Source: Gemmatimonadota bacterium (GTDB taxonomy: Bacteria; Gemmatimonadota; Gemmatimonadetes; Gemmatimonadales; Gemmatimonadaceae). From it: a DNA stretch of 64,000 nucleotides. Under the pieces are notes generated by a model that saw nothing but the letters and a program-made list of their open reading frames with translations, was not told the DNA's origin and did not search any database. The stretch is taken from contig JAZKBK010000003.1 in the NCBI GenBank assembly GCA_040388625.1, forward strand, positions 310,001 to 374,000, read 5' to 3'. Positions 1 to 64,000 of the stretch are shown in pieces (the first letter of the stretch is position 1; every line of letters starts with the position of its first letter). The translations under genes were made by a program, and so were the position numbers.

Positions 1-405
1 AAAGCTCCGCTTGGGATCCGAACTGTCAGCTGCGGCGAGGATTGCGCCGAGCGTGTCGTAGGTATCGTCATCGAATCGGCTGATGCGTTGTGCGCGATCC
101 CGTACGCCGAACTCCATGAAGAGCGATGCGAGGAAGTCCGCCAGAACGCGGTCGCGCTCGCCGATGCGAGTGAGCGCATGGCGCATCACCACATACGTCA
201 GAAGCGCATAGGATGCGATGACACCGCGATCCGTCCTCAGTAAGCCAATGAGCAAGCGCGGGTCGTCGAGCAGGACATCGACACCATCGTGCGCGAGCCG
301 CCGCTCGCCTTCCTCCAGATCGGCGATGCGACCCGAAGCAATTACGTGAAGCGCGAGCTGAGCATCATCCCTCGTGAGTGAAGCGCGAACATTGGGTTTG
401 ACCAT
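1..405 (-). CDS. Unknown protein, C-terminus beyond the window
   Basis: An open reading frame of 135 codons runs off the left edge of the window with no stop. It begins MVKPNVRASLTRDDAQLALH. The ATG is preceded by a strong GGAGGG Shine-Dalgarno at 8 bases, which fixes the start. The visible part is rich in Leu, Asp and Arg and looks like a soluble, helical bacterial protein. I see no signal peptide, membrane segment or known motif. It may be a small repeat-free regulatory or structural protein; I do not recognise the family. Nothing between its start and the tRNA terminator suggests another gene. Confidence 0.7.
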   Translation of the reverse strand, partial: MVKPNVRASLTRDDAQLALHVIASGRIADLEEGERRLAHDGVDVLLDDPRLLIGLLRTDRGVIASYALLTYVVMRHALTRIGERDRVLADFLASLFMEFGVRDRAQRISRFDDDTYDTLGAILAAADSSDPKRSF

Positions 406-528
406 TGCGCGTACCCTCCGGCTGAAGCCTGTGGGTAGGAGTATCGGCAGGTGATTTTCTCCCAAAGCCGTCCGAGCACCGAGCCCCAAGTTCAGGGTCG
501 GATAGGCATCATCGCACCACCAGAAACG

Positions 529-556
529 AAAAAATCCCCGCCTGGTCAGGCGAGGA
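529..556 (-). terminator. Rho-independent terminator of the tRNA-Gln gene
   Basis: Read on the minus strand, a 9-bp GC-rich stem (CCTCGCCTG pairing with CAGGCGGGG, one G-T pair) with a short ACC loop is followed by a run of six T. It lies 8 bases after the tRNA 3' end, so it ends that transcript. Confidence 0.85.
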
Positions 557-564
557 CCCTTCAA

Positions 565-637
565 TTGCCCCTCCTGGGGTCGAACCAGGACTCTTCCGCT
601 CCAGAGGCGGACGTGTTGCCAGTTACACCAAGGGGCA
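565..637 (-). tRNA. tRNA-Gln (anticodon CTG)
   Basis: The minus strand folds into a complete cloverleaf. It has a 7-bp acceptor stem (TGCCCCT/AGGGGCA), a 4-bp D stem with a GG-containing loop, a 5-bp anticodon stem (TCCGC/GCGGA) closing the loop CTCTGGA, a 5-base variable loop, and a T stem with loop TTCGACC. The anticodon CTG reads CAG codons (glutamine). The discriminator base is A and the 3' CCA is not encoded, so it must be added after transcription. Confidence 0.95.
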
Positions 638-842
638 TCGGCCGGATTCCTTCCCCGGCAGATCCACCAAAGCTAAACCCACGCCACACCCCCATCAACC
701 CCAATCAGCCCGCCCCCTCGGGCACAAACAACCCTCGCGCCCCGTCGCGCGTATCTATATACTGTGCAACCGGAAACGACCGACTGGGCATGGGTCCATC
801 CCGCGCCTGCGTTTCCCGGCCGATTACCCATCGCTACCAGCC

Positions 843-2561
843 ATGAAACGCTTCTCCATTATCGCGGCTTCCATGCTCGCGCCTGCGCTCCTTGGAGCCC
901 AACAGGCAGCAACGGAAGCACCGCCGACCATCGTCCCGTACCCGCCGACGACGCTCCCGCTCAAGCACGCTGCGCAGCCGACGACCTCGGCGATCACAGC
1001 GCAGGACCTGATGACGCGGCTCTACATCTTCGCCGACGACTCCATGCAGGGCCGCGAAGCCGGAACGATCGGCAACTTCAAGGGCACCGATTACATCGCC
1101 GCAGAGGCGAAGAAGATGGGCCTCATTCCCGCCGGCGATAACGGCGGCTACTTCCAGACGATTCCGCTCAAGGTTCGCTCGATCGACAATGGCTCGACCT
1201 TCACCGTCGGCGACGCCAACCTCGCTTACGGAAGCGACTGGGTTGCGACAGGCTCCAAGTCGGTCGACGGCAGCAACGTACAGATCATCTACGGCGGCAT
1301 CCTCGGCGACACAACGCAGATGATCAAGGCCGGCGAGGGCGCCGGAAAGATCGTCGTCTTCACCATGCCTCCAGGCACATCGCCACGCGCGATGCGCAGC
1401 GCTGCTCGGGCAGTCGAAGGCGCCGTCGCGGTCGGCATCGTCGGGCTCGACCAGTTCATGCCGTTCTTCACTCGTCCGCAGACCTTTGTCGATGATCCGA
1501 GCAACGAGCCGGCCGAGACGCCGCCGCCCACCCTGCTCATCTCGCACGCTGCTGCCGGCAAACTGATCCAGGGCAGCCCCGCTCCCGGCGCAACTCTGGG
1601 AGGCGCTCCGGCCAAGCTCGACCTCAAGCTTTCCGTCGAGCCGGTACCCTATCCCGCGCGTAACGTCGTCGGAATCATCCGCGGCAGCGATCCCAAGCTC
1701 GCGGGAGAGTACGTCGCGATGGGTGCGCATAACGACCACATCGGCTTCAACAACCGCCCGGTGGATCACGATTCGCTGCGCTTCTTCAACCACATCGTCC
1801 GTCCGGGTGGCGCCGAGGATGGCGCGAACCAGGCGACTCCGGAGCAGCAGGCTGAGGTGAACAAGGTGCTCGCCGCATATCGCGCGGGACATCCGAACTC
1901 GGCTCGCCCCGATTCGATCTCAAACGGCGCCGACGACGACGGCTCAGGCTCCGTGAGCGTTCTCGAGATCGCTCAGAAGATGGTGTCGGCCAGACCCAAG
2001 CGCTCCATCATCTTCGTCTGGCACGTCGGCGAGGAGAAGGGTCTGCTCGGCTCGACGTACTTCACCGATCACCCGACCGTCCCTCGCGACTCCATTGTCG
2101 CACAGCTCAACATGGACATGGTCGGCCGCGGCGACGCGTACGACATCACTGGCAAGTCGAAGGACGGCGCCATCCTGCGCGGCAGCCCGAACTACCTGCA
2201 GCTCGTCGGCTCTCATCGCCTGTCGACCGAGCTCGGTAACATGGCCGAGTCGGTAAACAAGGATGGCAAGCACGGCCTGGTGTTCGACTACTCGATGGAT
2301 GCCAACGGTCACCCGGACAACATCTACTGCCGCAGCGATCACTACGAGTACGCACGGTACAACATTCCGATCATCTTCTTCACGACCGGCCTGCACTCCG
2401 ATTACCACCAGGTGACGGATGAGCCGCAGTACATCGACTACAACCACATGGCGCGCATCGATAACTTCATCGAAGACCTTGCCATGCACGTCGCGAACAT
2501 GGACCACCGTCCAGTCGTCGACGGCCCGCACATGGACCCGCACGGAAGCTGCAAGCAGTAG
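843..2561 (+). CDS. Secreted M28 family metallopeptidase
   Basis: This 572-residue protein begins with a clear signal peptide (MKRFSIIAASMLAPALLGAQ) and acts outside the cytoplasm. The C-terminal half has the co-catalytic zinc site of M28 aminopeptidases. In order these are HNDH near residue 296, NGADDDGSG near 361, the general-base segment GEEKG near 397, MDMVGRGD near 423 and the last ligand in HQVTDEP near 522. The middle (about residues 130-270) fits a PA insertion domain. Family members release N-terminal amino acids from peptides, or process glutamate peptides; the substrate here is unknown. There is no strong Shine-Dalgarno. A TATACT box at 758-763 could be its -10 element. It appears monocistronic, with a strong terminator just downstream. 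Confidence 0.93.
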   Translation: MKRFSIIAASMLAPALLGAQQAATEAPPTIVPYPPTTLPLKHAAQPTTSAITAQDLMTRLYIFADDSMQGREAGTIGNFKGTDYIAAEAKKMGLIPAGDNGGYFQTIPLKVRSIDNGSTFTVGDANLAYGSDWVATGSKSVDGSNVQIIYGGILGDTTQMIKAGEGAGKIVVFTMPPGTSPRAMRSAARAVEGAVAVGIVGLDQFMPFFTRPQTFVDDPSNEPAETPPPTLLISHAAAGKLIQGSPAPGATLGGAPAKLDLKLSVEPVPYPARNVVGIIRGSDPKLAGEYVAMGAHNDHIGFNNRPVDHDSLRFFNHIVRPGGAEDGANQATPEQQAEVNKVLAAYRAGHPNSARPDSISNGADDDGSGSVSVLEIAQKMVSARPKRSIIFVWHVGEEKGLLGSTYFTDHPTVPRDSIVAQLNMDMVGRGDAYDITGKSKDGAILRGSPNYLQLVGSHRLSTELGNMAESVNKDGKHGLVFDYSMDANGHPDNIYCRSDHYEYARYNIPIIFFTTGLHSDYHQVTDEPQYIDYNHMARIDNFIEDLAMHVANMDHRPVVDGPHMDPHGSCKQ

Positions 2562-2580
2562 CCTCCCTGCAGGCTTTCTG

Positions 2581-2625
2581 ATAAAAGAAGGCGCGAACGG
2601 AACTCTCGTTCGCGCCTTCTTTTAT
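2581..2625 (+). terminator. Strong stem-loop terminator after the M28 peptidase gene
   Basis: A perfect 19-bp inverted repeat with a 7-base loop (GAACTCT) is flanked by A-rich and T-rich arms (ATAAAAGAAGG / CCTTCTTTTAT). It starts 19 bases after the peptidase stop codon. Confidence 0.85.
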
Positions 2626-2777
2626 TGAGATGGTGCGCTTCGCCCTGCAGCCTGCCGCAACGTGGCCGCACATGTGAGCGTACCAGTATAGTTGTCGTTT
2701 TGTCATCTTCCTGTAAGGTTGAGGGGGCCAGCAGCCACCTGATTCCTTCCCGCACTCCACCGTTTGGAAACATTTTG

Positions 2778-5108
2778 ATGAACAGGTTGTTCTCCATCCT
2801 TCTGCTACTGGTCATGCCTGCGATGGTTCACGCACAGGCATCCGTGCACGGAACAGTTGTCGATCAACAGACCGGGACGCCCATCGTCGGTGCGTCGGTC
2901 GTGATCACAGGTACGACTGTCGGCGCCATCACCAACGACGCTGGCGGCTTCAACATCATCACCGACCGCAGCGTCACGAGTCTTACGGTGACGAGCGCAG
3001 GCTATGCGGCTGCGGAAATCCCCGTGACCGATGCGACTGCGCCGCTACGCATCAGACTCACGCCATCACAGACCAAGCTTCCCGGTGTACAGATCGTCGC
3101 CAACAAGCCGACGCCATCCACCGCGATCCTCACGCAGCAGGATCTCGATCGCGCGAGCGGGCTCAGCCTCGAGAACTCGATCAATACCGTTCCCGGCGTC
3201 TTCATGCAGTCGCGCACACCCTGGGGCGGTGCCCGCATCACGATCCGCGGATACTATCCAAGCACCAGCGGCAACAGTCCCAACTCCAACGGCCTGGGAT
3301 ACAACGTCTTTCTGAACAACATCCCGGTCACGGACGCGACGGGCGCGACCATCCTCGACGACATCGACTATTCGACTCTTGGCAACGTCGAAGTCATCAA
3401 GGGGCCAGCATCGAGCCAGTATGGCAGCCAGATTGGCGGTACGGTGCGGTTCACCACCGAACGGCCAGCACCGAACGCCACCAGTCTCGCCCAGCAGGTT
3501 ACGAGCGGCAGCTATGGACTGCTGCGCACCAACACGATGTTCGAGACGGCCAACAACACGTCAGACCTTGTTCTGAATTACGGCCACCAGACATATGACT
3601 CGTTCCGTCCGCACAGCGGATCGCTCAAGGACTACCTGAGCGCGACCGGCGACTACACCGTCAGCGACAACCAGACGCTCTCAGCGTACTTCGCCTACAA
3701 CCGCTCCTACGAGGAGCTGGCCGGCGAGATCGACAGCGCCGACTTCTACGCGCGCCGGCCGGTGAGCAACGCGGCCTACCTCGCCAATGACTCGCACATC
3801 CAGATCACGAGCTTCATCACCGGTCTGACCGACAACTATCGGTTGACGGACGACATCACCAACCAGACGACCGTCTTCGGCACGGGTCGCAGTTACGGCC
3901 AGCCGTTCGCACACGGCTTCACGGACGCCAATCAGTTCACCTTCGGCGCACGCTCGGCGTTCGGCTATTCAGGTCAGTGGGGCGGAGTGGATGTGACCGG
4001 CACGCTTGGTGGAATGCTCGAGCGCACCAACATCTCGACCAATGGCCTGTTCATCGTGCCGGTGCCGAATGGCCCACAGCGGCCGACGCTCCAGGAGAAC
4101 TACGCGACCATCGCATCGCTGTTCACCGAGTGGAATTTCGCGTTGCCGAGTCAGGTGACACTCACGGTTGGCGCGGCACTGAGCAAGAACGAGTTCGGCA
4201 TCCGCAACATGCTCAGGAATAACGTGATATACGACACGACGACCACGGCGGTGCGCTCGTTCGACGCTGTGATCACGCCGCGCGTCGCGCTCACGAAGGG
4301 TTTCGGGAGCAACGCGTCGGTATACGCGAGCGTCAGTTCCGGTTACACACCGCCGCTGTTGAGCAATACCATCGACAACACCGGTGCCGCGGATCTCTCT
4401 CTCAAGCCCGAGCGCGCCGTGCAGTATGAAGTCGGAGCGCAGGGCAGCCTGTTCGCGAATCGTCTCAACGGCCAGGTCTCGCTGTTCGACATCGAGAACA
4501 CTGACAAGCTGGTATCGCAGACGGCGAATTCGATTACGTATACCACCAACGCCGGCAAGCAGCGCGATCGCGGTGCGGAAGCGTCACTCAGCTACCTCGT
4601 GATCGACAATCCGACGCAGATCGTGTCGCTGGTTCGTCCGTGGGCGTCGTACACGTACACTGATTCCAAATTCATCGACTTCAAGAGCGACAACAACAAC
4701 ACGGCGACTACGGTCGATTTCTCGGACAAGGCAGTACCTCGCGTTCCGCGCAACATGTTCAGCGGCGGACTCGACCTGACCAGCAACACTGGCGTCTACC
4801 TCAACAGCACGTATCAGTACGTCGACAAGGTCCCTGTCACGTTCGACAACTCGACCTACGTCAAGTCATATGATCTGCTTGGCGCAAAGATCGGCTATAA
4901 AACGAAGGTGGACAGGCACTGGTCGCTCGATGCGTCCCTGGGCGGCGACAACCTGCTCGGCAGCACGTACTACAGCTTCCTGTTCGTCGGCCCGAACTAC
5001 GCCGGTCTGGCGCAGGCGCCAGACGGCGGCCACGGTGACGGATACATCATCCCCGGACCGTACAAGGCGACGGTCTACGGAAACCTGACGCTGCGCTACA
5101 CGTTCTGA
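2778..5108 (+). CDS. TonB-dependent outer membrane receptor
   Basis: This 776-residue outer membrane protein carries a signal peptide (MNRLFSILLLLVMPAMVHAQ). Next comes a carboxypeptidase-regulatory-like beta-sandwich (about residues 22-105, with VVDQQTGTPIVGASV and a TNDAGGFNI turn). A plug domain follows (about 120-240, with IRGY, VEVIKGPASSQYG and GGTVRF), then a long beta-barrel ending in LTLRYTF with the terminal Phe needed for BAM insertion. Motifs such as SSGYTPP and LKPERAVQYEVG are typical of siderophore or organic-iron receptors of the FecA type. The actual ligand cannot be read from sequence. A longer open frame exists upstream, but the ATG at the signal peptide is clearly the start. 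No ABC uptake genes lie next to it. Confidence 0.93.
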   Translation: MNRLFSILLLLVMPAMVHAQASVHGTVVDQQTGTPIVGASVVITGTTVGAITNDAGGFNIITDRSVTSLTVTSAGYAAAEIPVTDATAPLRIRLTPSQTKLPGVQIVANKPTPSTAILTQQDLDRASGLSLENSINTVPGVFMQSRTPWGGARITIRGYYPSTSGNSPNSNGLGYNVFLNNIPVTDATGATILDDIDYSTLGNVEVIKGPASSQYGSQIGGTVRFTTERPAPNATSLAQQVTSGSYGLLRTNTMFETANNTSDLVLNYGHQTYDSFRPHSGSLKDYLSATGDYTVSDNQTLSAYFAYNRSYEELAGEIDSADFYARRPVSNAAYLANDSHIQITSFITGLTDNYRLTDDITNQTTVFGTGRSYGQPFAHGFTDANQFTFGARSAFGYSGQWGGVDVTGTLGGMLERTNISTNGLFIVPVPNGPQRPTLQENYATIASLFTEWNFALPSQVTLTVGAALSKNEFGIRNMLRNNVIYDTTTTAVRSFDAVITPRVALTKGFGSNASVYASVSSGYTPPLLSNTIDNTGAADLSLKPERAVQYEVGAQGSLFANRLNGQVSLFDIENTDKLVSQTANSITYTTNAGKQRDRGAEASLSYLVIDNPTQIVSLVRPWASYTYTDSKFIDFKSDNNNTATTVDFSDKAVPRVPRNMFSGGLDLTSNTGVYLNSTYQYVDKVPVTFDNSTYVKSYDLLGAKIGYKTKVDRHWSLDASLGGDNLLGSTYYSFLFVGPNYAGLAQAPDGGHGDGYIIPGPYKATVYGNLTLRYTF

Positions 5109-5164
5109 CGAGAAGCGCGGATGTGTGATCCGCGCCGCTCCGTCATTCTCGCTTGACTGAGATG

Positions 5165-5203
5165 AACAGCGCGGGGCCGGCTTTACGCCGGCCCCGCGCT
5201 GTT
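5165..5203. terminator. Bidirectional stem-loop terminator
   Basis: A perfect 17-bp stem (arms AACAGCGCGGGGCCGGC and its complement) with a 5-base loop sits between the convergent TonB receptor and CsbD genes. It has only short T runs but serves either strand. Confidence 0.75.
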
Positions 5204-5231
5204 TCAGTTTATTCGCTGTGATCCAAGAAGA

Positions 5232-5468
5232 TCAGTCCCGACGATTCCTGTCTGAATCCGTCGAATCCCGATGCGTATCCGGGTCCAGCGCACGCTCAGC
5301 CTTGCCGAAGTTCTTCTGAATCTTGCCCTTCAGCTGCTCGCCACGACCCTCGGCGTGCATGCTCGAATCGTCGAGCGCGTCGCCGACGTCGCCCTTGATC
5401 TTGCCGGCTGTTTCCTTGATCGCTCCCTTTGCCTCGTTTGCGGCACCCTTCTTGTTCATGTCTGCCAT
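5232..5468 (-). CDS. CsbD family stress-response protein
   Basis: This 78-residue, highly charged protein has the CsbD signature. NEAKGAIKETAGKIKGDVGD is followed by a second repeat-like segment RGEQLKGKIQKNFG and an acidic/basic hydrophilic tail. CsbD proteins are small, soluble and abundant under general stress or in stationary phase; their biochemical role is not settled. GGAGG lies 7 bases before the first ATG, and a second in-frame ATG is three codons later. It is transcribed divergently from the lipoprotein gene at 5627. Confidence 0.9.
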   Translation of the reverse strand: MADMNKKGAANEAKGAIKETAGKIKGDVGDALDDSSMHAEGRGEQLKGKIQKNFGKAERALDPDTHRDSTDSDRNRRD

Positions 5469-5626
5469 GTGCTCAACCTCCGTGTTTGCACGATGATACT
5501 GCTAGACGAGGCAAGCGGCATGCCGAGTAGCGCTCAAACCCTCTGTACTCATCAGACACACATGTTGGGGTTGCGCTCTCCGGAGAATATCTTTGTATGC
5601 TTCTGCACTGACCCTCATAACACACC

Positions 5627-6937
5627 TTGATCAAGCGTTCCAGAATAGCGCAGACCCTCAAAGCCATCGCGCGCGTGGCGACCTTCGTCACGATCGCGAC
5701 GACGATCGCGGCATGCGCCGACGTCCCAGCTGCGTTCGGGCCGACGCCCGTCCAGGCGAAGGCAAATGCCGATGGACTGTTCGGAGCGTTCGTCAAGCGT
5801 TTCACGAACGTCGAGCGTACACCGCGCTACGCTCGCGCGAGGGAAATGCTGGTGCACTATGCGCTCACACCGTCCCAGGTGTATGACGACACGTCCCTCT
5901 GGACGTCGTCCGGGCCCGACGGATATCGCACGCTGTTCGGCAACGCCACGTTCCGGGATGGTCGCTACATCTTCAGCAATACCGTCACGGATGACCCGGT
6001 ACAGGAGCTTGGCGAAGGGCGCCACATCATGCGCCTTCACAAGCTCAACAACGACGATTACGACTGGTTCACCGGCGTCGATTTCGTCGCGGGAACCATC
6101 ACTGCGAACGACTTCGGGAACGTCATTACCCGGTGGCTGGCGGCGAGCGAAGGGCACAGCGGAGCAGAACTGCGCGCCGCATATCGCACGCAGTTCCCCC
6201 GAACCACTGACGCGCTGGGCAGACTTTATTCGCTCGACACGCTGACTTCAACGCGCGATGCAGATGGCGCCAACAGTCTTTATGCAGTAGTACACATCAC
6301 GCCCGAGGGAATTCGCAAGCTTTATCCGGCGTATGCGGCCTACATGGCAAAGTATGCAGACAAGGTGAAGCTTCACTTCACGCTGCAGGACGCGCGCGGA
6401 TCGAAGTGGCTCGACGTGACGTCGCGTGATGGTTACATCACACTCCATCTGCGGTCGCGTGACGGACATTTCGCTCCACTCGACGGCCCCATCCGCCCCA
6501 TGCCCGACACGCTCGCGATGCGGGTGGATCTGACCGCGAAGATCAAGCTCTTCACGATCGGCGTGGAGCACATGAGCGGGGAGTGGGTCAACATCCACAC
6601 CGAGCACGACCGCGGCTGGGCTCTCCGCTTCACAAAGGAGCCAGGCTGGGTGCTTCCGCCGATCGTCGGGCTTCTCATCAAGTCCCCGCTGCGCCGTCCG
6701 TTCGAGGGAAACGGCACGCAATTCCGCTTCACCATCCACGACCAGCCCGGCGGACCCACGCTCATGAGCCGCCGCGGCTCCACCACCGTCCGCGAGAGTG
6801 CAATCCTTCGCTTCATGGGCAAGCTGGGCGGTACTGCGATGGGCGATTTCGTGGACACGGCGGAACCCGAGGAGAATCGCTTCAATGTCGTCTTGTACAG
6901 CGCACTGAAAGCCGACGTGGATTCAGCGCTTCGCTAG
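5627..6937 (+). CDS. Large lipoprotein of unknown function
   Basis: The 436-residue product starts with TTG. It has a lipoprotein signal (basic n-region, hydrophobic core, lipobox IAAC with Cys about residue 30), so it is probably anchored in a membrane facing the periplasm. The rest is a soluble alpha/beta region with no motif I recognise. Notable stretches are GYRTLFGNATFRDGRY near residue 96 and KLHFTLQDARGSKWLDVTSR near 245. No alternative start upstream keeps the signal peptide. It ends convergently, overlapping the last 4 bases of the RNase Z gene on the other strand. Confidence 0.75.
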   Translation: MIKRSRIAQTLKAIARVATFVTIATTIAACADVPAAFGPTPVQAKANADGLFGAFVKRFTNVERTPRYARAREMLVHYALTPSQVYDDTSLWTSSGPDGYRTLFGNATFRDGRYIFSNTVTDDPVQELGEGRHIMRLHKLNNDDYDWFTGVDFVAGTITANDFGNVITRWLAASEGHSGAELRAAYRTQFPRTTDALGRLYSLDTLTSTRDADGANSLYAVVHITPEGIRKLYPAYAAYMAKYADKVKLHFTLQDARGSKWLDVTSRDGYITLHLRSRDGHFAPLDGPIRPMPDTLAMRVDLTAKIKLFTIGVEHMSGEWVNIHTEHDRGWALRFTKEPGWVLPPIVGLLIKSPLRRPFEGNGTQFRFTIHDQPGGPTLMSRRGSTTVRESAILRFMGKLGGTAMGDFVDTAEPEENRFNVVLYSALKADVDSALR

Positions 6938-7869
6938 ATCGCAACTTCCTCGTCGTCGAACGGGATCACTACCTCCATCCCGTCCCGCGCGACGACAGCT
7001 GATGGAAACACCGACCTCGCTTCCGCGGCCAGCTGCTGCACGTCACGGGAGTATCGCGATGATATGTGCGTGAGCACCAATCGCTTCACCGCAGCCTTTT
7101 CCGCCACCGTTGCAGCCTCGCGAGCGGTACTGTGACCGGTCTCGATCGCGAGCGCCGCTTCCTCGTCGGCGAACGTCGCCTCGTGAATCAGGAGATCGGC
7201 GCCAGTGGCGATCTCGATCGTCGTGTCCGAGGGACGCGCGTCGCCCGTGAAGACGACTTTTCGACCGGCACGCGTCGGTCCCACGAGCTCCGATGGATGC
7301 ACGACCGTCCCGTCTGCCAGCGTTATCTCGTGCCCCTTATGGATCTGACCCCAGAGCGGGCCCTCTGGAATTCCCATTGACCGCGCAACATCGGGGTTGA
7401 ATCGGCCCAGCCGTGGGCTCTCGACGATCGCCAGGCCCAGCGCCAGCGCACCACCGTGCTCGACGCCGAACGGCAGTATGGAGTAGCCGTCACGCTGGAG
7501 CGACTCACCGGGGGTCATCTCGGTATAGCTGATGGGAAAGTGCTGTTTGTCGCTTCCGAGCGTCACCGCCTGGCGCAGCAGCCGCTCTGATTTCGGCGGC
7601 CCGAAGAGCCTCATTGGTTCGACCCGCCCTTGCAGCGCCATGGTGCGTATGAGTCCCGTCACCCCGAGAATGTGGTCAGCGTGCATGTGGGTGAAAAAGA
7701 CGTCACCCACGTTGAATGAGACGCCGTAGCGCATCATTTGACGCTGGGTCCCTTCACCGCAGTCGAAAAGAAACGTCTCGCCCCCCCGGCGGATCGCCAG
7801 CGAGGTGACGTTGCGCTCGACGGTGGGCCGAGAAGCAGATGTTCCTAAAAACCGAACGCTCAGATCCAT
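6934..7869 (-). CDS. rnz: Ribonuclease Z (tRNA 3' processing endonuclease)
   Basis: This 311-residue metallo-beta-lactamase fold enzyme is close to the usual ~305. The zinc motif HMHADH is at residues 61-66. The FLGTSASRPT start, the FDCGEGTQRQMM segment, the FTGDARPS aspartate and the late HEATF and LTHISSRY histidines are all in the expected order. RNase Z cuts tRNA precursors just 3' of the discriminator base, which matters when CCA is not encoded. Both tRNA genes in this window lack encoded CCA, so they are plausible substrates. The divergent tRNA-Ala gene lies 111 bases away. Confidence 0.95.
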   Translation of the reverse strand: MDLSVRFLGTSASRPTVERNVTSLAIRRGGETFLFDCGEGTQRQMMRYGVSFNVGDVFFTHMHADHILGVTGLIRTMALQGRVEPMRLFGPPKSERLLRQAVTLGSDKQHFPISYTEMTPGESLQRDGYSILPFGVEHGGALALGLAIVESPRLGRFNPDVARSMGIPEGPLWGQIHKGHEITLADGTVVHPSELVGPTRAGRKVVFTGDARPSDTTIEIATGADLLIHEATFADEEAALAIETGHSTAREAATVAEKAAVKRLVLTHISSRYSRDVQQLAAEARSVFPSAVVARDGMEVVIPFDDEEVAI

Positions 7870-7886
7870 GGCCCAATATATCGAAG

Positions 7887-7915
7887 TTGACTTTTGGGTC
7901 GTTCCGGCCTATAAT
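7887..7915 (+). promoter_or_regulatory. Sigma-70 promoter for tRNA-Ala
   Basis: TTGACT and TATAAT are separated by exactly 17 bases, a near-consensus housekeeping promoter. Transcription would begin near 7922, about 60 bases before the mature tRNA 5' end. Confidence 0.85.
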
Positions 7916-7980
7916 TGGTGGAGTACCACCCGTGTGCGACGGGTAGCTACGCCTTTGTCGCAACCAGAATTCACGGTCGC

Positions 7981-8053
7981 GGGGCTGTAGCTCAGTTGGT
8001 AGAGCGCTGCAATCGCACTGCAGAGGTCAGGGGTTCGATTCCCCTCAGCTCCA
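7981..8053 (+). tRNA. tRNA-Ala (anticodon CGC)
   Basis: A full cloverleaf is visible. It has acceptor stem GGGGCTG/CAGCTCC with one G-T pair, a D arm GCTCAGTTGGTAGAGC, an anticodon stem CTGCA/TGCAG around ATCGCAC, a variable loop AGGTC, and a T arm AGGGG/CCCCT with loop TTCGATT. The anticodon CGC reads GCG (alanine). The 3' CCA is absent from the DNA. Confidence 0.95.
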
Positions 8054-8160
8054 CTTTAATGTTACGACAGGCTTCGCCCTGCGTCTTGTAAATAGATATT
8101 GTATTGCCCGCCGCCGATCGGTAGGACGTAGAGTTCCAATGACGGCGTGCGTGGCAGCCT

Positions 8161-8188
8161 AACCCCGGGATAACTCCTGGGGTTTTTT
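8161..8188 (+). terminator. Rho-independent terminator downstream of tRNA-Ala
   Basis: A 9-bp stem (AACCCCGGG with CTGGGGTT-type partner, one G-T pair) and a short loop are followed by TTTTTT. It is about 107 bases after the tRNA end and is the only terminator before the convergent genes. Confidence 0.8.
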
Positions 8189-8193
8189 ACTTC

Positions 8194-8264
8194 GGGCAGG
8201 CACAGGGGTCTGCCCTTACGAATGGGAGCAGACCTTGTACGGGCAGAGGCGCCCGTGCCTGCCC
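8194..8264. repeat. Intergenic palindromic repeat pair (family also at 31237)
   Basis: The 22-mer at 8194-8215 (GGGCAGGCACAGGGGTCTGC plus CC) differs at two positions from the reverse complement of 31237-31258. A second, less perfect copy lies inverted at 8241-8264 (GGGCAGAGGC...GTGCCTGCCC). Together they can fold into a long hairpin between convergent transcription units. This looks like a REP/MITE-like dispersed element, not a gene. Confidence 0.65.
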
Positions 8265-8284
8265 TCAGTGCCGCGCGCTTGCCT

Positions 8285-8578
8285 CTATGCCGGCGCGAAG
8301 GCCGGCGCCCCAAAGCCTACAGGCATCGACCGCTTGAACAGATCGGCGATCGCCGAATCGGTCAGCGCAGCCTGGATCTTCGAGACCGGGACCCGCTCGG
8401 TAACCACCGAGGCGTCCACCCCGCGCCAGTCGAATCGGGCGTACCGGTCCTTGCGCGATGTGCTGGGGTCCGGATGATGGAAAATGATGTTCGCGCTGCT
8501 ATGGCCCGGAAGCTGGACCTCTACACCCCAAAGCGTGCCGTCCGCGGTCTGAAAGGGCTTCATATTCTTGATGCTCAC
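8285..8578 (-). CDS. Small unknown protein, last gene of the FTR1 operon
   Basis: The 97-residue product begins MSIKNMKPFQTADGTLWGVE and contains the aromatic/charged stretch DRYARFDWRGVDAS. It has no signal peptide, Cys pair or membrane segment. It reads like a compact beta-rich cytosolic domain, with a C-terminal half that may be helical. Its ATG overlaps the stop of the previous gene (ATGA), so the two are translationally coupled and probably work together. I do not recognise the family. Confidence 0.7.
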   Translation of the reverse strand: MSIKNMKPFQTADGTLWGVEVQLPGHSSANIIFHHPDPSTSRKDRYARFDWRGVDASVVTERVPVSKIQAALTDSAIADLFKRSMPVGFGAPAFAPA

Positions 8579-8853
8579 GGTCCCTCCTCGAAAAGTTGCT
8601 GCACGTCCAGCTCGACGCCAAGATAATTGATCTCGGCGACGTAGCTCTCGATGTCCACGGCCAGCGCGCGCACCTCGGCTTCGAGTTCCGCCGCCGCCTC
8701 ACCGGGATCTGCCGCCGTGCTGTTCACCGATGCGAGCTCGAACTCGCGCACCTTGTCCCGCCAGATCGATAAATCGCGGCGAAGGTCAGCCACGATCTCT
8801 CGAATCATGGGAAACGACGGATGTCGCGCATCGAGCAGTGGCCCCCAATCCAT
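8575..8853 (-). CDS. Small helical protein with weak DUF2203-like C-terminus
   Basis: This 92-residue, largely helical protein has long amphipathic heptad-like stretches (REIVADLRRDLSIWRDKVRE and EAAAELEAEVRALAVDIESY). The end segment INYLGVELDVQQLF resembles the closing helix and turn of DUF2203 proteins. That match is from memory and weak. The gene starts 9 bases after the FTR1 permease stop and overlaps the next gene by 4 bases, placing it inside the operon. It could be a soluble partner of the permease or an unrelated co-transcribed gene. Confidence 0.68.
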   Translation of the reverse strand: MDWGPLLDARHPSFPMIREIVADLRRDLSIWRDKVREFELASVNSTAADPGEAAAELEAEVRALAVDIESYVAEINYLGVELDVQQLFEEGP

Positions 8854-8862
8854 TTGCCGAAT

Positions 8863-9900
8863 CTAATCGGCGGTGTTGTGGGGTTGTAGCAAGCCGAGGC
8901 CGACGTCGTGTTGCACCGCTGCGGTGCGCTGCCGCGAGAGCTGGACCTCGACGACCGCGTACGACCCCAATACCAGAACCGCGGCAATCGCCTGCGCGAC
9001 AAGCGTCTCGACCGTCGGGAAGATGGCGAACCACAGGCCCATCCACGGGCGAATGATTCCCTCGAGAGCTGGAATCGGAGTCGTTCCGATCCAGTGCGCC
9101 ATTTGCATCTCCTGCGCCTGCTCGCCAACCATGACGAGCAGCACGACTCCAAGCAGCGCGCCAGTGAGTACAAGCATGCGCTTGTACGGCAGCTTGCGAT
9201 GCGCGACGAACGTCAGCACCGCCACGATGCTGGCGAAGATGAGACCGACGATCACACCGTTCAGCACCGCGTGACCGCCCAGCTTGAGCCGGTAGTTCTG
9301 CAGGAAAAGAACCACCTCGAAGCCCTCGCGATACAGCGACGTGAATCCAAGCGCCGCAAGGCCCCACGCAACACGCGCGCGCGATTCGCCGCGATCGGCG
9401 CTCTTGAGCAACGCGCGCTTCTTCTTGGTATGCAGCGAGATCCAGCCGGACCAGTAGAACTTGTGAAAGAACCAGTTCATCACGATGAGAAGCACGATTA
9501 TCGCGATCAGTCCTGTCGCCGCCTGCAGGTCGAGCGCTGGCACGCTATCCTCGATGCTGTCGAGAATGCCGACGACGATTCGCCACGTCACCAACGTCGC
9601 GACGAACGCGACCGCGGCGCCGAGCGTTATGGGCCTTCGATACAACTTGCTGTCGCCCACCATGCTCGCAGTTATCGCGGACAGCACGAGAATGCATTCG
9701 AGACCCTCGCGGAAGACGAGCACCGCAATGTCGATCGACGCCGCGGTCGAGCTGTGGTCGAGCGCAGGGTTGGGATTCCCTCCCCGACTCACGCCCTGCC
9801 AGATCAGCAACGCAATGACGGCAAGAGCGCCGGCGATCCAGGCAATGCGGGGTCCGATGCGCCGTGCCGGAAGGGTGGATTCCTCTGAACGTTCAATCAT
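8863..9900 (-). CDS. FTR1 family high-affinity iron permease
   Basis: This 345-residue integral membrane protein has about seven to eight hydrophobic segments. It carries the two iron-binding motifs of the FTR1/EfeU family, REGLE at 64-68 and REGFE at 191-195, each inside a membrane helix. FTR1 proteins pass ferric iron after oxidation by a partner oxidase, or ferrous iron in EfeUOB. No EfeO, EfeB or multicopper oxidase is adjacent, so the partner is elsewhere or absent. The start ATG overlaps the end of the response-regulator gene by 8 bases. It is the third gene of a two-component/permease operon. Confidence 0.92.
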   Translation of the reverse strand: MIERSEESTLPARRIGPRIAWIAGALAVIALLIWQGVSRGGNPNPALDHSSTAASIDIAVLVFREGLECILVLSAITASMVGDSKLYRRPITLGAAVAFVATLVTWRIVVGILDSIEDSVPALDLQAATGLIAIIVLLIVMNWFFHKFYWSGWISLHTKKKRALLKSADRGESRARVAWGLAALGFTSLYREGFEVVLFLQNYRLKLGGHAVLNGVIVGLIFASIVAVLTFVAHRKLPYKRMLVLTGALLGVVLLVMVGEQAQEMQMAHWIGTTPIPALEGIIRPWMGLWFAIFPTVETLVAQAIAAVLVLGSYAVVEVQLSRQRTAAVQHDVGLGLLQPHNTAD

Positions 9901-10531
9901 CTGTAAGATGGTGCTCTATCACGTAACGTGTCTGGCCAGCGACCGACGAGATGCCCAGTTTGCGCGCGATGCTCTCACGGTGGGTCTCGACCGTTCGGTG
10001 ACTGATTCCGAGATCCGCCGCGATCTCCTTGTTGGTTCCGCCAGCGGCGACACGCACGAGCACCTGCCGCTCGCGCCTGGTAATTGGCGACTCGGTTTGT
10101 TTAATGGCTGTAACACGCGGCCGCGCCAGCTCGGGACTGAAGAACGTCTCACCAGCCATCACGGCGCGAACTGCAGCGCGCAGATCCGTCGCTGCGCTGT
10201 CCTTCAACAGGTAGCCGTGAGTACCGGCGCGCACGCTCTCCGCAATGTATTCCGCATCGTCGTGCATGCTCAACATCAGAATGCGCGTGTTCTCCAGATC
10301 ACGCCGTAGTTCGGCGAGCACGCCAAGCCCCGATCCACCGGGCATGGAAACGTCGAGTATTATCACATCCGGACGTTGCTCTCGTGCAAGCCGCAACGCG
10401 GACGGTCCATCAGTGGCCTCGGCGACCACCGCAACACCAGGCATCGATTCGAGAATGTGCCTGATCCCCGCCCGCACCACCGCGTGATCGTCGGCTACGA
10501 GAACCGTTATCTCCTGCGTCACTGCTGTCAC
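9893..10531 (-). CDS. NarL/FixJ-type response regulator
   Basis: The protein is 212 residues when started at the GTG that overlaps the kinase stop (GTGA); longer upstream reading frames are spurious. The receiver domain has the acidic pair in VADDH, the phospho-acceptor Asp near residue 59 in LDVSMPG, and the Thr/Ser and Lys of the active site (LSMHD, LLKDS). The C-terminal LuxR-type helix-turn-helix covers RRERQVLVRVAAGGTNKEIA and ISHRTVETHRESIARKLG. It is the cognate regulator of the kinase encoded immediately upstream, and probably binds DNA once phosphorylated. Its targets may include its own operon. Confidence 0.93.
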   Translation of the reverse strand: MTAVTQEITVLVADDHAVVRAGIRHILESMPGVAVVAEATDGPSALRLAREQRPDVIILDVSMPGGSGLGVLAELRRDLENTRILMLSMHDDAEYIAESVRAGTHGYLLKDSAATDLRAAVRAVMAGETFFSPELARPRVTAIKQTESPITRRERQVLVRVAAGGTNKEIAADLGISHRTVETHRESIARKLGISSVAGQTRYVIEHHLTDD

Positions 10532-12348
10532 GCGATGACACCCACGTCCAGCGGCAGACTCGCGGCGAGCCGAGCGCCTCCGCCTGGATTGTCGCAGAGC
10601 TCGACGGTGCCGCCCAGTGAGGCGAATCGCTCCCGCATTCCGATGAGTCCCATGCCGGAGTGTACCGCACCGCCGCGCTCGGATGGAAGTCCGCGTCCAT
10701 CGTCGATGACGGTCAAGCTGACGCTGCCGTCGTTGCAACGGAGCGCTATGTGGACGACCGATGCGCCGGCATGACGGCCGATGTTCGACAACGCCTCCTG
10801 AAGGGCGCGATAGAACGCGAGATCCGCACCGTCTTCGAGTGCAGGAAACTCCTGCGCTGGTGGAAGATCGAGACGCACTTCCGTGCCGGATCGTTGCGCG
10901 AATGCCGTCGCGACGGATCGCAGCGCGGGTACCAGTCCCAGATCGTCGAGCAGAGAGGGCCGCAGATCGTGAATCACTGCGCGGATACTGCGTATGCCGG
11001 CATCGGTCAGCGCGAGTGCTTCGTCCACGCGGCCTGCGTCGGACGCGGGAACGACGTCGCGGAGAATCGCGAGCTCCATCTTCACGGCGGACAGGAGCTG
11101 CGCAGTTTCATCGTGCAGCTCGCGCGACAGCCTGCGCCGTTCATCTTCCTGCTGCAACACCATGCGTGTCGAGAGGCGCTCGAGGTCGGCTGTGCGTTGC
11201 TGCAGCGCGCCGTACAGGCGCGAATTTTCGAGAGTGCCGCTCATCTGGCGGCCGAGCGCGGTGAGAAAATTCGCGTCGAGCGCTGCGAATGGAACGTGAT
11301 CTTCCGCGACAATCACGAGCGCGCTGCCACCGCCTTCCGAGCCGCGCTCCTCCACGGGCAGCACTGCTGCAAACGGAAAGGCGAGCCCGTCGCCGATTGC
11401 ATCCGCGACAGCGCTCCACTCCGGCGCGATGAACGCGCGTTGAGAACCAGCCGCGACACGCGACAGCAGCTCGGCCTGCGACCCCGTTGGCGTCGTTCCA
11501 CTCCAACCCTCGCACGCACCGACGCCGAGCTCGAAATACCCGGCACGTACCGGGTCGAGCCGGAATACCGCTGCACCGCTCACCGCCGGCACTGAAACGA
11601 TCCGCTGAAGAACCGTCGCGACAACGCGCTCACGCGATGACGATGCGGCCGACATCAGATCGGACGAGAGAGTGCCGAGCGTACCGACACCGCGACGCAG
11701 GTCGTCGGTGACGAGCAGAAGAATCCCCGCACCGACGGTGATCGTGAGGAGCACATCGACGTAGTATCCCCACGGTAGCCACGCGCCGTACGCGCGCAGC
11801 AAGGGATAGTCGAGATGATGTACGCCCCACACGAAGAACGCCGCGGCGAGTACAGTCGCGCCGGTCGAGCGGGTGCTGCGTGCGTAGCGATAGAACACGA
11901 CTCCGGTCCACAGTGTCGCGCACGACAGGAACAGCACCATCGGGACCGAAGCGAGTGTATACGCTCCGAGATGGTAGACTGCGAAGTAGGACCAGACTGG
12001 TGGGAACAGAACCGCGATTATGTGCCAGCGTCGTCGCCGGAATCTGCCCGAGAATACCAGCGCGGTCGCGAGCACGGCGAGCGCCGTCCACCCGGTGAAG
12101 ACCTGATGCCAGTAGAGCAGTACCGATTCGCGCGTGAAAATGAACGCGCCGATCGCCGCGAGTCGCACGACATACAGTCCCCACGCAAGGGACCACCACG
12201 CGAACACCGGCTTGCGGTACTCGCGGTACTGCCATGCGCAGACCACCATGAGCCCGAGTGTGACCGAAATCTGCAATAGCACGGCCGCCAGTTCGGCGCC
12301 TGCTGCGGCAAATGCTGGGCTGGACTCCGGCGACCAACTCTGGATCAT
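10528..12348 (-). CDS. Membrane sensor histidine kinase (HisKA_3 type)
   Basis: The 606-residue kinase has an N-terminal membrane domain (about residues 15-215, six or seven hydrophobic segments). A GAF-like sensor follows (about 225-370, containing GAAVFRLDP). The dimerisation/phospho-acceptor helix has QQEDERRRLSRELHDETAQL with the active His near 412. The HATPase_c domain has an N box (EALSNIGRHAG), a G1 box (DDGRGLP) and a G2 box (GMGLIGMRER). It phosphorylates the coupled NarL-type regulator. The stimulus is not evident. Linkage to FTR1 suggests iron, redox or envelope status, which is inference. A GAGG lies a few bases before the ATG. Confidence 0.93.
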   Translation of the reverse strand: MIQSWSPESSPAFAAAGAELAAVLLQISVTLGLMVVCAWQYREYRKPVFAWWSLAWGLYVVRLAAIGAFIFTRESVLLYWHQVFTGWTALAVLATALVFSGRFRRRRWHIIAVLFPPVWSYFAVYHLGAYTLASVPMVLFLSCATLWTGVVFYRYARSTRSTGATVLAAAFFVWGVHHLDYPLLRAYGAWLPWGYYVDVLLTITVGAGILLLVTDDLRRGVGTLGTLSSDLMSAASSSRERVVATVLQRIVSVPAVSGAAVFRLDPVRAGYFELGVGACEGWSGTTPTGSQAELLSRVAAGSQRAFIAPEWSAVADAIGDGLAFPFAAVLPVEERGSEGGGSALVIVAEDHVPFAALDANFLTALGRQMSGTLENSRLYGALQQRTADLERLSTRMVLQQEDERRRLSRELHDETAQLLSAVKMELAILRDVVPASDAGRVDEALALTDAGIRSIRAVIHDLRPSLLDDLGLVPALRSVATAFAQRSGTEVRLDLPPAQEFPALEDGADLAFYRALQEALSNIGRHAGASVVHIALRCNDGSVSLTVIDDGRGLPSERGGAVHSGMGLIGMRERFASLGGTVELCDNPGGGARLAASLPLDVGVIA

Positions 12349-12359
12349 CGACCTCGACT

Positions 12360-12388
12360 GAGAGAAAACTTACCCGAACAATTCTCTC
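12360..12388. promoter_or_regulatory. Inverted repeat between promoter and start of the kinase operon
   Basis: GAGAGAA and TTCTCTC arms are separated by 15 bases, just after the predicted -10 element and before the kinase ATG. It could be an operator for autoregulation or a leader hairpin. Assignment is tentative. Confidence 0.4.
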
Positions 12389-12391
12389 GGT

Positions 12392-12419
12392 ATTATAAAG
12401 CCGGTGATGTCTCCGGCAA
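12392..12419 (-). promoter_or_regulatory. Sigma-70-type promoter of the kinase/FTR1 operon
   Basis: On the minus strand TTGCCG (12414-12419) and TATAAT (12392-12397) are 16 bases apart. They lie about 45 bases upstream of the kinase start. This is the only convincing promoter for the five-gene operon that follows. Confidence 0.65.
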
Positions 12420-12488
12420 AGTCACAAATGTGGTTATGAGGCCAAGGTCATCGGCCCTGGATCCCCGGCTTCGGCGAGGATGACGGCC

Positions 12489-13016
12489 TTAGTTCCGTTC
12501 CGCCAGCATCTGCTCCCGGCGCCTTGCCGCGATGCCGTGCAGGTGATGATCGGTCTCGGTCTCCAGAATCAGCGGCGGAACCGGCGCCGGCTTGCCGTCA
12601 TCGCCCAGATGGACGAAGGTCAGCCAGCACTCGTTGGTGTGGCGGCGGCCGCCGGTTCTCAAATCCTCGGCGTACACATCTGCCACGACTGACATCGACG
12701 TTCGGCCGACGTGAGCGACGTGGGACCGGATCTCGACCAGCTCGCCGACCAGAATCGGCTCCTTGAACAGAATCCGCTCGACCGACAGCGTCGTCGCCTG
12801 GCCGCCGGAGTGTTTCATCGCCGACAGCGCAGCGCACTTGTCGACCATGCTCATCACCACTCCTCCAAAGATCGACGGCGTGCGCAGACCGTTCGCCTGG
12901 CTCGGCATCATCAGGTCCGCGATGATCGCTTCGGATTCGCGCGGGGTCTTCCCCTTCATCTGTCTTCCGTTTGTTGGTGGTGCGGCCTGGATCGCCACGC
13001 CCGAGCCATCAGACAT
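12489..13016 (-). CDS. Acyl-CoA thioesterase (hotdog fold, YciA/BACH-like)
   Basis: The 175-residue protein has the single hotdog-domain pattern of YciA-type acyl-CoA hydrolases. PSQANGLRTPSIFGGVVMSMVDKCAALSA provides the N/D active-site region, followed by KEPILVGELVEIRSHVAHVGRTSM. It hydrolyses acyl-CoA to free acid and CoA in the cytoplasm. AAGGA lies 9 bases before the chosen ATG. A later ATG (MKGKTPRES) at 12959 is possible, but has no better site. The start overlaps the upstream lipoprotein gene by 8 bases, so the two are probably co-transcribed. Confidence 0.88.
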   Translation of the reverse strand: MSDGSGVAIQAAPPTNGRQMKGKTPRESEAIIADLMMPSQANGLRTPSIFGGVVMSMVDKCAALSAMKHSGGQATTLSVERILFKEPILVGELVEIRSHVAHVGRTSMSVVADVYAEDLRTGGRRHTNECWLTFVHLGDDGKPAPVPPLILETETDHHLHGIAARRREQMLAERN

Positions 13017-13938
13017 GACGGGCAGTCCTTGCTCGCGACGCAGGACGCGCGGGGTGCACATACCGCACGTATTTCACTGTCTCGTCGTAAGCCGCCGCCG
13101 AGTTGAACGCGCGAACGAGAGCGCGACGGGTGGCGGAGTCGATCGGGGGATTGTCCAGCCAGTAGATGCGCGGATGCGCACTGACTGTAAATAGCGGCCA
13201 GGAGCGCTGTGACTTGTCGCGCAGGGAGATCGATACCGATCCATCGGCGACGCCACGAGCGTAAAGCGCGTAGTTCTTGCGAATCCAGCTGTGCGGCACC
13301 GAACGAACGACGTTGGAATCATCCGCCGCTGAATCGCGCTGCATGTCGCTGGGGGTTGCTGCGGCACCGGTCCGGAGATCGACTGCGGTATGTACGGTGT
13401 CATGCATATCACCTGCGGGCATCTCGTAGAACGTGCGGTGCTCCAGGAGCGCGTACGGGCCGCGCACTTCCAGCACGTCCGTCTCGCCTGAAGCGGAGAT
13501 GGAGGGGTCCTGCGGTGTCTCATCCTGAGGCCCGAGTGGAGTAGCATCGGGATATGCGCGAGCGTGATGGGCCGCCATCGTCACGATGGCCGTATCGTCG
13601 TACACCAGTGTCGAGTCGTTCGACTGGAGGTCGCGCACGTAGACGCGCTCACCGGTGAACACAGCGTCGTCGAACGATCGGTCGACATCGGTTATGAACA
13701 CCTCGTGGAAGCGCCCGCCGAAGTGCGCGAGGGTCATGGGCACGGCCTTGACATGGATTCCCGTCGCACCGCTGTGTACCCAGAAGGCCGAATCGGCTGT
13801 TGCAACCAGAAATTCGGCATCTGGCGGATCTGGCGCGTGCGCTTTGCAGCCCATGAATCCCGCGGCCAGCACCAGCGCGAGCATGGGAAACGGGGCCGAT
13901 CCGGGCCGGAGGAAGCGAATGCGTGCGTGCCGTAACAT
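13009..13938 (-). CDS. Predicted lipoprotein with LptC/YjbF-like context unknown
   Basis: The 309-residue product starts MLRHARIRFLRPGSAPFPML. It has a hydrophobic segment ending in AGFMGC, a plausible lipobox, so it should be exported and lipid-anchored. The mature part is a soluble beta-rich domain with many Asp/Thr residues and no enzyme motif I can name. It ends in a basic Arg-rich tail. A longer open frame to 14349 overlaps the divergent DUF4015 gene and is not used. It is followed, with 8 bases of overlap, by the thioesterase gene. Confidence 0.7.
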   Translation of the reverse strand: MLRHARIRFLRPGSAPFPMLALVLAAGFMGCKAHAPDPPDAEFLVATADSAFWVHSGATGIHVKAVPMTLAHFGGRFHEVFITDVDRSFDDAVFTGERVYVRDLQSNDSTLVYDDTAIVTMAAHHARAYPDATPLGPQDETPQDPSISASGETDVLEVRGPYALLEHRTFYEMPAGDMHDTVHTAVDLRTGAAATPSDMQRDSAADDSNVVRSVPHSWIRKNYALYARGVADGSVSISLRDKSQRSWPLFTVSAHPRIYWLDNPPIDSATRRALVRAFNSAAAYDETVKYVRYVHPARPASRARTARHV

Positions 13939-14019
13939 CGCGCTGAATATACTCTGAGCGCCGTCCACGCCGTAGATTTCCCGAGCCGATCCCCCCTGTC
14001 TCGCGCCACACTGTACCGC

Positions 14020-15246
14020 ATGCGCCTTCTCGCTCTTCTCCTTATTCCGACGCTTGCCTGCGAGCAGGCTGCATCGGGAACGCCGGCTCCTTCGCGTCAC
14101 GCCGCGACCACCGCGACGACGACTGCGACGGTCGCAAGGGTGGAGGCCGACACGGCGCCGCCCGCTCTCACGGGATACGCGGAAGCGATGTCGCTGCAAA
14201 AAGAACCGCGTCCGATTCGCGCGTTGTACATCAACCGGTTCGCGGCGCAGAGCAGTGCGAAGATGCGGCACCTGATCGCCATAGCGGATTCGACGGAGAT
14301 CAATGCATTCGTCATCGACATCAAGGACGAGTTCGGGCTCAACTGGCACTCATCCGACCCGTTGCTGCAACGCAATGAAGGGAGTATGAACAAGGTCGCG
14401 AATCTCCCGGCGCTGGTAGATACGCTCCGCGCGCACGGGATTCTTCCGATCGCGCGGATGGTGGTCTTCAAGGATTCGGTTGCTGCTCGCAACAATCCGG
14501 ACCATGTGATTCGGAAGGCCGACGGCACTCCATGGCGCGACAAGAAGGGAGTCACATGGGTGAATCCGTACTCGCGCGCGATATGGGATTACAATTTTCG
14601 CGTGGCCGATGAAGCCGTGAAGATGGGTTTCGGCGAGATACAGTTCGATTACGTACGCTTCCCGGAGCCGTACAAGTCGCTACCACCGCAGGTCTTTCCC
14701 GAGGCTGCGGGCCGCAGCAAGGCCGACGCGCTGAACGATCTTCTCAAGACCGCGCAAGCACGGTACAGGAAGATGGGCGTGCGTATGACGGCAGACATAT
14801 TCGGGCTCGTCACCACGGTGCAGGGTCCGCTCGAAGTGGGCCAGGACTGGGAGAAAATATCTCCTGTTGTGGACATCGTACTACCGATGGTGTATCCGTC
14901 ACTCTACCCGCGCGGGTCGTTCGGAATCCGCATCCCGAATGCCGAGCCGCACAGGACAATCTTCATAGCTATCACGAGTGCGCGAACGCGCGACGCCAAG
15001 CTCGGCATCACCACTCCGGAACATGTACGCCCGTGGCTACAGGCCTTCACGCTTGGTGCGCCACCTTACGGACCGGCGGAGCTCGAGGCGGAGAAGCAGG
15101 CTGTGTACGATGCGGGCTACGACGGATGGGTGCTGTGGAATCCGGGCTCCAAGTACGACGAATTCCTTCCCGCGCTCGCGAAGAAGTTCGAGTCCCGCAA
15201 AAAGTCGCCGCCGCTGCCACTCCCACCGAAGACGCCGCTTGACTAA
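14020..15246 (+). CDS. DUF4015 putative glycoside hydrolase (lipoprotein)
   Basis: The 408-residue protein starts MRLLALLLIPTLACEQAASG, with lipobox TLAC and Cys at 14. From about residue 70 it has the TIM-barrel pattern of the DUF4015 glycosyl-hydrolase-like family. Landmarks are ALYINRFAAQ, NAFVIDIKDEFG, PIARMVVFKD, GEIQFDYVRFP, ADIFGLVT, VLPMVYPSLYP and DGWVLWNPGSKY. FDYVRFP supplies the likely catalytic Asp region. It is probably active at the cell surface on an unknown polysaccharide. It is divergent from the lipoprotein gene 81 bases away and is followed 12 bases later by the HMA-like gene. Confidence 0.88.
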   Translation: MRLLALLLIPTLACEQAASGTPAPSRHAATTATTTATVARVEADTAPPALTGYAEAMSLQKEPRPIRALYINRFAAQSSAKMRHLIAIADSTEINAFVIDIKDEFGLNWHSSDPLLQRNEGSMNKVANLPALVDTLRAHGILPIARMVVFKDSVAARNNPDHVIRKADGTPWRDKKGVTWVNPYSRAIWDYNFRVADEAVKMGFGEIQFDYVRFPEPYKSLPPQVFPEAAGRSKADALNDLLKTAQARYRKMGVRMTADIFGLVTTVQGPLEVGQDWEKISPVVDIVLPMVYPSLYPRGSFGIRIPNAEPHRTIFIAITSARTRDAKLGITTPEHVRPWLQAFTLGAPPYGPAELEAEKQAVYDAGYDGWVLWNPGSKYDEFLPALAKKFESRKKSPPLPLPPKTPLD

Positions 15247-15258
15247 GTTGCGTTCAGC

Positions 15259-15516
15259 ATGAGAACGGTTGTAACCATCGCTGGGATGCGCGGAGATCAC
15301 TGCAAGCGCGCGCTCTTCACCGCACTGACACCGATCGCGGGAATTCGATCTGCCGACGTTGCGCTGGGCCGCATCACCGTCGAACATGACGGGACGGTGA
15401 CCGAGCAGGAATTGCGCGACGCCATCTCAGTCACCGGCTATGTCATCGCCGACGTTGTCGAAGAGCGTCGCGTGCTGCCGGTAATGGATCCGTCACTGGA
15501 AGCGCACGGAATCTAG
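15259..15516 (+). CDS. Heavy-metal-associated (HMA) fold protein lacking CxxC
   Basis: The 85-residue protein follows the HMA ferredoxin-like pattern. There is a beta strand and loop at GMRGDHCKRALFTALT, a GI.SADV strand, and an RITVEHDGTVTEQELRDAI segment ending in GY. The metal loop keeps only one Cys (residue 15) where copper chaperones have two (GMTCxxC), so classical Cu(I) binding is doubtful. It follows the DUF4015 gene by 12 bases and overlaps the end of the convergent SURF1 gene by 4 bases. Its role is unknown. Confidence 0.75.
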   Translation: MRTVVTIAGMRGDHCKRALFTALTPIAGIRSADVALGRITVEHDGTVTEQELRDAISVTGYVIADVVEERRVLPVMDPSLEAHGI

Positions 15517-16241
15517 CGTTCGTTCGGAAACCGCTGCGACGGCGGAACGCGCAGGAAGAAGTACATCCCCACCACCGCGATTATCGCGAACGAGAACCAC
15601 TGAATCGCGTAGCTCCTGTGCGGACCCTCATCCAGCGGTGGCGGCGGAACGCGCGGTGGTATGTTCCCGTTCGCAGCGGTGCTTCCCTCCAGCACGATAA
15701 CAAAGGGGTAAAGGGGATACGGCACACGCGACTTGAGCGCGCCCAGGTCCAGCCAGCGGAACGAATCGGGTCGTCCAGGCAAAACCGGAGATCCTGGAAG
15801 CGCCCTGAAGAGCGGACGCGCGTAGCCCGTGAAATTCACCGAATCGCCCTCCCGCCAGCGCGACAGATCTACAGTCAGACCGTCGGGCGCATAGACCCAA
15901 CCTCTGTTCACGAGTACAGCCGTGTCGGTTCCGGCAATGTGGAGCGGCGTGACGATGTTGATACCGGGAGAGCCGAGCCGCGTTCGATCCGCGATCTTGA
16001 TCTCGTGGGCGTAGTCGTACGCACCATGCAGTGTTACGCGACGGTAGTGCAGCGCTGCCGAATCATGCGTCAGCTGCCGAACGGGAATCGGCGGCTTGGC
16101 CAGGCGCGCAACTACCTCGGCGTTCTGGGCGCGCCGTTGCGCCAGTCGCCGAAGCTGCCAGAAGCCGAGCGATGTGGTGAGTATCACAAACGCGACGGCA
16201 AGCACTGACAGGACATAATCGCGAACTGGGCGATGCATCAT
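15513..16241 (-). CDS. SURF1 family cytochrome oxidase assembly protein
   Basis: The 242-residue protein has two membrane segments flanking a periplasmic domain, as in SURF1/Shy1. The N-terminal helix is followed by GFWQLRRLAQRRAQN, the middle contains the RVTLHGAYDY and VLVNRGWVY signatures, and the C-terminal helix follows SYAIQWFSFAI. SURF1 helps insert heme a into cytochrome c oxidase. No oxidase subunits are in the window, so this copy is separate from the complex it serves. An upstream GTG at 16265 would add eight residues; the ATG-ATG pair gives the more usual N-terminus. Confidence 0.92.
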   Translation of the reverse strand: MMHRPVRDYVLSVLAVAFVILTTSLGFWQLRRLAQRRAQNAEVVARLAKPPIPVRQLTHDSAALHYRRVTLHGAYDYAHEIKIADRTRLGSPGINIVTPLHIAGTDTAVLVNRGWVYAPDGLTVDLSRWREGDSVNFTGYARPLFRALPGSPVLPGRPDSFRWLDLGALKSRVPYPLYPFVIVLEGSTAANGNIPPRVPPPPLDEGPHRSYAIQWFSFAIIAVVGMYFFLRVPPSQRFPNER

Positions 16242-16308
16242 CTTTCGAAGGTAGTAGCGCGGCACGACGCCCGCACGGTGGGTTGAATCGGACCGGCGTG
16301 AACTACGT

Positions 16309-17118
16309 TCACAGGAGGCGCATCTGCTCGCCCAGCATGTCCGGGTCTATGGATTGCTGACCCAGCATCTCCTGAAGATCGCGCGCAGAGCGAGGGGCGT
16401 GACCGGCGAAATAATTGCTCATGTATCCGTAAATGTCGGTAACGCTGTCGGGAACGAATTCGATCGCGTCGACCCACTTTCGCAATTCGGGCGTGCGATC
16501 CACCTGAATGCGTGAGTGATCGACGAGAAATCTGTTGGGCCCCATCCATCTGATATAGTGGAACGCGGCCGTCGGCCGTGCCAGCAGCTCGATCATCCAG
16601 CGGCGTGGGATCCACGACCCATCCACGAGCGCGACCGCAATCCCGTAGTCGCGCAGAAATGCGAGCACGCCGGGCGTCATCCAGCCACGCGCGCGGAATT
16701 CGATCGCAACGCGAATGTCGCGCGGCACACGCGGAACGAAATCGACCAGCGCGGGAAGCTCTTCCGGTCCGAAGTCAGGGCCGAGCTGCACCAGTACAGG
16801 GCCGAGTTTCTCGCGCAATTCGCGCGCTCGATCGAAGAAGATGTCGATGGTACCATCGACGTCGCGCAGCCGCGCCTCATGCGTTACAGTTTGCGGGAAT
16901 TTGAGCGCGAAGATGAAATCCGCTGGCGTGCGGTCGTACCAGCCGCGCACTGTTGTCGACGGCGGTACTGCGTAGAATGTCGAATCGACTTCGACGGTCG
17001 CGAACGCACGAGCGTAGGTCGGAAGAAAATCCGCCGGCCGCGTTCCGTCCGGATAGAACACACCGGCCCACGCAGAGTAGTTCCATCCCTGTGTTCCGAT
17101 GTGGAGCGTTGTCGCCAT
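16309..17118 (-). CDS. DUF72 family protein
   Basis: The 269-residue protein shows the DUF72 TIM-barrel pattern. It begins LHIGTQGWNYSAWAGVFYP, followed by FATVEVDSTFYAVP, FALKFPQTVTHEARL, ELREKLGPVLVQLGP, VAIEFRARGW and the closing YGYMSNYFAGHAP. The biochemical activity of the family is not established; a nucleic acid or sugar role has been suggested. A longer open frame to 17481 runs through the divergent intergenic region and is ignored. Transcription is divergent from the glycine-zipper gene. Confidence 0.9.
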   Translation of the reverse strand: MATTLHIGTQGWNYSAWAGVFYPDGTRPADFLPTYARAFATVEVDSTFYAVPPSTTVRGWYDRTPADFIFALKFPQTVTHEARLRDVDGTIDIFFDRARELREKLGPVLVQLGPDFGPEELPALVDFVPRVPRDIRVAIEFRARGWMTPGVLAFLRDYGIAVALVDGSWIPRRWMIELLARPTAAFHYIRWMGPNRFLVDHSRIQVDRTPELRKWVDAIEFVPDSVTDIYGYMSNYFAGHAPRSARDLQEMLGQQSIDPDMLGEQMRLL

Positions 17119-17159
17119 ACATTGAATCGGTAGAGTAATCGAATCGCTGTCAAGATGAA

Positions 17160-17172
17160 CACACGTCGTGTG
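17160..17172. promoter_or_regulatory. Perfect short inverted repeat in divergent intergenic region
   Basis: CACACG-T-CGTGTG is a perfect 13-base inverted repeat midway between the DUF72 and glycine-zipper gene starts. A regulator-binding site is possible; chance cannot be excluded. Confidence 0.3.
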
Positions 17173-17251
17173 GCATCCACCTTGCCCCTCATGTCTGCAT
17201 ATCGGTGTCCCGCGTGGCAGACGATCGGACGCCATTCCCATTGGAGGCAGT

Positions 17252-17833
17252 ATGGATACCAGAAAGGACAACCCGGATAAGCACAGCTCCGTTCCGAAGA
17301 GCCCGTCCCGAATCGCAGGTGACGAAATTGGCGAAGCTGCTGGCGGCATCTCCGGCGTCGTGGTGGGCGCGGCAATCGGGTCGGTCGGTGGCCCGGTTGG
17401 CACGCTCATCGGCGGTATTGCGGGCGCGGTCGGCGGATGGTGGGCGGGGCATGCAGTGGCCGAAGCTGCCCAGGAATACACAGTCGGCGACGATGCAGTT
17501 TATCGCAACCACTACGACAACTCGCCAGACCGGCTCGCAGATCGGGATTACGAATCCGTAAGTCCCGCCTATCGGTTGGGCCATCTCGCGGCGCGCAATC
17601 CGGACTATCGTGGCCGTCCGTTCGACGACATCGAGGACGAGCTGCGCCGCGGCTGGGACGGTGGTGCGAGACAGACGTACGGCGAATGGAATACCGTACG
17701 CGGCTATGTCAGGGACGCGTACGATCGCAGCGCGAGCGCGAGCGAACAGCAGCGTCTTCGCGACGAAGCAAACAACGCAGCGAACGAAGCCGACAGGCGC
17801 CTGGAAGAGTCAGGCGACATGAACATCTTCTAG
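17252..17833 (+). CDS. Glycine-zipper protein of unknown function
   Basis: The 193-residue product starts after a good Shine-Dalgarno (GGAGG, 4 bases before ATG). A hydrophilic N-terminus (MDTRKDNPDKHSS) leads to a Gly-rich hydrophobic stretch, residues 24-65. It includes GGISGVVVGAAIGSVGGPVG and a second G-x3-G run, typical of glycine-zipper membrane-associating proteins. The C-terminal 110 residues are charged and aromatic (YRLGHLAARNPDYRGRPFDD and DGGARQTYGEWNTVRGYVRD). This two-part layout is common in small stress-linked proteins of soil bacteria. No signal peptide is present. Confidence 0.8.
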   Translation: MDTRKDNPDKHSSVPKSPSRIAGDEIGEAAGGISGVVVGAAIGSVGGPVGTLIGGIAGAVGGWWAGHAVAEAAQEYTVGDDAVYRNHYDNSPDRLADRDYESVSPAYRLGHLAARNPDYRGRPFDDIEDELRRGWDGGARQTYGEWNTVRGYVRDAYDRSASASEQQRLRDEANNAANEADRRLEESGDMNIF

Positions 17834-17862
17834 AGCGGAGTATACGAAGGCCAGGCACATTC

Positions 17863-17888
17863 GTCATTCCCGCGAAAGCGGGAATGAC
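17863..17888. repeat. REP-like hairpin (11-bp stem, GAAA loop)
   Basis: GTCATTCCCGC and its exact complement flank a GAAA tetraloop, between the convergent glycine-zipper and rhodanese genes. This palindrome type (GTCATTCCCGC..GCGGGAATGAC) occurs dispersed in intergenic regions of many bacterial genomes. It may also end transcription. Confidence 0.7.
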
Positions 17889-17896
17889 AATCGCTG

Positions 17897-18253
17897 TCAG
17901 TCCTCTATCTCGCCGCCGCCCTCGGCCCATCCGCGGAATCCGCCCTTGAGCGACGTGACATGCTGATATCCCATTTGCTGCAGCGTATCGGCGGCGAGCG
18001 CCGAGCGTGATCCGCCGGCGCAGTACACGACGATGTTCTTGTCGCGATCTAGAACGTCTTCGATCTTCCCTTCGAGCTGACCGCGCGGAACATGAATCGC
18101 GCCTGGTACGTGCCCGAGATTCCACTCGTTCGGCTCGCGTACGTCCAGGAAGAAAGTGCCGGGCTTCTGCCTCTCCATGATCGCGTTCGCCGCATCGATT
18201 TCCTTTATTCGCGCCTTTGCTTCTGCAACGAGATCATTTCCGCTTTTCGTCAT
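17897..18253 (-). CDS. Rhodanese-like sulfurtransferase domain protein
   Basis: The 118-residue single-domain rhodanese has FLDVREPNEWNLGHVPGAIH followed by the active-site loop VVYCAGGSRSALAA, whose Cys carries the persulfide. The loop CAGGSRS fits thiosulfate- or polysulfide-type enzymes. The ATG overlaps the stop of the LD-carboxypeptidase gene (ATGA), so the two are coupled. The preceding longer open frame is inside that gene and is not real. It is cytoplasmic, with no signal peptide. Confidence 0.9.
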   Translation of the reverse strand: MTKSGNDLVAEAKARIKEIDAANAIMERQKPGTFFLDVREPNEWNLGHVPGAIHVPRGQLEGKIEDVLDRDKNIVVYCAGGSRSALAADTLQQMGYQHVTSLKGGFRGWAEGGGEIED

Positions 18254-19176
18254 GACTGCTCCACGTTGAGGGTTAGTGCATCTGTGTCGAGCGTCGCGAT
18301 TGCGCCGAGCGGAATCGTCCACTGATCGTCGACATGTCCCATCGGTATTCCAGCGATGCACGGAATGTCCAAAGTGCTTGCAAATTCCGCGAGCACGTCA
18401 TCGAGTGTACGTGACTGACGCGTGTCACCGGGTGATTCGTCCGCATCACAGGATGTGCAATATCCAAATGCGATTCCAGCAAGCCCGGACAGCTCGCCCG
18501 CGAGCGAAAGCTGCGTGAGCATGCGGTCGATGCGGTACAGCCCTTCGTTGGTGTCTTCGATTACCAGAATCGCACCGTCGAGATCCGGGAAATATGGCGT
18601 ACCTGCGAGAGAAGAGATCAGGGAAAGATTTCCCCCCGCAAGTCTTCCGCGTGCGCGGCCGGCGCGAATCGCCCGGGCGCCAGGCGCGGCGCCACACGGA
18701 TCTTCACCCTGAACCAGTGCACGCTCGAATGAAGTGCGCGCAAACGGCGTGAGCGGCGTGCGCGCGTTGGGTGAATGATAAGTAATGATCTCGCACGCAC
18801 GGCCCATCGCCGCATGCAATCCGGAGATGTCGGAGTATCCCATGATTGGCTTGGGATGTCTGCGCGCCGCGTCATAGTCGAGATGCTCCAGGATGCGCAT
18901 CACACCGTAACCGCCGCGCAGACACCAGATTGCGTCGACGGAATCATCGCGCAACGCAGCGTTCATGTCCGCAATGCGATCTGCGTCCTTCGCAGCAAAA
19001 TAGCTGTAGCGCGCAAGAACATGCTCACCAACTGTCGTTTCCCAGCCGAACGAGCGAGCAGTCGCGAGAGCTGTCTCTACATCGCCGCGATCCTTCAATG
19101 GGCCGGATGGTGCAACGAACGCTACCCTGGCGCCCGCGCCTGTCGTTTGAACGTGTGAAAAGCCGCGAATTGGCAT
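18250..19176 (-). CDS. LD-carboxypeptidase (peptidase family S66)
   Basis: The 308-residue enzyme cuts the terminal D-amino acid from the murein tetrapeptide during cell-wall recycling. The S66 order is visible: RVAFVAPSGPL, WCLRGGYGVMRILEHLDYD, and IMGYSDISGLHAA with the nucleophile Ser. The Glu of LVIEDTNEGLYRIDRML and the His of GHVDDQWTIPLG complete a Ser-Glu-His triad. It is cytoplasmic. The start could instead be the GTG at 19206, ten codons earlier; neither has a strong ribosome site. It is the first gene of a pair with the rhodanese. Confidence 0.9.
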   Translation of the reverse strand: MPIRGFSHVQTTGAGARVAFVAPSGPLKDRGDVETALATARSFGWETTVGEHVLARYSYFAAKDADRIADMNAALRDDSVDAIWCLRGGYGVMRILEHLDYDAARRHPKPIMGYSDISGLHAAMGRACEIITYHSPNARTPLTPFARTSFERALVQGEDPCGAAPGARAIRAGRARGRLAGGNLSLISSLAGTPYFPDLDGAILVIEDTNEGLYRIDRMLTQLSLAGELSGLAGIAFGYCTSCDADESPGDTRQSRTLDDVLAEFASTLDIPCIAGIPMGHVDDQWTIPLGAIATLDTDALTLNVEQS

Positions 19177-19294
19177 GTGAATATTTGAGTGCGAGTTGGC
19201 GAACACCCGACGTTACAAGACTAATCTGGCACATGCGTTGCCGGTTTTCACAGCGAAGGAAAAACAACTTCTCGGTATCACGGAGGAATCTTTT

Positions 19295-19753
19295 ATGGCC
19301 GGCAGAGATAAACATGATAATAATCCGAGCGAGTCGAACAACAGTTCTCGCAAATCCAAACCAAAGGTCAGCTCGAACGGCGGAATGAACGCCTCGACTG
19401 GTTCGACGCAGGACAGGCAGTCAAGCATGGGCGGTTCGCAGGGAACCATGGACGAAGCTCGCGAGCGGGACCAGGCTCGTGACCAGGCGGGGAGAAACGC
19501 ATCCTCCAGTAGCTCCCGTGACGAGGGCGGATACGGCGCCGATTCAGGATATAGCGACGCATCATCACGAAGCTCCGGCAGGCAGGGGCCGAACGACGAG
19601 AACGCCCGTCGGGCGAGTAATCCTTCCAGCAGTGCTTCACATGATGCATCCGGCACGCGGTCGCCGAGTGACAGCAGCTCTTCAGGCACGCGCGATTCCG
19701 GAAATGATGCGTCACGTCGCGGTACTGGCGGCTCCGGCAGCGGCCGGACCTGA
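19295..19753 (+). CDS. Hydrophilic low-complexity Ser/Asp/Arg/Gly-rich protein
   Basis: The 152-residue product starts at an ATG 8 bases after GGAGG. Nearly the whole chain is Ser, Gly, Asp, Arg, Asn and Gln with almost no hydrophobic residues. Examples are MAGRDKHDNNPSESNNSSRK and SRSSGRQGPNDENARRASN. It is predicted disordered, like hydrophilins or KGG/general-stress proteins. The triplet phase of the DNA and the good ribosome site argue it is really translated. A strong hairpin follows 19 bases after the stop. Function unknown; desiccation or stress protection is a guess from composition. Confidence 0.7.
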   Translation: MAGRDKHDNNPSESNNSSRKSKPKVSSNGGMNASTGSTQDRQSSMGGSQGTMDEARERDQARDQAGRNASSSSSRDEGGYGADSGYSDASSRSSGRQGPNDENARRASNPSSSASHDASGTRSPSDSSSSGTRDSGNDASRRGTGGSGSGRT

Positions 19754-19772
19754 TTATCCGGCTGTCGAAATC

Positions 19773-19808
19773 CACGAGAGGCGCGCCGACATCGGCGCGC
19801 CTCTCGTG
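19773..19808 (+). terminator. Strong hairpin after the low-complexity gene
   Basis: A perfect 16-bp stem (CACGAGAGGCGCGCCG and complement) closes an ACAT loop. There is no T-tract, so it may work as a weak terminator or mRNA 3' stabiliser. Confidence 0.6.
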
Positions 19809-19841
19809 CGTTCAGGGACGGGATGCGAATACCTTTCGCCC

Positions 19842-21026
19842 ATGCCGGCAATGAACCCTTCCTTCGCGGCCACCATCGCCGCGACGACCCCGTGGATCCT
19901 CACGCCGATAATCGCTTCTCTGCGCATGGCGCGCTCCACATCCCTCGACGCCGAATCGGTGCAACCACCAGCCGATCCGCCGCGTGTTTCCGTGATAGTT
20001 CCCGCACGCAACGAGTCTCGAAACATCGCGGCGTGCCTCCAGTCGATCCTCGCCTCGTCATACCCAAAGCTGAAAGTGATTGCAGTCAACGATCACTCGA
20101 CCGACGACACTGCGGTGATCGCTCGCGCCATCGTGTCGACGGATCCACGCCTTACGGTGCTGGACAACCCCGATCTGCCGGCGGACTGGTTCGGCAAGCA
20201 ATGGGCCTGCCAGACCGGCGCCGACGCGGCGTCAGGCGAGATACTCGTGTTCATGGACGCGGACGCGCGTGCCGCGCCTGACCTGATCGTACGATCCGTG
20301 AACGGCATGCTCCGAACCCACGCCGATTTCTATTCCGTGCTCGGGCGCCAGGAAATGATCACCTTCTGGGAGCGTCTGCTTCAGATGCAGGTCTTCACCG
20401 TACTGGTAACCCGGTTCGGCGGGACCGAGATCGTCAACCGTTCCAGGAGCGCATCCGCGAAGATCGCGAACGGCCAGTATCTCATGGTGCACCGCGCAAC
20501 CTACGACGAATTTGGCGGACATGGACTCGTGCGCGGATACGTCGCAGAGGACCTGATGCTCGCCCAGCGCTACTTCGAGCTGGGGAAAAAGACGGTGCTG
20601 GTCGAGGGTATCGATCAGCTATCGACGCGCATGTACACATCGCTCGCGGAGCTGATGGGCGGTTGGCGCAAGAATCTCTTTGCCGGCGGCCGTCATTCCA
20701 TGCCGTTCGGGGGCCGCGCTGCCTGGCTCGCGCCACTGTTGCTACCGCTCCCATTCCTCATGCAGCTGGCGCCACCGCTGCTGCTTGTCGTCGCCGTCGT
20801 GTTCCGAATTCCTGCGCTCGAGCTATGGGGCGCCATTACGACAGCGGTCACGCTGCTCACATGGCTCGCCTACTATCGCGTCGCCCGCGTACCGATGCTG
20901 TACGCGCTGCTCTTTCCCCTCGGCGCAGGAGTGACTCTTTACATCACGCTTTCTGCAGTATTACGCGGCAGTCGCGTAGAGTGGAAGGGACGCGAGTACC
21001 AGAGCGTACATCCAGCGAACCCGTGA
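19842..21026 (+). CDS. Family 2 glycosyltransferase, membrane-bound (HpnB-like)
   Basis: The 394-residue protein has an N-terminal hydrophobic anchor and a GT2 catalytic domain. Motifs in order are PRVSVIVPARNESRNIAACL, VIAVNDHSTDDT, DADARAAPD (the metal-binding DxD-like site), and the acceptor region LVRGYVAEDLMLAQRYFELG with its ED motif. Two or three C-terminal membrane helices follow. The segment DNPDLPADWFGKQWAC resembles HpnB and carotenoid-glycosyltransferase relatives that act on lipids. No hopanoid or carotenoid genes are adjacent, so the lipid acceptor is open. The start was chosen after the upstream hairpin; a longer open frame inside the previous gene is rejected. Confidence 0.85.
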   Translation: MPAMNPSFAATIAATTPWILTPIIASLRMARSTSLDAESVQPPADPPRVSVIVPARNESRNIAACLQSILASSYPKLKVIAVNDHSTDDTAVIARAIVSTDPRLTVLDNPDLPADWFGKQWACQTGADAASGEILVFMDADARAAPDLIVRSVNGMLRTHADFYSVLGRQEMITFWERLLQMQVFTVLVTRFGGTEIVNRSRSASAKIANGQYLMVHRATYDEFGGHGLVRGYVAEDLMLAQRYFELGKKTVLVEGIDQLSTRMYTSLAELMGGWRKNLFAGGRHSMPFGGRAAWLAPLLLPLPFLMQLAPPLLLVVAVVFRIPALELWGAITTAVTLLTWLAYYRVARVPMLYALLFPLGAGVTLYITLSAVLRGSRVEWKGREYQSVHPANP

Positions 21027-21036
21027 TGCGTACCGT

Positions 21037-21417
21037 CTACTTGCCGCGCTGACCCGACTTGGCCGAGGTGGCCTGCGGCTTGGGACGCGGAGCAGAAACG
21101 TTGACCGTCCGCGATTTGGCCTGCGGAGCTGCGTTGGGAACCCCTCCCGCCTTTGGGCGCGATGGCTTCCGTGAGAAATCAGGAATCTCGCGTGTCGATT
21201 TCTTTTTCATATAGCCCCCAGAGTGTGATGGCTCGGCTTCCGGAGACCGGACGCCGAACATCTCCGCCTTCTCCCGAAACGTAAACGTCTTGCCACACTG
21301 GGTGCAGACGTAGCTTCCCGTGCGCTTCCCCAGATCGTACTCCTTCGCCAGCGCAGGATGCTTACAGGGTCTGTCGCCCCATTCCTGTTTGATCGCCGCT
21401 GCCCGCTTTTTCTGCAT
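21037..21417 (-). CDS. Zinc-ribbon protein with basic Pro/Lys-rich tail
   Basis: The 126-residue protein has an N-terminal C-x(n)-C-x2-C pattern: PCKHPALAKEYDLGKRTGSY, then VCTQCGKTFTFREKAEMFGV. This suggests a zinc ribbon, although only three Cys and nearby His residues are visible. The last 60 residues are a disordered, positively charged Lys/Pro/Ala/Ser tail that could bind nucleic acid. It ends 10 bases from the convergent glycosyltransferase stop. Function not recognised. Confidence 0.72.
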   Translation of the reverse strand: MQKKRAAAIKQEWGDRPCKHPALAKEYDLGKRTGSYVCTQCGKTFTFREKAEMFGVRSPEAEPSHSGGYMKKKSTREIPDFSRKPSRPKAGGVPNAAPQAKSRTVNVSAPRPKPQATSAKSGQRGK

Positions 21418-21468
21418 GAATGTAAGATAAGCAGCGATGGCCGCTCCGCGGACCGCTCGGCGGGCCGC

Positions 21469-23487
21469 TCAGCGCGCTCCCTTGTCGATCACGATCAGCT
21501 TCGCATCGTCCGTCGCGATCTTGCGCATCCACTCGAGCATGGTCTTGAGTTGATCCGGAGCATAGTCACCCCCTGCACCGGTGATCGTTCGCTTCAGCAC
21601 CAGGTCGCGGCCTGACTGTGTGTACTCGCTGTGGTACTTGCCGAACTCGCTCGACGCATCTACATCGGCCGGTAGTTGAGCGCGCCATCCTTCCGGCATC
21701 GTGAGGCGGAATTCCATCGTCGTCACACCGTACCCGAAGATCTTGTCCGCCGCTATCGGAAACAGCCTCGGTCCGGCTGTTTCTATTTCCTGCGCTGCGG
21801 AGGAAAATCCGCTCATCGTGCCGAACGGATTGGTGAGAATCACGTTCGTCCCTGCCATCGATGCAGCTCGTCCATTTCGAACGATCACCGACATCCTCGG
21901 TTTCGCCGCAAGATCCTTCCCGACGAATCCGGTAAGACTGTCGCCCTGTGCGCCATCGAAAATGTTGCCCGCAATGGCGTTGGCCGCCTTGGCCCGTTGA
22001 ACGGAATCCAGCGGGTTCTCGAAAGCGTTCCGCAACGAATACTGACGCGCGCCGAGTCCGCTCTCTTCGTACCGCCCTGTGAACTGCCCGTCGACCGAAA
22101 GCGTACCGACGATGCGACGCGAACCGGAATTATTTGCAATGGACGCCTTCGGGAACGTTATCTCCTCGATGTTCCCATCCGGATGAACGACCATCCCGAA
22201 TGCTCCCTGATAATCGAACGGCAGCTCACCGAGCGGCGTGAGCGATGCGGTGAGATCGGCAAATTCGTACGTCGTCGCGCCAGGCAGTTTGAAAGCCGCG
22301 ATTACGTGGTCGAGCTGCGCGATGGATGGCATGCTTCGCTGCACGCCTCCACTCGAATTCAGAATTACAGGATACGCTGTGATCCCCAATCGCTTGAGAG
22401 CGACAATGAAGAGCGTAGCCTTGTCCTTGCAATCCCCGAATCCGGTGCGTACCACCTCGTCGGGCGACCTCGGCTGATAGCCGCCCAATCCAAGCGCGAT
22501 GCTGACGTACCGAATGTCCTGCGCCACCCAGCGATGCACCGCACGGATGGAATCATCCAGCGTCCGGGCGCCTTTGACAGCCTGCGTGATGGCGGAATCG
22601 ACCGCTGGCGAAGTCACGTATCGGTCGCGCGCATTTCCAGCGTACCACTTACCAATCGCCGCCCATGTGATCGGCGATGATACCATGACGGACATGTACA
22701 CGCCGTTCGAATCCGACTCGAACGCTTCGGACTTGATGCTCTTGATGTTGCTGGTCGCCCACGTATAGACGTGGCGTCCGTTCGCCGACTTCTCCGTACG
22801 CGCGAAGTTGAGATTGTCCTCGCGGATGCGTGGTGTGAAGCCGGCGGGAACATCGACCACATAACGCGAACGTATCACCTGCGCTCCGCTGCTCACGTTC
22901 CACGAGTCGAAGAAGTCGCCGGGTAGAAACGGCTTCAGCTCCGTCGTCGTGTAGCTCAGATCGACGATCGTGCCGGGTGCTACGCCCGTAAGCGATACCC
23001 GTACGACTTTCTGATCCGAATAGGTTGGATCACCGAACTGCGCTGGCACGTCCGACTCCTGCACCTGCGACGGCGCCGCGCTCACGACCGTGCCGTCCGG
23101 CTTGACCACGCGAATCCAGTTCAGCGTGAATCGCTGATGTTTGGGGGCATACGAAAACTGCTGCTCTCTATACCGATCGACGGCTTCCGGACGCAATATC
23201 TGGATGATCTGCCGGTATGTCGATTCCTCGCGCCCGTCGGGCTCGACGCGCAGCACTCCGTCGTCCAGAAGCAGAACTCCTGATTCTTCAGGAAATTGTT
23301 CCGGCTTGACAGCAAGCCGGTAGATCGTGTCGGCGTTGACCGACGGGTCGCCAGCTGACGTGATGTGGGGAGCCTGCGCCAGTGCAAGCGATGATACGAG
23401 AGCGAGTGAAATCGCGGCAGTCAGCGTGCGGAAGAGCAAACGGAAGAGCAAGAGGTTCTCCGGGCGTCGCGCACGTGGGTAGCTCAT
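21469..23487 (-). CDS. DUF3857 and transglutaminase-like domain protein
   Basis: The 672-residue exported protein has a hydrophobic signal region (LTAAISLALVSSLALAQAPH). A DUF3857 domain follows (about 55-250, with QFSYAPKHQRFTLNWIRVVK and a PGTIVDLSYTT strand). The central transglutaminase core has Cys near 352 in GFGDCKDKATL, His in LDHVIAAF and Asp in FADLTAS, forming the C-H-D triad. A beta-rich C-terminal domain ends the chain. Family members are periplasmic or surface proteins in Bacteroidota and Gemmatimonadota-like bacteria, with peptidase or crosslinking roles inferred. A longer open frame to 23814 lies over another gene and is not used. Confidence 0.9.
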   Translation of the reverse strand: MSYPRARRPENLLLFRLLFRTLTAAISLALVSSLALAQAPHITSAGDPSVNADTIYRLAVKPEQFPEESGVLLLDDGVLRVEPDGREESTYRQIIQILRPEAVDRYREQQFSYAPKHQRFTLNWIRVVKPDGTVVSAAPSQVQESDVPAQFGDPTYSDQKVVRVSLTGVAPGTIVDLSYTTTELKPFLPGDFFDSWNVSSGAQVIRSRYVVDVPAGFTPRIREDNLNFARTEKSANGRHVYTWATSNIKSIKSEAFESDSNGVYMSVMVSSPITWAAIGKWYAGNARDRYVTSPAVDSAITQAVKGARTLDDSIRAVHRWVAQDIRYVSIALGLGGYQPRSPDEVVRTGFGDCKDKATLFIVALKRLGITAYPVILNSSGGVQRSMPSIAQLDHVIAAFKLPGATTYEFADLTASLTPLGELPFDYQGAFGMVVHPDGNIEEITFPKASIANNSGSRRIVGTLSVDGQFTGRYEESGLGARQYSLRNAFENPLDSVQRAKAANAIAGNIFDGAQGDSLTGFVGKDLAAKPRMSVIVRNGRAASMAGTNVILTNPFGTMSGFSSAAQEIETAGPRLFPIAADKIFGYGVTTMEFRLTMPEGWRAQLPADVDASSEFGKYHSEYTQSGRDLVLKRTITGAGGDYAPDQLKTMLEWMRKIATDDAKLIVIDKGAR

Positions 23488-23534
23488 GGCGCTCACGACG
23501 CACAATTGAGTGATGATGATACGGAACTGGTGGA

Positions 23535-23942
23535 TTACGTGTTGCTTCCGGCATGTTTCGCCGCTCGCAGCTCCATTCCGCGCGCGATGACGTATGCAAT
23601 CAGTAGGAACACGAACGCGACGAGCAACATCCATGCAGTGCTCTGCAGCGTTTCGATCACGGTGCGGTACACTTCCAGCGTCCAGCGCTCGGGTGTGAGT
23701 ACCAGGGGTGCTGCCTTCGGATCTGCCGGATTCACATATTGCTCGAGCGAGAAGATCCTCACTCCACCAGATATTCCCACAACGTACAGCGCGAATATCA
23801 TGTACCGGTGCCATGCGCCCGCGAGGTCCGGCGCCACGACGCGATCGAGTATCCGCCGGATCGATCGGCTGAATATGAAGGCGACGATGGCCGACACCAC
23901 GAGCGCTACGGCGAACGTAACCACGAGGAGTGCTAAAAACAC
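23535..23942 (-). CDS. Small integral membrane protein of unknown function
   Basis: The 135-residue product begins at GTG with a membrane helix (FLALLVVTFAVALVVSAIVA). A second hydrophobic segment follows near residue 47 (YMIFALYVVGISGG), and a third near 105 (AWMLLVAFVFLLIAYVIARG). A polar loop with conserved-looking Trp/Tyr separates them. It precedes the DUF3857 gene by 47 bases on the same strand and may be co-transcribed. I do not recognise the family. Confidence 0.7.
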   Translation of the reverse strand: MFLALLVVTFAVALVVSAIVAFIFSRSIRRILDRVVAPDLAGAWHRYMIFALYVVGISGGVRIFSLEQYVNPADPKAAPLVLTPERWTLEVYRTVIETLQSTAWMLLVAFVFLLIAYVIARGMELRAAKHAGSNT

Positions 23943-24215
23943 TGGCTCAGCGTGATTGCATCAGACATGGGCCGAATTCTCCGTTTGCATGCGTGAGCTT
24001 GCGGACCTCGTATTTAAATGTCGGATGCAATGACTCCCGCCGCCAGTTCCCGGCGTGAGTTGCGGCCGCTCTCGCAGCCCGGCCGCCCCGCAAGTTGCCG
24101 CCTGGCGTCACGCGATCAATCAGAGCAGCGCCAGCCTGCGCACCAGGTAGATATTTGATCGCGCCCGTCTGGAGCTGCTCGGCCCCGCCATACCGGCGGC
24201 ACGTACTGTGGCTGA

Positions 24216-27200
24216 GTGGACTCTCTCACTCACGCCGCACGGATCATTGACGCCACCGCTCACGAGGGTGGCATGGACGCGCTCCTCGCGACTCTGGGCT
24301 TCACCGACCGCCCACATCCGCTCGATGCTGCGTCGCGAGATCGACTCGGACTTCCCACCGCAATACTCTCAGCCCGCATAAGCTCTGGCGAGGGATCGTT
24401 GCGCGCCCTGAGCGCAGAGATCGAACAGACTGCGAGCGTGCGGGACGTAATAACGGTCATCGCGCGCCAGCTCACGATGCAGGCGCCGCATCTCCTGTGG
24501 CTCGTCGTCGTCGGTCATCGCGACGGATCGACATTCGGCATTGCAACGTGGCGCCGCGTTCGCTCCACCCCACAGATCGCCGCGTTGATCTCCGAGCGCG
24601 GTAACGTCGTGGACAGTGACGCCGAGACGTTGTGCGCGTTGTCGGCGGCAGCCGCCGCTTACGGTGATGAGATGCGTCACATGCGCTGGCTCGACATACT
24701 CGGCCGTGATGCGGTTACGCGCCGGTTCTTTCATGCTCTTGCACATACCATCGACTCGCTCGCCGATTCTCTCCCATCACAGCTACCCGCCGCAGATGCG
24801 CGAGAGATCGCGATCCTCACGACGAGCCGCCTTCTCTTCCTTTCGTTTCTCGAAACCAAGGGTTGGCTCAACAGCGACTTCGGCTTTCTCGCCAACGGAT
24901 TCACCGAGTGTATCGCGAACGGAGGCGCGTATCAGCGCCGCGTACTCGAGCCGCTTTTCTTTGGAACGCTGAACACGCGGGTCTCCGAACGCGCACCGCG
25001 ATCCCGGGCGTTCGGACGCATCCCGTTCCTCAACGGCGGACTCTTCTCGCGCACGACTGTCGAGCGCATCCACCGCCACTCGCGTTTCTCCGACGACGCA
25101 CTCGGCGCTCTCTTCGGTGACGTCCTCATTCGATTTCGCTTCACCGCGCGCGAGGACGCAACTACATGGTCCCAGGCCGCCATCGATCCCGAAATGCTCG
25201 GCAAGGTCTTCGAATCGCTGATGGAACCCGGCGACCGCAAACGCGGAGGAGTGTTCTACACTCCACAGCGCTTCGTGGAAAGGCTCACCACTCTCGCGTT
25301 CGGAGCCGCGCTCGAACGCGGTGGCATGACACGCAGGCAGGCCGAGCTGCTGCTCGATGACCAGACACCGAGAACGGGCCCGAATCCCCGCCTTCTGGAA
25401 GACGTGAAGCGACTGCGAATTCTCGACCCCGCCTGCGGCTCCGGCGCATTCCTCGTCTATGCACTCGAACGCGTGGCACGCCTTCGGATCGCGCTCGGTG
25501 ATGCGGACTCCCCGAGCAATGTGCGACGCTCTGTGCTGCGACAATCGATTTTCGGCGTGGATTCCAGTCCTACAGCAGTATGGCTGTGCGAGTTGCGGCT
25601 GTGGTTGTCTGCCGTGATCGACAGCGACGAGCAGGACCCGATGCGTGTCATTCCTCTGCCGAACCTGGATCGCCAGATTCGCGTAGGGAACTCGCTCGCG
25701 GACGACGGATTCGCAGATCAGGCTTCGCGCGCTGCCACACCGCGACGCGCATCGGCGCTACGGGATCGATACGCACGATCCAGCGGTCGGAGAAAGCTCT
25801 CCCTCGGGAGGCAGCTCGACGTCGTGGAGCGTATGCGTGCAGTTGACGCGATCGACGTCCGCATCACCGCGGCCCGATTCGAGCGAAAGGAGATTGTACG
25901 TGCCGTCCGGTCACGTGACCTCTTCGATGTACGAACGCCGCCCGATCCGAAACAGCGCGACAGACTGCTCCAGCTGCGCGCCACCATGCGAGCGTTGCGA
26001 CGAAAGCGCGCGGCAATCAAGCGCGGCGCGACGCCGGCGTTCGCCTATCCGATACACTTCGCGGATGTCGCCGAGTTGGGCGGATTCGATGTAATCGTCG
26101 GCAATCCGCCCTGGGTTCGAGTGCACAACATGCACGTCGACGATCGCGCACGCTATCGGGAGAAATTCAGCGTGTTCCGTCGCGGCGCGTGGTTGGAGGG
26201 AGCGCGCAGTGCAAGCGCCGGCCAGGGCTTCGCCGGACAGACTGATCTCGCGGCTCTGTTCGTGGAGCGATCGGTGGACCTGCTCGCGCCCGGTGGCGTC
26301 ATGGGACTGCTTCTGCCATCCAAGCTGTGGAGCTCGTTGGCGGGCGGTGGCGCGCGCCAGCTCGTGCTCGAACGGACCCGAATCATCGCCATCGGCGATT
26401 ACTCCAATGCGCCCGACGCATTCGAGGCGGCCGTGTACCCTTCGATGCTTGTTGCAACGCGCATTTCTGAAGACGGAGCGGAACACAACTGTCCCGTACA
26501 GGTCAGCGTACAGCATCGCAGCGACATTTCGCACTGGAACGTTGCTGCGGAGAACCTTTCGCTCGATCCTTCCCCGGGGAGTCCGTGGCTGTTGCTCGCC
26601 CCTCGGGCTCGCGAGTCATTCGATCGGCTGACAGCCGCCGGCGTTCCGTTGTTTACCACAGCCCTGGGACGACCACACCTCGGCGTCAAGACAGGCTGCA
26701 ACGACGCATTTGTCGTTCGGGCCGGCGACAATCATGGTGAGGTGACGGACATCGCAGCGGCTGGAAAACGTGGCGAGATCGAGACACATTTGCTTCGGCC
26801 GCTCGTCCGGGGAGAAACGCTGACGCGATGGCAGCTCGCTCCGGACGATGAGCGAATCATATGGACCCACGATGACGCCGGCACGCCGTTCCGCGCGCTG
26901 CCACCGAACGCGCACCGCTGGCTTGCGCGCTCCCGGCGCGCGCTCGAGCGACGGAGCGACTCGCGCTCGGATCGCTGGTGGTCCCTCTTCCGGGTCGAGA
27001 GTGCGTGCGCCAGATCGCCGCGCGTAATCTGGGCGGACTTCGGGCGCGCCCCCAGAGCAGCTGTTCTCGAAGCAGCTGATCCGACAGTCCCTCTCAACAC
27101 CTGTTACTCCGTGACGTGCAATTGCATGACCGACGCTCTCGCACTCGCGACCATCCTCAACTCACGGATAGCCGCAGCATGGCTCGGCGCAATTGCGGAG

Positions 27201-27431
27201 CCGGCACGTGGCGGATATCACCGGTATCTCGGCTGGACGATCGCACGATTGCCCGTCCCGTCGGACTGGTCACGCGCCGGGAGACTGCTCGCGCCCGTCG
27301 CGGAAGCCGCGCGTGGCGGGAATGAGCCAGCCGACGATGACCTCGATGCTCTCGTGCTGTCCGCGTATGGCTTGAACGAATCTGCCCTCCTGCCGCTTCT
27401 CGAGTGGACCCATGCTCGCAACAACGATTGA
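24216..27431 (+). CDS. Eco57I-type adenine-specific DNA methyltransferase (large)
   Basis: This 1071-residue protein shows the architecture of Type IIG/DISARM DrmMI/BREX PglX-like N6-adenine methyltransferases. It has an N-terminal helical region with LFLSFLETKGWL and RIPFLNGGLFS. The SAM-binding motif I is DPACGSGAFLVYAL near residue 403, and the catalytic motif IV is GNPPWVRV near 628. An Arg/Lys-rich coiled-coil-like insertion of about 100 residues (about 510-610) lies between them. The C-terminal TaqI-like target-recognition region includes GVKTGCNDAFVV. No nuclease motif is evident at either end. The GTG start is the longest; an ATG at 24273 has a better ribosome site (GAGGG). It overlaps the helicase gene by 20 bases. 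Confidence 0.88.
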   Translation: MDSLTHAARIIDATAHEGGMDALLATLGFTDRPHPLDAASRDRLGLPTAILSARISSGEGSLRALSAEIEQTASVRDVITVIARQLTMQAPHLLWLVVVGHRDGSTFGIATWRRVRSTPQIAALISERGNVVDSDAETLCALSAAAAAYGDEMRHMRWLDILGRDAVTRRFFHALAHTIDSLADSLPSQLPAADAREIAILTTSRLLFLSFLETKGWLNSDFGFLANGFTECIANGGAYQRRVLEPLFFGTLNTRVSERAPRSRAFGRIPFLNGGLFSRTTVERIHRHSRFSDDALGALFGDVLIRFRFTAREDATTWSQAAIDPEMLGKVFESLMEPGDRKRGGVFYTPQRFVERLTTLAFGAALERGGMTRRQAELLLDDQTPRTGPNPRLLEDVKRLRILDPACGSGAFLVYALERVARLRIALGDADSPSNVRRSVLRQSIFGVDSSPTAVWLCELRLWLSAVIDSDEQDPMRVIPLPNLDRQIRVGNSLADDGFADQASRAATPRRASALRDRYARSSGRRKLSLGRQLDVVERMRAVDAIDVRITAARFERKEIVRAVRSRDLFDVRTPPDPKQRDRLLQLRATMRALRRKRAAIKRGATPAFAYPIHFADVAELGGFDVIVGNPPWVRVHNMHVDDRARYREKFSVFRRGAWLEGARSASAGQGFAGQTDLAALFVERSVDLLAPGGVMGLLLPSKLWSSLAGGGARQLVLERTRIIAIGDYSNAPDAFEAAVYPSMLVATRISEDGAEHNCPVQVSVQHRSDISHWNVAAENLSLDPSPGSPWLLLAPRARESFDRLTAAGVPLFTTALGRPHLGVKTGCNDAFVVRAGDNHGEVTDIAAAGKRGEIETHLLRPLVRGETLTRWQLAPDDERIIWTHDDAGTPFRALPPNAHRWLARSRRALERRSDSRSDRWWSLFRVESACARSPRVIWADFGRAPRAAVLEAADPTVPLNTCYSVTCNCMTDALALATILNSRIAAAWLGAIAEPARGGYHRYLGWTIARLPVPSDWSRAGRLLAPVAEAARGGNEPADDDLDALVLSAYGLNESALLPLLEWTHARNND

Positions 27432-29697
27432 CACGACGCAGCAGGACGCCGAGCCCCGCGTCGTCTCTGTCGCTGATGCACGCACGGCGATCGCTGCATG
27501 CATGCTTGGCGACGAACCGCAACAACTTCGCATTGGGGACATCACACTCCACGCACATCAGCGGTCCGCGGTCGCACGCATAAGGCGCACGATATCGGAC
27601 CACGGCGGTGCGCTTCTCTGTGACGATGTCGGGCTCGGCAAGACGTACGTCGCACTAGCTGTCGCGGCTCGTTACGAAGCAGTGACCGTAATCGCCCCAG
27701 CCTCGCTCACGGATATGTGGCTGCATGCCCTCGCCGCGACCCACGTCAGCGCTGAATTCGTCACGATCGAATCACTTGGGCGCACAGGCCCGCCAGTGAG
27801 AAGACGCGACCTGATAATCGTCGACGAGGCTCACAACTTCCGGAATATCAGCACGCGTCGCTACTCGGCGCTCGCGCGTCTCTGCATTCTCAGCCGTGTT
27901 CTCCTGCTCACTGCGACTCCGCTGCACAATTCGCACGACGACGTCGCGGCACTTGCCGCTCTGTTCATCGGGTCGCGCGCATACACGATGACCGGAGCGG
28001 AATTCCTGCCCCTCATGGTGCGGCGCGATTCAGCAGCGCACGCCGGAGAGGGCCCCATACCCGTTGTCGAGCACGCTGCTCCGGTGGTGATCGCGACGGA
28101 TACAACCATCCTCGACATGATCCTCGCCGTTCCGCCGCCGGTGCCTCCGAGCGACGGCGGCGTCGCGACACGGCTCGTCATGCACGGACTGGTGCGACAG
28201 TGGGTATCCAGCAACGCGGCGCTCGTTGGCGCGCTCAAACGCAGGATAGCGCGCTCGCATGGATTGCTCGCGTCTCTCGATACGGGCCGTTATCCCACCG
28301 CGGCCGAGCTGTCTGCGTGGGTGTACAGCGACGACGCGGTGCAGCTCGCGTTTGCAGAGTTGCTGGTTCCAGCGACCGCTCCGCTCGCGGCGCTCGGCTC
28401 GGCACTACGCGAGCACGTGTCGGCACTCGACGCGCTGCTGGCGCATGCCAGGACTCTCGACGACGCGCTACTCGCCCGATTCGTCCGGGACGTCGTGCGA
28501 ACGCATCCCGCCGAGAAGGTCGTCGCGTTCTCGTGCTATGCAGAGACCGCTGAAGCGATTTATCGGCTTGTCAAACGGGATGGGCACGCTGCCTTGTTGA
28601 CCGCCCGCGGAGCGATGATCGCAAGCGGACCAGTCAGCCGCACCGAGGTGCTCGGCCAGTTCGCGCCAGAGGGTCGACACGATCATCTCGACGAGCACGC
28701 AACCATCAACTTGCTCGTTGCGACCGATCTGTTGAGCGAGGGCGTGAATCTTCAGGAAGCGTCCGTCGTGATTCACCTTGACCTTCCGTGGACCGCTGCT
28801 CGCGTGGAGCAACGCATCGGCCGTCTGGCGCGCATGGGTTCGCGACACCATCGCGTGATGTCATACACTGTGAGTCCCTCAGCACGAGCGGAGATGTTTC
28901 TCCATGAGCTGGAGATAATCGCACGCAAGTCGGATTTCGCCGCGCGCATGTTCGGCCACTCGACAATCACCAACCTGTCCGCGCGGCCGAACGACCGAGC
29001 GACGATCCAGCGTGGCGAGCATGTGCGCGCAACGATCGAGAAATGGCGACGCAGCGGTGCCGACGTGATCGATCCGGCAAACAGCTCGCGCGTCGTTGCC
29101 ATGGCGCGCGCGGCCCGCGCTGCCACACTCGGAGTGTGGATCGTCGATGGCACCGCCACGCTGCTCTCATGGGACGAAGTTTCCGGAATTACCGACGACG
29201 CTCACGCCGTCGAAGCCGCGACCGATCTCGCAGACCGTGCTGAAGCCGCGGAAGGCACCGAAGACACTGAAGGCGCGGCGTTCCGGCATGAGCTGGCGAC
29301 GCGTCTGGCGTCGGTGCTTCAGTCTGCCGATTCCTGGTATCAACAGCGCTGCGCCTGGCACGCACTCGGCGCACCAGACGGAAGCGCAACCATTCCAGGG
29401 GTCCACGACGCAAGACGAGCCCTCGCGCGCGTCGCAGATGCCGCCAGCGCCAACGCGAACTTTGCGCGACGAGCCCATTTCGCCGCTATCGCCACACGCC
29501 TTCGGAGTGCGGCCAGAAAGCCGCTGCCGCTAGCGGTGGAGTGGTCGCTGGAAAGCCTCGCGGATTCCCCCGACGAGGCCGCCGTCGACACCATCCTCGA
29601 GCTCGTCGACAGCGCTCGGCGTTTCCCCGACCAGGTCCGTGAAAAGGGCATCCGTCTGGTCGCGCTCATCTTCATGTCGCCAGAGCGGTCGTCATAA
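27412..29697 (+). CDS. SNF2/DEAH-type helicase partner of the methyltransferase
   Basis: This 761-residue superfamily 2 helicase has Walker A CDDVGLGKT near residue 70, Walker B DEAH in LIIVDEAHNF near 137, motif III LLTATPLHN near 167, motif V LLVATDLLSEGVN near 437 and motif VI QRIGRLARMG near 466. The spacing and DDVGLGKT form resemble RapA/SNF2-like translocases and DISARM DrmD. The C-terminal 200 residues are helical, with no HKD or other nuclease motif. The ATG lies inside the last 20 bases of the methyltransferase gene, so the two are coupled. The stop overlaps an out-of-frame ATG. Confidence 0.9.
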   Translation: MLATTIDTTQQDAEPRVVSVADARTAIAACMLGDEPQQLRIGDITLHAHQRSAVARIRRTISDHGGALLCDDVGLGKTYVALAVAARYEAVTVIAPASLTDMWLHALAATHVSAEFVTIESLGRTGPPVRRRDLIIVDEAHNFRNISTRRYSALARLCILSRVLLLTATPLHNSHDDVAALAALFIGSRAYTMTGAEFLPLMVRRDSAAHAGEGPIPVVEHAAPVVIATDTTILDMILAVPPPVPPSDGGVATRLVMHGLVRQWVSSNAALVGALKRRIARSHGLLASLDTGRYPTAAELSAWVYSDDAVQLAFAELLVPATAPLAALGSALREHVSALDALLAHARTLDDALLARFVRDVVRTHPAEKVVAFSCYAETAEAIYRLVKRDGHAALLTARGAMIASGPVSRTEVLGQFAPEGRHDHLDEHATINLLVATDLLSEGVNLQEASVVIHLDLPWTAARVEQRIGRLARMGSRHHRVMSYTVSPSARAEMFLHELEIIARKSDFAARMFGHSTITNLSARPNDRATIQRGEHVRATIEKWRRSGADVIDPANSSRVVAMARAARAATLGVWIVDGTATLLSWDEVSGITDDAHAVEAATDLADRAEAAEGTEDTEGAAFRHELATRLASVLQSADSWYQQRCAWHALGAPDGSATIPGVHDARRALARVADAASANANFARRAHFAAIATRLRSAARKPLPLAVEWSLESLADSPDEAAVDTILELVDSARRFPDQVREKGIRLVALIFMSPERSS

Positions 29698-29702
29698 TGC
29701 TT

Positions 29703-29718
29703 TCGAACGATCGTTCGA
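29703..29718. promoter_or_regulatory. 16-base perfect palindrome after the helicase gene
   Basis: TCGAACGATCGTTCGA is its own reverse complement and lies 42 bases before the phosphatase ATG. It could be an operator or a short mRNA hairpin; the function is unproven. Confidence 0.35.
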
Positions 29719-29759
29719 GATACGCCCAATCGAAGGTCGCGATCCATTACATTCGCCAT

Positions 29760-30467
29760 ATGGCACAACCGAACACAGCTGCGCCCGGAGTGCAGCATCG
29801 TACCCGTCCGATCGCCGTCCTTTTCGACCTGGACGGCACCCTCATCGATTCCATCGGCCTCCTGCTTGCCAGCGTCAAGCACGCGTTCGAGGGCTTTACC
29901 GGACGATCCCCGACGCAGGAAGAATGGGTCGCCGGAATCGGCACCCCGCTCGCCACCCAGCTCAAAGCCTACTGCGAGACGGACGACCAGCTGGAGGCCA
30001 TAACGACGCGTTACCGGGTCTTTCAGCGCGCCGCGCACGATCGCCTGACGACGGTCTTCCCCGGAACGCTGGAAACCCTCGGAAGCCTCGCCGCGGCAGG
30101 CCATCCAATGGGCATCGTTACGAGCAAGTCCAATGAGATGATGGACCGCGCTCTCGATCTCACAGGCATCGCACCCTACATGCTGTCGAAAATCGGCTGC
30201 GACTCCTGCTCCACCCACAAGCCCGATCCATTCCCGGTCCGTATGGCCCTGGGCGAGCTGGGCTACGAGGCGAGCGAGGCGGTTTTCGTCGGTGACTCAC
30301 CGCACGACGTCAACGCCGGCAATGCAGCAGGTGTGATTTCGATAGCCGCGCTCTGGGGTCCTTTTCGCCGCGACCAGCTCGAGAACGCGAGTCCGACTCA
30401 TTTCCTGACGGACATAGCCCACCTCCCAGCGCTCGTGGAACGAATCCAGAACCGTTCCGCGGTGTAA
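29760..30467 (+). CDS. HAD-superfamily phosphatase (phosphoglycolate phosphatase-like)
   Basis: The 235-residue enzyme has HAD motif I LFDLDGTLIDS with the nucleophile Asp, motif II VTSKS, motif III with HKPDPFPV Lys, and motif IV VFVGDSPHDVNAGNAAG. The four-helix cap at residues 35-100 is of the class used by phosphoglycolate phosphatases and related sugar-phosphate hydrolases. An earlier ATG at 29697 overlaps the helicase stop, but the chosen ATG gives the normal N-terminus. The exact substrate is not readable. Confidence 0.9.
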   Translation: MAQPNTAAPGVQHRTRPIAVLFDLDGTLIDSIGLLLASVKHAFEGFTGRSPTQEEWVAGIGTPLATQLKAYCETDDQLEAITTRYRVFQRAAHDRLTTVFPGTLETLGSLAAAGHPMGIVTSKSNEMMDRALDLTGIAPYMLSKIGCDSCSTHKPDPFPVRMALGELGYEASEAVFVGDSPHDVNAGNAAGVISIAALWGPFRRDQLENASPTHFLTDIAHLPALVERIQNRSAV

Positions 30468-30504
30468 TATTGTTGCAGTCTCTTCCTTTCAATCGGAGCC
30501 TTTG

Positions 30505-31182
30505 ATGGGTTTCTCACTTCCCGTCACTTCCGGCCTTGTCCGGACCGGCGAGGAGCGCGCGCAGCTCGTCCGCCGTACGTACTCGCTGGTTTTCGTCAGC
30601 GTGCTGGTCACGGTTGTCGGCGCAACCTACGCGATGTCGAACCAGTACATCCTGGATCAGATCACCCAGCATCGGTGGCTGTCGATGGCGGCCGTGTTCG
30701 TGCCGCTTCTCGTTGCCCAGGGAGCCCGGAATCGCTTTCCCCTGAACATCGCGATGGTGCTGCTGTTCTCGTTCGCGATGGGCGCGCTGATCGGGCCGGT
30801 GATAGTCCTCAGCACACGCGGCGGCACCGAGCTCGTAACGCAGGCCGCGACGATCACGCTGGGGGCCTTCGGGATACTCACGCTTTACGCGTTCGTCAGC
30901 CGGCGTGACTTCTCCGCATGGGGCAGCTTCTTCGTCGTCGGCCTGTGGGTGCTGATCGCGACGTCGCTGCTGAGCATGTTCTTCGGCAACGCCACGAGTG
31001 AGCTCTGGCTCGCCGGCGGAACCGTGCTGGTCTTCAGCGGCTTGCTCGTGTTCGATACGTGGCGCCTGCGCAACGTGTACGGACCCGAGGATTACGTCAT
31101 GGCAGCCCTGCAGATCTATCTCGATCTGCTCAACATGTTCCTGGCGGTTCTCCGCCTGCTTGGCGGCGGCCGGCGCAGCTAG
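30505..31182 (+). CDS. Bax inhibitor-1/YccA family membrane protein
   Basis: The 225-residue protein has seven hydrophobic segments and the BI-1 pattern. RTYSLVFVSVLVTVVGATYA opens the core, followed by ATITLGAFGILTLYAFVSRR. The terminal signature VFDTWRLRNVYGPEDYVMAA has the two conserved Asp residues (D..., YGPEDY) linked to pH-sensitive Ca2+ leak in homologues. It is probably in the cytoplasmic membrane. GGAG precedes the ATG; a TTG one codon earlier is not needed. A strong palindrome follows the stop by 14 bases. Confidence 0.92.
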   Translation: MGFSLPVTSGLVRTGEERAQLVRRTYSLVFVSVLVTVVGATYAMSNQYILDQITQHRWLSMAAVFVPLLVAQGARNRFPLNIAMVLLFSFAMGALIGPVIVLSTRGGTELVTQAATITLGAFGILTLYAFVSRRDFSAWGSFFVVGLWVLIATSLLSMFFGNATSELWLAGGTVLVFSGLLVFDTWRLRNVYGPEDYVMAALQIYLDLLNMFLAVLRLLGGGRRS

Positions 31183-31196
31183 ACCGGCGGCTCCGT

Positions 31197-31234
31197 ACAC
31201 AAAAGGCGCGTCCAGCTGGACGCGCCTTTTGTGT
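31197..31234. terminator. 38-base perfect palindromic terminator
   Basis: ACACAAAAGGCGCGTCCA followed by its exact complement forms a fully palindromic hairpin with A-rich and T-rich flanks. It lies between the convergent Bax inhibitor-1 and PCD genes and can end transcription from both. Confidence 0.85.
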
Positions 31235-31236
31235 AT

Positions 31237-31258
31237 GGGCAGACCCTTGTGTCTGCCC
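31237..31258. repeat. Palindromic intergenic repeat (copy of the 8194 element)
   Basis: GGGCAGACCCTTGTGTCTGC plus CC sits right after the terminator palindrome. On the minus strand 20 of its 22 bases match 8194-8215. It is an imperfect self-complement and behaves as a dispersed REP-like unit. Confidence 0.65.
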
Positions 31259-31263
31259 AGCCT

Positions 31264-31566
31264 TTACCGAGTTGCCGCGAACTCTATCTCGTTCGCCATA
31301 TTGAGATCCTTCTGCGTGATGCCACCTGCGTCGTGGGTCGTCAGCAGGCAGGTGATCCTGGTGTAACGAATGTCGATGTCGGGATGGTGCTGCGCCGCTT
31401 CTGCCGCTTCCGCGACGCGCGCCACGAAGGCGATGGCATCCGGAAAGGTCTCGAACTGAAACGTTTTGGAAAGCACATCACCCTTCCGGGCCCAGCCTGG
31501 GAGCGACCCAAGCCCCCGCTGAACCGCGATGTCCGACAACCGCTCAGGACGCTCCATATTTTTCAT
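31264..31566 (-). CDS. Pterin-4a-carbinolamine dehydratase (PCD/DCoH)
   Basis: The 100-residue enzyme carries the PCD signature EAAQHHPDIDIRYTRITCLL, followed by TTHDAGGITQKDLNMA. The three catalytic residues map to H-H (QHHPD) and the later H/D (TTHDAGG). PCD dehydrates 4a-hydroxytetrahydrobiopterin to quinonoid dihydrobiopterin, recycling the cofactor of aromatic amino acid hydroxylases; no hydroxylase is in view. Its ATG overlaps the divergent ATG of the next gene by two bases. A second Met, three codons in (31557), could be the real start. Confidence 0.9.
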   Translation of the reverse strand: MKNMERPERLSDIAVQRGLGSLPGWARKGDVLSKTFQFETFPDAIAFVARVAEAAEAAQHHPDIDIRYTRITCLLTTHDAGGITQKDLNMANEIEFAATR

Positions 31567-32275
31567 GATCCTTGCCCCCAAACGTTTGAGTGGGATCTTC
31601 GTTTCAGTCGTGCTGGTACTCGCATCCGCCGCTCCGGTTTCAGCGCAGACGATGCGCGAATCGATCTTCACGCTCACGCCGCACTGCACCTTCGCCTGCC
31701 AGTCACCGCCGCTAGCGCCAGATTCGACGAATCATACTACATCCAGACACTATTGGCGCAATCTCGCCGCCGGCTTTGCAGCCAGCATCCTCGCGCACGA
31801 GGCGGGCCACGTCGGAATGTCCTACGCCCTCGGCGCGCACCCCACCTTCGGCTTCCTGGATGGCAAACCGACCGTCTATTCCGGAATCGACGCCACCCGG
31901 GACCCGCACAAGCAATTCCTCTTCTCCAGCGCCGGCCTCGACGTGCAGGCGATAATGGATGAGGCGATCCTGGACATCCCGCACCAGCGCGGTGGCGCGT
32001 TCGAGCGCGGTATTCTCGCCGGCGGAATTGCCACGGCCTACTTCTACGCGACATTCGGACGCAACGCGCCGAACAGCGACATCACCTACATGGCGAGCAC
32101 GTCATCGCTGAGCCGGACGACTGCATCGCTCATATACGCCGGCCTTGCGACCATTCAGACGATCCGCATCGCGCACGACGGACACTACGCAAACTTCTTC
32201 CTGCGTCCTTCATCGAACGGCGCAATCAATGTTGGAGTCGCGCTGCTCCCGGACGACCGGTTGCAGGAGAAGTAG
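31565..32275 (+). CDS. HExxH membrane-associated metalloprotease-like protein
   Basis: The 236-residue product has a signal-like N-terminus (IFVSVVLVLASAAPVSAQ). A hydrophobic segment begins near residue 65 containing LAAGFAASILAHEAGHVGMS, which includes the zinc motif HEAGH. This resembles M50/site-2-type or other gluzincin-like sites, but a third metal ligand is not clear. Further hydrophobic stretches and a GLDVQAIMDEA element follow. Its start overlaps the divergent PCD start, and its end overlaps the convergent gene by 50 bases, so it has little room for its own signals. Peptidase activity is inferred from the motif only. Confidence 0.72.
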   Translation: MILAPKRLSGIFVSVVLVLASAAPVSAQTMRESIFTLTPHCTFACQSPPLAPDSTNHTTSRHYWRNLAAGFAASILAHEAGHVGMSYALGAHPTFGFLDGKPTVYSGIDATRDPHKQFLFSSAGLDVQAIMDEAILDIPHQRGGAFERGILAGGIATAYFYATFGRNAPNSDITYMASTSSLSRTTASLIYAGLATIQTIRIAHDGHYANFFLRPSSNGAINVGVALLPDDRLQEK

Positions 32276-33773
32276 CAGCGGGCGCAACAGTGGAATCGGG
32301 CCGCGCGGTCGTATCGGCAGCCCACACTGCGCCATCCGCCGTCCGTACTACCTGATGAAGTCCGATGTCGCGCGCGAGCGTCTCGGGCGCGACAAAGTCA
32401 GGGCTGCGCTCATCGAATGCGACGACGTACCCGTGATCGGCGCGTATCCGCTCTGCGAAGCCTGACATGTCGCCCGGATCCGCGCTATCGGGAAGCTCAC
32501 GCGCAATCCGGTTCGCGTGGAAATACAACGCCGGCGGCCAGTTGGAGTAGAGCGGCCGGCCGGCTGCGTTGGCGCGAACCCAGGCGGTGAGCGGCGAATT
32601 GCGCCAGCTCGTGTTGGCGAAGTCGCTTCCTTCCGTCGTCGCGTACACCGCGTCATTCACCGTCGCTGTTGCCGTCGCACCAAGCCAGACGAGCGCGACT
32701 GCTGCAATTGCGACGCGTACTGGCAAATGATATGCGCGCCACCAGTATCCGATCGCGGCGACGGCCTCTATCTCGATAAGCACGATCAACGGTGCCAGAA
32801 TGCGCCAGTCGAACGGGATCGTGCCGCCGACGAACGCGCGAGACGCGACGATGACAGCGACGTAGCACGCGCCGAGCAATGAGGTGGCGCCGAGCAGGGC
32901 GGACACTCCGCCGACACGAAGCTGCTTGAGACGGTTACCAGAAGTGTCGCTCGCCGCCATGATGACGAACGCGGACAGGGCGACCGTCAGAACCAGCGCG
33001 AGCGCCCGTTGGAGCGTTCCGTCCGAGAGTAGCGGGGCAAGCCATTCCGCAAGTGTGTCGCGGGCTTGAACGACGGTGTCACTCCAGCCGCCATACACGT
33101 GCAACTTGGGCGTCGCGTGGCGATCCGGGACCATGGCGGTACGCGCGAACCACAGCGTGAGTGCGATGAACGGCAGGAACGCGACGGTGGTTGCGCGGCG
33201 CACGCGTGCGCGAAAATCGCGCTGCGAGTCAAAGAGTGTCCAGATCACTGCGGCCGCGGGCGCGGATGCACCGGCGTATCGCACCATTACGGTTGCGGTC
33301 GCGATCACGCTCAGAAGGATGAGACGGTCGCGCGCGTAGACCATCACGAACAGCAGCAACAGCATCAACGCGATGAACAGCGGCTCGCTCAACACCGAGA
33401 GGTACGTATCGAACACAGCCTGCGTCACGAAGATCACGACAGCACCTGCCACGCCGGCGAAAATACCGAGCGGACCTGAGATGAGCAGAACTATCGTTGC
33501 TGCAGTTACAGCGGCGGCGGCGACATTGATCCAGCGTGCCGACTGCACCGGCGACGCACCGAGGAATACCGGCACCGCTATCGCCGCTGGAAAGCCGGGT
33601 GGCCACAGGGAAAGCGAGGACGTGGAATCGGTCCGTTCCCACTCCGCTGTCGGGACGCGCATGCGGCCACTACGCACCAGAGACGTCGCCGCACCCATGT
33701 ACGCCATCGAGTCCGGGTCCAGGCCGGGACCCGGCGAGCTGGTCGAGAGAAAAACGAGGGCCGCGGCAATCAC
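32226..33773 (-). CDS. Polytopic membrane protein, glycosyltransferase-39-like
   Basis: The 515-residue protein has about ten to twelve hydrophobic segments with a periplasmic C-terminal region. The N-terminal LDPDSMAYMGAATSLVRSGR has the Asp-containing loop typical of PMT/GT39/ArnT-like membrane glycosyltransferases. The family assignment rests on this and the overall topology. The GTG start is conservative: a CTG at 33803 is in frame and overlaps the stop of the upstream gene (CTGA), which would add ten residues. The 3' end overlaps the convergent HExxH gene by 50 bases. Confidence 0.75.
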   Translation of the reverse strand: MIAAALVFLSTSSPGPGLDPDSMAYMGAATSLVRSGRMRVPTAEWERTDSTSSLSLWPPGFPAAIAVPVFLGASPVQSARWINVAAAAVTAATIVLLISGPLGIFAGVAGAVVIFVTQAVFDTYLSVLSEPLFIALMLLLLFVMVYARDRLILLSVIATATVMVRYAGASAPAAAVIWTLFDSQRDFRARVRRATTVAFLPFIALTLWFARTAMVPDRHATPKLHVYGGWSDTVVQARDTLAEWLAPLLSDGTLQRALALVLTVALSAFVIMAASDTSGNRLKQLRVGGVSALLGATSLLGACYVAVIVASRAFVGGTIPFDWRILAPLIVLIEIEAVAAIGYWWRAYHLPVRVAIAAVALVWLGATATATVNDAVYATTEGSDFANTSWRNSPLTAWVRANAAGRPLYSNWPPALYFHANRIARELPDSADPGDMSGFAERIRADHGYVVAFDERSPDFVAPETLARDIGLHQVVRTADGAVWAADTTARPDSTVAPAATSPATGRPGAARLQH

Positions 33774-33799
33774 CGCGGCCCCAAGTACAGTCAGTGATT

Positions 33800-34429
33800 T
33801 CAGATGCGTGGGGAATTGGAATTCGGCATCGTGTCTCGCTTGGGCATGGTGTCCTTCTTCGGCATCGTATCGCGACGCGGCGTCATCGGCATCATCGGCA
33901 TTGTTGATATCGTATCGCGCTTCGCGGTCGTGTCAAGCGGTGGCTTCGCAGGCATGACTCCGCTAGACGTATCGACAGGCGCTGTCGTGCTGTCGTGTTT
34001 CGGAACCGCCATGGGGTTCGTCACGGCATGTGACGGCGTCATCGGCGTGGCCTTGTTCAGATCCACCTTGCCGGCAGTCGTATCCGTGGTCGTGCTCGAT
34101 CCACTGATTCCGCCGGCACTCATGCTGCCGCCACTGGCGCCCGAACGAGCCATCCTGAGGGTGGGATCCGGGATTCCATTCCCGAACCCGATGTTCATCG
34201 CGGCGAGCATCGACTTGGCGTCGGTCGCACCCGAGTACTTGCTCGCGCATTTTTGGACCGCCGCGCGCGTGGTGGCGTCCATCCTTCCGGTAACGTGCGT
34301 CACACCGCAGCCGTCGTCCCGCAGCTGTTGCTGCAATGCGATCGTCTCCACGCGTGGGAGCCCCTGTGCAAACGCCGGAGCGGTGCAACATACGGCGACC
34401 GCGCAGGCGCCAAGCAAACTGTACTTCAT
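33800..34429 (-). CDS. Secreted protein with peptidoglycan-binding-like domain and DTMPK repeats
   Basis: The 209-residue protein has a signal peptide (MKYSLLGACAVAVCCTAPAF). A short N-terminal region (residues 25-95, ALQQQLRDDGCGVTHVTGRM and DATTRAAVQKCASKY) resembles a peptidoglycan-binding helical domain. It continues into a long low-complexity Thr/Ser/Pro/Met-rich tail ending in tandem DTMPK-type repeats (RRDTMPKKDTMPKRDTMPNS). The tail is probably disordered and surface exposed. GGAGG lies 6 bases before the ATG. It may be co-transcribed with the downstream membrane protein gene. Confidence 0.75.
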   Translation of the reverse strand: MKYSLLGACAVAVCCTAPAFAQGLPRVETIALQQQLRDDGCGVTHVTGRMDATTRAAVQKCASKYSGATDAKSMLAAMNIGFGNGIPDPTLRMARSGASGGSMSAGGISGSSTTTDTTAGKVDLNKATPMTPSHAVTNPMAVPKHDSTTAPVDTSSGVMPAKPPLDTTAKRDTISTMPMMPMTPRRDTMPKKDTMPKRDTMPNSNSPRI

Positions 34430-34504
34430 GTAAGCCTCCAGAGGAGTGTGTCATGCGCCTAAACCGCGCTATTTCCTCCAGCCGGCAAACGACGGGCCCA
34501 AAAG

Positions 34505-34954
34505 CTATTTGAGCACCGCATGGGCGATGATCGCCCCGAGAGTGAGAAGTACAGCAGCCGCGACAAACATCACTGCCGGATTCATACTTATCGAACGCTT
34601 GTACCAGGGACGATGACTGCGGTAGGTATCGTCCGGAAGCGAGTCCATGATCCGTTTATGGACGTACAGCGGCGTGGTGCGGCTACGCAGCGTTTCCGCC
34701 TCGTCGTGGATCTTCGTCCAGAGGTCCACAGCATCGTTGCCGCCCGGCGTTGCACGGACCATTGAGATGCTGACATCGCCGTCGAGCCATTGATGCAACA
34801 ACGCAGTCCCGCCGCTGTTCGGGATCGGAACTTCGCGATCCGGCGTGTGGTGCGTAAGCGCACCATTGTTGTCGCTCGGCCTCGACCTGGGCGGCTGATA
34901 GCCCAGTTCCGGGTCAGACTGCTCGTCTGGAGTGTGCAGGTCATCGTACATCAC
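34505..34954 (-). CDS. Putative anti-sigma factor (single membrane helix)
   Basis: The 149-residue protein has a soluble N-terminal half with LHQWLDGDVSISMVRATPGG and DAVDLWTKIHDEAETLRSRT, which is anti-sigma-like in position and shape. One C-terminal membrane helix follows (MFVAAAVLLTLGAIIAHAVL). It lacks the HxxxCxxC zinc motif of classical ZAS anti-sigma factors. Its start overlaps the sigma-factor stop (ATGA), giving the usual sigma/anti-sigma gene order. It most likely holds the ECF sigma at the membrane, inferred from context. Confidence 0.78.
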   Translation of the reverse strand: MMYDDLHTPDEQSDPELGYQPPRSRPSDNNGALTHHTPDREVPIPNSGGTALLHQWLDGDVSISMVRATPGGNDAVDLWTKIHDEAETLRSRTTPLYVHKRIMDSLPDDTYRSHRPWYKRSISMNPAVMFVAAAVLLTLGAIIAHAVLK

Positions 34955-35511
34955 GCGTATTTCCCCTCAAGCAGGTGCTGGAGTGCCTCGCGCGCCCTGT
35001 GAACACGCATCTTGAGGGCTCCAACCGTTGTGCGCAGCAGTTCCGCCATTTCCTCGTACGACCGTCCTTCCACGTGCTTCATCACAAAAGCTTCACGAAG
35101 GGCAGGCGCAAGAGCAGCGAGCGCCACTTCGAGATCCGTCCGCAATTCGTTGCGATCCAGCTCCTCTTCGGGCGTCGAATATGAGGACGGTTGATCGTCC
35201 TCTTCGTAACTGACGTGGGAGCGGCGAATGTTCTTGAGCCAATCCTTGCAAGCATTGGCTACGATGCGGAACACCCACGCATCGAACCTGCCACGCACTT
35301 CGCCAAGATGTGCGTATGCTTTGATGAACGACTGCTGCAGAATGTCCTCTGCGACATCCGGACTACCCGTCATGCCGAGCGCGTGCCGGTACAGTGGATC
35401 GCTGTATCGGACAATCAGAAGCTCGAACGAGTCGCGTGACCCATTCAGTACGCGCTTGATGACCTCCTGGTCGAGGTCAGCCTGGTCGACCTGTCCGGTC
35501 GCAGAGGTCAC
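34951..35511 (-). CDS. ECF-type RNA polymerase sigma factor
   Basis: The 186-residue sigma factor has region 2 (SFELLIVRYSDPLYRHALGM, AEDILQQSFIKAYAHLGEVR, and AWVFRIVANACKDWLKN) and region 4 (DLEVALAALAPALREAFVMK, SYEEMAELLRTTVGALKMR, VHRAREAL). The linker is short and acidic. It starts at GTG. It directs polymerase to a dedicated set of promoters, often in envelope stress. The next gene encodes its probable membrane anti-sigma partner. The promoter region upstream contains an inverted repeat. Confidence 0.95.
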   Translation of the reverse strand: MTSATGQVDQADLDQEVIKRVLNGSRDSFELLIVRYSDPLYRHALGMTGSPDVAEDILQQSFIKAYAHLGEVRGRFDAWVFRIVANACKDWLKNIRRSHVSYEEDDQPSSYSTPEEELDRNELRTDLEVALAALAPALREAFVMKHVEGRSYEEMAELLRTTVGALKMRVHRAREALQHLLEGKYA

Positions 35512-35547
35512 GGATGTTACCTGCGGTTACCTGATTGGCATGAAATA

Positions 35548-35581
35548 CGCCTATTCCGGCCATAATATCCACTAATAGGCG
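35548..35581. promoter_or_regulatory. 8-bp inverted repeat upstream of the ECF sigma gene
   Basis: CGCCTATT and AATAGGCG are separated by 18 bases in the divergent region. They overlap a possible weak minus-strand promoter (TTGACG at 35601-35606, -10-like TATCGC at 35579-35584). They may be an operator or a leader hairpin. Confidence 0.45.
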
Positions 35582-35610
35582 ATACTACGCCACCCCGAAG
35601 CGTCAATGGG

Positions 35611-35638
35611 TTGCGAAAGTGTTGAAAAATCATATACT
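35611..35638 (+). promoter_or_regulatory. Sigma-70-like promoter for the phasin-like gene
   Basis: TTGCGA and TATACT lie 16 bases apart, about 40 bases before the ATG of the gene at 35678. Confidence 0.6.
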
Positions 35639-35677
35639 TAGCGCGGTTTACACCCATCTTCATTCAATTAGCCGCCC

Positions 35678-36370
35678 ATGGCAGATAAGTCAGTGACGCC
35701 TGAGGTCACGCCGGAAGAACTGGCGACCCCGGCGGCTCCAACGGTTCCTCCCCCTCCCAAGCGTAGCCCGGGTCACCGCGGCGCAGACGTGAAGGATACG
35801 GTAGCGGAGATGACCGCCAAGGCTCATGAAATTAGTCTCGAGGCGGGCAGCAAGATGGCCGCCGCGATGAAAGATGTTGTAAACGCGGCCGCGGGGCTCA
35901 CCGGTTTCGTTCTGGAGAGCGCGCGCGACCTCGTCCAGTACATGGTCCGTCGCGGCCAGATGACCCAGGAGGAAGCCGACAAGCTCATCCGCCAGGCCGA
36001 AGAGGCTCAGGTGGGTCGCCCGGCTCCTCCACCGCGCGCGCCAGAGCCGGAGCCGGCCCCCAAGGTGGTTGCGGCCCCGGTGGCCGCTCCAGCAGCCCCA
36101 GTGCCCACGCCACCGGCACAGGCGGCAGCGCCGCCTGCAGCTCCGCCAGCTCCCGCCCACAAGCCAGAGCCGAAACCGGCTGCGAAGCCCGCTGCTCCGG
36201 CCCCGGCCCCGGCCAAGGCAAAAGCGCCCGCTCCCAAGCCGGCCGCGAAGACCGCTGCCAAGCCGGCAGCCAAGAAGTCAGCGGCCCGCACTGCTCACAA
36301 GTCCGATAACGTGGTCGCGAAGAAAGCTGCGAAGCCCGCACACAAAAAGGCGACTCCAAAGCGTAAATGA
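35678..36370 (+). CDS. Phasin-like protein with histone-H1-like Ala/Pro/Lys tail
   Basis: The 230-residue protein has a helical domain (residues 40-110) with ESARDLVQYMVRRGQMTQEE and ADKLIRQAEEAQVG, similar to the PhaF/PhaI phasin or MSMEG-type granule domain. About 120 residues of Ala/Pro/Lys-rich tail follow, ending with AKKAAKPAHKKATPKRK, like histone H1. PhaF of Pseudomonas uses such a tail to bind the nucleoid while its phasin domain binds PHA granules. No PHA synthesis genes are seen here, so the granule role is unproven. It overlaps the M20 peptidase start by 4 bases (ATGA). Confidence 0.75.
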   Translation: MADKSVTPEVTPEELATPAAPTVPPPPKRSPGHRGADVKDTVAEMTAKAHEISLEAGSKMAAAMKDVVNAAAGLTGFVLESARDLVQYMVRRGQMTQEEADKLIRQAEEAQVGRPAPPPRAPEPEPAPKVVAAPVAAPAAPVPTPPAQAAAPPAAPPAPAHKPEPKPAAKPAAPAPAPAKAKAPAPKPAAKTAAKPAAKKSAARTAHKSDNVVAKKAAKPAHKKATPKRK

Positions 36371-37515
36371 AGCCGGCCGAGTTGGCCGCCGCGCTGATCG
36401 AGTTCGATTCCCGTAATCCGTCGTTGGCGCCTGATGCTCCTGGTGAGCATCAGGTCGCTTTGTTTCTGGCCGGAATTCTCGAAGGATGGGGTTTCAAGGT
36501 CGAGCTGCACGAAGTCGTGCCCGGCCGATCCAATCTCGTCGCGCGGGCCGGCAGATCGCTCCCGAATGCCCGTTCCCTGATGCTGAACGGCCACCTCGAC
36601 GTGGTCGGAGTCGAGCGGATGAGCCACCCCCCATTCAGGCCGGACATCCTCGAGGGGAACATGTACGGCCGCGGTTCAGCAGACATGAAGGGCGGCATCG
36701 CTGCGATGTGCATCGCGGCCCGTGACGCAGACCAGCGGGGGATCGACGGCGAAGTCGTGATCGCAGCCGTCATCGACGAGGAGTACGAAAGCCTCGGCAC
36801 ACGTGCGCTCATTGCATCCGGCGTGCGGGCTGATGCTGCGGTGATTGCGGAGCCGACGCGACTCTCGCTCTGTCCCGCACATCGTGGCTTCGTGTGGGCA
36901 CGACTCGATGTGCGCGGCCGCGCGGCTCACGGTAGCCGCTACGACCTCGGTGTCGATGCGATCACGCATGCCGCGCTGATCATCGCCGAGCTGGACCGGA
37001 TGCAGAGCCGGAGCATGTCGCGGCACACCCATCCGCTGCTTGGCCGCGGCTCGCTGCACGCGTCGCTCATATCAGGTGGAAGCGGCATCTCCACCTATCC
37101 GGAGCTGTGTACCGTCGAGATCGAGCGACGCACACTGCCGGGCGAGACAGAGCGCACATTTCTGGACGAGCTGGCATCGGTGACGGCGATGGTGCGGAAT
37201 ACGCATCCGGACCTGGACGTGGACATCACCATTACCACCTCGCAGCTCGCGAGCGACGTATCACGTGATGCTCCGGTCATGACCGAGATGCTCGACGCGC
37301 TGAGGCATGAGCGGCTGCCGCTGCGCGTCGAGGGCTTGAGCGCGTGGACCGACGCGGCACTGCTCAACGAAGCGGGAATTCCGGCGATCTGCTTCGGGCC
37401 AGGTGACATCGCGCTCGCCCATTCGGCGACCGAATATCTGCCACTCGCCGAGTTGGACGCGGCGAGTCGCGTCCTGACTCGTTTCGTCGATTCGTGGTGT
37501 AACAGCAGCCGCTGA
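36367..37515 (+). CDS. M20 family metallopeptidase (ArgE/DapE-like)
   Basis: The 382-residue enzyme has the di-zinc pattern of M20. Landmarks are LNGHLDVVG near residue 75, YGRGSADMKGG near 98, the general-base Glu in DEEYES near 138, the ligand-containing AEPTRLSLC near 160, and the final His in FGPGDIALAHSATEYL. A dimerisation domain sits in the middle. It removes an acyl or amino acid group from a small substrate; ArgE, DapE and succinyl-diaminopimelate roles cannot be separated by eye. It is translationally coupled to the phasin-like gene. Confidence 0.88.
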   Translation: MKPAELAAALIEFDSRNPSLAPDAPGEHQVALFLAGILEGWGFKVELHEVVPGRSNLVARAGRSLPNARSLMLNGHLDVVGVERMSHPPFRPDILEGNMYGRGSADMKGGIAAMCIAARDADQRGIDGEVVIAAVIDEEYESLGTRALIASGVRADAAVIAEPTRLSLCPAHRGFVWARLDVRGRAAHGSRYDLGVDAITHAALIIAELDRMQSRSMSRHTHPLLGRGSLHASLISGGSGISTYPELCTVEIERRTLPGETERTFLDELASVTAMVRNTHPDLDVDITITTSQLASDVSRDAPVMTEMLDALRHERLPLRVEGLSAWTDAALLNEAGIPAICFGPGDIALAHSATEYLPLAELDAASRVLTRFVDSWCNSSR

Positions 37516-37572
37516 GCGGATTCGTCGCGCATCGTGCGACACGGAACGACAGCGTCCGATTAGTATCGTTAG

Positions 37573-37791
37573 ATGCAACTCTCGACCAGACAGTACAACT
37601 TGCTGGAGCGCGCCATCGCCGATGGCCTTCGGATCGTCGTCTACCGGCGTGGATCGGAATTCGTCGTCCGGCCGGAGTCGCTCGGCCTTCGCGCGGGACG
37701 TGAGGCCATCGAGACGATTCAGCCAGCAACGGGAGACCACATGACGATCTATCTCGACGATCTGGAAGGCTTCGAGATTGTCGATGCCTGA
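37573..37791 (+). CDS. Small unknown protein overlapping the RNase HI-like gene
   Basis: The 72-residue product begins MQLSTRQYNLLERAIADGLR and ends DHMTIYLDDLEGFEIVDA. It is probably a compact alpha/beta cytosolic protein; no motif is recognised. It overlaps the next gene by 8 bases (37784-37791), so the two are likely co-translated. It follows the M20 gene after a 57-base gap. Confidence 0.6.
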   Translation: MQLSTRQYNLLERAIADGLRIVVYRRGSEFVVRPESLGLRAGREAIETIQPATGDHMTIYLDDLEGFEIVDA

Positions 37792-38404
37792 AACGCCCGA
37801 CGAGATAATCGCGGTCTTTGCGGACGAATCCTGTCTCGGAAACGGCCGCGAAGGCGACAACGCCGGCGGTGCTGGCGGGTTGATCGAGTGGAAGAGTCCG
37901 GCAACGGGCCAGATCGTGCGATGGGATTACTGGATCAGCGAGCCGGCGACGACCAATAACCGCATGGCCCTCCGATCGGTAATCGAAGCTTTTCGCGGCA
38001 TCTCGGCGAAGCGGAAGCGATTCGCTGTAGTATTCACCACGGATTCCAGATACATCGTCGACGGGATGACGAGTTGGGTGCATGGCTGGGCGAAGCAGGG
38101 ATGGAAGCGCAAGAGCGGTCCGATCGAGAACCTGGAGCTCTGGAAGGAAGCGCTCCGCGCGCTCGGCCCGCATCACTGTGAATGGCGCTGGGTGCGCGGG
38201 CACAATGGACAGCCGCAGAACGAATACGCCAATCATCTCGCCACAAGAGCCGCCGCAGCGCAGAACTCTTCCGGCGGACTGGTCGAGTCGGGCTTCGACG
38301 CCTGGCTCATCGAGCACGGAGGGACTGGCGTGACGACGCAAACGATTGCACCATTTCCGAACCACGAAACGTTCAAGGGGAAGCACCGAGAATGGACGAT
38401 CTAG
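37784..38404 (+). CDS. RNase HI-like protein
   Basis: The 206-residue protein has the RNase HI layout. The first acidic residue lies in AVFADESCLGNG, the Glu in RMALRSVIEAFRG, the third Asp in FTTDSRYIVDGMTSWVHGWA, and the final element is WVRGHNGQPQNEYANHLATR. In the last motif the usual Asp (NE..D.LA) is replaced by Asn. RNase HI cuts the RNA strand of RNA-DNA hybrids. A C-terminal extension of about 45 residues follows the core. The ATG at 37784 is preferred over a TTG two codons earlier. Confidence 0.85.
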   Translation: MPETPDEIIAVFADESCLGNGREGDNAGGAGGLIEWKSPATGQIVRWDYWISEPATTNNRMALRSVIEAFRGISAKRKRFAVVFTTDSRYIVDGMTSWVHGWAKQGWKRKSGPIENLELWKEALRALGPHHCEWRWVRGHNGQPQNEYANHLATRAAAAQNSSGGLVESGFDAWLIEHGGTGVTTQTIAPFPNHETFKGKHREWTI

Positions 38405-39087
38405 ATCGCCTCTATCGCAGACTGGTACACAACATCCGCGCGACGCGTCCGGAATACCTCAAGATTCCGTTCAGCGTGCGTGAGCTGTACGAGCAGATCG
38501 TTCCATATCGCCACAATCGCCGCGAGCTGGCGATCGAGACCAACGACGATTACGAAACAGCGGTCGCGCGGCTTCTTTCGGGCGAGCGCAATTATGTGAC
38601 CGCTGATCCCGCGATGCAGGAGTCGCTGCAGCGCGAGCTCGCGTCACCCACCGGCGATCCTGGTGTGTTCAAGGATTACGCGAATGCGACGCTGACACTG
38701 ACGGCTGCCGCGGAATCGGCGCTGACACCCGTGCCACCGACAGCGGGTTCCGGAATGAATACTCCGGCTTCGGTATCGGAGCGTGAGGAATCGCATCGTG
38801 AGATGACACCGGGTCAGAGCGCTGTCGCGGCCTTCGACGCGATGTCGCCCGCCGCCGTCGCGCCCGAAGTTCCCACGGCGCCGGTCCCCAGTTTGCTTGA
38901 ATCTCTGTCGGCGATCGACGTTCCAACCGGATGTCGTTTCTGCGGTGGCACGCTACCGGAGGGACGCGAGACCAACTACTGCCCTCACTGCGGCGAGAAT
39001 CTTCGCACGCGCCGCTGTCCGGCGTGCGGGTCGGAGATGGATACTTCGTGGAAATTCTGTGTGACGTGCGGGAGAGCAGCGACGTAG
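38392..39087 (+). CDS. Double zinc-ribbon C-terminal protein of unknown function
   Basis: The 231-residue protein starts MDDLDRLYRRLVHNIRATRP and has a helical N-terminal domain. A low-complexity Pro/Ala/Thr linker (residues 95-165) follows. Two zinc ribbons close the chain: CRFCGGTLPEGRETNYCPHC at about 177-196 and CPACGSEMDTSWKFCVTCGR near the end. It overlaps the RNase HI gene by 13 bases. Zinc-ribbon tails of this type often mediate protein or nucleic acid contacts. Its partner is probably the RNase H-like product, by context only. Confidence 0.75.
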   Translation: MDDLDRLYRRLVHNIRATRPEYLKIPFSVRELYEQIVPYRHNRRELAIETNDDYETAVARLLSGERNYVTADPAMQESLQRELASPTGDPGVFKDYANATLTLTAAAESALTPVPPTAGSGMNTPASVSEREESHREMTPGQSAVAAFDAMSPAAVAPEVPTAPVPSLLESLSAIDVPTGCRFCGGTLPEGRETNYCPHCGENLRTRRCPACGSEMDTSWKFCVTCGRAAT

Positions 39088-39228
39088 GGACTGCCGCGCA
39101 GCCGCATCGTCAATGCTTCTCGTATAGCCGGCGTAATCGATCACCAAGCACTGAATCGCTCCGGATGACGGTCACTGTTACGCCTGCACAGACAAATAGC
39201 TACCGCGAGCGCCGTTCATTCGCTGTAG

Positions 39229-40530
39229 TTAGCGTTGCACCGCCGAGCGCGCGGTCTCGGTGATCAAACGCGCGCCACGCTGATACGTGAAGTACGCGTA
39301 GGCCCACTGCAGCAGCACACTCAGTCTGTTGCGGAAGCCGATGAGATACGTGATGTGGATTCCGAGCCACAGGAACCACGCGAGCCGTCCACCGACCTGG
39401 ATCTTCCCGCCGAACAGGTTCGCGATCGCCTTTCCGCGGCCGATCGTCGCGAGGTCGCCCTTGTTGAAATAGTTGAAGTCGGAGCGCGGCCGTCTTTCAA
39501 TGGTTGCTATTATGTTCCTCGCCGCGACGCGACCTTCCTGCATTGCGACCTGCGCGACGCCTGGCGCAGGCTGACCGTTCTTCTGTAGTGCGTGCGCAAG
39601 ATCACCGATGACAAACACGTTGGGATGGCCCGGGATCGAGAGATCGCGTTCCACTATCACCTGCCCGGTTTTTGTAAGCGGCACACCAAGTGACTTCGCC
39701 ACCGGTGATGCAACGTTTCCGGCAGCCCAGAATACGGAACGTGTCCTGATCTTGTGGTCGCCAACGTAAACTGTATCAGGCTCGATACGCGTCACCGCCG
39801 ACGACGTTCGCACATCGACGCGCAGCTCGCCGAGGTCACGCGCAGCGCGCGCAGCGAGCCGCTCGGGGAACGCCGGTAGGATGCGACTTCCCGCTTCGAG
39901 CAGAATGACCGATGTGTCACGGGTATCGACGTGCCGGAAGTCCCTGCGCATTCCGTGCGCGATCTCCTGCATCACGCCTGCAAGCTCGCAACCGGTTGGG
40001 CCGGCACCGACGATCACGAAGGTCAGCCACGCATCACGTTCTTCCGGAGTCGCTGCGCGGTCCGCTTCCTCGAACGCGAGTAGAAAGCGTCGCCGGATCT
40101 CCAGCGCATCTTCAACGGCTTTCAATCCCGGCGCGAGCTTCTCCCATTCCGGATGGGCGAAATACGAGTGCCGAGTGCCGCACGCCACAATGAGATAGTC
40201 ATACGGGACTTCGAAATCCTGCTTGAGTCTCGATGGGTCGGCACACTTCACGATCCGCGCATTCACGTCGACCTCGCGCACCTCGGCGAGCTCCACGCTG
40301 GTATTTGCCTGATTTCGCAGTACGTGCCTGATTGCGGCGGCGATGTCGCTCGGCGCGAGCGATGCGGTCGCCACCTGATACAACAATGGCTGAAAGAGAT
40401 GATGGTTCGTCTTGTCGAGCACCGTCACTCGGGCCTTGACTCGGCCCAGTTTTTTTGCCGCGAGCAATCCGCCAAAGCCTCCGCCTATGATGACGATGCG
40501 CGGTAGCTTTTCTGTCTCTTCCTGATCCAC
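39229..40530 (-). CDS. ndh: Type II NADH:quinone oxidoreductase (NDH-2)
   Basis: The 433-residue flavoprotein has the first FAD-binding GxGxxG in IVIIGGGFGG (residues 12-21), a second nucleotide site in FVIVGAGPTGCELA near 171-184, the VFWAAGN segment, and VFVIGDLAHALQ near 300. A C-terminal amphipathic/hydrophobic part (FLWLGIHITYLIGFRNRLSV) is for membrane docking. It oxidises NADH and reduces quinone without pumping protons. It starts 12 bases after the ABC permease stop, as the last gene of the sucA-ABC operon. Confidence 0.93.
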   Translation of the reverse strand: MDQEETEKLPRIVIIGGGFGGLLAAKKLGRVKARVTVLDKTNHHLFQPLLYQVATASLAPSDIAAAIRHVLRNQANTSVELAEVREVDVNARIVKCADPSRLKQDFEVPYDYLIVACGTRHSYFAHPEWEKLAPGLKAVEDALEIRRRFLLAFEEADRAATPEERDAWLTFVIVGAGPTGCELAGVMQEIAHGMRRDFRHVDTRDTSVILLEAGSRILPAFPERLAARAARDLGELRVDVRTSSAVTRIEPDTVYVGDHKIRTRSVFWAAGNVASPVAKSLGVPLTKTGQVIVERDLSIPGHPNVFVIGDLAHALQKNGQPAPGVAQVAMQEGRVAARNIIATIERRPRSDFNYFNKGDLATIGRGKAIANLFGGKIQVGGRLAWFLWLGIHITYLIGFRNRLSVLLQWAYAYFTYQRGARLITETARSAVQR

Positions 40531-40542
40531 GAAATCACATCC

Positions 40543-42207
40543 TTATTGCATCCGTGATTCTGCAAAGCGTGCGGCGAGCGCCATTATGAGCACCAGACCG
40601 ATCAACAACGCGCTGTACGCCGACGCGGTGCCAAAAGCGTATGAGCGAAGTTGAGCGAGTATCTCGATCGATATGGGTCGGTTTCCATGCGTGTACAACA
40701 CGATGCTCGCGACAAACTCCCCGACTGCGGTAACACATGCGAGTAAGGCGCCTGCGACGATACCTGGTCGCGCCGCCGGCAGCACCACGCGCCGCACTGC
40801 CATCCACCACGAAGCACCGAGCCCCCGCGCAGCTGGCTCCAGCGAAGGATCCATCTGCTTGAGCGATCCCTCTACCGCCTGCGATACGAGTGGGATGTCA
40901 CGCACGAAATACGCCAGCGGCAGGATCCAGAACGTGCCAACCAGCAGTACCTTGCCCATCGAAAGGTCGTTCTTGTTGAACGTGGCAAGGAGGCCGAGCG
41001 CGATCGCCGTTCCCGGGATTGCCCATGGCAGCGCGACGAGCGCTTCCAGCAATCGGCGTCCGCTGAACTTGCGCGTCACGATCAGGTACGCCCCCGCAAC
41101 GCAGAACACCACGTTGCCTGCAGTCGCCAGCAGCGACATGACGATGCTGTTCCGGATCGGTGTCCAGAGCTGGTTCTCGGTGAACAATCCCGCATAGTTG
41201 TGGGTGGTGTATTCCGGCGGCAATACCTGCGTCGTCCACGCTCCGTCCTTGGCGAAGGACACGAGCACGATCATGAGATGCGGCAACACCAGCACGAGTA
41301 CTATGAGGGCGGCCGAGGTCGCGAGCCCGATACGTGCCCATCGCGACCGAACGGGCTGGCGACTGGCGCCGCCCTTTCCCGCAGCAACGTAGGCTCGCTT
41401 CCCCTCGAGCCACCGGAACAGCAACAATCCGGCAACTGCACTTATCGCAAGCACCGTCGTCTCGACGTACGCCAGACCGATTGCGTCGTTCAGCTTCGAG
41501 TTGAGGATTTGCGTCGACAGCACTCGCACGCCGCCGCCGAACACGTATGGAGCGGAGAACGAGCCGAGCGCGCTCATGAAAACGAGCAACGCCGAACCCG
41601 CGATGGCAGGGGTGAGCAGCGGAAGCGTCACGCGAGTCAGGCGGCGAAGCGTTCCCGCGCCAAGACCGATCGCTGCCTCGTCAAGCGACGCTTCATAGCG
41701 CTCGAGACCCGCGGATACGAACAGATACACATATACGTACATGGTGTACGCGTGTATGAAGATGATCGCGCCGATTCCATTCAGGTGCCACGGAACATCC
41801 TTCAGACGAAGTGCGATCTGTACCCCTCTCGTAATCACTCCCGTATCGCCGTACAGAAAGAGAAACGAGATGACACCCACCAGTGGCGGCAGCGCAGCCG
41901 GAAGCAGGGCCGCTGCGCGCAGTACCGTTCGTCCCGGAAAGTCGAATCGCGTGAGAAGAAATGCCAGCGGCACGCCGATCGCAAGCGACGCAGCAACCGA
42001 GGCAACGGCGATGATTATGCTGTTCTTGAGTGCCTCGACATCGGACGGCGATTCCGCAAACTCGCGCCAGTGGCCCATGCTGCCCATGATCACTGCAACG
42101 TTCGGATAGATAACCGTCCAAACCAGTATGAGCAGCAGCGGCAGTGCCGCCAGCGTCGCCATTCGCTCGGCGCGGCTGCGTCCGCCGAACCACACTGGCA
42201 CGGTCAC
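40543..42207 (-). CDS. ABC transporter permease, fused double domain (ferric-iron/ThiP type)
   Basis: The 554-residue permease has two BPD-type halves, with about twelve membrane segments. EAA-loop-like segments occur near residue 190 (DEAAIGLGAGTLRRLTRVTL) and near 470 (LEPAARGLGASWWMAVRRVV). Such fused permeases occur in FbpB, ThiP and AfuB-type iron, thiamine or phosphonate importers. The start GTG overlaps the ATPase stop (GTGA). The longer open frame to 42366 runs over the ATPase gene and is not used. Confidence 0.9.
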   Translation of the reverse strand: MTVPVWFGGRSRAERMATLAALPLLLILVWTVIYPNVAVIMGSMGHWREFAESPSDVEALKNSIIIAVASVAASLAIGVPLAFLLTRFDFPGRTVLRAAALLPAALPPLVGVISFLFLYGDTGVITRGVQIALRLKDVPWHLNGIGAIIFIHAYTMYVYVYLFVSAGLERYEASLDEAAIGLGAGTLRRLTRVTLPLLTPAIAGSALLVFMSALGSFSAPYVFGGGVRVLSTQILNSKLNDAIGLAYVETTVLAISAVAGLLLFRWLEGKRAYVAAGKGGASRQPVRSRWARIGLATSAALIVLVLVLPHLMIVLVSFAKDGAWTTQVLPPEYTTHNYAGLFTENQLWTPIRNSIVMSLLATAGNVVFCVAGAYLIVTRKFSGRRLLEALVALPWAIPGTAIALGLLATFNKNDLSMGKVLLVGTFWILPLAYFVRDIPLVSQAVEGSLKQMDPSLEPAARGLGASWWMAVRRVVLPAARPGIVAGALLACVTAVGEFVASIVLYTHGNRPISIEILAQLRSYAFGTASAYSALLIGLVLIMALAARFAESRMQ

Positions 42208-43256
42208 GGCACCATCGGAACCGGGCGCGTCACACGCACCGTAACCGCGGCACCGGTTTCGATACGCTCGCGCGACGCCACGTCGAACACGATGTCCCCG
42301 TCCAGTCGCAGCCGGTAAACGAACTGCGCGCCAGCGAATCGTCGAGCGATCACCGCCGCGTTCCATTGATCGCCACCGTCGTCGCGGGCGATCTCGACGG
42401 CTTCCGGACGGAGTACCACAGCACCGGTTCCACCGTCGGCAATACCGGTGAACGAGCTCAATTCCACGCGGTGCATCGCACCGGCAATAGACACGCTCGC
42501 AAAATCACCGGTGCGACGCGCCGGTATAAGTGTCGCATGCCCGATGAACATCGCGACGTCGCGAGTCGCCGGCCTGTCGTAGAGATCTTCCGGTGACCCG
42601 TCCTGCAGTACGCGCCCGCGCGATAGCAGCACTATTCTGTCAGCGATGGCAAATGCGTCGTCCTGATCGTGCGTGACGAACAGCGCCGGCGCCTTTGACT
42701 CCTTGAGCGTCGTACGCAGCTCGTCGCGCGTGCTCTGTCGCAGCGTTGGATCCAGGTTGGACAGTGGCTCGTCCAGCAGCAGCAGGCGGGGCTCGATCAC
42801 GGCTGCGCGAGCGAGCGCAACGCGTTGCTGCTCGCCGCCGGAAAGCTGCTGCACCATACGTGTGCCCTTTCCACCGAGTCCCACGCGATCGAGCGCCGCA
42901 CTGGCGCGCTGCATGCGCTCCGAACGGCTCACACCGCGCGCCTCGAGGCCGAATGCGACGTTTTCAGCGACTGACATGTGCGGAAACAGCGCGTAATGCT
43001 GGAACACCATGCCGAAGTCACGCTTCGACGGACCGAGCCGCGTTATGTCCTGACCATCGTACAGGACTCGCCCGGTATCAGCCTGCTCGTAACCGGCGAC
43101 GATTCGGAGGGTCGTCGTCTTGCCCGAGCCTGACGCGCCTACCAGCGCTACGAGCTCTCCCGGCTTCACCTCGAACGAAACGTGATCCACCGCCGTCTGA
43201 CCGCTGAAGACGCGCACTATGCTGTCGACTACGAGCCCGGCACCGCTTCCGCTCAT
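42204..43256 (-). CDS. ABC transporter ATP-binding protein (FbpC/PotA-like, TOBE domain)
   Basis: The 350-residue ATPase has Walker A LVGASGSGKTTTLR near residue 38-51, a Q loop FQHYALFP, the signature LSGGEQQRVALARA, Walker B RLLLLDEPLSNLD, and the H loop FVTHDQDDAF. From about 240 a TOBE-type regulatory domain follows. In operon context it energises the coupled permease. Its ATG overlaps the stop of the solute-binding protein (ATGA). Confidence 0.93.
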   Translation of the reverse strand: MSGSGAGLVVDSIVRVFSGQTAVDHVSFEVKPGELVALVGASGSGKTTTLRIVAGYEQADTGRVLYDGQDITRLGPSKRDFGMVFQHYALFPHMSVAENVAFGLEARGVSRSERMQRASAALDRVGLGGKGTRMVQQLSGGEQQRVALARAAVIEPRLLLLDEPLSNLDPTLRQSTRDELRTTLKESKAPALFVTHDQDDAFAIADRIVLLSRGRVLQDGSPEDLYDRPATRDVAMFIGHATLIPARRTGDFASVSIAGAMHRVELSSFTGIADGGTGAVVLRPEAVEIARDDGGDQWNAAVIARRFAGAQFVYRLRLDGDIVFDVASRERIETGAAVTVRVTRPVPMVP

Positions 43257-44290
43257 CCGCGCTTCCTGATGTGTGCGTCCCAATATCTCATCCACTCGTT
43301 CAGGTGCTGCGCCAGCAAGGCGCCGTCGACCGGCATCGGCTTGATCTGTTTCATCGCTGTCTGAATCCATGCAGGCAGCGAGTCAGTCGGAATGTCCGTG
43401 CGTGCGGGGATGCGCAGGAATTGCCGAGCAGCCTCGAGCTGTGCGTGTTGGCTCGTTACGAATTCATAGTACAGCTTCGCCTCGCGCGGATGCTTGGTGC
43501 CGCGCACGATTGCGATCGCATCCACCAGCAGCGGTGTCCCGCTACGCGGTATCACGTAGTCGATCGGGATCCCCACGCGATCCCGCATCGTCGCCACATC
43601 GGGCATGTCCCAGAGCGTTATCAAACCTTCACGACTCTTCAGCTTCTGGTACAGAATCGTGGGGTTGAGCACGTACTCCTTGGTATTTGCGTCGAGCCGT
43701 CGCAGCCAGTCGTAGCCGCGCTGCGGTGATCCGGTCTCTGTAACGCTCTTGGCTATGATCGCCCCGAATATCGCGCGCATCGTACCCGATGCGATCGGAT
43801 CGCGTATGATCACCTTGCCGCGCCACTTGGGATCGAGCACGTTGTCCCAGTCCTGCGGTGCACTGTCGCGCGGGATCGCGTCGCCGTTGTAGGCGATCAC
43901 TTCCGGTGTGAGGTATGTGCCGTACCAGAGATCGTGCGCGTCGTGCGCCTCCGCCGGAACATCACCCGCCCACGTTGGTCGATAGGGCTGCAGCAGATTT
44001 TCCTTCGCGGCACGCTCGAACGACTCCGATGGTGCGCCGAACCAGACGTCTGCCTGCGGGTTTACAGACTCGCCACGAATGCGGTCGAGAACTTCCTGCG
44101 ACCCCATGTCCACCCACTGTACGTCGATGGTGGGATGCGCCTTCTCGAATTCCGTCTCGTAGTATTTGAGCAGATCGATCCCGTGCGGCGAATACACCGT
44201 AAGCACGGTTCGATTGTCGTGCACGCAGGACCCAAGCATCGCCGCGGCTACTGCGCAGACGATGCCTCCCGCCAGGCGACGGAGCGTCAC
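43253..44290 (-). CDS. Extracellular solute-binding lipoprotein (ABC importer)
   Basis: The 345-residue protein has a lipoprotein signal (AAAMLGSC, Cys near residue 22) and the periplasmic-binding fold of FbpA-type or phosphonate/polyamine-type proteins. Segments include VLTVYSPHGIDLLKYYETEF, the QADVWFGAPSESFERAAKEN binding cleft, and IPRSGTPLLVDAIAIVRGTK. It binds a small ligand outside the cytoplasmic membrane and passes it to the fused permease. Iron is the best guess from the fused permease/TOBE combination. It is coupled to the neighbouring genes on both sides by ATGA overlaps. Confidence 0.88.
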   Translation of the reverse strand: MTLRRLAGGIVCAVAAAMLGSCVHDNRTVLTVYSPHGIDLLKYYETEFEKAHPTIDVQWVDMGSQEVLDRIRGESVNPQADVWFGAPSESFERAAKENLLQPYRPTWAGDVPAEAHDAHDLWYGTYLTPEVIAYNGDAIPRDSAPQDWDNVLDPKWRGKVIIRDPIASGTMRAIFGAIIAKSVTETGSPQRGYDWLRRLDANTKEYVLNPTILYQKLKSREGLITLWDMPDVATMRDRVGIPIDYVIPRSGTPLLVDAIAIVRGTKHPREAKLYYEFVTSQHAQLEAARQFLRIPARTDIPTDSLPAWIQTAMKQIKPMPVDGALLAQHLNEWMRYWDAHIRKRG

Positions 44291-46578
44291 CGCAGCAGGT
44301 TTGCGAATATGCGCGCGCCGCCCGGTACAGCGGCCGGAAGTTGGCGAAACAGAGCGAGCGTCACGTACGTATAGCGTCCCTTGCCAACCTGCGCCGTTAG
44401 AAGTCCTGCGCTGTTGGGTTCTTCATCGGGATCGTTCATGCGCAGTGCAGTCGAATAGCGCGAATCGAAAGTGCTCGGCATGTACGTCGCGCGTTCCTGC
44501 ACCCAGCCTGTGAAATCCGCACTCGTGATCCTGTTCGGAGTATCGAGCAGCGCGCTTCGCGGCTCGATTATCGTCACCGGTGCATTCTCATCCGTCACAC
44601 GCGCGGCGGGCCGGGCAAGCTTGATCGGGTACGGCATCACACCCGCCTGCTGCATCTCGTTCTGACCATACTGCACGACGAGATTGCCGCCGCGGCGTAC
44701 GTAGTTCATCAGATACGAGTTGTTGTCGATCAACAGCTGGTTGGCCTGATACGCTCGTGGACCCACCACTATCGTGCTGAAACGCGACAGATCCGCTGTC
44801 GGCAGAGCAGTCGGATTCAGCTGCTGAACAGTCAGTCCGAGATCACGCAGCGCGTCTGCCACATTGTCCCCGACGCCCTGAACATATCCGATCAGCGCGT
44901 GAGCAGGTACGATCACGTTCACGGCCTGAATCGGCACCTCGGCCTTGCGGTACATCCGCTGGGGCGTGATGTGGCTGTAATCGATTGGAATGAATCCAAT
45001 GCTGTCGCGCTGCATGCCATCCACAACTACAGCCCGCACCGCGTGAGTCCCTGCGGCAAGGCGGCCCGTCGCCCGGAATGTCACGATTCTCGTTTCGCCC
45101 GCGCCCAGCGTCACGGTACGCTGGCTGGAATCGGCCTGCATCCCGTTCGGCACTTCGAGTCGCACCTGCAACCTGTGCGCGGTCGGCCACGACGACCGGA
45201 GAGTCAGCTGAAACGTACGGTCGAGCGGCGCGCCGGCACGTGCAAGCTCCACATCTCGATCGAACGTGACAGATACTCCCGGCGCGGTAGCGAGCGGCTC
45301 CTCGATTTCTCCGCGCACGGGATCGGCGTAGCGATAAATCGCCGGCGTGCGCACGACGACTGGAGCCTGACCGGGCAGATTCACTGTCACGGGTACCCAA
45401 CCGTCTCTCTCACGCGCATCATCCGAAATGGAATCGGATGCAGAGGCAAACAGATCTCCGACACGCGGGCGAACGAGCCAGTATGGCTGCGTCAGCTGCT
45501 CACCGTGGATGTACACCGTTCGCAGCGCGCTGCTGTCCACGGTACCGCTCCGGTACACTGCAATGTGCACCGCGACGCTGTCGCCCAGTGCGACGCGCGG
45601 CCGCTCGGCAACTGCCTCGACGTCGATGCCTGCATCGGCAAGCGCGACCCGATCGCGATCCGCCTGCGTCACGTCATGCGTGGTGTCGAGTCCCTCGAAG
45701 ATCGACCGCTCGGATTGCGCAGGCGTCGCCGCATTCACGCGCGTCGCTTCGCGTCGCAGGTAATCGATGACTACGCCTTTACGGGCACTGCTGCCAAAGC
45801 CCTGTGACTTGTGCTGACTGCGGCTCTCAGCCGCAATCTCGGCGTACGTAAGCCCAAGTATTGGATCGTACTCGCCCACGTTCATCGAGATCGTGCCGTC
45901 CTCGCGAGAGAACCGCGCGCCCCGGTAGAACTTGGATACCGTCCACGGCTTCCCGAACTTGCTGACGGGAAAGCGCACCGTATCGGCCGCCGCGTCGTAC
46001 ACCTCGCGTGACAGAATTCCCGCCACCTGATGCTGCCCGTGTCCGTCACGCGGAGTTCCGGAGAATACCGACACGATGATCTGCGGCCGGAAACTCCGCA
46101 CCACCTTGATCATGTCGCCGAGTACCGAGTCGCGCGGCCAGTGCGAGAAGCTCTCGGCCGCAGTCTTGGAGAAGCCGAAATCGTACGCGCGCGTGAAGTA
46201 CTGGTGCGCACCGTCGATGCGTCTCGCAGCGAGCAACTCCTCCGTGCGAATCACACCGAGCGCTTCACCCAGCTCGTTGCCGATCAGGTTCTGTCCCCCA
46301 TCACCCCGTGTGAGCGACAGATACGCAGTCTCGGCGCGATGACCGCGCGCAAGCCATGCGATCAGCTGCGTGTCCTCGTCATCCGGATGCGCGCCGATCA
46401 CCAGCACGCGCGTATGCACTCCGGCCGCGGCCTTCGCTTCCGCCAACGCGACGATGCCGCGCCCCTGAGCATCCAGGAAACGCGGCATCAACATTACACC
46501 GAGCGCTGTTGCCAGCGTGGCAACGGCTCGTACGGAAAACCCCGTCCAATGCCTTTCGGCGGTGGTCACCCCGCTCAA
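44287..46578 (-). CDS. PIG-L (LmbE-like) family deacetylase, large secreted form
   Basis: The 763-residue protein has a hydrophobic N-terminal signal region. A PIG-L/LmbE domain follows (about 55-290), with the zinc motif AHPDDEDTQ and a later HGQHQVAG containing the second His. The C-terminal ~450 residues are beta-rich (including LASCAP-type strands and a TLGAGETRIVTFRAT segment), probably carbohydrate- or surface-interacting. These proteins remove N-acetyl groups from sugars. The start is a TTG overlapping the sucA stop (TTGA). Such big secreted members are known in Gemmatimonadota-like bacteria. Its link to an iron importer is unexplained. Confidence 0.85.
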   Translation of the reverse strand: MSGVTTAERHWTGFSVRAVATLATALGVMLMPRFLDAQGRGIVALAEAKAAAGVHTRVLVIGAHPDDEDTQLIAWLARGHRAETAYLSLTRGDGGQNLIGNELGEALGVIRTEELLAARRIDGAHQYFTRAYDFGFSKTAAESFSHWPRDSVLGDMIKVVRSFRPQIIVSVFSGTPRDGHGQHQVAGILSREVYDAAADTVRFPVSKFGKPWTVSKFYRGARFSREDGTISMNVGEYDPILGLTYAEIAAESRSQHKSQGFGSSARKGVVIDYLRREATRVNAATPAQSERSIFEGLDTTHDVTQADRDRVALADAGIDVEAVAERPRVALGDSVAVHIAVYRSGTVDSSALRTVYIHGEQLTQPYWLVRPRVGDLFASASDSISDDARERDGWVPVTVNLPGQAPVVVRTPAIYRYADPVRGEIEEPLATAPGVSVTFDRDVELARAGAPLDRTFQLTLRSSWPTAHRLQVRLEVPNGMQADSSQRTVTLGAGETRIVTFRATGRLAAGTHAVRAVVVDGMQRDSIGFIPIDYSHITPQRMYRKAEVPIQAVNVIVPAHALIGYVQGVGDNVADALRDLGLTVQQLNPTALPTADLSRFSTIVVGPRAYQANQLLIDNNSYLMNYVRRGGNLVVQYGQNEMQQAGVMPYPIKLARPAARVTDENAPVTIIEPRSALLDTPNRITSADFTGWVQERATYMPSTFDSRYSTALRMNDPDEEPNSAGLLTAQVGKGRYTYVTLALFRQLPAAVPGGARIFANLLR

Positions 46579-49319
46579 CGGGCTGATGCCCGCGCGCGCC
46601 CACTCTGCGCAGGCCGGGGAAGCGTGAATACTTCCGACACTATCCGCTCCTGTTCAATTTTGTGTGGCCCGGCATAGCCCTCGGCCGGACTGGCGCGCTC
46701 TGCCCGCCCGATGTAACGGACCGTTATTGCATTCCCCGTCGAGACTCTGAGGCGCGGCCAGACAAAGGTCCACGCTCCCATGTTCTTCGGCTCTTCCTGC
46801 GCCCAGACAACATCCTCGATCGCCGGATACGAATCCACGATTCGTGCAACGTCCTCGTGCGGCCAGGGATACAACTCTTCCACGCGCACGAGCGCAACAC
46901 CATCTCCGCCATCGCGCTTCCGCTTCTCGACCAGATCGTAATAGATCTTGCCTGTGCAGAATACGATGCGTTTCACGCTCTCGCGCTCGTTCGACATCGA
47001 CGCATCGTCGATTACCGTCTGGAACGTGCCGGACGCGAGATCGGTCAACTTCGACGCCGCTTCGGGCGAACGAAGCAGGCTCTTCGGCTGCATCAGAATG
47101 AGCGGCCGTCGCTCGGTATCACGCGCCTGGCGTCGCAGGATGTGAAAGTACTGCGCCGGCGTCGATGGATACGCCACACGCATGTTGCCTTCGGCGCACA
47201 ACTGCAGATAGCGCTCGAGTCTCGCGCTCGAATGCTCCGGGCCCTGACCTTCATAGCCGTGCGGCAGCAGAACCGTGATGGATGAATCCTGCCCCCACTT
47301 CGCGCGCCCCGATGCGATGAACTGGTCGAACATGATCTGCGCAACGTTGGCGAAGTCGCCGTATTGCGCTTCCCAGATTACCAGCGTTTCGCTGGCGGTC
47401 ACGCTGAAACCGTACTCGAAGCCGAGAACCGCGGTCTCGGACAACGGAGAATTGTAGACGTCGATCGTGCCCTTGGCGGAATCGATGTGCTTCAACGGCG
47501 CGTACGTCACGCCCGACGATGCATCGTGCAACACGTCCTGCCGATGCGAGAACGTACCGCGCTCCACATCCTGGCCACTCATCCGCACCGATGTTCCGTC
47601 GATCAGCAACGAGCCGAGCGCGAGCGATTCCGCATGCCCCCAATCGATTCCGCCAGCATCGCCCATCGCATCACGACGCCGCGCGAGCGTACGCGCCACA
47701 CGGCTGTTCGGCTTGAAATCCTCCGGCCAGCGAAGCAACGCCTCGTTCAGCGATTGCAGCACAGCTGCGTTCACCGCCGTGTCGATCGTGTGCGGAGCCG
47801 GTGGCGATTCACGTGTGTCCTCGTGTTCCGGCAACGGACGCGCGCTACGCTGAATCTCTTCCAGCTTCGACATGATGCCGCGCTCGACAGATTGCATCTC
47901 CTCGGCCGTTATCACCCCTTCGGCTACGAGTCGCTCGCCCCATACCTCGCGCGGAGTCTTGTGCGCCCGAATCTTTGCATACAGAAGGGGCTGCGTGAAC
48001 GCGGGCTCGTCGGTCTCGTTGTGGCCGTGCCGCCGGTAGCTCACAAGATCGATCAACACGTCCTTGTTGAACGTCGCGCGATACGCCATCGCCAGACGCA
48101 CAGCCTGTACGCACGCGAGTGCATCGTCGCCGTTCACGTGCATGATCGGTATGTCGTAACCCTTGGCCGGATCGCTCGCGTACCGCGTGGAGCGTCCATC
48201 TCGTGGATCTACCGTGAATCCGATCTGGTTGTTGACGATGATGTGGACCGTACCACCAGTACGGAATCCGTCCAGCATCGACAGGTTCATCGTCTCGGCG
48301 ACGATTCCTTCGCCTGTAAATGCGGCATCCCCGTGTACGCATACGGGAATCACCGCAGATTCGTCGTGCGTTCCATCGGCCGCGCTCTGCTTGGCGCGCG
48401 CTACACCCTCGAGCACCGCGTTCACGAACTCGAGATGACTTGGATTCGGGACCAGCGTGAGCGCGATGTGGCGCCCGGCGATCGCACGCGTGCCATCCGC
48501 TCCTTGATGATACTTCACGTCACCGCTCGTATCGACCGCGCCGCTGGGATGCTTGTCCTCGAACTCGTCGAAGATGGTCGCATATGACTTGCCGAGCACG
48601 TGCGTCAGTACGTTGATGCGACCGCGATGTGCCATCGACATTGCGACTTCGCGTGCGCCGCTCAGTGCGGAAAGCGCGATGATCTCATCCAGCATCACCA
48701 CCAGCGCGTCGCTGCCCTCTATCGAGAAACGCTTGTAGCCCTGGTATGCGCGGCCCAGAAAACGCTCGAGCGCATCGACTTCCGTAAGCCGCCCGAGGAC
48801 TGCCTTTTTCTCATCGACCGTGAGATCCTGGTGATAAGTACCGCCCTCGACGGCATTACGCAGCCACTGACGCTCCTTGAAGGAGCCGAGATGCTCGAAC
48901 TCGAAGCCAGTCGTCGATGAATACAGCGAGCGCAGACGCGCCGTGGCGGCGGCAGCCGTAGCGTCCGGCATTCCCACCACGCTACCTGGAATCGATGTGA
49001 GCAGCGCCTCCGTCACACCGTGACTCTCGGGGCTCAGCTCCGGTGATCCCGGGGGTGCGCTCCCCAGTGGATCTACCGCGACCGCGAGATGCCCGTATGC
49101 ACGAATCGCGTCGAGCAGCGCCGCAGCACCGGCTGCCGCACGAAGTGCGTCCGAGCCGATCGCCGTCTGACCGAGGGAACCCATTCCGCCAATCCCTTCG
49201 GCGAAACGGAAGAATTGGCGCCAGGACTCATCTACCGACGCAGGATCGCGCTTGTATGCGTCGTAAACTTCGGCTATGTAGCCGTCGTTGAAGACGCTCG
49301 TTATGGCTTCGCTACTCAT
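46575..49319 (-). CDS. sucA: 2-oxoglutarate dehydrogenase E1 component
   Basis: The 914-residue thiamine-diphosphate enzyme has an N-terminal region (NDGYIAEVYDAYKRDPASVD), then SMAHRGRINVLTHVLGKSYA. The TPP/Mg site lies around VCVHGDAAFTGEGIVAETMN and NNQIGFTVDPRDGRS, followed by YRRHGHNETDEPAF. The transketolase-like C-terminal half contains SEYALGFEYG-like and VWEAQYGDFANVAQ. It decarboxylates 2-oxoglutarate in the TCA cycle. The usual length is about 930. The E2 subunit gene is not adjacent, so sucB must be elsewhere. A longer frame to 49649 is spurious; MSSEAITSVF is the start. Confidence 0.95.
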   Translation of the reverse strand: MSSEAITSVFNDGYIAEVYDAYKRDPASVDESWRQFFRFAEGIGGMGSLGQTAIGSDALRAAAGAAALLDAIRAYGHLAVAVDPLGSAPPGSPELSPESHGVTEALLTSIPGSVVGMPDATAAAATARLRSLYSSTTGFEFEHLGSFKERQWLRNAVEGGTYHQDLTVDEKKAVLGRLTEVDALERFLGRAYQGYKRFSIEGSDALVVMLDEIIALSALSGAREVAMSMAHRGRINVLTHVLGKSYATIFDEFEDKHPSGAVDTSGDVKYHQGADGTRAIAGRHIALTLVPNPSHLEFVNAVLEGVARAKQSAADGTHDESAVIPVCVHGDAAFTGEGIVAETMNLSMLDGFRTGGTVHIIVNNQIGFTVDPRDGRSTRYASDPAKGYDIPIMHVNGDDALACVQAVRLAMAYRATFNKDVLIDLVSYRRHGHNETDEPAFTQPLLYAKIRAHKTPREVWGERLVAEGVITAEEMQSVERGIMSKLEEIQRSARPLPEHEDTRESPPAPHTIDTAVNAAVLQSLNEALLRWPEDFKPNSRVARTLARRRDAMGDAGGIDWGHAESLALGSLLIDGTSVRMSGQDVERGTFSHRQDVLHDASSGVTYAPLKHIDSAKGTIDVYNSPLSETAVLGFEYGFSVTASETLVIWEAQYGDFANVAQIMFDQFIASGRAKWGQDSSITVLLPHGYEGQGPEHSSARLERYLQLCAEGNMRVAYPSTPAQYFHILRRQARDTERRPLILMQPKSLLRSPEAASKLTDLASGTFQTVIDDASMSNERESVKRIVFCTGKIYYDLVEKRKRDGGDGVALVRVEELYPWPHEDVARIVDSYPAIEDVVWAQEEPKNMGAWTFVWPRLRVSTGNAITVRYIGRAERASPAEGYAGPHKIEQERIVSEVFTLPRPAQSGRARASAR

Positions 49320-49366
49320 GGCTCTCAATTTAACCCTTTCTTGCGGCGCTTTTCGCGCACTCCGAA

Positions 49367-49825
49367 TCAGCGCGGAGCGTCCGCCGAAAGGGATTCGGAA
49401 CGGGTGCCAGTGAAGGTCGGCGCACCCGGCGTGTAGCGTGGACGCGCAGCTGCCGCTCGTACCAGCTTGAGCGCGTTCGCCGAATCCAGCGTGGGAAGAT
49501 AAAGGAATCCCGCGATTCCGTTGCAGTCCAGCGGCACCAGCTCGTTGGATCTGCGCGTGAGACTCACGGCAACGATGGGCGTCTTGCGCAGCACCTCGTC
49601 GCACTCCCACTCGTCCAGCGGCTGCGTCGTCAACAACTCGTACTCGCATACCACGACGTCAGGTGCGCATGAACGCGTGGATTCCACCACGCCCTGCACT
49701 CCCACGACACCGACTGTGCAGACTTCATCGCTCTCGAAGAATCGAGCAATGTGGCCTGCGAGATATTCGTGACGCGCTACGCAGACGACGTACAATGGAC
49801 TCAAGATTTCGGCCTCTGTAGGCAC
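49367..49825 (-). CDS. Pseudo-receiver (response-regulator-like) protein
   Basis: The protein is 152 residues from a GTG start; a longer frame to 49933 is unlikely. The fold follows the receiver domain. VVCVARHEYLAGHIARFFES is the first strand, CAPDVVVCEYELLTTQPL takes the place of the phospho-acceptor strand, and KTPIVAVSLTRRSNELV carries the Thr position. The normal Asp in the acceptor loop is replaced by Glu, and the acidic pair is missing. Phosphorylation is therefore doubtful, and it may act as a constitutive or ligand-bound scaffold. There is no output domain. Confidence 0.68.
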   Translation of the reverse strand: MPTEAEILSPLYVVCVARHEYLAGHIARFFESDEVCTVGVVGVQGVVESTRSCAPDVVVCEYELLTTQPLDEWECDEVLRKTPIVAVSLTRRSNELVPLDCNGIAGFLYLPTLDSANALKLVRAAAARPRYTPGAPTFTGTRSESLSADAPR

Positions 49826-49898
49826 TCTACAGAATGATGCCGCGCGAGCGCCCGCTCCGAAAGTGGGGGCGCGTAACGGCAGTGTCGAGAATAGGCTG

Positions 49899-49931
49899 CA
49901 AAAAGAAGAGGGCGGCTGAAAGCCGCCCTCC
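49899..49931 (-). terminator. Rho-independent terminator of the glycine-zipper lipoprotein gene
   Basis: On the minus strand, GAGGGCGGCT and AGCCGCCCTC arms around a short loop are followed by TTCTTTTT. The hairpin sits 31 bases past the stop of the gene at 49962. Confidence 0.85.
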
Positions 49932-49961
49932 AACCGGTCGAGCCGGAAAGGCGACCCCAGT

Positions 49962-50426
49962 TTACGGCCGGTTTGGTACCTTCTTCTTGTCCACGTTGTT
50001 CCCGATCACCGCACCCAGTATTCCGCCGGCTGCGGCCCCTATTACTCCACCCTTCACCTTGTTCTTGCTCGTCACCGCACCGATGATCGCGCCGGCCCCA
50101 GCGCCGATCGCGGCGTCGCGGTTGGTGTTCTTCTCGATGTGCGTGCCAGACGACCGAGCGGCCGAACTGCCGCTGCTGCCCTCGTAAACATGATGAACCA
50201 CGGTCCTATGCGTCACGGGCGCCGTCGCGGTCTGCTGAGTAGCCAGAGAATTGGTGCGGGAACGCTCGAGTGCCGAAACGCTGTCGGCCGGAGTCATTGG
50301 GTGTGCCTGCGAGGCAAGCGACAGGTCGCTGTTCAGAGCGTCGTCAACTTTTTTGGAGTCGTTGCCCTTGCACCCGAAGGCGAGGACGACCAGCGGCAAG
50401 ATTGCCAAACGAGAGAAGGACTTCAT
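49962..50426 (-). CDS. Lipoprotein with glycine-zipper domain
   Basis: The 154-residue protein has a lipobox (VLAFGC, Cys near 19). A hydrophilic Ser/Thr-rich middle follows. The C-terminal glycine-zipper RDAAIGAGAGAIIGAVTSKN and KGGVIGAAAGGILGAVIGNN is of the YMGG/osmotic-lipoprotein (OsmB/SlyB-like) kind. It is probably an outer-membrane or periplasmic structural lipoprotein. It ends in basic residues (VDKKKVPNRP). Function not established. Confidence 0.8.
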   Translation of the reverse strand: MKSFSRLAILPLVVLAFGCKGNDSKKVDDALNSDLSLASQAHPMTPADSVSALERSRTNSLATQQTATAPVTHRTVVHHVYEGSSGSSAARSSGTHIEKNTNRDAAIGAGAGAIIGAVTSKNKVKGGVIGAAAGGILGAVIGNNVDKKKVPNRP

Positions 50427-50502
50427 AAAATTCTGACTCCTGCATCAATTTGCGGCGGCATGATTGCCGTACGCGGCCCAAAAGGGGCAGGGACTGTGCC
50501 AT

Positions 50503-50970
50503 TCAACATGGAACAACCACAACCAGGTCCCCTAAACTAACCACTCCCCCCATCACGACCTTACCATACACTCGGCTCCAACCAGGGTTCGCCTTCTGGG
50601 AGATTCGCGTGAAACGTCCGTTTACGAACGAGTCCCGGATGGTCTTGCACGGTGACGTATAATCGGTCAACTGGACCACCGCGCTACCAACCCTGACCCG
50701 CGCTCCGGGTATCATCTCTGCCCAGTCCAGGCCGGTGATTGTGAGATTCTCTCCTGCGGAGCCCGGGAAGATCGGGTGTCCCTCCCGGCGAAGCGCCTCG
50801 ATGAGCTCCGTCGCATAGATGCACACCGCGCGCTCCGGCCCACCGTGAGATTCAACATCGTCGTGACCGTCCCCGACAAAGCCGTAGGCGCCGAGCTCAG
50901 CACTCCGCACGGGCAACTTGGGCACGCCGCCTCGCGAGATATTCAGCGATACCACGGTTCCCTCACTCAT
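50503..50970 (-). CDS. MOSC-domain protein
   Basis: The 155-residue protein has the MOSC (molybdenum cofactor sulfurase C-terminal) pattern. HGGPERAVCIYATELIEALR comes first, then GSAGENLTITGLDWAEMIPG with the Arg/Glu segment. TDYTSPCKTIRDSFVNGRFT supplies the conserved Cys, and YGKVVMGGVVSLGD ends the fold. MOSC proteins bind molybdenum cofactor or sulfur ligands; YiiM-like members reduce hydroxylated compounds. Its start overlaps the upstream methyltransferase gene end by 8 bases. A partner oxidoreductase is not in view. Confidence 0.92.
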   Translation of the reverse strand: MSEGTVVSLNISRGGVPKLPVRSAELGAYGFVGDGHDDVESHGGPERAVCIYATELIEALRREGHPIFPGSAGENLTITGLDWAEMIPGARVRVGSAVVQLTDYTSPCKTIRDSFVNGRFTRISQKANPGWSRVYGKVVMGGVVSLGDLVVVVPC

Positions 50971-52123
50971 TTGGCGCCCTGCCTCGCAGAAATCTTATCC
51001 CGATCCCACCGTTCTTTGCCTCGAACACTTGTTCGAGAGGTATCCCAAGCTGCCGATCGAGTTCGGTAGAAGCCGATAGAATCCCCAGCTTCCAGCCTGC
51101 GAACGACGTCTGCATCATCGATCCAAGTCGCGCGTAAAGGTTTCGAACATCCGTTCCAACACGTACTCCATAAGGCGGATTGGTGATGAGCCACCCTGTT
51201 CGCTCGTCACTCGGGCTCGTTGCGGACAGTGGCTGTTGCACGATCTGGACGTCGCCACCCACTTCGGCACGCACTGCGTTCGACATGGCGGCCTCTATGG
51301 CCCCAGCGTCGCGATCTGAAGCGACTATGCTTGCCGGGGCCGCATCTGCCACGCCGGCCTGCGCCTCGTCGCGGAGGGCCGCCCAGCCCGCACGATCGAA
51401 GCCGGGCCATCGCTCGAATCGGAATTCCCGATTCATGCCGGGCGCCATGTTTCGGGCAATCAGGGCGGCCTCGATCGGGATGGTCCCCGACCCGCACAGC
51501 GGATCGACCAACGGCTCCCCGCGACTCCATCTGCTCGACAGCAGCATCGCCGCGGCCAGGGTCTCCCGCATGGGCGCCTTGGCGGTCGCCTGGCGATAGC
51601 CGCGCTTGTGCAGCAGTGTCCCCGTGCTGTCGGCGCTCACCGTGACAGTGTCATGGTCGATCCGCACGATGAATAGCTGCTCCCCGGGATTCGCTTCGTG
51701 GGAGATCGGATCCTGTTCATCGGCTTCCGCATTTCCGGCGAACGTACATCCTGTTTCCGCAGCGACGCTTTCGCCCAGTCTTTGCGCCACCGCATCGCTG
51801 TGATACAGAGCCGACTTGTGACAGGTCACCCTGAATCGGGCACGGTCTCGCGCACGAACGAAGCGTCCCCACGGCACTGCCTTTGCCCGCCGCTCCAGCT
51901 CCGCGAAGGACCCGGCATGAAATCTGGAAACGCGTATCAGCACCCGGGTGGCTGTGCGCAGCCACAGATTGGCACGGTACAGATCCAGTATCGTGCCGCG
52001 CCATGCAACACCACCGTGCATTTCACTGCCGGAAGTCATGCCAAGGGCAGCAAGCTCCGAAGCCGTGATGTGCTCCAGTCCCGGCGCGGTGACCAAATAG
52101 AGATCGGAAGATGAATCAGCCAT
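50963..52123 (-). CDS. THUMP-domain rRNA/tRNA (guanine-N2) methyltransferase, RlmL N-type
   Basis: The 386-residue enzyme begins with a THUMP-like RNA-binding region (AWRGTILDLYRANLWLRTAT, RARFRVTCHKSALYHSDAVA). A Rossmann methyltransferase follows, with motif I DPLCGSGTIPIEAALIARNM and motif IV NPPYGVRVG. It matches the RlmL/Trm14-type family, which methylates guanine N2 in 23S rRNA or tRNA. The chosen ATG (MADSSSDLYLV) gives the normal N-terminus; the open frame runs on to 52528 in the intergenic region. It is followed by the MOSC gene with 8 bases of overlap. Confidence 0.9.
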   Translation of the reverse strand: MADSSSDLYLVTAPGLEHITASELAALGMTSGSEMHGGVAWRGTILDLYRANLWLRTATRVLIRVSRFHAGSFAELERRAKAVPWGRFVRARDRARFRVTCHKSALYHSDAVAQRLGESVAAETGCTFAGNAEADEQDPISHEANPGEQLFIVRIDHDTVTVSADSTGTLLHKRGYRQATAKAPMRETLAAAMLLSSRWSRGEPLVDPLCGSGTIPIEAALIARNMAPGMNREFRFERWPGFDRAGWAALRDEAQAGVADAAPASIVASDRDAGAIEAAMSNAVRAEVGGDVQIVQQPLSATSPSDERTGWLITNPPYGVRVGTDVRNLYARLGSMMQTSFAGWKLGILSASTELDRQLGIPLEQVFEAKNGGIGIRFLRGRAPNE

Positions 52124-52168
52124 ATATTTTCGCTTCGTGACATTACGCATCCCCGCCCGCGAGTAACA

Positions 52169-53896
52169 GTGCCACCCGTAACTTCCACCCGCCATCATTA
52201 CGTACTTGGCATTACGGTCGCTCTTGCTGCAGGCTACCTCGGCATCGCGCTCTTCCGGCACTCGGCTCCGATTCAGCGGTTGCGACGCCTGGGCGGCGAT
52301 CGCACGGCGGCAATCGTTCCGCGCATGCTCGCGATATTCACCTTCGTCGCTGGAGCGCTCCTGCTGTTCTCGGGCGCCACGCCTGCGATCGCTGGGCGAT
52401 TGCGATGGTTGAGCATGTGGATTCCGCTCCCGGTCGTCGAGCTGTCCCACTTCATGGACAACCTCGCGGGCGTGACGCTGCTCATCCTGGCACGCGGTGT
52501 CGAGCGGCGGCTGGACGTCGCGTACCACCTCACCATCGGGATGCTCGTCGCGGGCATCGTACTGTCGCTGCTCCGCGCACTGGACATAGAACAGGCACTC
52601 GTTCTCTCGTTGATGCTGGCCGCGTTTCTGCCAAGCCGAAAGTATTTCTATCGCCGCAGCTCGCTGATCGAAGAGCGTTTCTCTGCATCATGGATCGCGG
52701 CGATCCTGCTGGTAACGCTCGGCTCGATTGCGCTGGGTCTGCTGTCGTATGCCAACGTCGACATCTCGATCGCTACCTTCTTCCATTTCGCGAGACATGC
52801 GCAGGCTGCTCGCTTTCTACGCGCGAGCGCTGGTGTTCTCGCCACGCTGATGGTATTCGCGGCCCTGCGTCTGATGCGCACTGCACGCAAGCCAGCTCCG
52901 CGCCCGACCCAGGCAGATCTGCGCGACGCGCGCGCGATCGTTGCGAACTATCCGCAAGCGGCAGCGCAGCTCGCATTTCTGGGTGACAAGTCGTTCCTGT
53001 TCAATGAGCAGCGCACCGGGTTCATCATGTTCGGTGTGCACGGGCGTAGCTGGGTCTCGCTCGGCGATCCGATCTGCGTGGCTTCCGACGCGACGGAACT
53101 GATTCGCTCGTTCATACGGCTTGCAGATCAGAACGGCGGCTGGCCGGTATTCTACAAGGTTGCTCCGACACTCCTGTATCTGTACCTCGATCATGGGCTC
53201 AACGTCGTCAAGCTGGGCGAGGAGGCGCGCGTCTCGCTCGCGGACTTTTCTCTGGAAGGATCCAGCAGAAAGAATCTGCGACGCGTATGGCGCAAGATCA
53301 CGGACGACGGATACAAGTTCGAGATCGTTCAGCCAGCCGACATACCACCCCTTCTTCCCGAGCTGCGCGCCGTCTCCGACGAATGGCTCAGACAGAAGCA
53401 GACACGGGAGAAATCGTTTTCGCTGGGTTCCTTCAGCGACGATTACGTAGCGCGCTACCCGCTTGCGGTCGCACGGAAGGACGGACGGATCGTTGCTTTC
53501 TCCAACGCCTGGCTTTCGGGAAGAAAAGAAGAGATCGAAGCTGATCTCATGCGCTACACCACGGATGCACCGCCTGGCATCATGCGCTTCGTTCTGATCG
53601 AGATGATGCTCTGGGCGCGCGGCGAGGGTTTCCGCTGGTTCAACCTCGGCATGGCATCGCTCAGCGGACTCAGCGTTCACCGCGGTGCACCGATCTGGAA
53701 CCAGCTCGCCGTTGCCATACGCGGGTACGGGGAGCGATTCTACAACTTTCAGGGAATCAGGGAATTCAAGCAGTGGTTCCACCCCGAGTGGGATCCGATC
53801 TTCCTCGTAAGTGCCGGTGGTGCCGCGCGACCGGTCATTCTCGCCAACATCGCAGCGCTCGTCTCGGGCGACCTGCAGGGAGTCATTCAGAAGTAA
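52169..53896 (+). CDS. MprF catalytic-domain membrane protein (aminoacyl-phosphatidylglycerol synthase-like)
   Basis: The 575-residue protein has about six membrane helices, where full MprF has fourteen. A DUF2156/MprF catalytic C-terminal domain follows. Segments are YPQAAAQLAFLGDKSFLFNE, WVSLGDPICVASDATELIRS, GLNVVKLGEEARVSLADFSL, DEWLRQKQTREKSFSLGSFS and EGFRWFNLGMASLSGLSVHR. It transfers an amino acid (Lys, Ala or other) from tRNA to phosphatidylglycerol in the cytoplasmic membrane. The substrate is not readable. It starts at GTG. The next gene begins 3 bases after its stop. Confidence 0.9.
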   Translation: MPPVTSTRHHYVLGITVALAAGYLGIALFRHSAPIQRLRRLGGDRTAAIVPRMLAIFTFVAGALLLFSGATPAIAGRLRWLSMWIPLPVVELSHFMDNLAGVTLLILARGVERRLDVAYHLTIGMLVAGIVLSLLRALDIEQALVLSLMLAAFLPSRKYFYRRSSLIEERFSASWIAAILLVTLGSIALGLLSYANVDISIATFFHFARHAQAARFLRASAGVLATLMVFAALRLMRTARKPAPRPTQADLRDARAIVANYPQAAAQLAFLGDKSFLFNEQRTGFIMFGVHGRSWVSLGDPICVASDATELIRSFIRLADQNGGWPVFYKVAPTLLYLYLDHGLNVVKLGEEARVSLADFSLEGSSRKNLRRVWRKITDDGYKFEIVQPADIPPLLPELRAVSDEWLRQKQTREKSFSLGSFSDDYVARYPLAVARKDGRIVAFSNAWLSGRKEEIEADLMRYTTDAPPGIMRFVLIEMMLWARGEGFRWFNLGMASLSGLSVHRGAPIWNQLAVAIRGYGERFYNFQGIREFKQWFHPEWDPIFLVSAGGAARPVILANIAALVSGDLQGVIQK

Positions 53897-53898
53897 CG

Positions 53899-55842
53899 AT
53901 GCGCAACGCAAAGCTCGCAATCGCTCTGATCGTCGTCGCGTCGATAGTACGTCTCGCGCTCGCCGCATTCATCCCGCTGCTTCCCGATGAGACGTACTAC
54001 TGGGACTGGAGCCGGCGCATCGCGGCCGGGTATTTCGATCATCCACCAGCCGTCGCGCTTCTTATCCGCTCCGGCACCGCGATCTTCGGACAGACCGCGC
54101 TTGGTGTCCGGTTCGGCGCCATTCTCGCCGGCGCAATCGCCTCGATTGGGGTCGTCGTGATGGCATGGCGGCTGGGCGCCGAATCAAGTCGCGACGTCGT
54201 CGACGACGCTCGAGGAGCCACGCGTGCACTCGATGACCCCGGTGTCCGCGCGGCATTGCTGATGCTGGTGATACCTGGTGCTCTTGTCGGATTCGTACTT
54301 GCGACGCCGGACGCTCCTCTACTTGCTGCAATCGCACTTACGCTCGCGTCGCTCGAAAGAGCCATTGCATCGCCGCCAAAATCCGTTACGTCACTCGGTT
54401 GGTGGTGCGCAGCCGGCGTGATGCTCGGCGTTGCCTTCTGCTCGAAATTCACATCGGTATTGATTCCTGCTGGCGTGCTCGTCGCACTGCTATCGCGACG
54501 CGACCTGCGCACGCGACTGGCCGGACCAGGTCCATACCTCGCAACATTGCTCGCGCTGACCGTGCTGGCACCTACGCTGGTCTGGAATTCTCACAACGGC
54601 TGGATCTCCTTCGTATTCCAGCTGCATCACGGATTCACGCAGGCACGCGGCTCGACCCTCAGCCGGGAGGCCGGACTGATTGCCGGGCAGCTCGGAATCG
54701 TTTCACCAATCATAGCTGTGATGGCAGCGTTTGCCGTTGCGCGCAGTCTGCGTCGCATGGCTGACGAGCGGCGTTTCATGTTTGCGGTCATCGCAACCAC
54801 TGTCGCTGCATTTTTTGTGGTCAGTGCCATCCGACGTCCAGTCGAGCCGAACTGGCCCGTTCCAGCCCTCGTCGCGGCGCTCCCCTTGCTCGCAACGATG
54901 CGGCTGCGCCGCGCCGCCCGCGCATGGCTGATCGCTGGTTCCGTGCTCGGTGCTGCATGTACACTGGTGGTGATCGCGCAGGCCGCCGCACGCGTGATCG
55001 ATGTCCCGCCACGCAGGGATCCCATATCGAAAGCGTATGGTTGGCCCGATCTCGCACGCGCGGTGCAGAAGGCAGAGGTTGCGAACAGGAACTGCACGGC
55101 AACGTGGATCGCGGCTGACCGATATCAGGATGCGTCCGAGCTCGCGTTCAACCTGCCGGACAATCCGCGCGTCTTCTCGCTCAACCTCGGCGGCAGAGCC
55201 AATCAATACAATCTGTGGCCCAGCATTTATTCAGTCGCGCACCACACGGATTGCGCGATCATAGCCGTGGATGAGGGACCGGCTGGCGAACGCATAGTGC
55301 GAAAAATCGGCGCCGACAGTGCAGCACTGGTAGGTAATGCGATAATGAGCTGGCGCGGAACCCCGGTTGGACGGCGAGCAATCTGGCTCGTTCGCGGACT
55401 GCCCAACGTGCAACCGACCGAAGTTGCGCTCAGTCCCGCTGGCAGTGCTGCACTGGCAACAGCCACGGCGACCTTCGCTGCCCACAAGACGATCCTGGAC
55501 TCCATAGTTGCCGTTTACCGACTGGCCCCTGTCCCGGACGTAGTTACCGCGACGGCGGCGACACCCATAACGAGCAAGGACCGGCGCGTTGCGATCTCGG
55601 CGCGGATCGACGCGCTTCACGGCCTGTTGCAGCGCGGCGAGTTCCGGGCAGTGTACAGAGACGCACGTTATCATGAGTGCACCTTCGTCAGATCGACCGA
55701 GCCGGACAGCACCGACGTCGGCTATGTCTACGCGCCGGACGGCTGCAAGCTGGCCACGGGTCTTGGCGATCGCGTATTGCGGATCGAGCACGCAGGGGGA
55801 TCCTGGTTTTCATACGCCTCGCCGGAGCGCCGGCCCAACTGA
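53899..55842 (+). CDS. PMT/ArnT-family membrane glycosyltransferase (GT39-like)
   Basis: The 647-residue protein has an N-terminal helix then PLLPDETYYWDWSRRIAAGY, with the catalytic Asp-Glu loop, and FDHPPAVALLIRSGTAIFGQ. Around ten to twelve membrane segments follow, then a periplasmic C-terminal domain of about 230 residues. This matches the polyprenyl-phosphate-sugar transferase superfamily (ArnT/PMT_2) that adds sugars to lipid A or proteins from the outside. The donor and acceptor are unknown. It lies 3 bases after the MprF-like gene, so the pair is one operon for envelope modification. Confidence 0.88.
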   Translation: MRNAKLAIALIVVASIVRLALAAFIPLLPDETYYWDWSRRIAAGYFDHPPAVALLIRSGTAIFGQTALGVRFGAILAGAIASIGVVVMAWRLGAESSRDVVDDARGATRALDDPGVRAALLMLVIPGALVGFVLATPDAPLLAAIALTLASLERAIASPPKSVTSLGWWCAAGVMLGVAFCSKFTSVLIPAGVLVALLSRRDLRTRLAGPGPYLATLLALTVLAPTLVWNSHNGWISFVFQLHHGFTQARGSTLSREAGLIAGQLGIVSPIIAVMAAFAVARSLRRMADERRFMFAVIATTVAAFFVVSAIRRPVEPNWPVPALVAALPLLATMRLRRAARAWLIAGSVLGAACTLVVIAQAAARVIDVPPRRDPISKAYGWPDLARAVQKAEVANRNCTATWIAADRYQDASELAFNLPDNPRVFSLNLGGRANQYNLWPSIYSVAHHTDCAIIAVDEGPAGERIVRKIGADSAALVGNAIMSWRGTPVGRRAIWLVRGLPNVQPTEVALSPAGSAALATATATFAAHKTILDSIVAVYRLAPVPDVVTATAATPITSKDRRVAISARIDALHGLLQRGEFRAVYRDARYHECTFVRSTEPDSTDVGYVYAPDGCKLATGLGDRVLRIEHAGGSWFSYASPERRPN

Positions 55843-55938
55843 AATGACCGCGAATTCACGCCGGGAGGTCCGGGATTGACTGAATGATCCCGGCATCGCC
55901 ACTCTCGCGGAATGGATCCTGCCTTGCATGCGGATTGC

Positions 55939-57441
<1,503 letters not shown>

Positions 57442-57480
57442 CGACGCATCTTCGAGCCAAAGTGCTGTAATTTTATCGCC

Positions 57481-58425
57481 ATGCAGATCTCGCCCGTCGT
57501 AATGCAACTGGTGCGGCGCACCCGCCTGCTCTTCATAATCTTCCTCACGGCGTGGCTCGTCCCGCAGTTCGTCGACTTCCCGCACAAATACGAAACGCGA
57601 ATCGACCGCGCCCTGGAAGCAGTTGCAATCATCGCGTTGTTCCTGCAGGTCGGGATATGGATCAACGTTCTGGTCAACTACTGGTCCCGGTCGTACGTCC
57701 AGCGCCACGAGGGCAATCGCGCGGACGCAACGACGATTCAGGCGATCTCGGTTCTGATCAAGGTCACGCTGTGGATCATACTTGCGGTCATAACCCTCGA
57801 AGAGGGATTCCGGCAGAACGTCACTGCGCTGGTAGCCGGACTGGGCGTCGGTGGTATCGCGATCGCGTTTGCACTGCAGAACGTCCTCAGCGATATCTTT
57901 GCCGCAATGTCGATAGTCACCGACAAGCCGTTCGTGATCGGGGATTCGATTCAGGTCGATACGTTTTCGGGAAAGGTCGAACATATCGGACTCAAATCGA
58001 CGCGCGTGCGCTCCGATACCGGCGAACAGATTGTCTTCGGCAACAGTGACCTGCTCAAGGGACGCATTCGCAATTTCGGGCGCATGGAGGAACGGCAGGC
58101 AGTCGTGGTGACCCGTGTCGCGGGTAGCACACCCGCTGACAAGCTCGCGCTCGTCCCGAAAATCATGCGGGAAGTAATCGAGAGCATTCCCAATACACGC
58201 TTCGTTCGCGCTGCAATGACCACGCTGAGCGACACCACCATCGACTTCACGTCCGTCTACTATCTCACGGACCCGGCGTACCAGGTCTACGTGGACTCGC
58301 AGCAAGCGGTAATGTTGGAGCTGATGCGCCGTCTATCGACTGAAGGCATCCTGCTCAGCGTCCAGCTCGAGGCCGCAGTCAAGGAGAAGACCGCCGGCCT
58401 CAAAGTCGCAGGAGCATCGACATAA
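57481..58425 (+). CDS. MscS family mechanosensitive channel
   Basis: The 314-residue protein has three or four hydrophobic segments, with a pore-lining TM3 at ALVAGLGVGGIAIAFALQNV and LSDIFAAMSIVTDKPFVIGD. The MscS beta domain follows (VDTFSGKVEHIGLKSTRVRS, FGNSDLLKGRIRNFGRM), with a C-terminal region to 314. MscS channels open on membrane tension to release solutes after hypo-osmotic shock. It is 39 bases after RecQ, and its stop is 1 base from that of the convergent SufE gene. Confidence 0.93.
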   Translation: MQISPVVMQLVRRTRLLFIIFLTAWLVPQFVDFPHKYETRIDRALEAVAIIALFLQVGIWINVLVNYWSRSYVQRHEGNRADATTIQAISVLIKVTLWIILAVITLEEGFRQNVTALVAGLGVGGIAIAFALQNVLSDIFAAMSIVTDKPFVIGDSIQVDTFSGKVEHIGLKSTRVRSDTGEQIVFGNSDLLKGRIRNFGRMEERQAVVVTRVAGSTPADKLALVPKIMREVIESIPNTRFVRAAMTTLSDTTIDFTSVYYLTDPAYQVYVDSQQAVMLELMRRLSTEGILLSVQLEAAVKEKTAGLKVAGAST

Positions 58426-58426
58426 T

Positions 58427-58915
58427 TCAAACCGCTGGTGACTGCTGCTCCGATGCTGAAGCAGACGCTGAAGCAGCAGCCGCGGCGCGCTTGAGACGCG
58501 TCACCATTGCGTTCAGGCCGACCTCGCGCGCATTGAGACCCATCCCTTCCATGAGGATCGGCACGAAGTCATGCGGGATTGCGAGCGTGACTGACGGAGG
58601 TTGATCGTTCACCGCTGCGAATACGATGGCCAGGACAGCCGCCACCGTCGGTGACTGACGCACGTTGACGTCTGCGTAGAAGTGCATCTTCCCATCGTGC
58701 ACTTCAGGAAATATGTCGACCCGCGTCTGACATTCCGGTACGATGAACGCTGCACGATCTACATCGGCGTACCGCGCCGGAACAGGCTCCAGCTTGCGCG
58801 AATACTGCACCAGCGCCTGCATCTTGTCTGCACGGTCCATCGCACGGAACCGTCGCAGCACCCGCCCGATCGCGTCCGGAAGATGTTCACCCGTCTGCCT
58901 GTCAGCCTCACCCAA
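58427..58915 (-). CDS. SufE family Fe-S assembly sulfur acceptor
   Basis: The 162-residue protein has the SufE fold. MQALVQYSRKLEPVPARYAD is followed by FIVPECQTRVDIFP with the acceptor Cys at 62, then KMHFYADVNVRQSPTVAAVL and FAAVNDQPPSV. SufE takes persulfide from SufS and passes it to SufBCD. The start is TTG with GAGGGG 8 bases upstream. A C-terminal Ala/Ser-rich tail (AAAAASASASASEQQSPAV) is unusual. It is the last gene after the flotillin, an unusual neighbour for SufE. No other suf genes are present. Confidence 0.9.
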   Translation of the reverse strand: MGEADRQTGEHLPDAIGRVLRRFRAMDRADKMQALVQYSRKLEPVPARYADVDRAAFIVPECQTRVDIFPEVHDGKMHFYADVNVRQSPTVAAVLAIVFAAVNDQPPSVTLAIPHDFVPILMEGMGLNAREVGLNAMVTRLKRAAAAASASASASEQQSPAV

Positions 58916-58917
58916 GG

Positions 58918-60189
58918 TTATTTCCCCTCACCAATCCCGCTCTTTGAGACGAGCTGCGCCGCAAGCACTGTCTGGATCACGCTCGTGATATTGTTCGTAG
59001 CCCCGTCCGCCGCACTCGTGCCGTCACTCGAAATATTGATCAACCGCGCCTCGGCCAGCGCACTCGCGATCACCGGCGCGATCTGCGGCAACAACTCGAT
59101 CTGACGATAACGGAAGTAGCTCTCGCCCCCTGCCTGAATCGCAGCGTTGACCTTGGCAATGCTCTCGGCATTCGCCGTGGCGACGCGAGTTATCCGAATT
59201 GCTTCAGCGTCGGCCGCTGCCTCTGCCTCGATCTTCACACGCTCGGCGTCTGCTCGCGCCTGCGCGATCTGCGTCGCCTCCAGCTCAGATGTACGCTGCA
59301 CGGCAAGCGCATCCTGCTTGAGTGCTTCGGCCTGCGCGATGAGTGCGGCGTTGGACGCCTTGGTCTGCTCCAGCTCGCGCTGTTTGTCGGAGATCACGCG
59401 CTCCGCTTCGAGCTGGGCCTCCTTGGCGCGACGCGCCTGCTGCGCGGAAACGATATCGGCGTTCGCCTGCGCTTCCGCGGCCGACTGTCTGCGACGTGCA
59501 TCGGCGACCTCGGATTGCACGACCTTGATGTTGAGCGAATTGAACCCGAGTCCGAGATCCGTCAGCTCTCGCGAACAAGCCTTGCGAATGATGACGGCCA
59601 GTGGATCGTCATCATCGTCCGCTACCTGAGCCGCGGATACCGACATCTGGTTTGCAGATGATGGAACCATCATCGCAGTGCTCGCCACCTCGGCCCCCGA
59701 CTGCGATGCAATCGCGCGCGGAGCGGTCTTCGCGGAGAAGAGTTGATCGTGCGTGAGCAGATTGATCGCGCGACGCCCCGAGCTCGACAGCAGATCGGTG
59801 ATCGTGCTCATCTGATCCGCCTCCGGCTTCGCGAAAAAGCGATTCGCAGCGGTCTTGATCATTGCATCCGTCTCCCCAACCGATACGATGGCACTCGCCA
59901 GCACGCGAACCTTGATAGGCTGCGGATGGCCGTTCTCATCCACGTCCGCGGTCTGGTCCGTGATGTCGAGATCGACGTTGATCACCTTGCTCGACAACGT
60001 GGTGCCCGTAGTCAGCAGCGGAATTTCCTTGGACTTCCCCGGACCGCGGTAGATCACCGTACCGCCGCCGGTCCAGCTTACCAACCGTATGGTGCCGGCT
60101 TCGACGTTGCGTAGAAATGAAGCGACGATCGTCGGAATCAGGATCAGAACGATGAATACGACGCCGACGATCAGAAGCAGTGATTCCAT
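58918..60189 (-). CDS. Flotillin-like SPFH domain membrane protein
   Basis: The 423-residue protein has one N-terminal membrane helix (LIVGVVFIVLILIPTIVASF). An SPFH/PHB domain follows (GTIRLVSWTGGGTVIYRGPG, KEIPLLTTGTTLSSKVINVD), then a long coiled-coil from about 215 to 350 with EA-repeats (AEAQANADIVSAQQARRAKE, QAEALKQDALAVQRTSELEA) as in flotillins. These proteins organise ordered membrane regions and multimerise. It lies 60 bases after the NfeD-like gene, the usual NfeD-flotillin arrangement. Confidence 0.95.
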   Translation of the reverse strand: MESLLLIVGVVFIVLILIPTIVASFLRNVEAGTIRLVSWTGGGTVIYRGPGKSKEIPLLTTGTTLSSKVINVDLDITDQTADVDENGHPQPIKVRVLASAIVSVGETDAMIKTAANRFFAKPEADQMSTITDLLSSSGRRAINLLTHDQLFSAKTAPRAIASQSGAEVASTAMMVPSSANQMSVSAAQVADDDDDPLAVIIRKACSRELTDLGLGFNSLNIKVVQSEVADARRRQSAAEAQANADIVSAQQARRAKEAQLEAERVISDKQRELEQTKASNAALIAQAEALKQDALAVQRTSELEATQIAQARADAERVKIEAEAAADAEAIRITRVATANAESIAKVNAAIQAGGESYFRYRQIELLPQIAPVIASALAEARLINISSDGTSAADGATNNITSVIQTVLAAQLVSKSGIGEGK

Positions 60190-60249
60190 GGTCAGATGGT
60201 CCCTGTAAGTTGTTTGAGTTGCCGCATGTGCCAGTCGCGCGTTGTCTGT

Positions 60250-60906
60250 CTATCTGACGCCATGTCCGACATACGAAACCGTGCAACGACTGCGTGCGGC
60301 ATCCACTTGTTCCACACGCAACACGTCACCAGCGCGAACCCGCACGCCGAGCGCGCGATCATCGTCGCGCAGCGTGCCGAGACATTGAACGATCTGGCCA
60401 TCGACTTCGACGGCCACCAGTCCCTGTCCATTGTCGTCGAAACCGCTCGCTGCACGAGCCTCGCTCAGCAGGCTGCCTTCGAGCGTCGTTGCGGGATTGG
60501 ATGCAAATCGAAAGAGAAAGCGCCACAGCGGCGCGACCAGCGCACGCTCGAACACGACGGCGCCAAGCAACGCGACGAAGAGCAGCACGACGCCGCTCAA
60601 CAGCGGCCGTGCGACGACTCCCGTGAGACCAAAGCCCACCAGCAGGCTGAACAGAACCCGGGGAGATGCCAGCGACAGTAGCGTGGACTTTAATCCGCCC
60701 GCATGATGCGCCGCCGCGTGGGCCGGGAGGTGCGCGCCGGCGGCATGGCCGGTATGCATCACGCTGTCGCCGTGCGGCAGATGCCCCTGGCCGCCGGAAT
60801 CATGGCCACCCGCACCTTCGTGCGATCCGGAATGCGCAAGGCCCGTCGCGGCCATCGCGACCAGGCCGGCACCGCCAAGCGCGAGCGCGAAGGTATAGGA
60901 ATCCAT
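60250..60906 (-). CDS. NfeD-like membrane protein with His-rich insertion
   Basis: The 218-residue protein has an N-terminal helix, then a loop of about 48 residues with eleven His (SHEGAGGHDSGGQGHLPHGD, GHAAGAHLPAHAAAHHAGG). Two or three membrane helices follow. A C-terminal OB-like domain (LVAVEVDGQIVQCLGTLRDD, VRAGDVLRVEQVDAARSR) is the NfeD-C type found with flotillins. The His-rich loop may bind Ni, Zn or Cu; this is not usual for NfeD. It is the first gene of the flotillin cluster. Confidence 0.85.
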   Translation of the reverse strand: MDSYTFALALGGAGLVAMAATGLAHSGSHEGAGGHDSGGQGHLPHGDSVMHTGHAAGAHLPAHAAAHHAGGLKSTLLSLASPRVLFSLLVGFGLTGVVARPLLSGVVLLFVALLGAVVFERALVAPLWRFLFRFASNPATTLEGSLLSEARAASGFDDNGQGLVAVEVDGQIVQCLGTLRDDDRALGVRVRAGDVLRVEQVDAARSRCTVSYVGHGVR

Positions 60907-60940
60907 GTCGTCCTACCTGAATATACGCGGCGCGAGGAAC

Positions 60941-60972
60941 GGAGGGCGGCATCCGTTGCTCCGCCGCCCTCC
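60941..60972. terminator. Hairpin after the lipoprotein gene
   Basis: GGAGGGCGGC and GCCGCCCTCC arms with a 12-base loop form a 10-bp stem between the lipoprotein stop (60993) and the NfeD gene start. No T-tract is visible, so it may be only partly terminating. Confidence 0.55.
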
Positions 60973-60992
60973 GTCGCTACACTCTGCGGGCG

Positions 60993-61574
60993 TCACTTCG
61001 CGGGTGTGGTCCCGCCTACCATCGACGCGATGCGCGCTTCGAGCAAACCTGTAGTGGAGCAGACCACGGGAGCCGTCCCAAAGGCCATGGGTGTTGCAGT
61101 CGCCTGGATCAGAGTTGCGACCTCGGTGGCGTTCTCGGACGTCGGACTCAGACGCGACACCACACTCATGTTGATCGAGTACACGTCTGCGTTGGAACTG
61201 CCGCTGCCGCCGGATCCGCAGTCCAGAAATTGTGACAGACGCTGATTCGCCAGCGTATGACTCCGCTTCATCCCTTCGTTGCCAAGCACGTGCGCATCGG
61301 GCTGAACCGTCGTCAGTGGTATGCCGAGGTCGGAGTAAGCCTTCGCCAGGCGGGTCCATGCATCCGCGATCGGAACTTGCACGGTCGCCCTCTGGGCTAC
61401 CTTGAATTGGGGGACGGTCGCCATGCGATCTCCGGTCTGCGTGTTGCTTTCCTGTATGGAAGGCCCGCTGGACACTCCGGCGCTGAGCGGTGCATTACCG
61501 GATGCACAGCTGGCCAGCAAGACAACCCCCGCAAACGACAACGACCTTGAGTAGCGTCGCGCTGATGGGTACAT
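60993..61574 (-). CDS. Lipoprotein of unknown function
   Basis: The 193-residue product starts MYPSARRYSRSLSFAGVVLL, with the lipobox LLASCASG and Cys near 24. GAGGAG lies 6 bases before the ATG, which makes the upstream ATG of the longer frame unlikely. The mature domain (ATVQVPIADAWTRLAKAYSD, SATDLGIP-like, EGMKRSHTLANQRLSQFLDC) looks like a soluble periplasmic fold of a type common in Gemmatimonadota; function unknown. It has one disulfide-capable Cys pair (FLDCG, VVCST). Confidence 0.75.
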   Translation of the reverse strand: MYPSARRYSRSLSFAGVVLLASCASGNAPLSAGVSSGPSIQESNTQTGDRMATVPQFKVAQRATVQVPIADAWTRLAKAYSDLGIPLTTVQPDAHVLGNEGMKRSHTLANQRLSQFLDCGSGGSGSSNADVYSINMSVVSRLSPTSENATEVATLIQATATPMAFGTAPVVCSTTGLLEARIASMVGGTTPAK

Positions 61575-61670
61575 GGCGGTCTCCTCGATCCAAGGTGAAT
61601 CGCAAATGTACGGCTCCATACCAAGGATTGGAACCACCGCGGCGCCCGATTGGCGCCGACCTGCGCCAGG

Positions 61671-62171
61671 CTAGACCGCTACCGGCAAGAGGGCTCGGTG
61701 CCAGGATTTAGCAGCATCGACCTCGAAGCGACCGCGCCACTCGCCAACGGTCTGCACGCTCAGGTCAAACACGCGGCTATCGCTTCCAATCATGCCGGCC
61801 TGTGCGCGCTCCGCAAAACCGGCGCGATCAGTGGCGTCTATGGAGCCATTCCGCGTCCGGAAGTAAACTCGGGAGTTTCCCAACAGCGAAGTGCCAAGGC
61901 GCATCTCGAGATCGCGAAGCACGCGAAACAACGCGTCCAGGGAACAGCCCGACGCATTCTCGTCACGCTGATCCACGGCTATTGCGAGAAATCGCCCGTC
62001 ACGCCATTCTCGCGCAACGGTCAAGGGAGATCCGTGCGCGCGCCAGTCGCTCAGATAGTCGTCGATTGCGGAAAGGAGAACGGACTCCCGCTCCTTGGAC
62101 AGCTCGTCCGCACTTCCAAACACCCAGACTCGCGCATCGTCGGGCAGAGAGGTGAACGCAACAAGAGGCAT
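61671..62171 (-). CDS. Conserved small protein of the 'ABC transporter ATPase' hypothetical family
   Basis: The 166-residue protein starts MPLVAFTSLPDDARVWVFGS. The central signature is SAIDDYLSDWRAHGSPLTVA, then RDGRFLAIAVDQRDENASGC with the conserved ASGC, and DALFRVLRDLEMRLGTSLLG. These match small Bacteroidota-type proteins often annotated as ABC transporter ATPases, although no Walker motifs are present. The name is therefore misleading and the function open. The longer frame to 62204 has no better site. Confidence 0.8.
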   Translation of the reverse strand: MPLVAFTSLPDDARVWVFGSADELSKERESVLLSAIDDYLSDWRAHGSPLTVAREWRDGRFLAIAVDQRDENASGCSLDALFRVLRDLEMRLGTSLLGNSRVYFRTRNGSIDATDRAGFAERAQAGMIGSDSRVFDLSVQTVGEWRGRFEVDAAKSWHRALLPVAV

Positions 62172-62240
62172 ATCGCAATATAACCGCGGTATGCCTCTCT
62201 CCATCTCAAAAAAAACGCGTCAACCAACCGTCTGGCGAAG

Positions 62241-63005
62241 CTACATTCCGCTTGCGGCCATTGGTGTCGGAGCGTGCCCGGTGCCGCCAATCGGCGACGG
62301 AACTTCACCCTGCGACGCGCGGTTCTTGATGGCGTCGTCGAATGCCGCGAGCTCGATCACCATCGCGGCCCGCAGATGCTCGACTTCGTCCGCCGCGCCG
62401 TCGCCCTTCCACAACTTGTCGATCTGCTGCACGGTACGAATCGCGCCGACGTTGAGCGCGGCACCGCGAGCGCGGGTAACCACCGAGTTGAGCAACGGAA
62501 CATCGGCGGGTCCGACCTGCGCCTGTGCCAGAGCGTCGTCCAGCTCGTGCAGAACCTGATTCGCGATGGCCAGCATCGGCTGGATCGTCCGGCTGTAGAA
62601 GCGCAGACGCTTGCTCATCTCGCGCCACGACTCCCAGCGCACCGGCGAGCGTTCCATGGCGCGATTGATGCGCCCCGCGAACGACTGGATTGCGATCGGT
62701 TTCTTCACGAAATCGATTGCGCCAAAACCGAGCGCTGCTTCCACCGTTTCGATATCCGCCTGAGCGGTGCAGCAGAGCACTGGAATGTCACGCAGATGAG
62801 GCATGCTGTGCTTCTGCTTCAGCAGATCCAGGCCATTCATGTCAGGCAGCATCATGTCGGCAATCACCATGTCGATCGGCTGCGTTCGGAGCTGCTGCAG
62901 AGCCTCGGCGCCAGTGTGCGCTTCGCAGTGCGCGTAACGCATACGCTTGAGCAACGCGGAGATGATGTGGCACGTGACGAGGTCGTCTTCGATGATCTGG
63001 ATCAT
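62241..63005 (-). CDS. Response regulator with receiver and unknown output domain
   Basis: The 254-residue protein has a receiver domain. MIQIIEDDLVTCHIISALLK carries the acidic pair, VIADMMLPDMNG carries the phospho-acceptor Asp near residue 54, and FVKKPIAIQ holds the Lys. About 125 residues of helical output domain follow (LRFYSRTIQPMLAIANQVLH, AALNVGAIRTVQQIDKLWKG), not a known DNA-binding type. It lies 72 bases after the hybrid kinase stop on the same strand, so it is a likely phosphotransfer partner. A longer frame to 63074 is not needed. Confidence 0.85.
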   Translation of the reverse strand: MIQIIEDDLVTCHIISALLKRMRYAHCEAHTGAEALQQLRTQPIDMVIADMMLPDMNGLDLLKQKHSMPHLRDIPVLCCTAQADIETVEAALGFGAIDFVKKPIAIQSFAGRINRAMERSPVRWESWREMSKRLRFYSRTIQPMLAIANQVLHELDDALAQAQVGPADVPLLNSVVTRARGAALNVGAIRTVQQIDKLWKGDGAADEVEHLRAAMVIELAAFDDAIKNRASQGEVPSPIGGTGHAPTPMAASGM

Positions 63006-63077
63006 ACTCCAATTATCGGCGTCTCGGGGCCGGACTGTAGAGGAGAACGTCCACCGTAAGGCCCGTGCTGCCAAGCC

Positions 63078-64000
63078 TCAGGCTGCTACCGCGTGACTCG
63101 GAAAAGCACTGTCCAGAACCCCTCTGACACGCATGAACTCAGCTTCCATCTCGTCGATCAGCGTCCGCGCGCCAGCCGCATCGTGCTTCTGCCCGGCCCC
63201 TTGCAGCGCCGCGCCCAGCGCGGCCATGGTCGTCGCACCCATGTTACCGCTGCTGCCCTTGAGCGCGTGACCCGTGCGCTCGATCAGAGGCAGGTCCCCG
63301 GTATCCAACGCAGCGCGAAGGGTGACAATTCGGGACGAAGTGTCCGATATGAATGTTCCTATGAGGCGTAACACGAAGTCATCCCCGCCTTCCGCCATGG
63401 CTGCGAGATTATCCAACACGGACAGGTCAACTGATGATTGATCCATGGACCCCCCTGAATTGTCGAACTGGGCCGCAAGGGCCGCGACCAGAGCTGGATC
63501 GGCCGCGAAGGACGTCGCCGGACCGGATTCGGCGGGTTCGCGCTGTCTGGCCGTCCCAGTGAACAGATAGTCACTGGCATTCGGTGTTGAACTCTCGGCA
63601 CCCGGTTTCGAATCGCTCGGGATCCAGCATTCCATGGCAGTTTCGAGCTCTTCCAGCGCGATCGGCTTTGGAATGAAGCCGTCCATGCCTGCGTCCAGGC
63701 AGCGCGCACGATCCTCGCGCATTGCGTTCGCAGTCATTGCGATGATCGGCGTATGCCGATCCTGAGCATCCTCGCGTTGCCGGATCGCACGAGTAGCGGT
63801 GTACCCGTCCATCTCCGGCATCTGACAATCCATCAGCACAAGATCATACGGGAGCTGGGCGAGCATCGCGACAGCTTCCAGACCGTTGGATGCAATGTCG
63901 CAGCGATACCCGAGCTTGTTCAGCATGTGCGACGCTACACGCTGGTTTACCGGATTGTCCTCTGCCACCAGTACGCGCGCGCGAGCCTTGCTCTGTGCAC
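63078..64000 (-). CDS. Hybrid histidine kinase C-terminus (receiver plus Hpt), N-terminus beyond window
   Basis: The last 307 codons of a hybrid kinase run off the right edge. The frame continues past an internal Val used by shorter readings (visible ARVLVAEDNPVNQRVASHML). The receiver domain has Asp in LVLMDCQMPEMDG and Lys in FIPKPIALEELE. The C-terminal Hpt domain has phospho-acceptor His in TGHALKGSSGNMGATTMAAL. A multi-step phosphorelay (kinase-REC-Hpt-response regulator) fits the coupled regulator downstream. The sensor and kinase core are outside the window. Confidence 0.9.
   Translation of the reverse strand, partial: AQSKARARVLVAEDNPVNQRVASHMLNKLGYRCDIASNGLEAVAMLAQLPYDLVLMDCQMPEMDGYTATRAIRQREDAQDRHTPIIAMTANAMREDRARCLDAGMDGFIPKPIALEELETAMECWIPSDSKPGAESSTPNASDYLFTGTARQREPAESGPATSFAADPALVAALAAQFDNSGGSMDQSSVDLSVLDNLAAMAEGGDDFVLRLIGTFISDTSSRIVTLRAALDTGDLPLIERTGHALKGSSGNMGATTMAALGAALQGAGQKHDAAGARTLIDEMEAEFMRVRGVLDSAFPSHAVAA

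What the first reader, a model, noticed from the sequence alone, without database searches (positions are those of the whole stretch)
24216..29697. Two-gene methyltransferase-helicase module with no nuclease
A 1071-residue Eco57I-like adenine methyltransferase overlaps by 20 bases a 761-residue SNF2/DEAH helicase. The pair resembles drmMI-drmD of class 1 DISARM, or a split Type ISP enzyme. But drmA, drmB (DUF1998), drmC (PLD), brx genes and any PD-(D/E)xK or HKD nuclease motif are absent in the flanks. It stands alone between housekeeping genes. It could be a reduced defence island, a modification-only system, or an undescribed two-component restriction system with the nuclease hidden in the N-terminal 130 residues of the methyltransferase or the helicase C-terminus.
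Basis: partly seen in the sequence, partly recalled or inferred. Interest (0 to 1): 0.72.

Follow-up and report, generated by a model that had tools for sequence, protein, structure and literature searches.

The report
Order-wide methylase–helicase pair without nuclease
Two adjacent genes, a DNA-adenine methylase and a DNA-tracking motor, descend from a mobile restriction-type defence system that lost its DNA-cutting part and became a near-universal, inherited part of the chromosome in a whole order of soil bacteria (Gemmatimonadota), so that a likely genome-wide DNA mark and a motor with no cutter now form a core bacterial function nobody has tested.

Summary
The pair is real: 1071-aa Eco57I-like m6A methyltransferase (MTase, 24216-27431) overlapping by 20 bp a 761-aa SNF2 helicase (27412-29697). 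It is neither an island nor a decayed DISARM/BREX locus. The MTase is in 125 of 148 genomes of its family and in 155 of 172 of its order (11 of 126 elsewhere in the phylum). In 98 of 101 loci the helicase is adjacent. Both genes follow the rpoB phylogeny, are under purifying selection and keep catalytic motifs; no third gene travels with them. Mobile relatives (plasmids, IMG/VR contigs) are the same MTase plus a helicase with an N-terminal HKD (PLD) nuclease. That motif is absent from all 96 Gemmatimonadota helicases examined, and no nuclease was found elsewhere in the pair. In Gemmatirosa kalamazoonensis KBS708, whose methylome is published, elimination assigns the fully methylated palindrome RGATCY to this MTase; that genome lost only the helicase. 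Best reading: a nuclease-less derivative of an HKD-SNF2 + MTase restriction-type system, fixed as an order-wide core module. Whether the helicase still excludes foreign unmethylated DNA or serves epigenetic housekeeping is open. Nothing was tested at the bench.

The parts
24216..27431 (+). Eco57I-like N6-adenine DNA methyltransferase, 1071 aa, GTG start
   Evidence: Pfam Eco57I 1e-20, N6_Mtase 1e-9; homologues in 125/148 family genomes
24216..24680 (+). MTase N-terminal domain (residues 1-155), poorly conserved (37% mean identity), no recognisable nuclease residues; only SDAET (134-138) stands out
25422..25454 (+). SAM-binding motif I, LDPACGSGAFL (residues 403-413)
   Evidence: conserved, with DPA.GSG variants, in the homologues listed
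26100..26114 (+). catalytic motif IV, GNPPW (residues 629-633)
   Evidence: NPPW in all variants listed
26526..27410 (+). target-recognition region (residues 771-1065), TaqI_C-like; 51% mean identity in the family, nearly as conserved as the catalytic core (57%)
27412..29697 (+). SNF2-type helicase/translocase, 761 aa, overlapping the MTase by 20 bp; no N-terminal HKD nuclease
27622..27645 (+). Walker A DDVGLGKT, about 70 residues from the start (264-283 residues up to and including it in plasmid relatives, whose N-terminus is the HKD nuclease)
27823..27834 (+). motif II DEAH
28810..28833 (+). motif VI QRIGRLAR
28942..29694 (+). helicase C-terminal region (residues 511-761), fast evolving (23% identity), no domain or nuclease recognised

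Best explanation
An order-wide core module derived from a mobile two-gene restriction-type system (m6A MTase plus HKD-nuclease/SNF2 helicase) by loss of the nuclease. The MTase recognises a fixed target, most likely the palindrome RGATCY, and keeps the chromosome fully N6-methylated. The helicase keeps its ATPase motor but has no nuclease; it is most likely directed to unmethylated target DNA and tracks along it, stripping proteins and blocking replication or transcription of incoming DNA, so that methylation still marks self (an exclusion system of the BREX type rather than a restriction enzyme). Shown here by sequence: the pairing, vertical core status, intact catalytic motifs, absence of the nuclease, relation to HKD relatives. 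Inferred by elimination from a published methylome: RGATCY activity in KBS708. Inferred only: the methylation-sensing role of the helicase and its exclusion function.
For: Core status: MTase in 125/148 family genomes, 34/35 genera; helicase 122/148; 155/172 in the order against 11/126 elsewhere in the phylum (counted). Adjacent and co-directional in 98 of 101 loci; no third gene in more than 44 of 101. Vertical: families form clades for both genes (f4 helicases not recovered as one group); distances track rpoB, r=0.84 for each. Selection: dN/dS 0.13 and 0.18; motifs intact. Origin: 10/10 plasmid relatives carry the HKD motif, 21/25 IMG/VR helicases too, against none of 96 here (one regex hit in L148 is the helicase Q motif). 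Loss pattern: KBS708 keeps the MTase alone; helicase-only cases G100, G104 and G147 all start at contig edges, as expected if the helicase needs a methylated genome. Genomes lacking the MTase are smaller (median 2.4 vs 4.0 Mb, p=6e-5), so it is dispensable.
Against: No experiment. The RGATCY assignment rests on one genome and on elimination by a handful of Pfam families; transfer to the window species (52% identity in the target region) is inference. RGATCY is neither avoided nor enriched, so there is no footprint of restriction or regulation. Near-universality, vertical descent and a stable target region are more typical of housekeeping methylases than of defence systems. Only one genuine MTase-only genome is known, so the loss asymmetry is weak. 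Structure models failed (pLDDT 44 and 35).
Confidence: 0.5

Rival explanations
1. Domesticated housekeeping epigenetic module: the MTase is the Dam/CcrM-like core methylase of the order, and the helicase is a dedicated remodeller that reads or clears hemimethylated or unmethylated sites (replication, repair, transcription). It is no longer defensive.
For: Near-universal, mostly single-copy, vertical; target region conserved almost like the catalytic core and tracking rpoB; no Dam or CcrM-type gene in KBS708; RGATCY >99% methylated in KBS708 (PMC3974934); an ordinary accessory defence gene, DUF499, is in only 10 of the same 148 genomes.
Against: Lost from small genomes and interrupted or truncated in some (G013, G136), so not essential; RGATCY not enriched between genes; MTase N-terminus and helicase C-terminus evolve fast; KBS708 lives without the helicase.
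Confidence: 0.35
2. An active restriction system whose nuclease is an unrecognised domain of the pair (MTase N-terminus, the 501-604 insert, or helicase C-terminus) or an unlinked gene.
For: N-terminal and insert regions have no assigned function; relatives in Deinococcus and Nostoc encode extra genes between MTase and helicase.
Against: No nuclease-like conserved residues; no nuclease profile match; no co-conserved neighbour; no avoidance of RGATCY.
Confidence: 0.1
3. Slow decay: a formerly defensive pair persisting by addiction (the MTase cannot be lost while the helicase is active), with no current benefit.
For: Origin in mobile HKD systems; losses in reduced genomes.
Against: Purifying selection on both genes and intact motors in distant families; the cutting part that would make it addictive is exactly what was lost.
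Confidence: 0.05

Closest known systems
HKD-SNF2 helicase + N6-MTase mobile systems (PADLOC model C3a139 'HKD+Snf2'; e.g. Deinococcus radiophilus pRadio5, Nostoc sp. UHCC 0926 pn2)
   Same: Homologous MTase (E down to 1e-156) and homologous helicase motor (1e-98 or better) encoded near each other
   Different: Gemmatimonadota helicases lack the HKD nuclease domain; chromosomal, vertical, near-universal instead of plasmid-borne and patchy
DUF499-centred BREX-related systems, Type-2 (= Hma-like; PMC12839542)
   Same: N6-MTase plus SNF2 helicase, HKD nuclease fused to the helicase in Type-2
   Different: No third gene conserved at the locus; DUF499 is in only 10 of 148 family genomes; no HKD
Class 1 DISARM DrmMI/DrmD
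   Same: MTase plus SNF2 helicase; DrmD and DrmMI are among the nearest PADLOC models
   Different: 103 and 78 bits against cut-offs 610 and 950 for DrmD; no drmA, drmB, drmC at the locus
Type ISP / Type IIG restriction enzymes
   Same: MTase with C-terminal target-recognition region; PADLOC IIG models best for the MTase; ISP combines helicase and MTase
   Different: Two polypeptides, no nuclease domain found, target probably palindromic
Core solitary methylases (Dam, CcrM, CamA)
   Same: Lineage-wide, vertical, no restriction partner; probable GATC-containing target
   Different: Companion helicase almost always present; different MTase architecture; regulatory role untested

Membership tests
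Class 1 DISARM | drmA, drmB, drmC with drmD/drmMI | tested here: not met
   ten flanking proteins without PADLOC match; DrmD 102.9 bits vs cut-off 610
BREX | pglZ and brxC/pglY with PglX | tested here: not met
   no such neighbours in the window; PglX 60.5 bits vs cut-off 400
DUF499-centred BREX-related (Hma) | DUF499 ATPase | tested here: not met
   absent from own genome; 10/148 family genomes
HKD-SNF2 + N6-MTase system | homologous MTase next to homologous SNF2 helicase | tested here: met
HKD-SNF2 + N6-MTase system | catalytic HKD (HxK...GSxN) domain at the helicase N-terminus | tested here: not met
   0 of 96 Gemmatimonadota helicases after excluding a Q-motif regex hit in L148; 10/10 plasmid and 21/25 viral-contig relatives have it
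Type ISP restriction enzyme | single chain with Mrr-type nuclease, helicase, MTase and TRD | tested here: not met
   two genes; no nuclease found
Core (solitary) DNA methylase | near-universal, vertical, no cognate nuclease in a lineage | tested here: met
Core (solitary) DNA methylase | methylates its target genome-wide | tested here: inconclusive
   RGATCY in KBS708 by elimination from a published methylome
Core (solitary) DNA methylase | role in gene regulation or replication | not testable with these tools
   needs mutants; RGATCY shows no intergenic enrichment

The most novel reading that the evidence does not exclude
A former restriction-type system was disarmed and domesticated before the order diversified. 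It supplies the order's Dam-like RGATCY methylation together with a dedicated SNF2 translocase that responds to the mark, a kind of core bacterial epigenetic writer plus motor effector not described before.
Probability: 0.33. Interest if true: 0.85.

Novelty: new variant of a known kind. Interest (0 to 1): 0.66.

Why it matters
Defence systems normally come and go; here a nuclease-less derivative of one is carried by about nine in ten genomes across an order of abundant, little-studied soil bacteria. It offers a natural experiment on what the MTase-helicase half of BREX/DISARM-like systems does without a nuclease, and predicts a Dam-like mark (RGATCY) in a phylum in which the one methylome paper found here did not assign motifs to genes.

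Tried and rejected
Profile-profile comparison of the N-terminal region of f9 helicases with the HKD domain gave no support; a joint alignment suggests a remnant without HxK or SSN, which I treat as suggestive only. RGATCY avoidance or intergenic enrichment: none. Assigning ATGCAC to this MTase: rejected because KBS708 encodes a complete MmeI-type enzyme, whose family methylates such motifs (my knowledge). The first rpoB comparison was spoiled by antisense ORFs and redone. The first dN/dS and first ORF scripts failed and were redone. The genome-contig scan found only three close relatives and one weak hit.
Full report
What is there. The window holds two co-directional, overlapping genes: an Eco57I-like N6-adenine methyltransferase (24216-27431, 1071 aa) and a SNF2-type helicase (27412-29697, 761 aa), overlapping by 20 bases. 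Pfam supports Eco57I/N6_Mtase and SNF2/Helicase_C. Curated models for PglX, DrmD, DpdE, RapA and ZorD all match far below their cut-offs. PADLOC's nearest models are Type IIG and DrmMI for the MTase and DrmD/DpdE for the helicase. The ten nearest flanking proteins tested have no PADLOC match; those with Pfam matches are mostly housekeeping types.

It is core. The MTase is present in 125 of 148 genomes of the family, 34 of 35 genera, mostly as one copy at 45-50% identity; the helicase is present in 122 of 148. In the phylum draw, 91 of 103 own-family and 64 of 69 sister-family genomes of the order match, against 11 of 126 outside the order (counted). As a yardstick, the DUF499 gene of BREX-related/Hma defence systems is in 10 of the same 148 genomes. 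Close relatives in named records are Gemmatimonadetes MAGs. On plasmid and phage records only distant relatives (about 23-34% identity among those listed) were found.

It is a two-gene unit. I fetched 100 homologous regions from five families. In 98 of the 101 loci, window included, the helicase lies beside the MTase on the same strand. The exceptions are a contig end (L095), an 11.6-kb insertion inside the MTase (L114) and KBS708 (L109), which has no helicase. Apart from the pair, the commonest neighbouring gene cluster (HAD phosphatases) is in 44 of 101 loci, so there is no conserved linked third component. Apparent helicase-only genomes (G100, G104, G147) begin at contig edges.

It is inherited vertically and under selection. 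The family clusters are clades with strong support in both gene trees, except that the three f4 helicases do not form one group. Distances in MTase core, target region and helicase motor correlate with rpoB distances (r 0.84, 0.85, 0.84 over 28 genomes; 0.75-0.78 within the family; Mantel p 0.001). The target-recognition region is nearly as conserved (51%) as the catalytic core (57%), while the MTase N-terminus (37%) and helicase C-terminus (23%) evolve fast. dN/dS against the closest congener is 0.13 and 0.18. MTase motifs I and IV and the helicase motor motifs are kept. Family genomes without the MTase are smaller (median 2.4 vs 4.0 Mb, p 6e-5), so it can be lost.

Where the nuclease went. 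Distant relatives on plasmids of Deinococcus, cyanobacteria, haloarchaea and actinobacteria encode a homologous MTase and a homologous helicase of about 1100 aa. Their helicases start with an HKD/PLD nuclease (PF13091 at 1e-9 to 1e-13 in those scanned) with HxK and SSN(F/L)T motifs. In IMG/VR contigs 21 of 25 homologous helicases carry the motif. Among 96 Gemmatimonadota helicases none does; the single regex hit (L148) is the helicase Q motif. In the window the Walker A motif begins about 70 residues from the start. Some helicases of the two other families of the class keep up to 200 more N-terminal residues that align, without statistical support, to a PLD domain lacking its catalytic residues. 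No nuclease was found elsewhere: the MTase N-terminal profile and the helicase C-terminal profile match no nuclease in the PDB and the latter none in Pfam, and no conserved nuclease-like constellation is seen.

What the MTase does. Genome G016 is Gemmatirosa kalamazoonensis KBS708: its four contigs have the published sizes and one is 100% identical over the tested 6 kb to NZ_CP007129.1. Its methylome (PMC3974934) has three m6A motifs: RGATCY, ATGCAC, CCAGN7TCA, each >99% methylated. The genome has three matching MTase genes: a Type I HsdM, an MmeI-type enzyme with all five MmeI domains, and the core MTase. It has no PF01555, PF02086 or PF05869 gene above cut-off. Bipartite CCAGN7TCA is a Type I pattern, and ATGCAC fits the MmeI family, which methylates the penultimate A (my knowledge); RGATCY is then left for the core MTase. 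This is inference by elimination in one strain. The window MTase is 52% identical to it in the target region, so the same target is likely but unproven. RGATCY is neither avoided (observed/expected 0.94 in family loci) nor enriched between genes.

How it probably works. Since the nuclease is gone and both MTase and motor are under selection together, the motor must be useful without cutting. The ancestral logic (methylation protects self, motor acts on unmethylated DNA) suggests a non-cleaving exclusion system; the stable target region and near-universality suggest a housekeeping mark-and-motor system. I favour the first narrowly (0.5 against 0.35), because the module is dispensable in small genomes, comes from defence-type systems, and the one clear case of loss kept the MTase but not the motor. 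The methylation-sensing step is inferred.

Compared with what is known. It works most like the MTase-helicase half of BREX-related and DISARM-like systems, but fails their membership tests (no DUF499, drmABC, pglZ or HKD). It is best called a nuclease-less, domesticated variant of the HKD-SNF2 + N6-MTase kind. The recent survey of BREX-related systems (PMC12839542) does not mention Gemmatimonadota in its main text.

Noticed in passing
L114:4967-16605 (G013): An 11.6-kb element interrupts the MTase gene near codon 994, with residues 990-994 present on both sides; it encodes a 631-aa protein with a Cas1 domain (PF01867, 3e-42), a Hypoth_Ymh protein and a 1025-aa protein without Pfam match: possibly a Cas1-bearing mobile element.
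   Followed up: partly
L109:9207-9300 (Gemmatirosa kalamazoonensis KBS708): The helicase has been lost cleanly: the MTase is followed directly by a sigma-factor-like gene, the only MTase-without-helicase case in a complete genome.
   Followed up: yes
L178:5995-7710 (G136): MTase matches only over residues 1-576, with no helicase, away from a contig end: a decaying copy.
   Followed up: partly
L223:5563-10099 (IMG/VR 3300003315_000001): A contig catalogued as viral carries a nuclease-less pair of the Gemmatimonadota type (34% identity); host or virus origin not examined.
   Followed up: no
L171 (G000:C5:46504-51151): The same genome has another MTase-helicase neighbourhood: a PF01555 methylase (659-aa frame) near a 1067-aa SNF2-like helicase frame.
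   Followed up: no
L168 (G000:C6:515754-516830): A 1159-aa frame with distant similarity to the MTase (29% over 195 residues), probably a Type IIG-like enzyme; a Type I-like HsdM lies at G000:C6:678399.
   Followed up: no
L187:11351-12199 (Euzebya pacifica plasmid): A gene annotated as phosphorothioated-DNA-binding restriction endonuclease directly follows an HKD-SNF2 + MTase pair.
   Followed up: no
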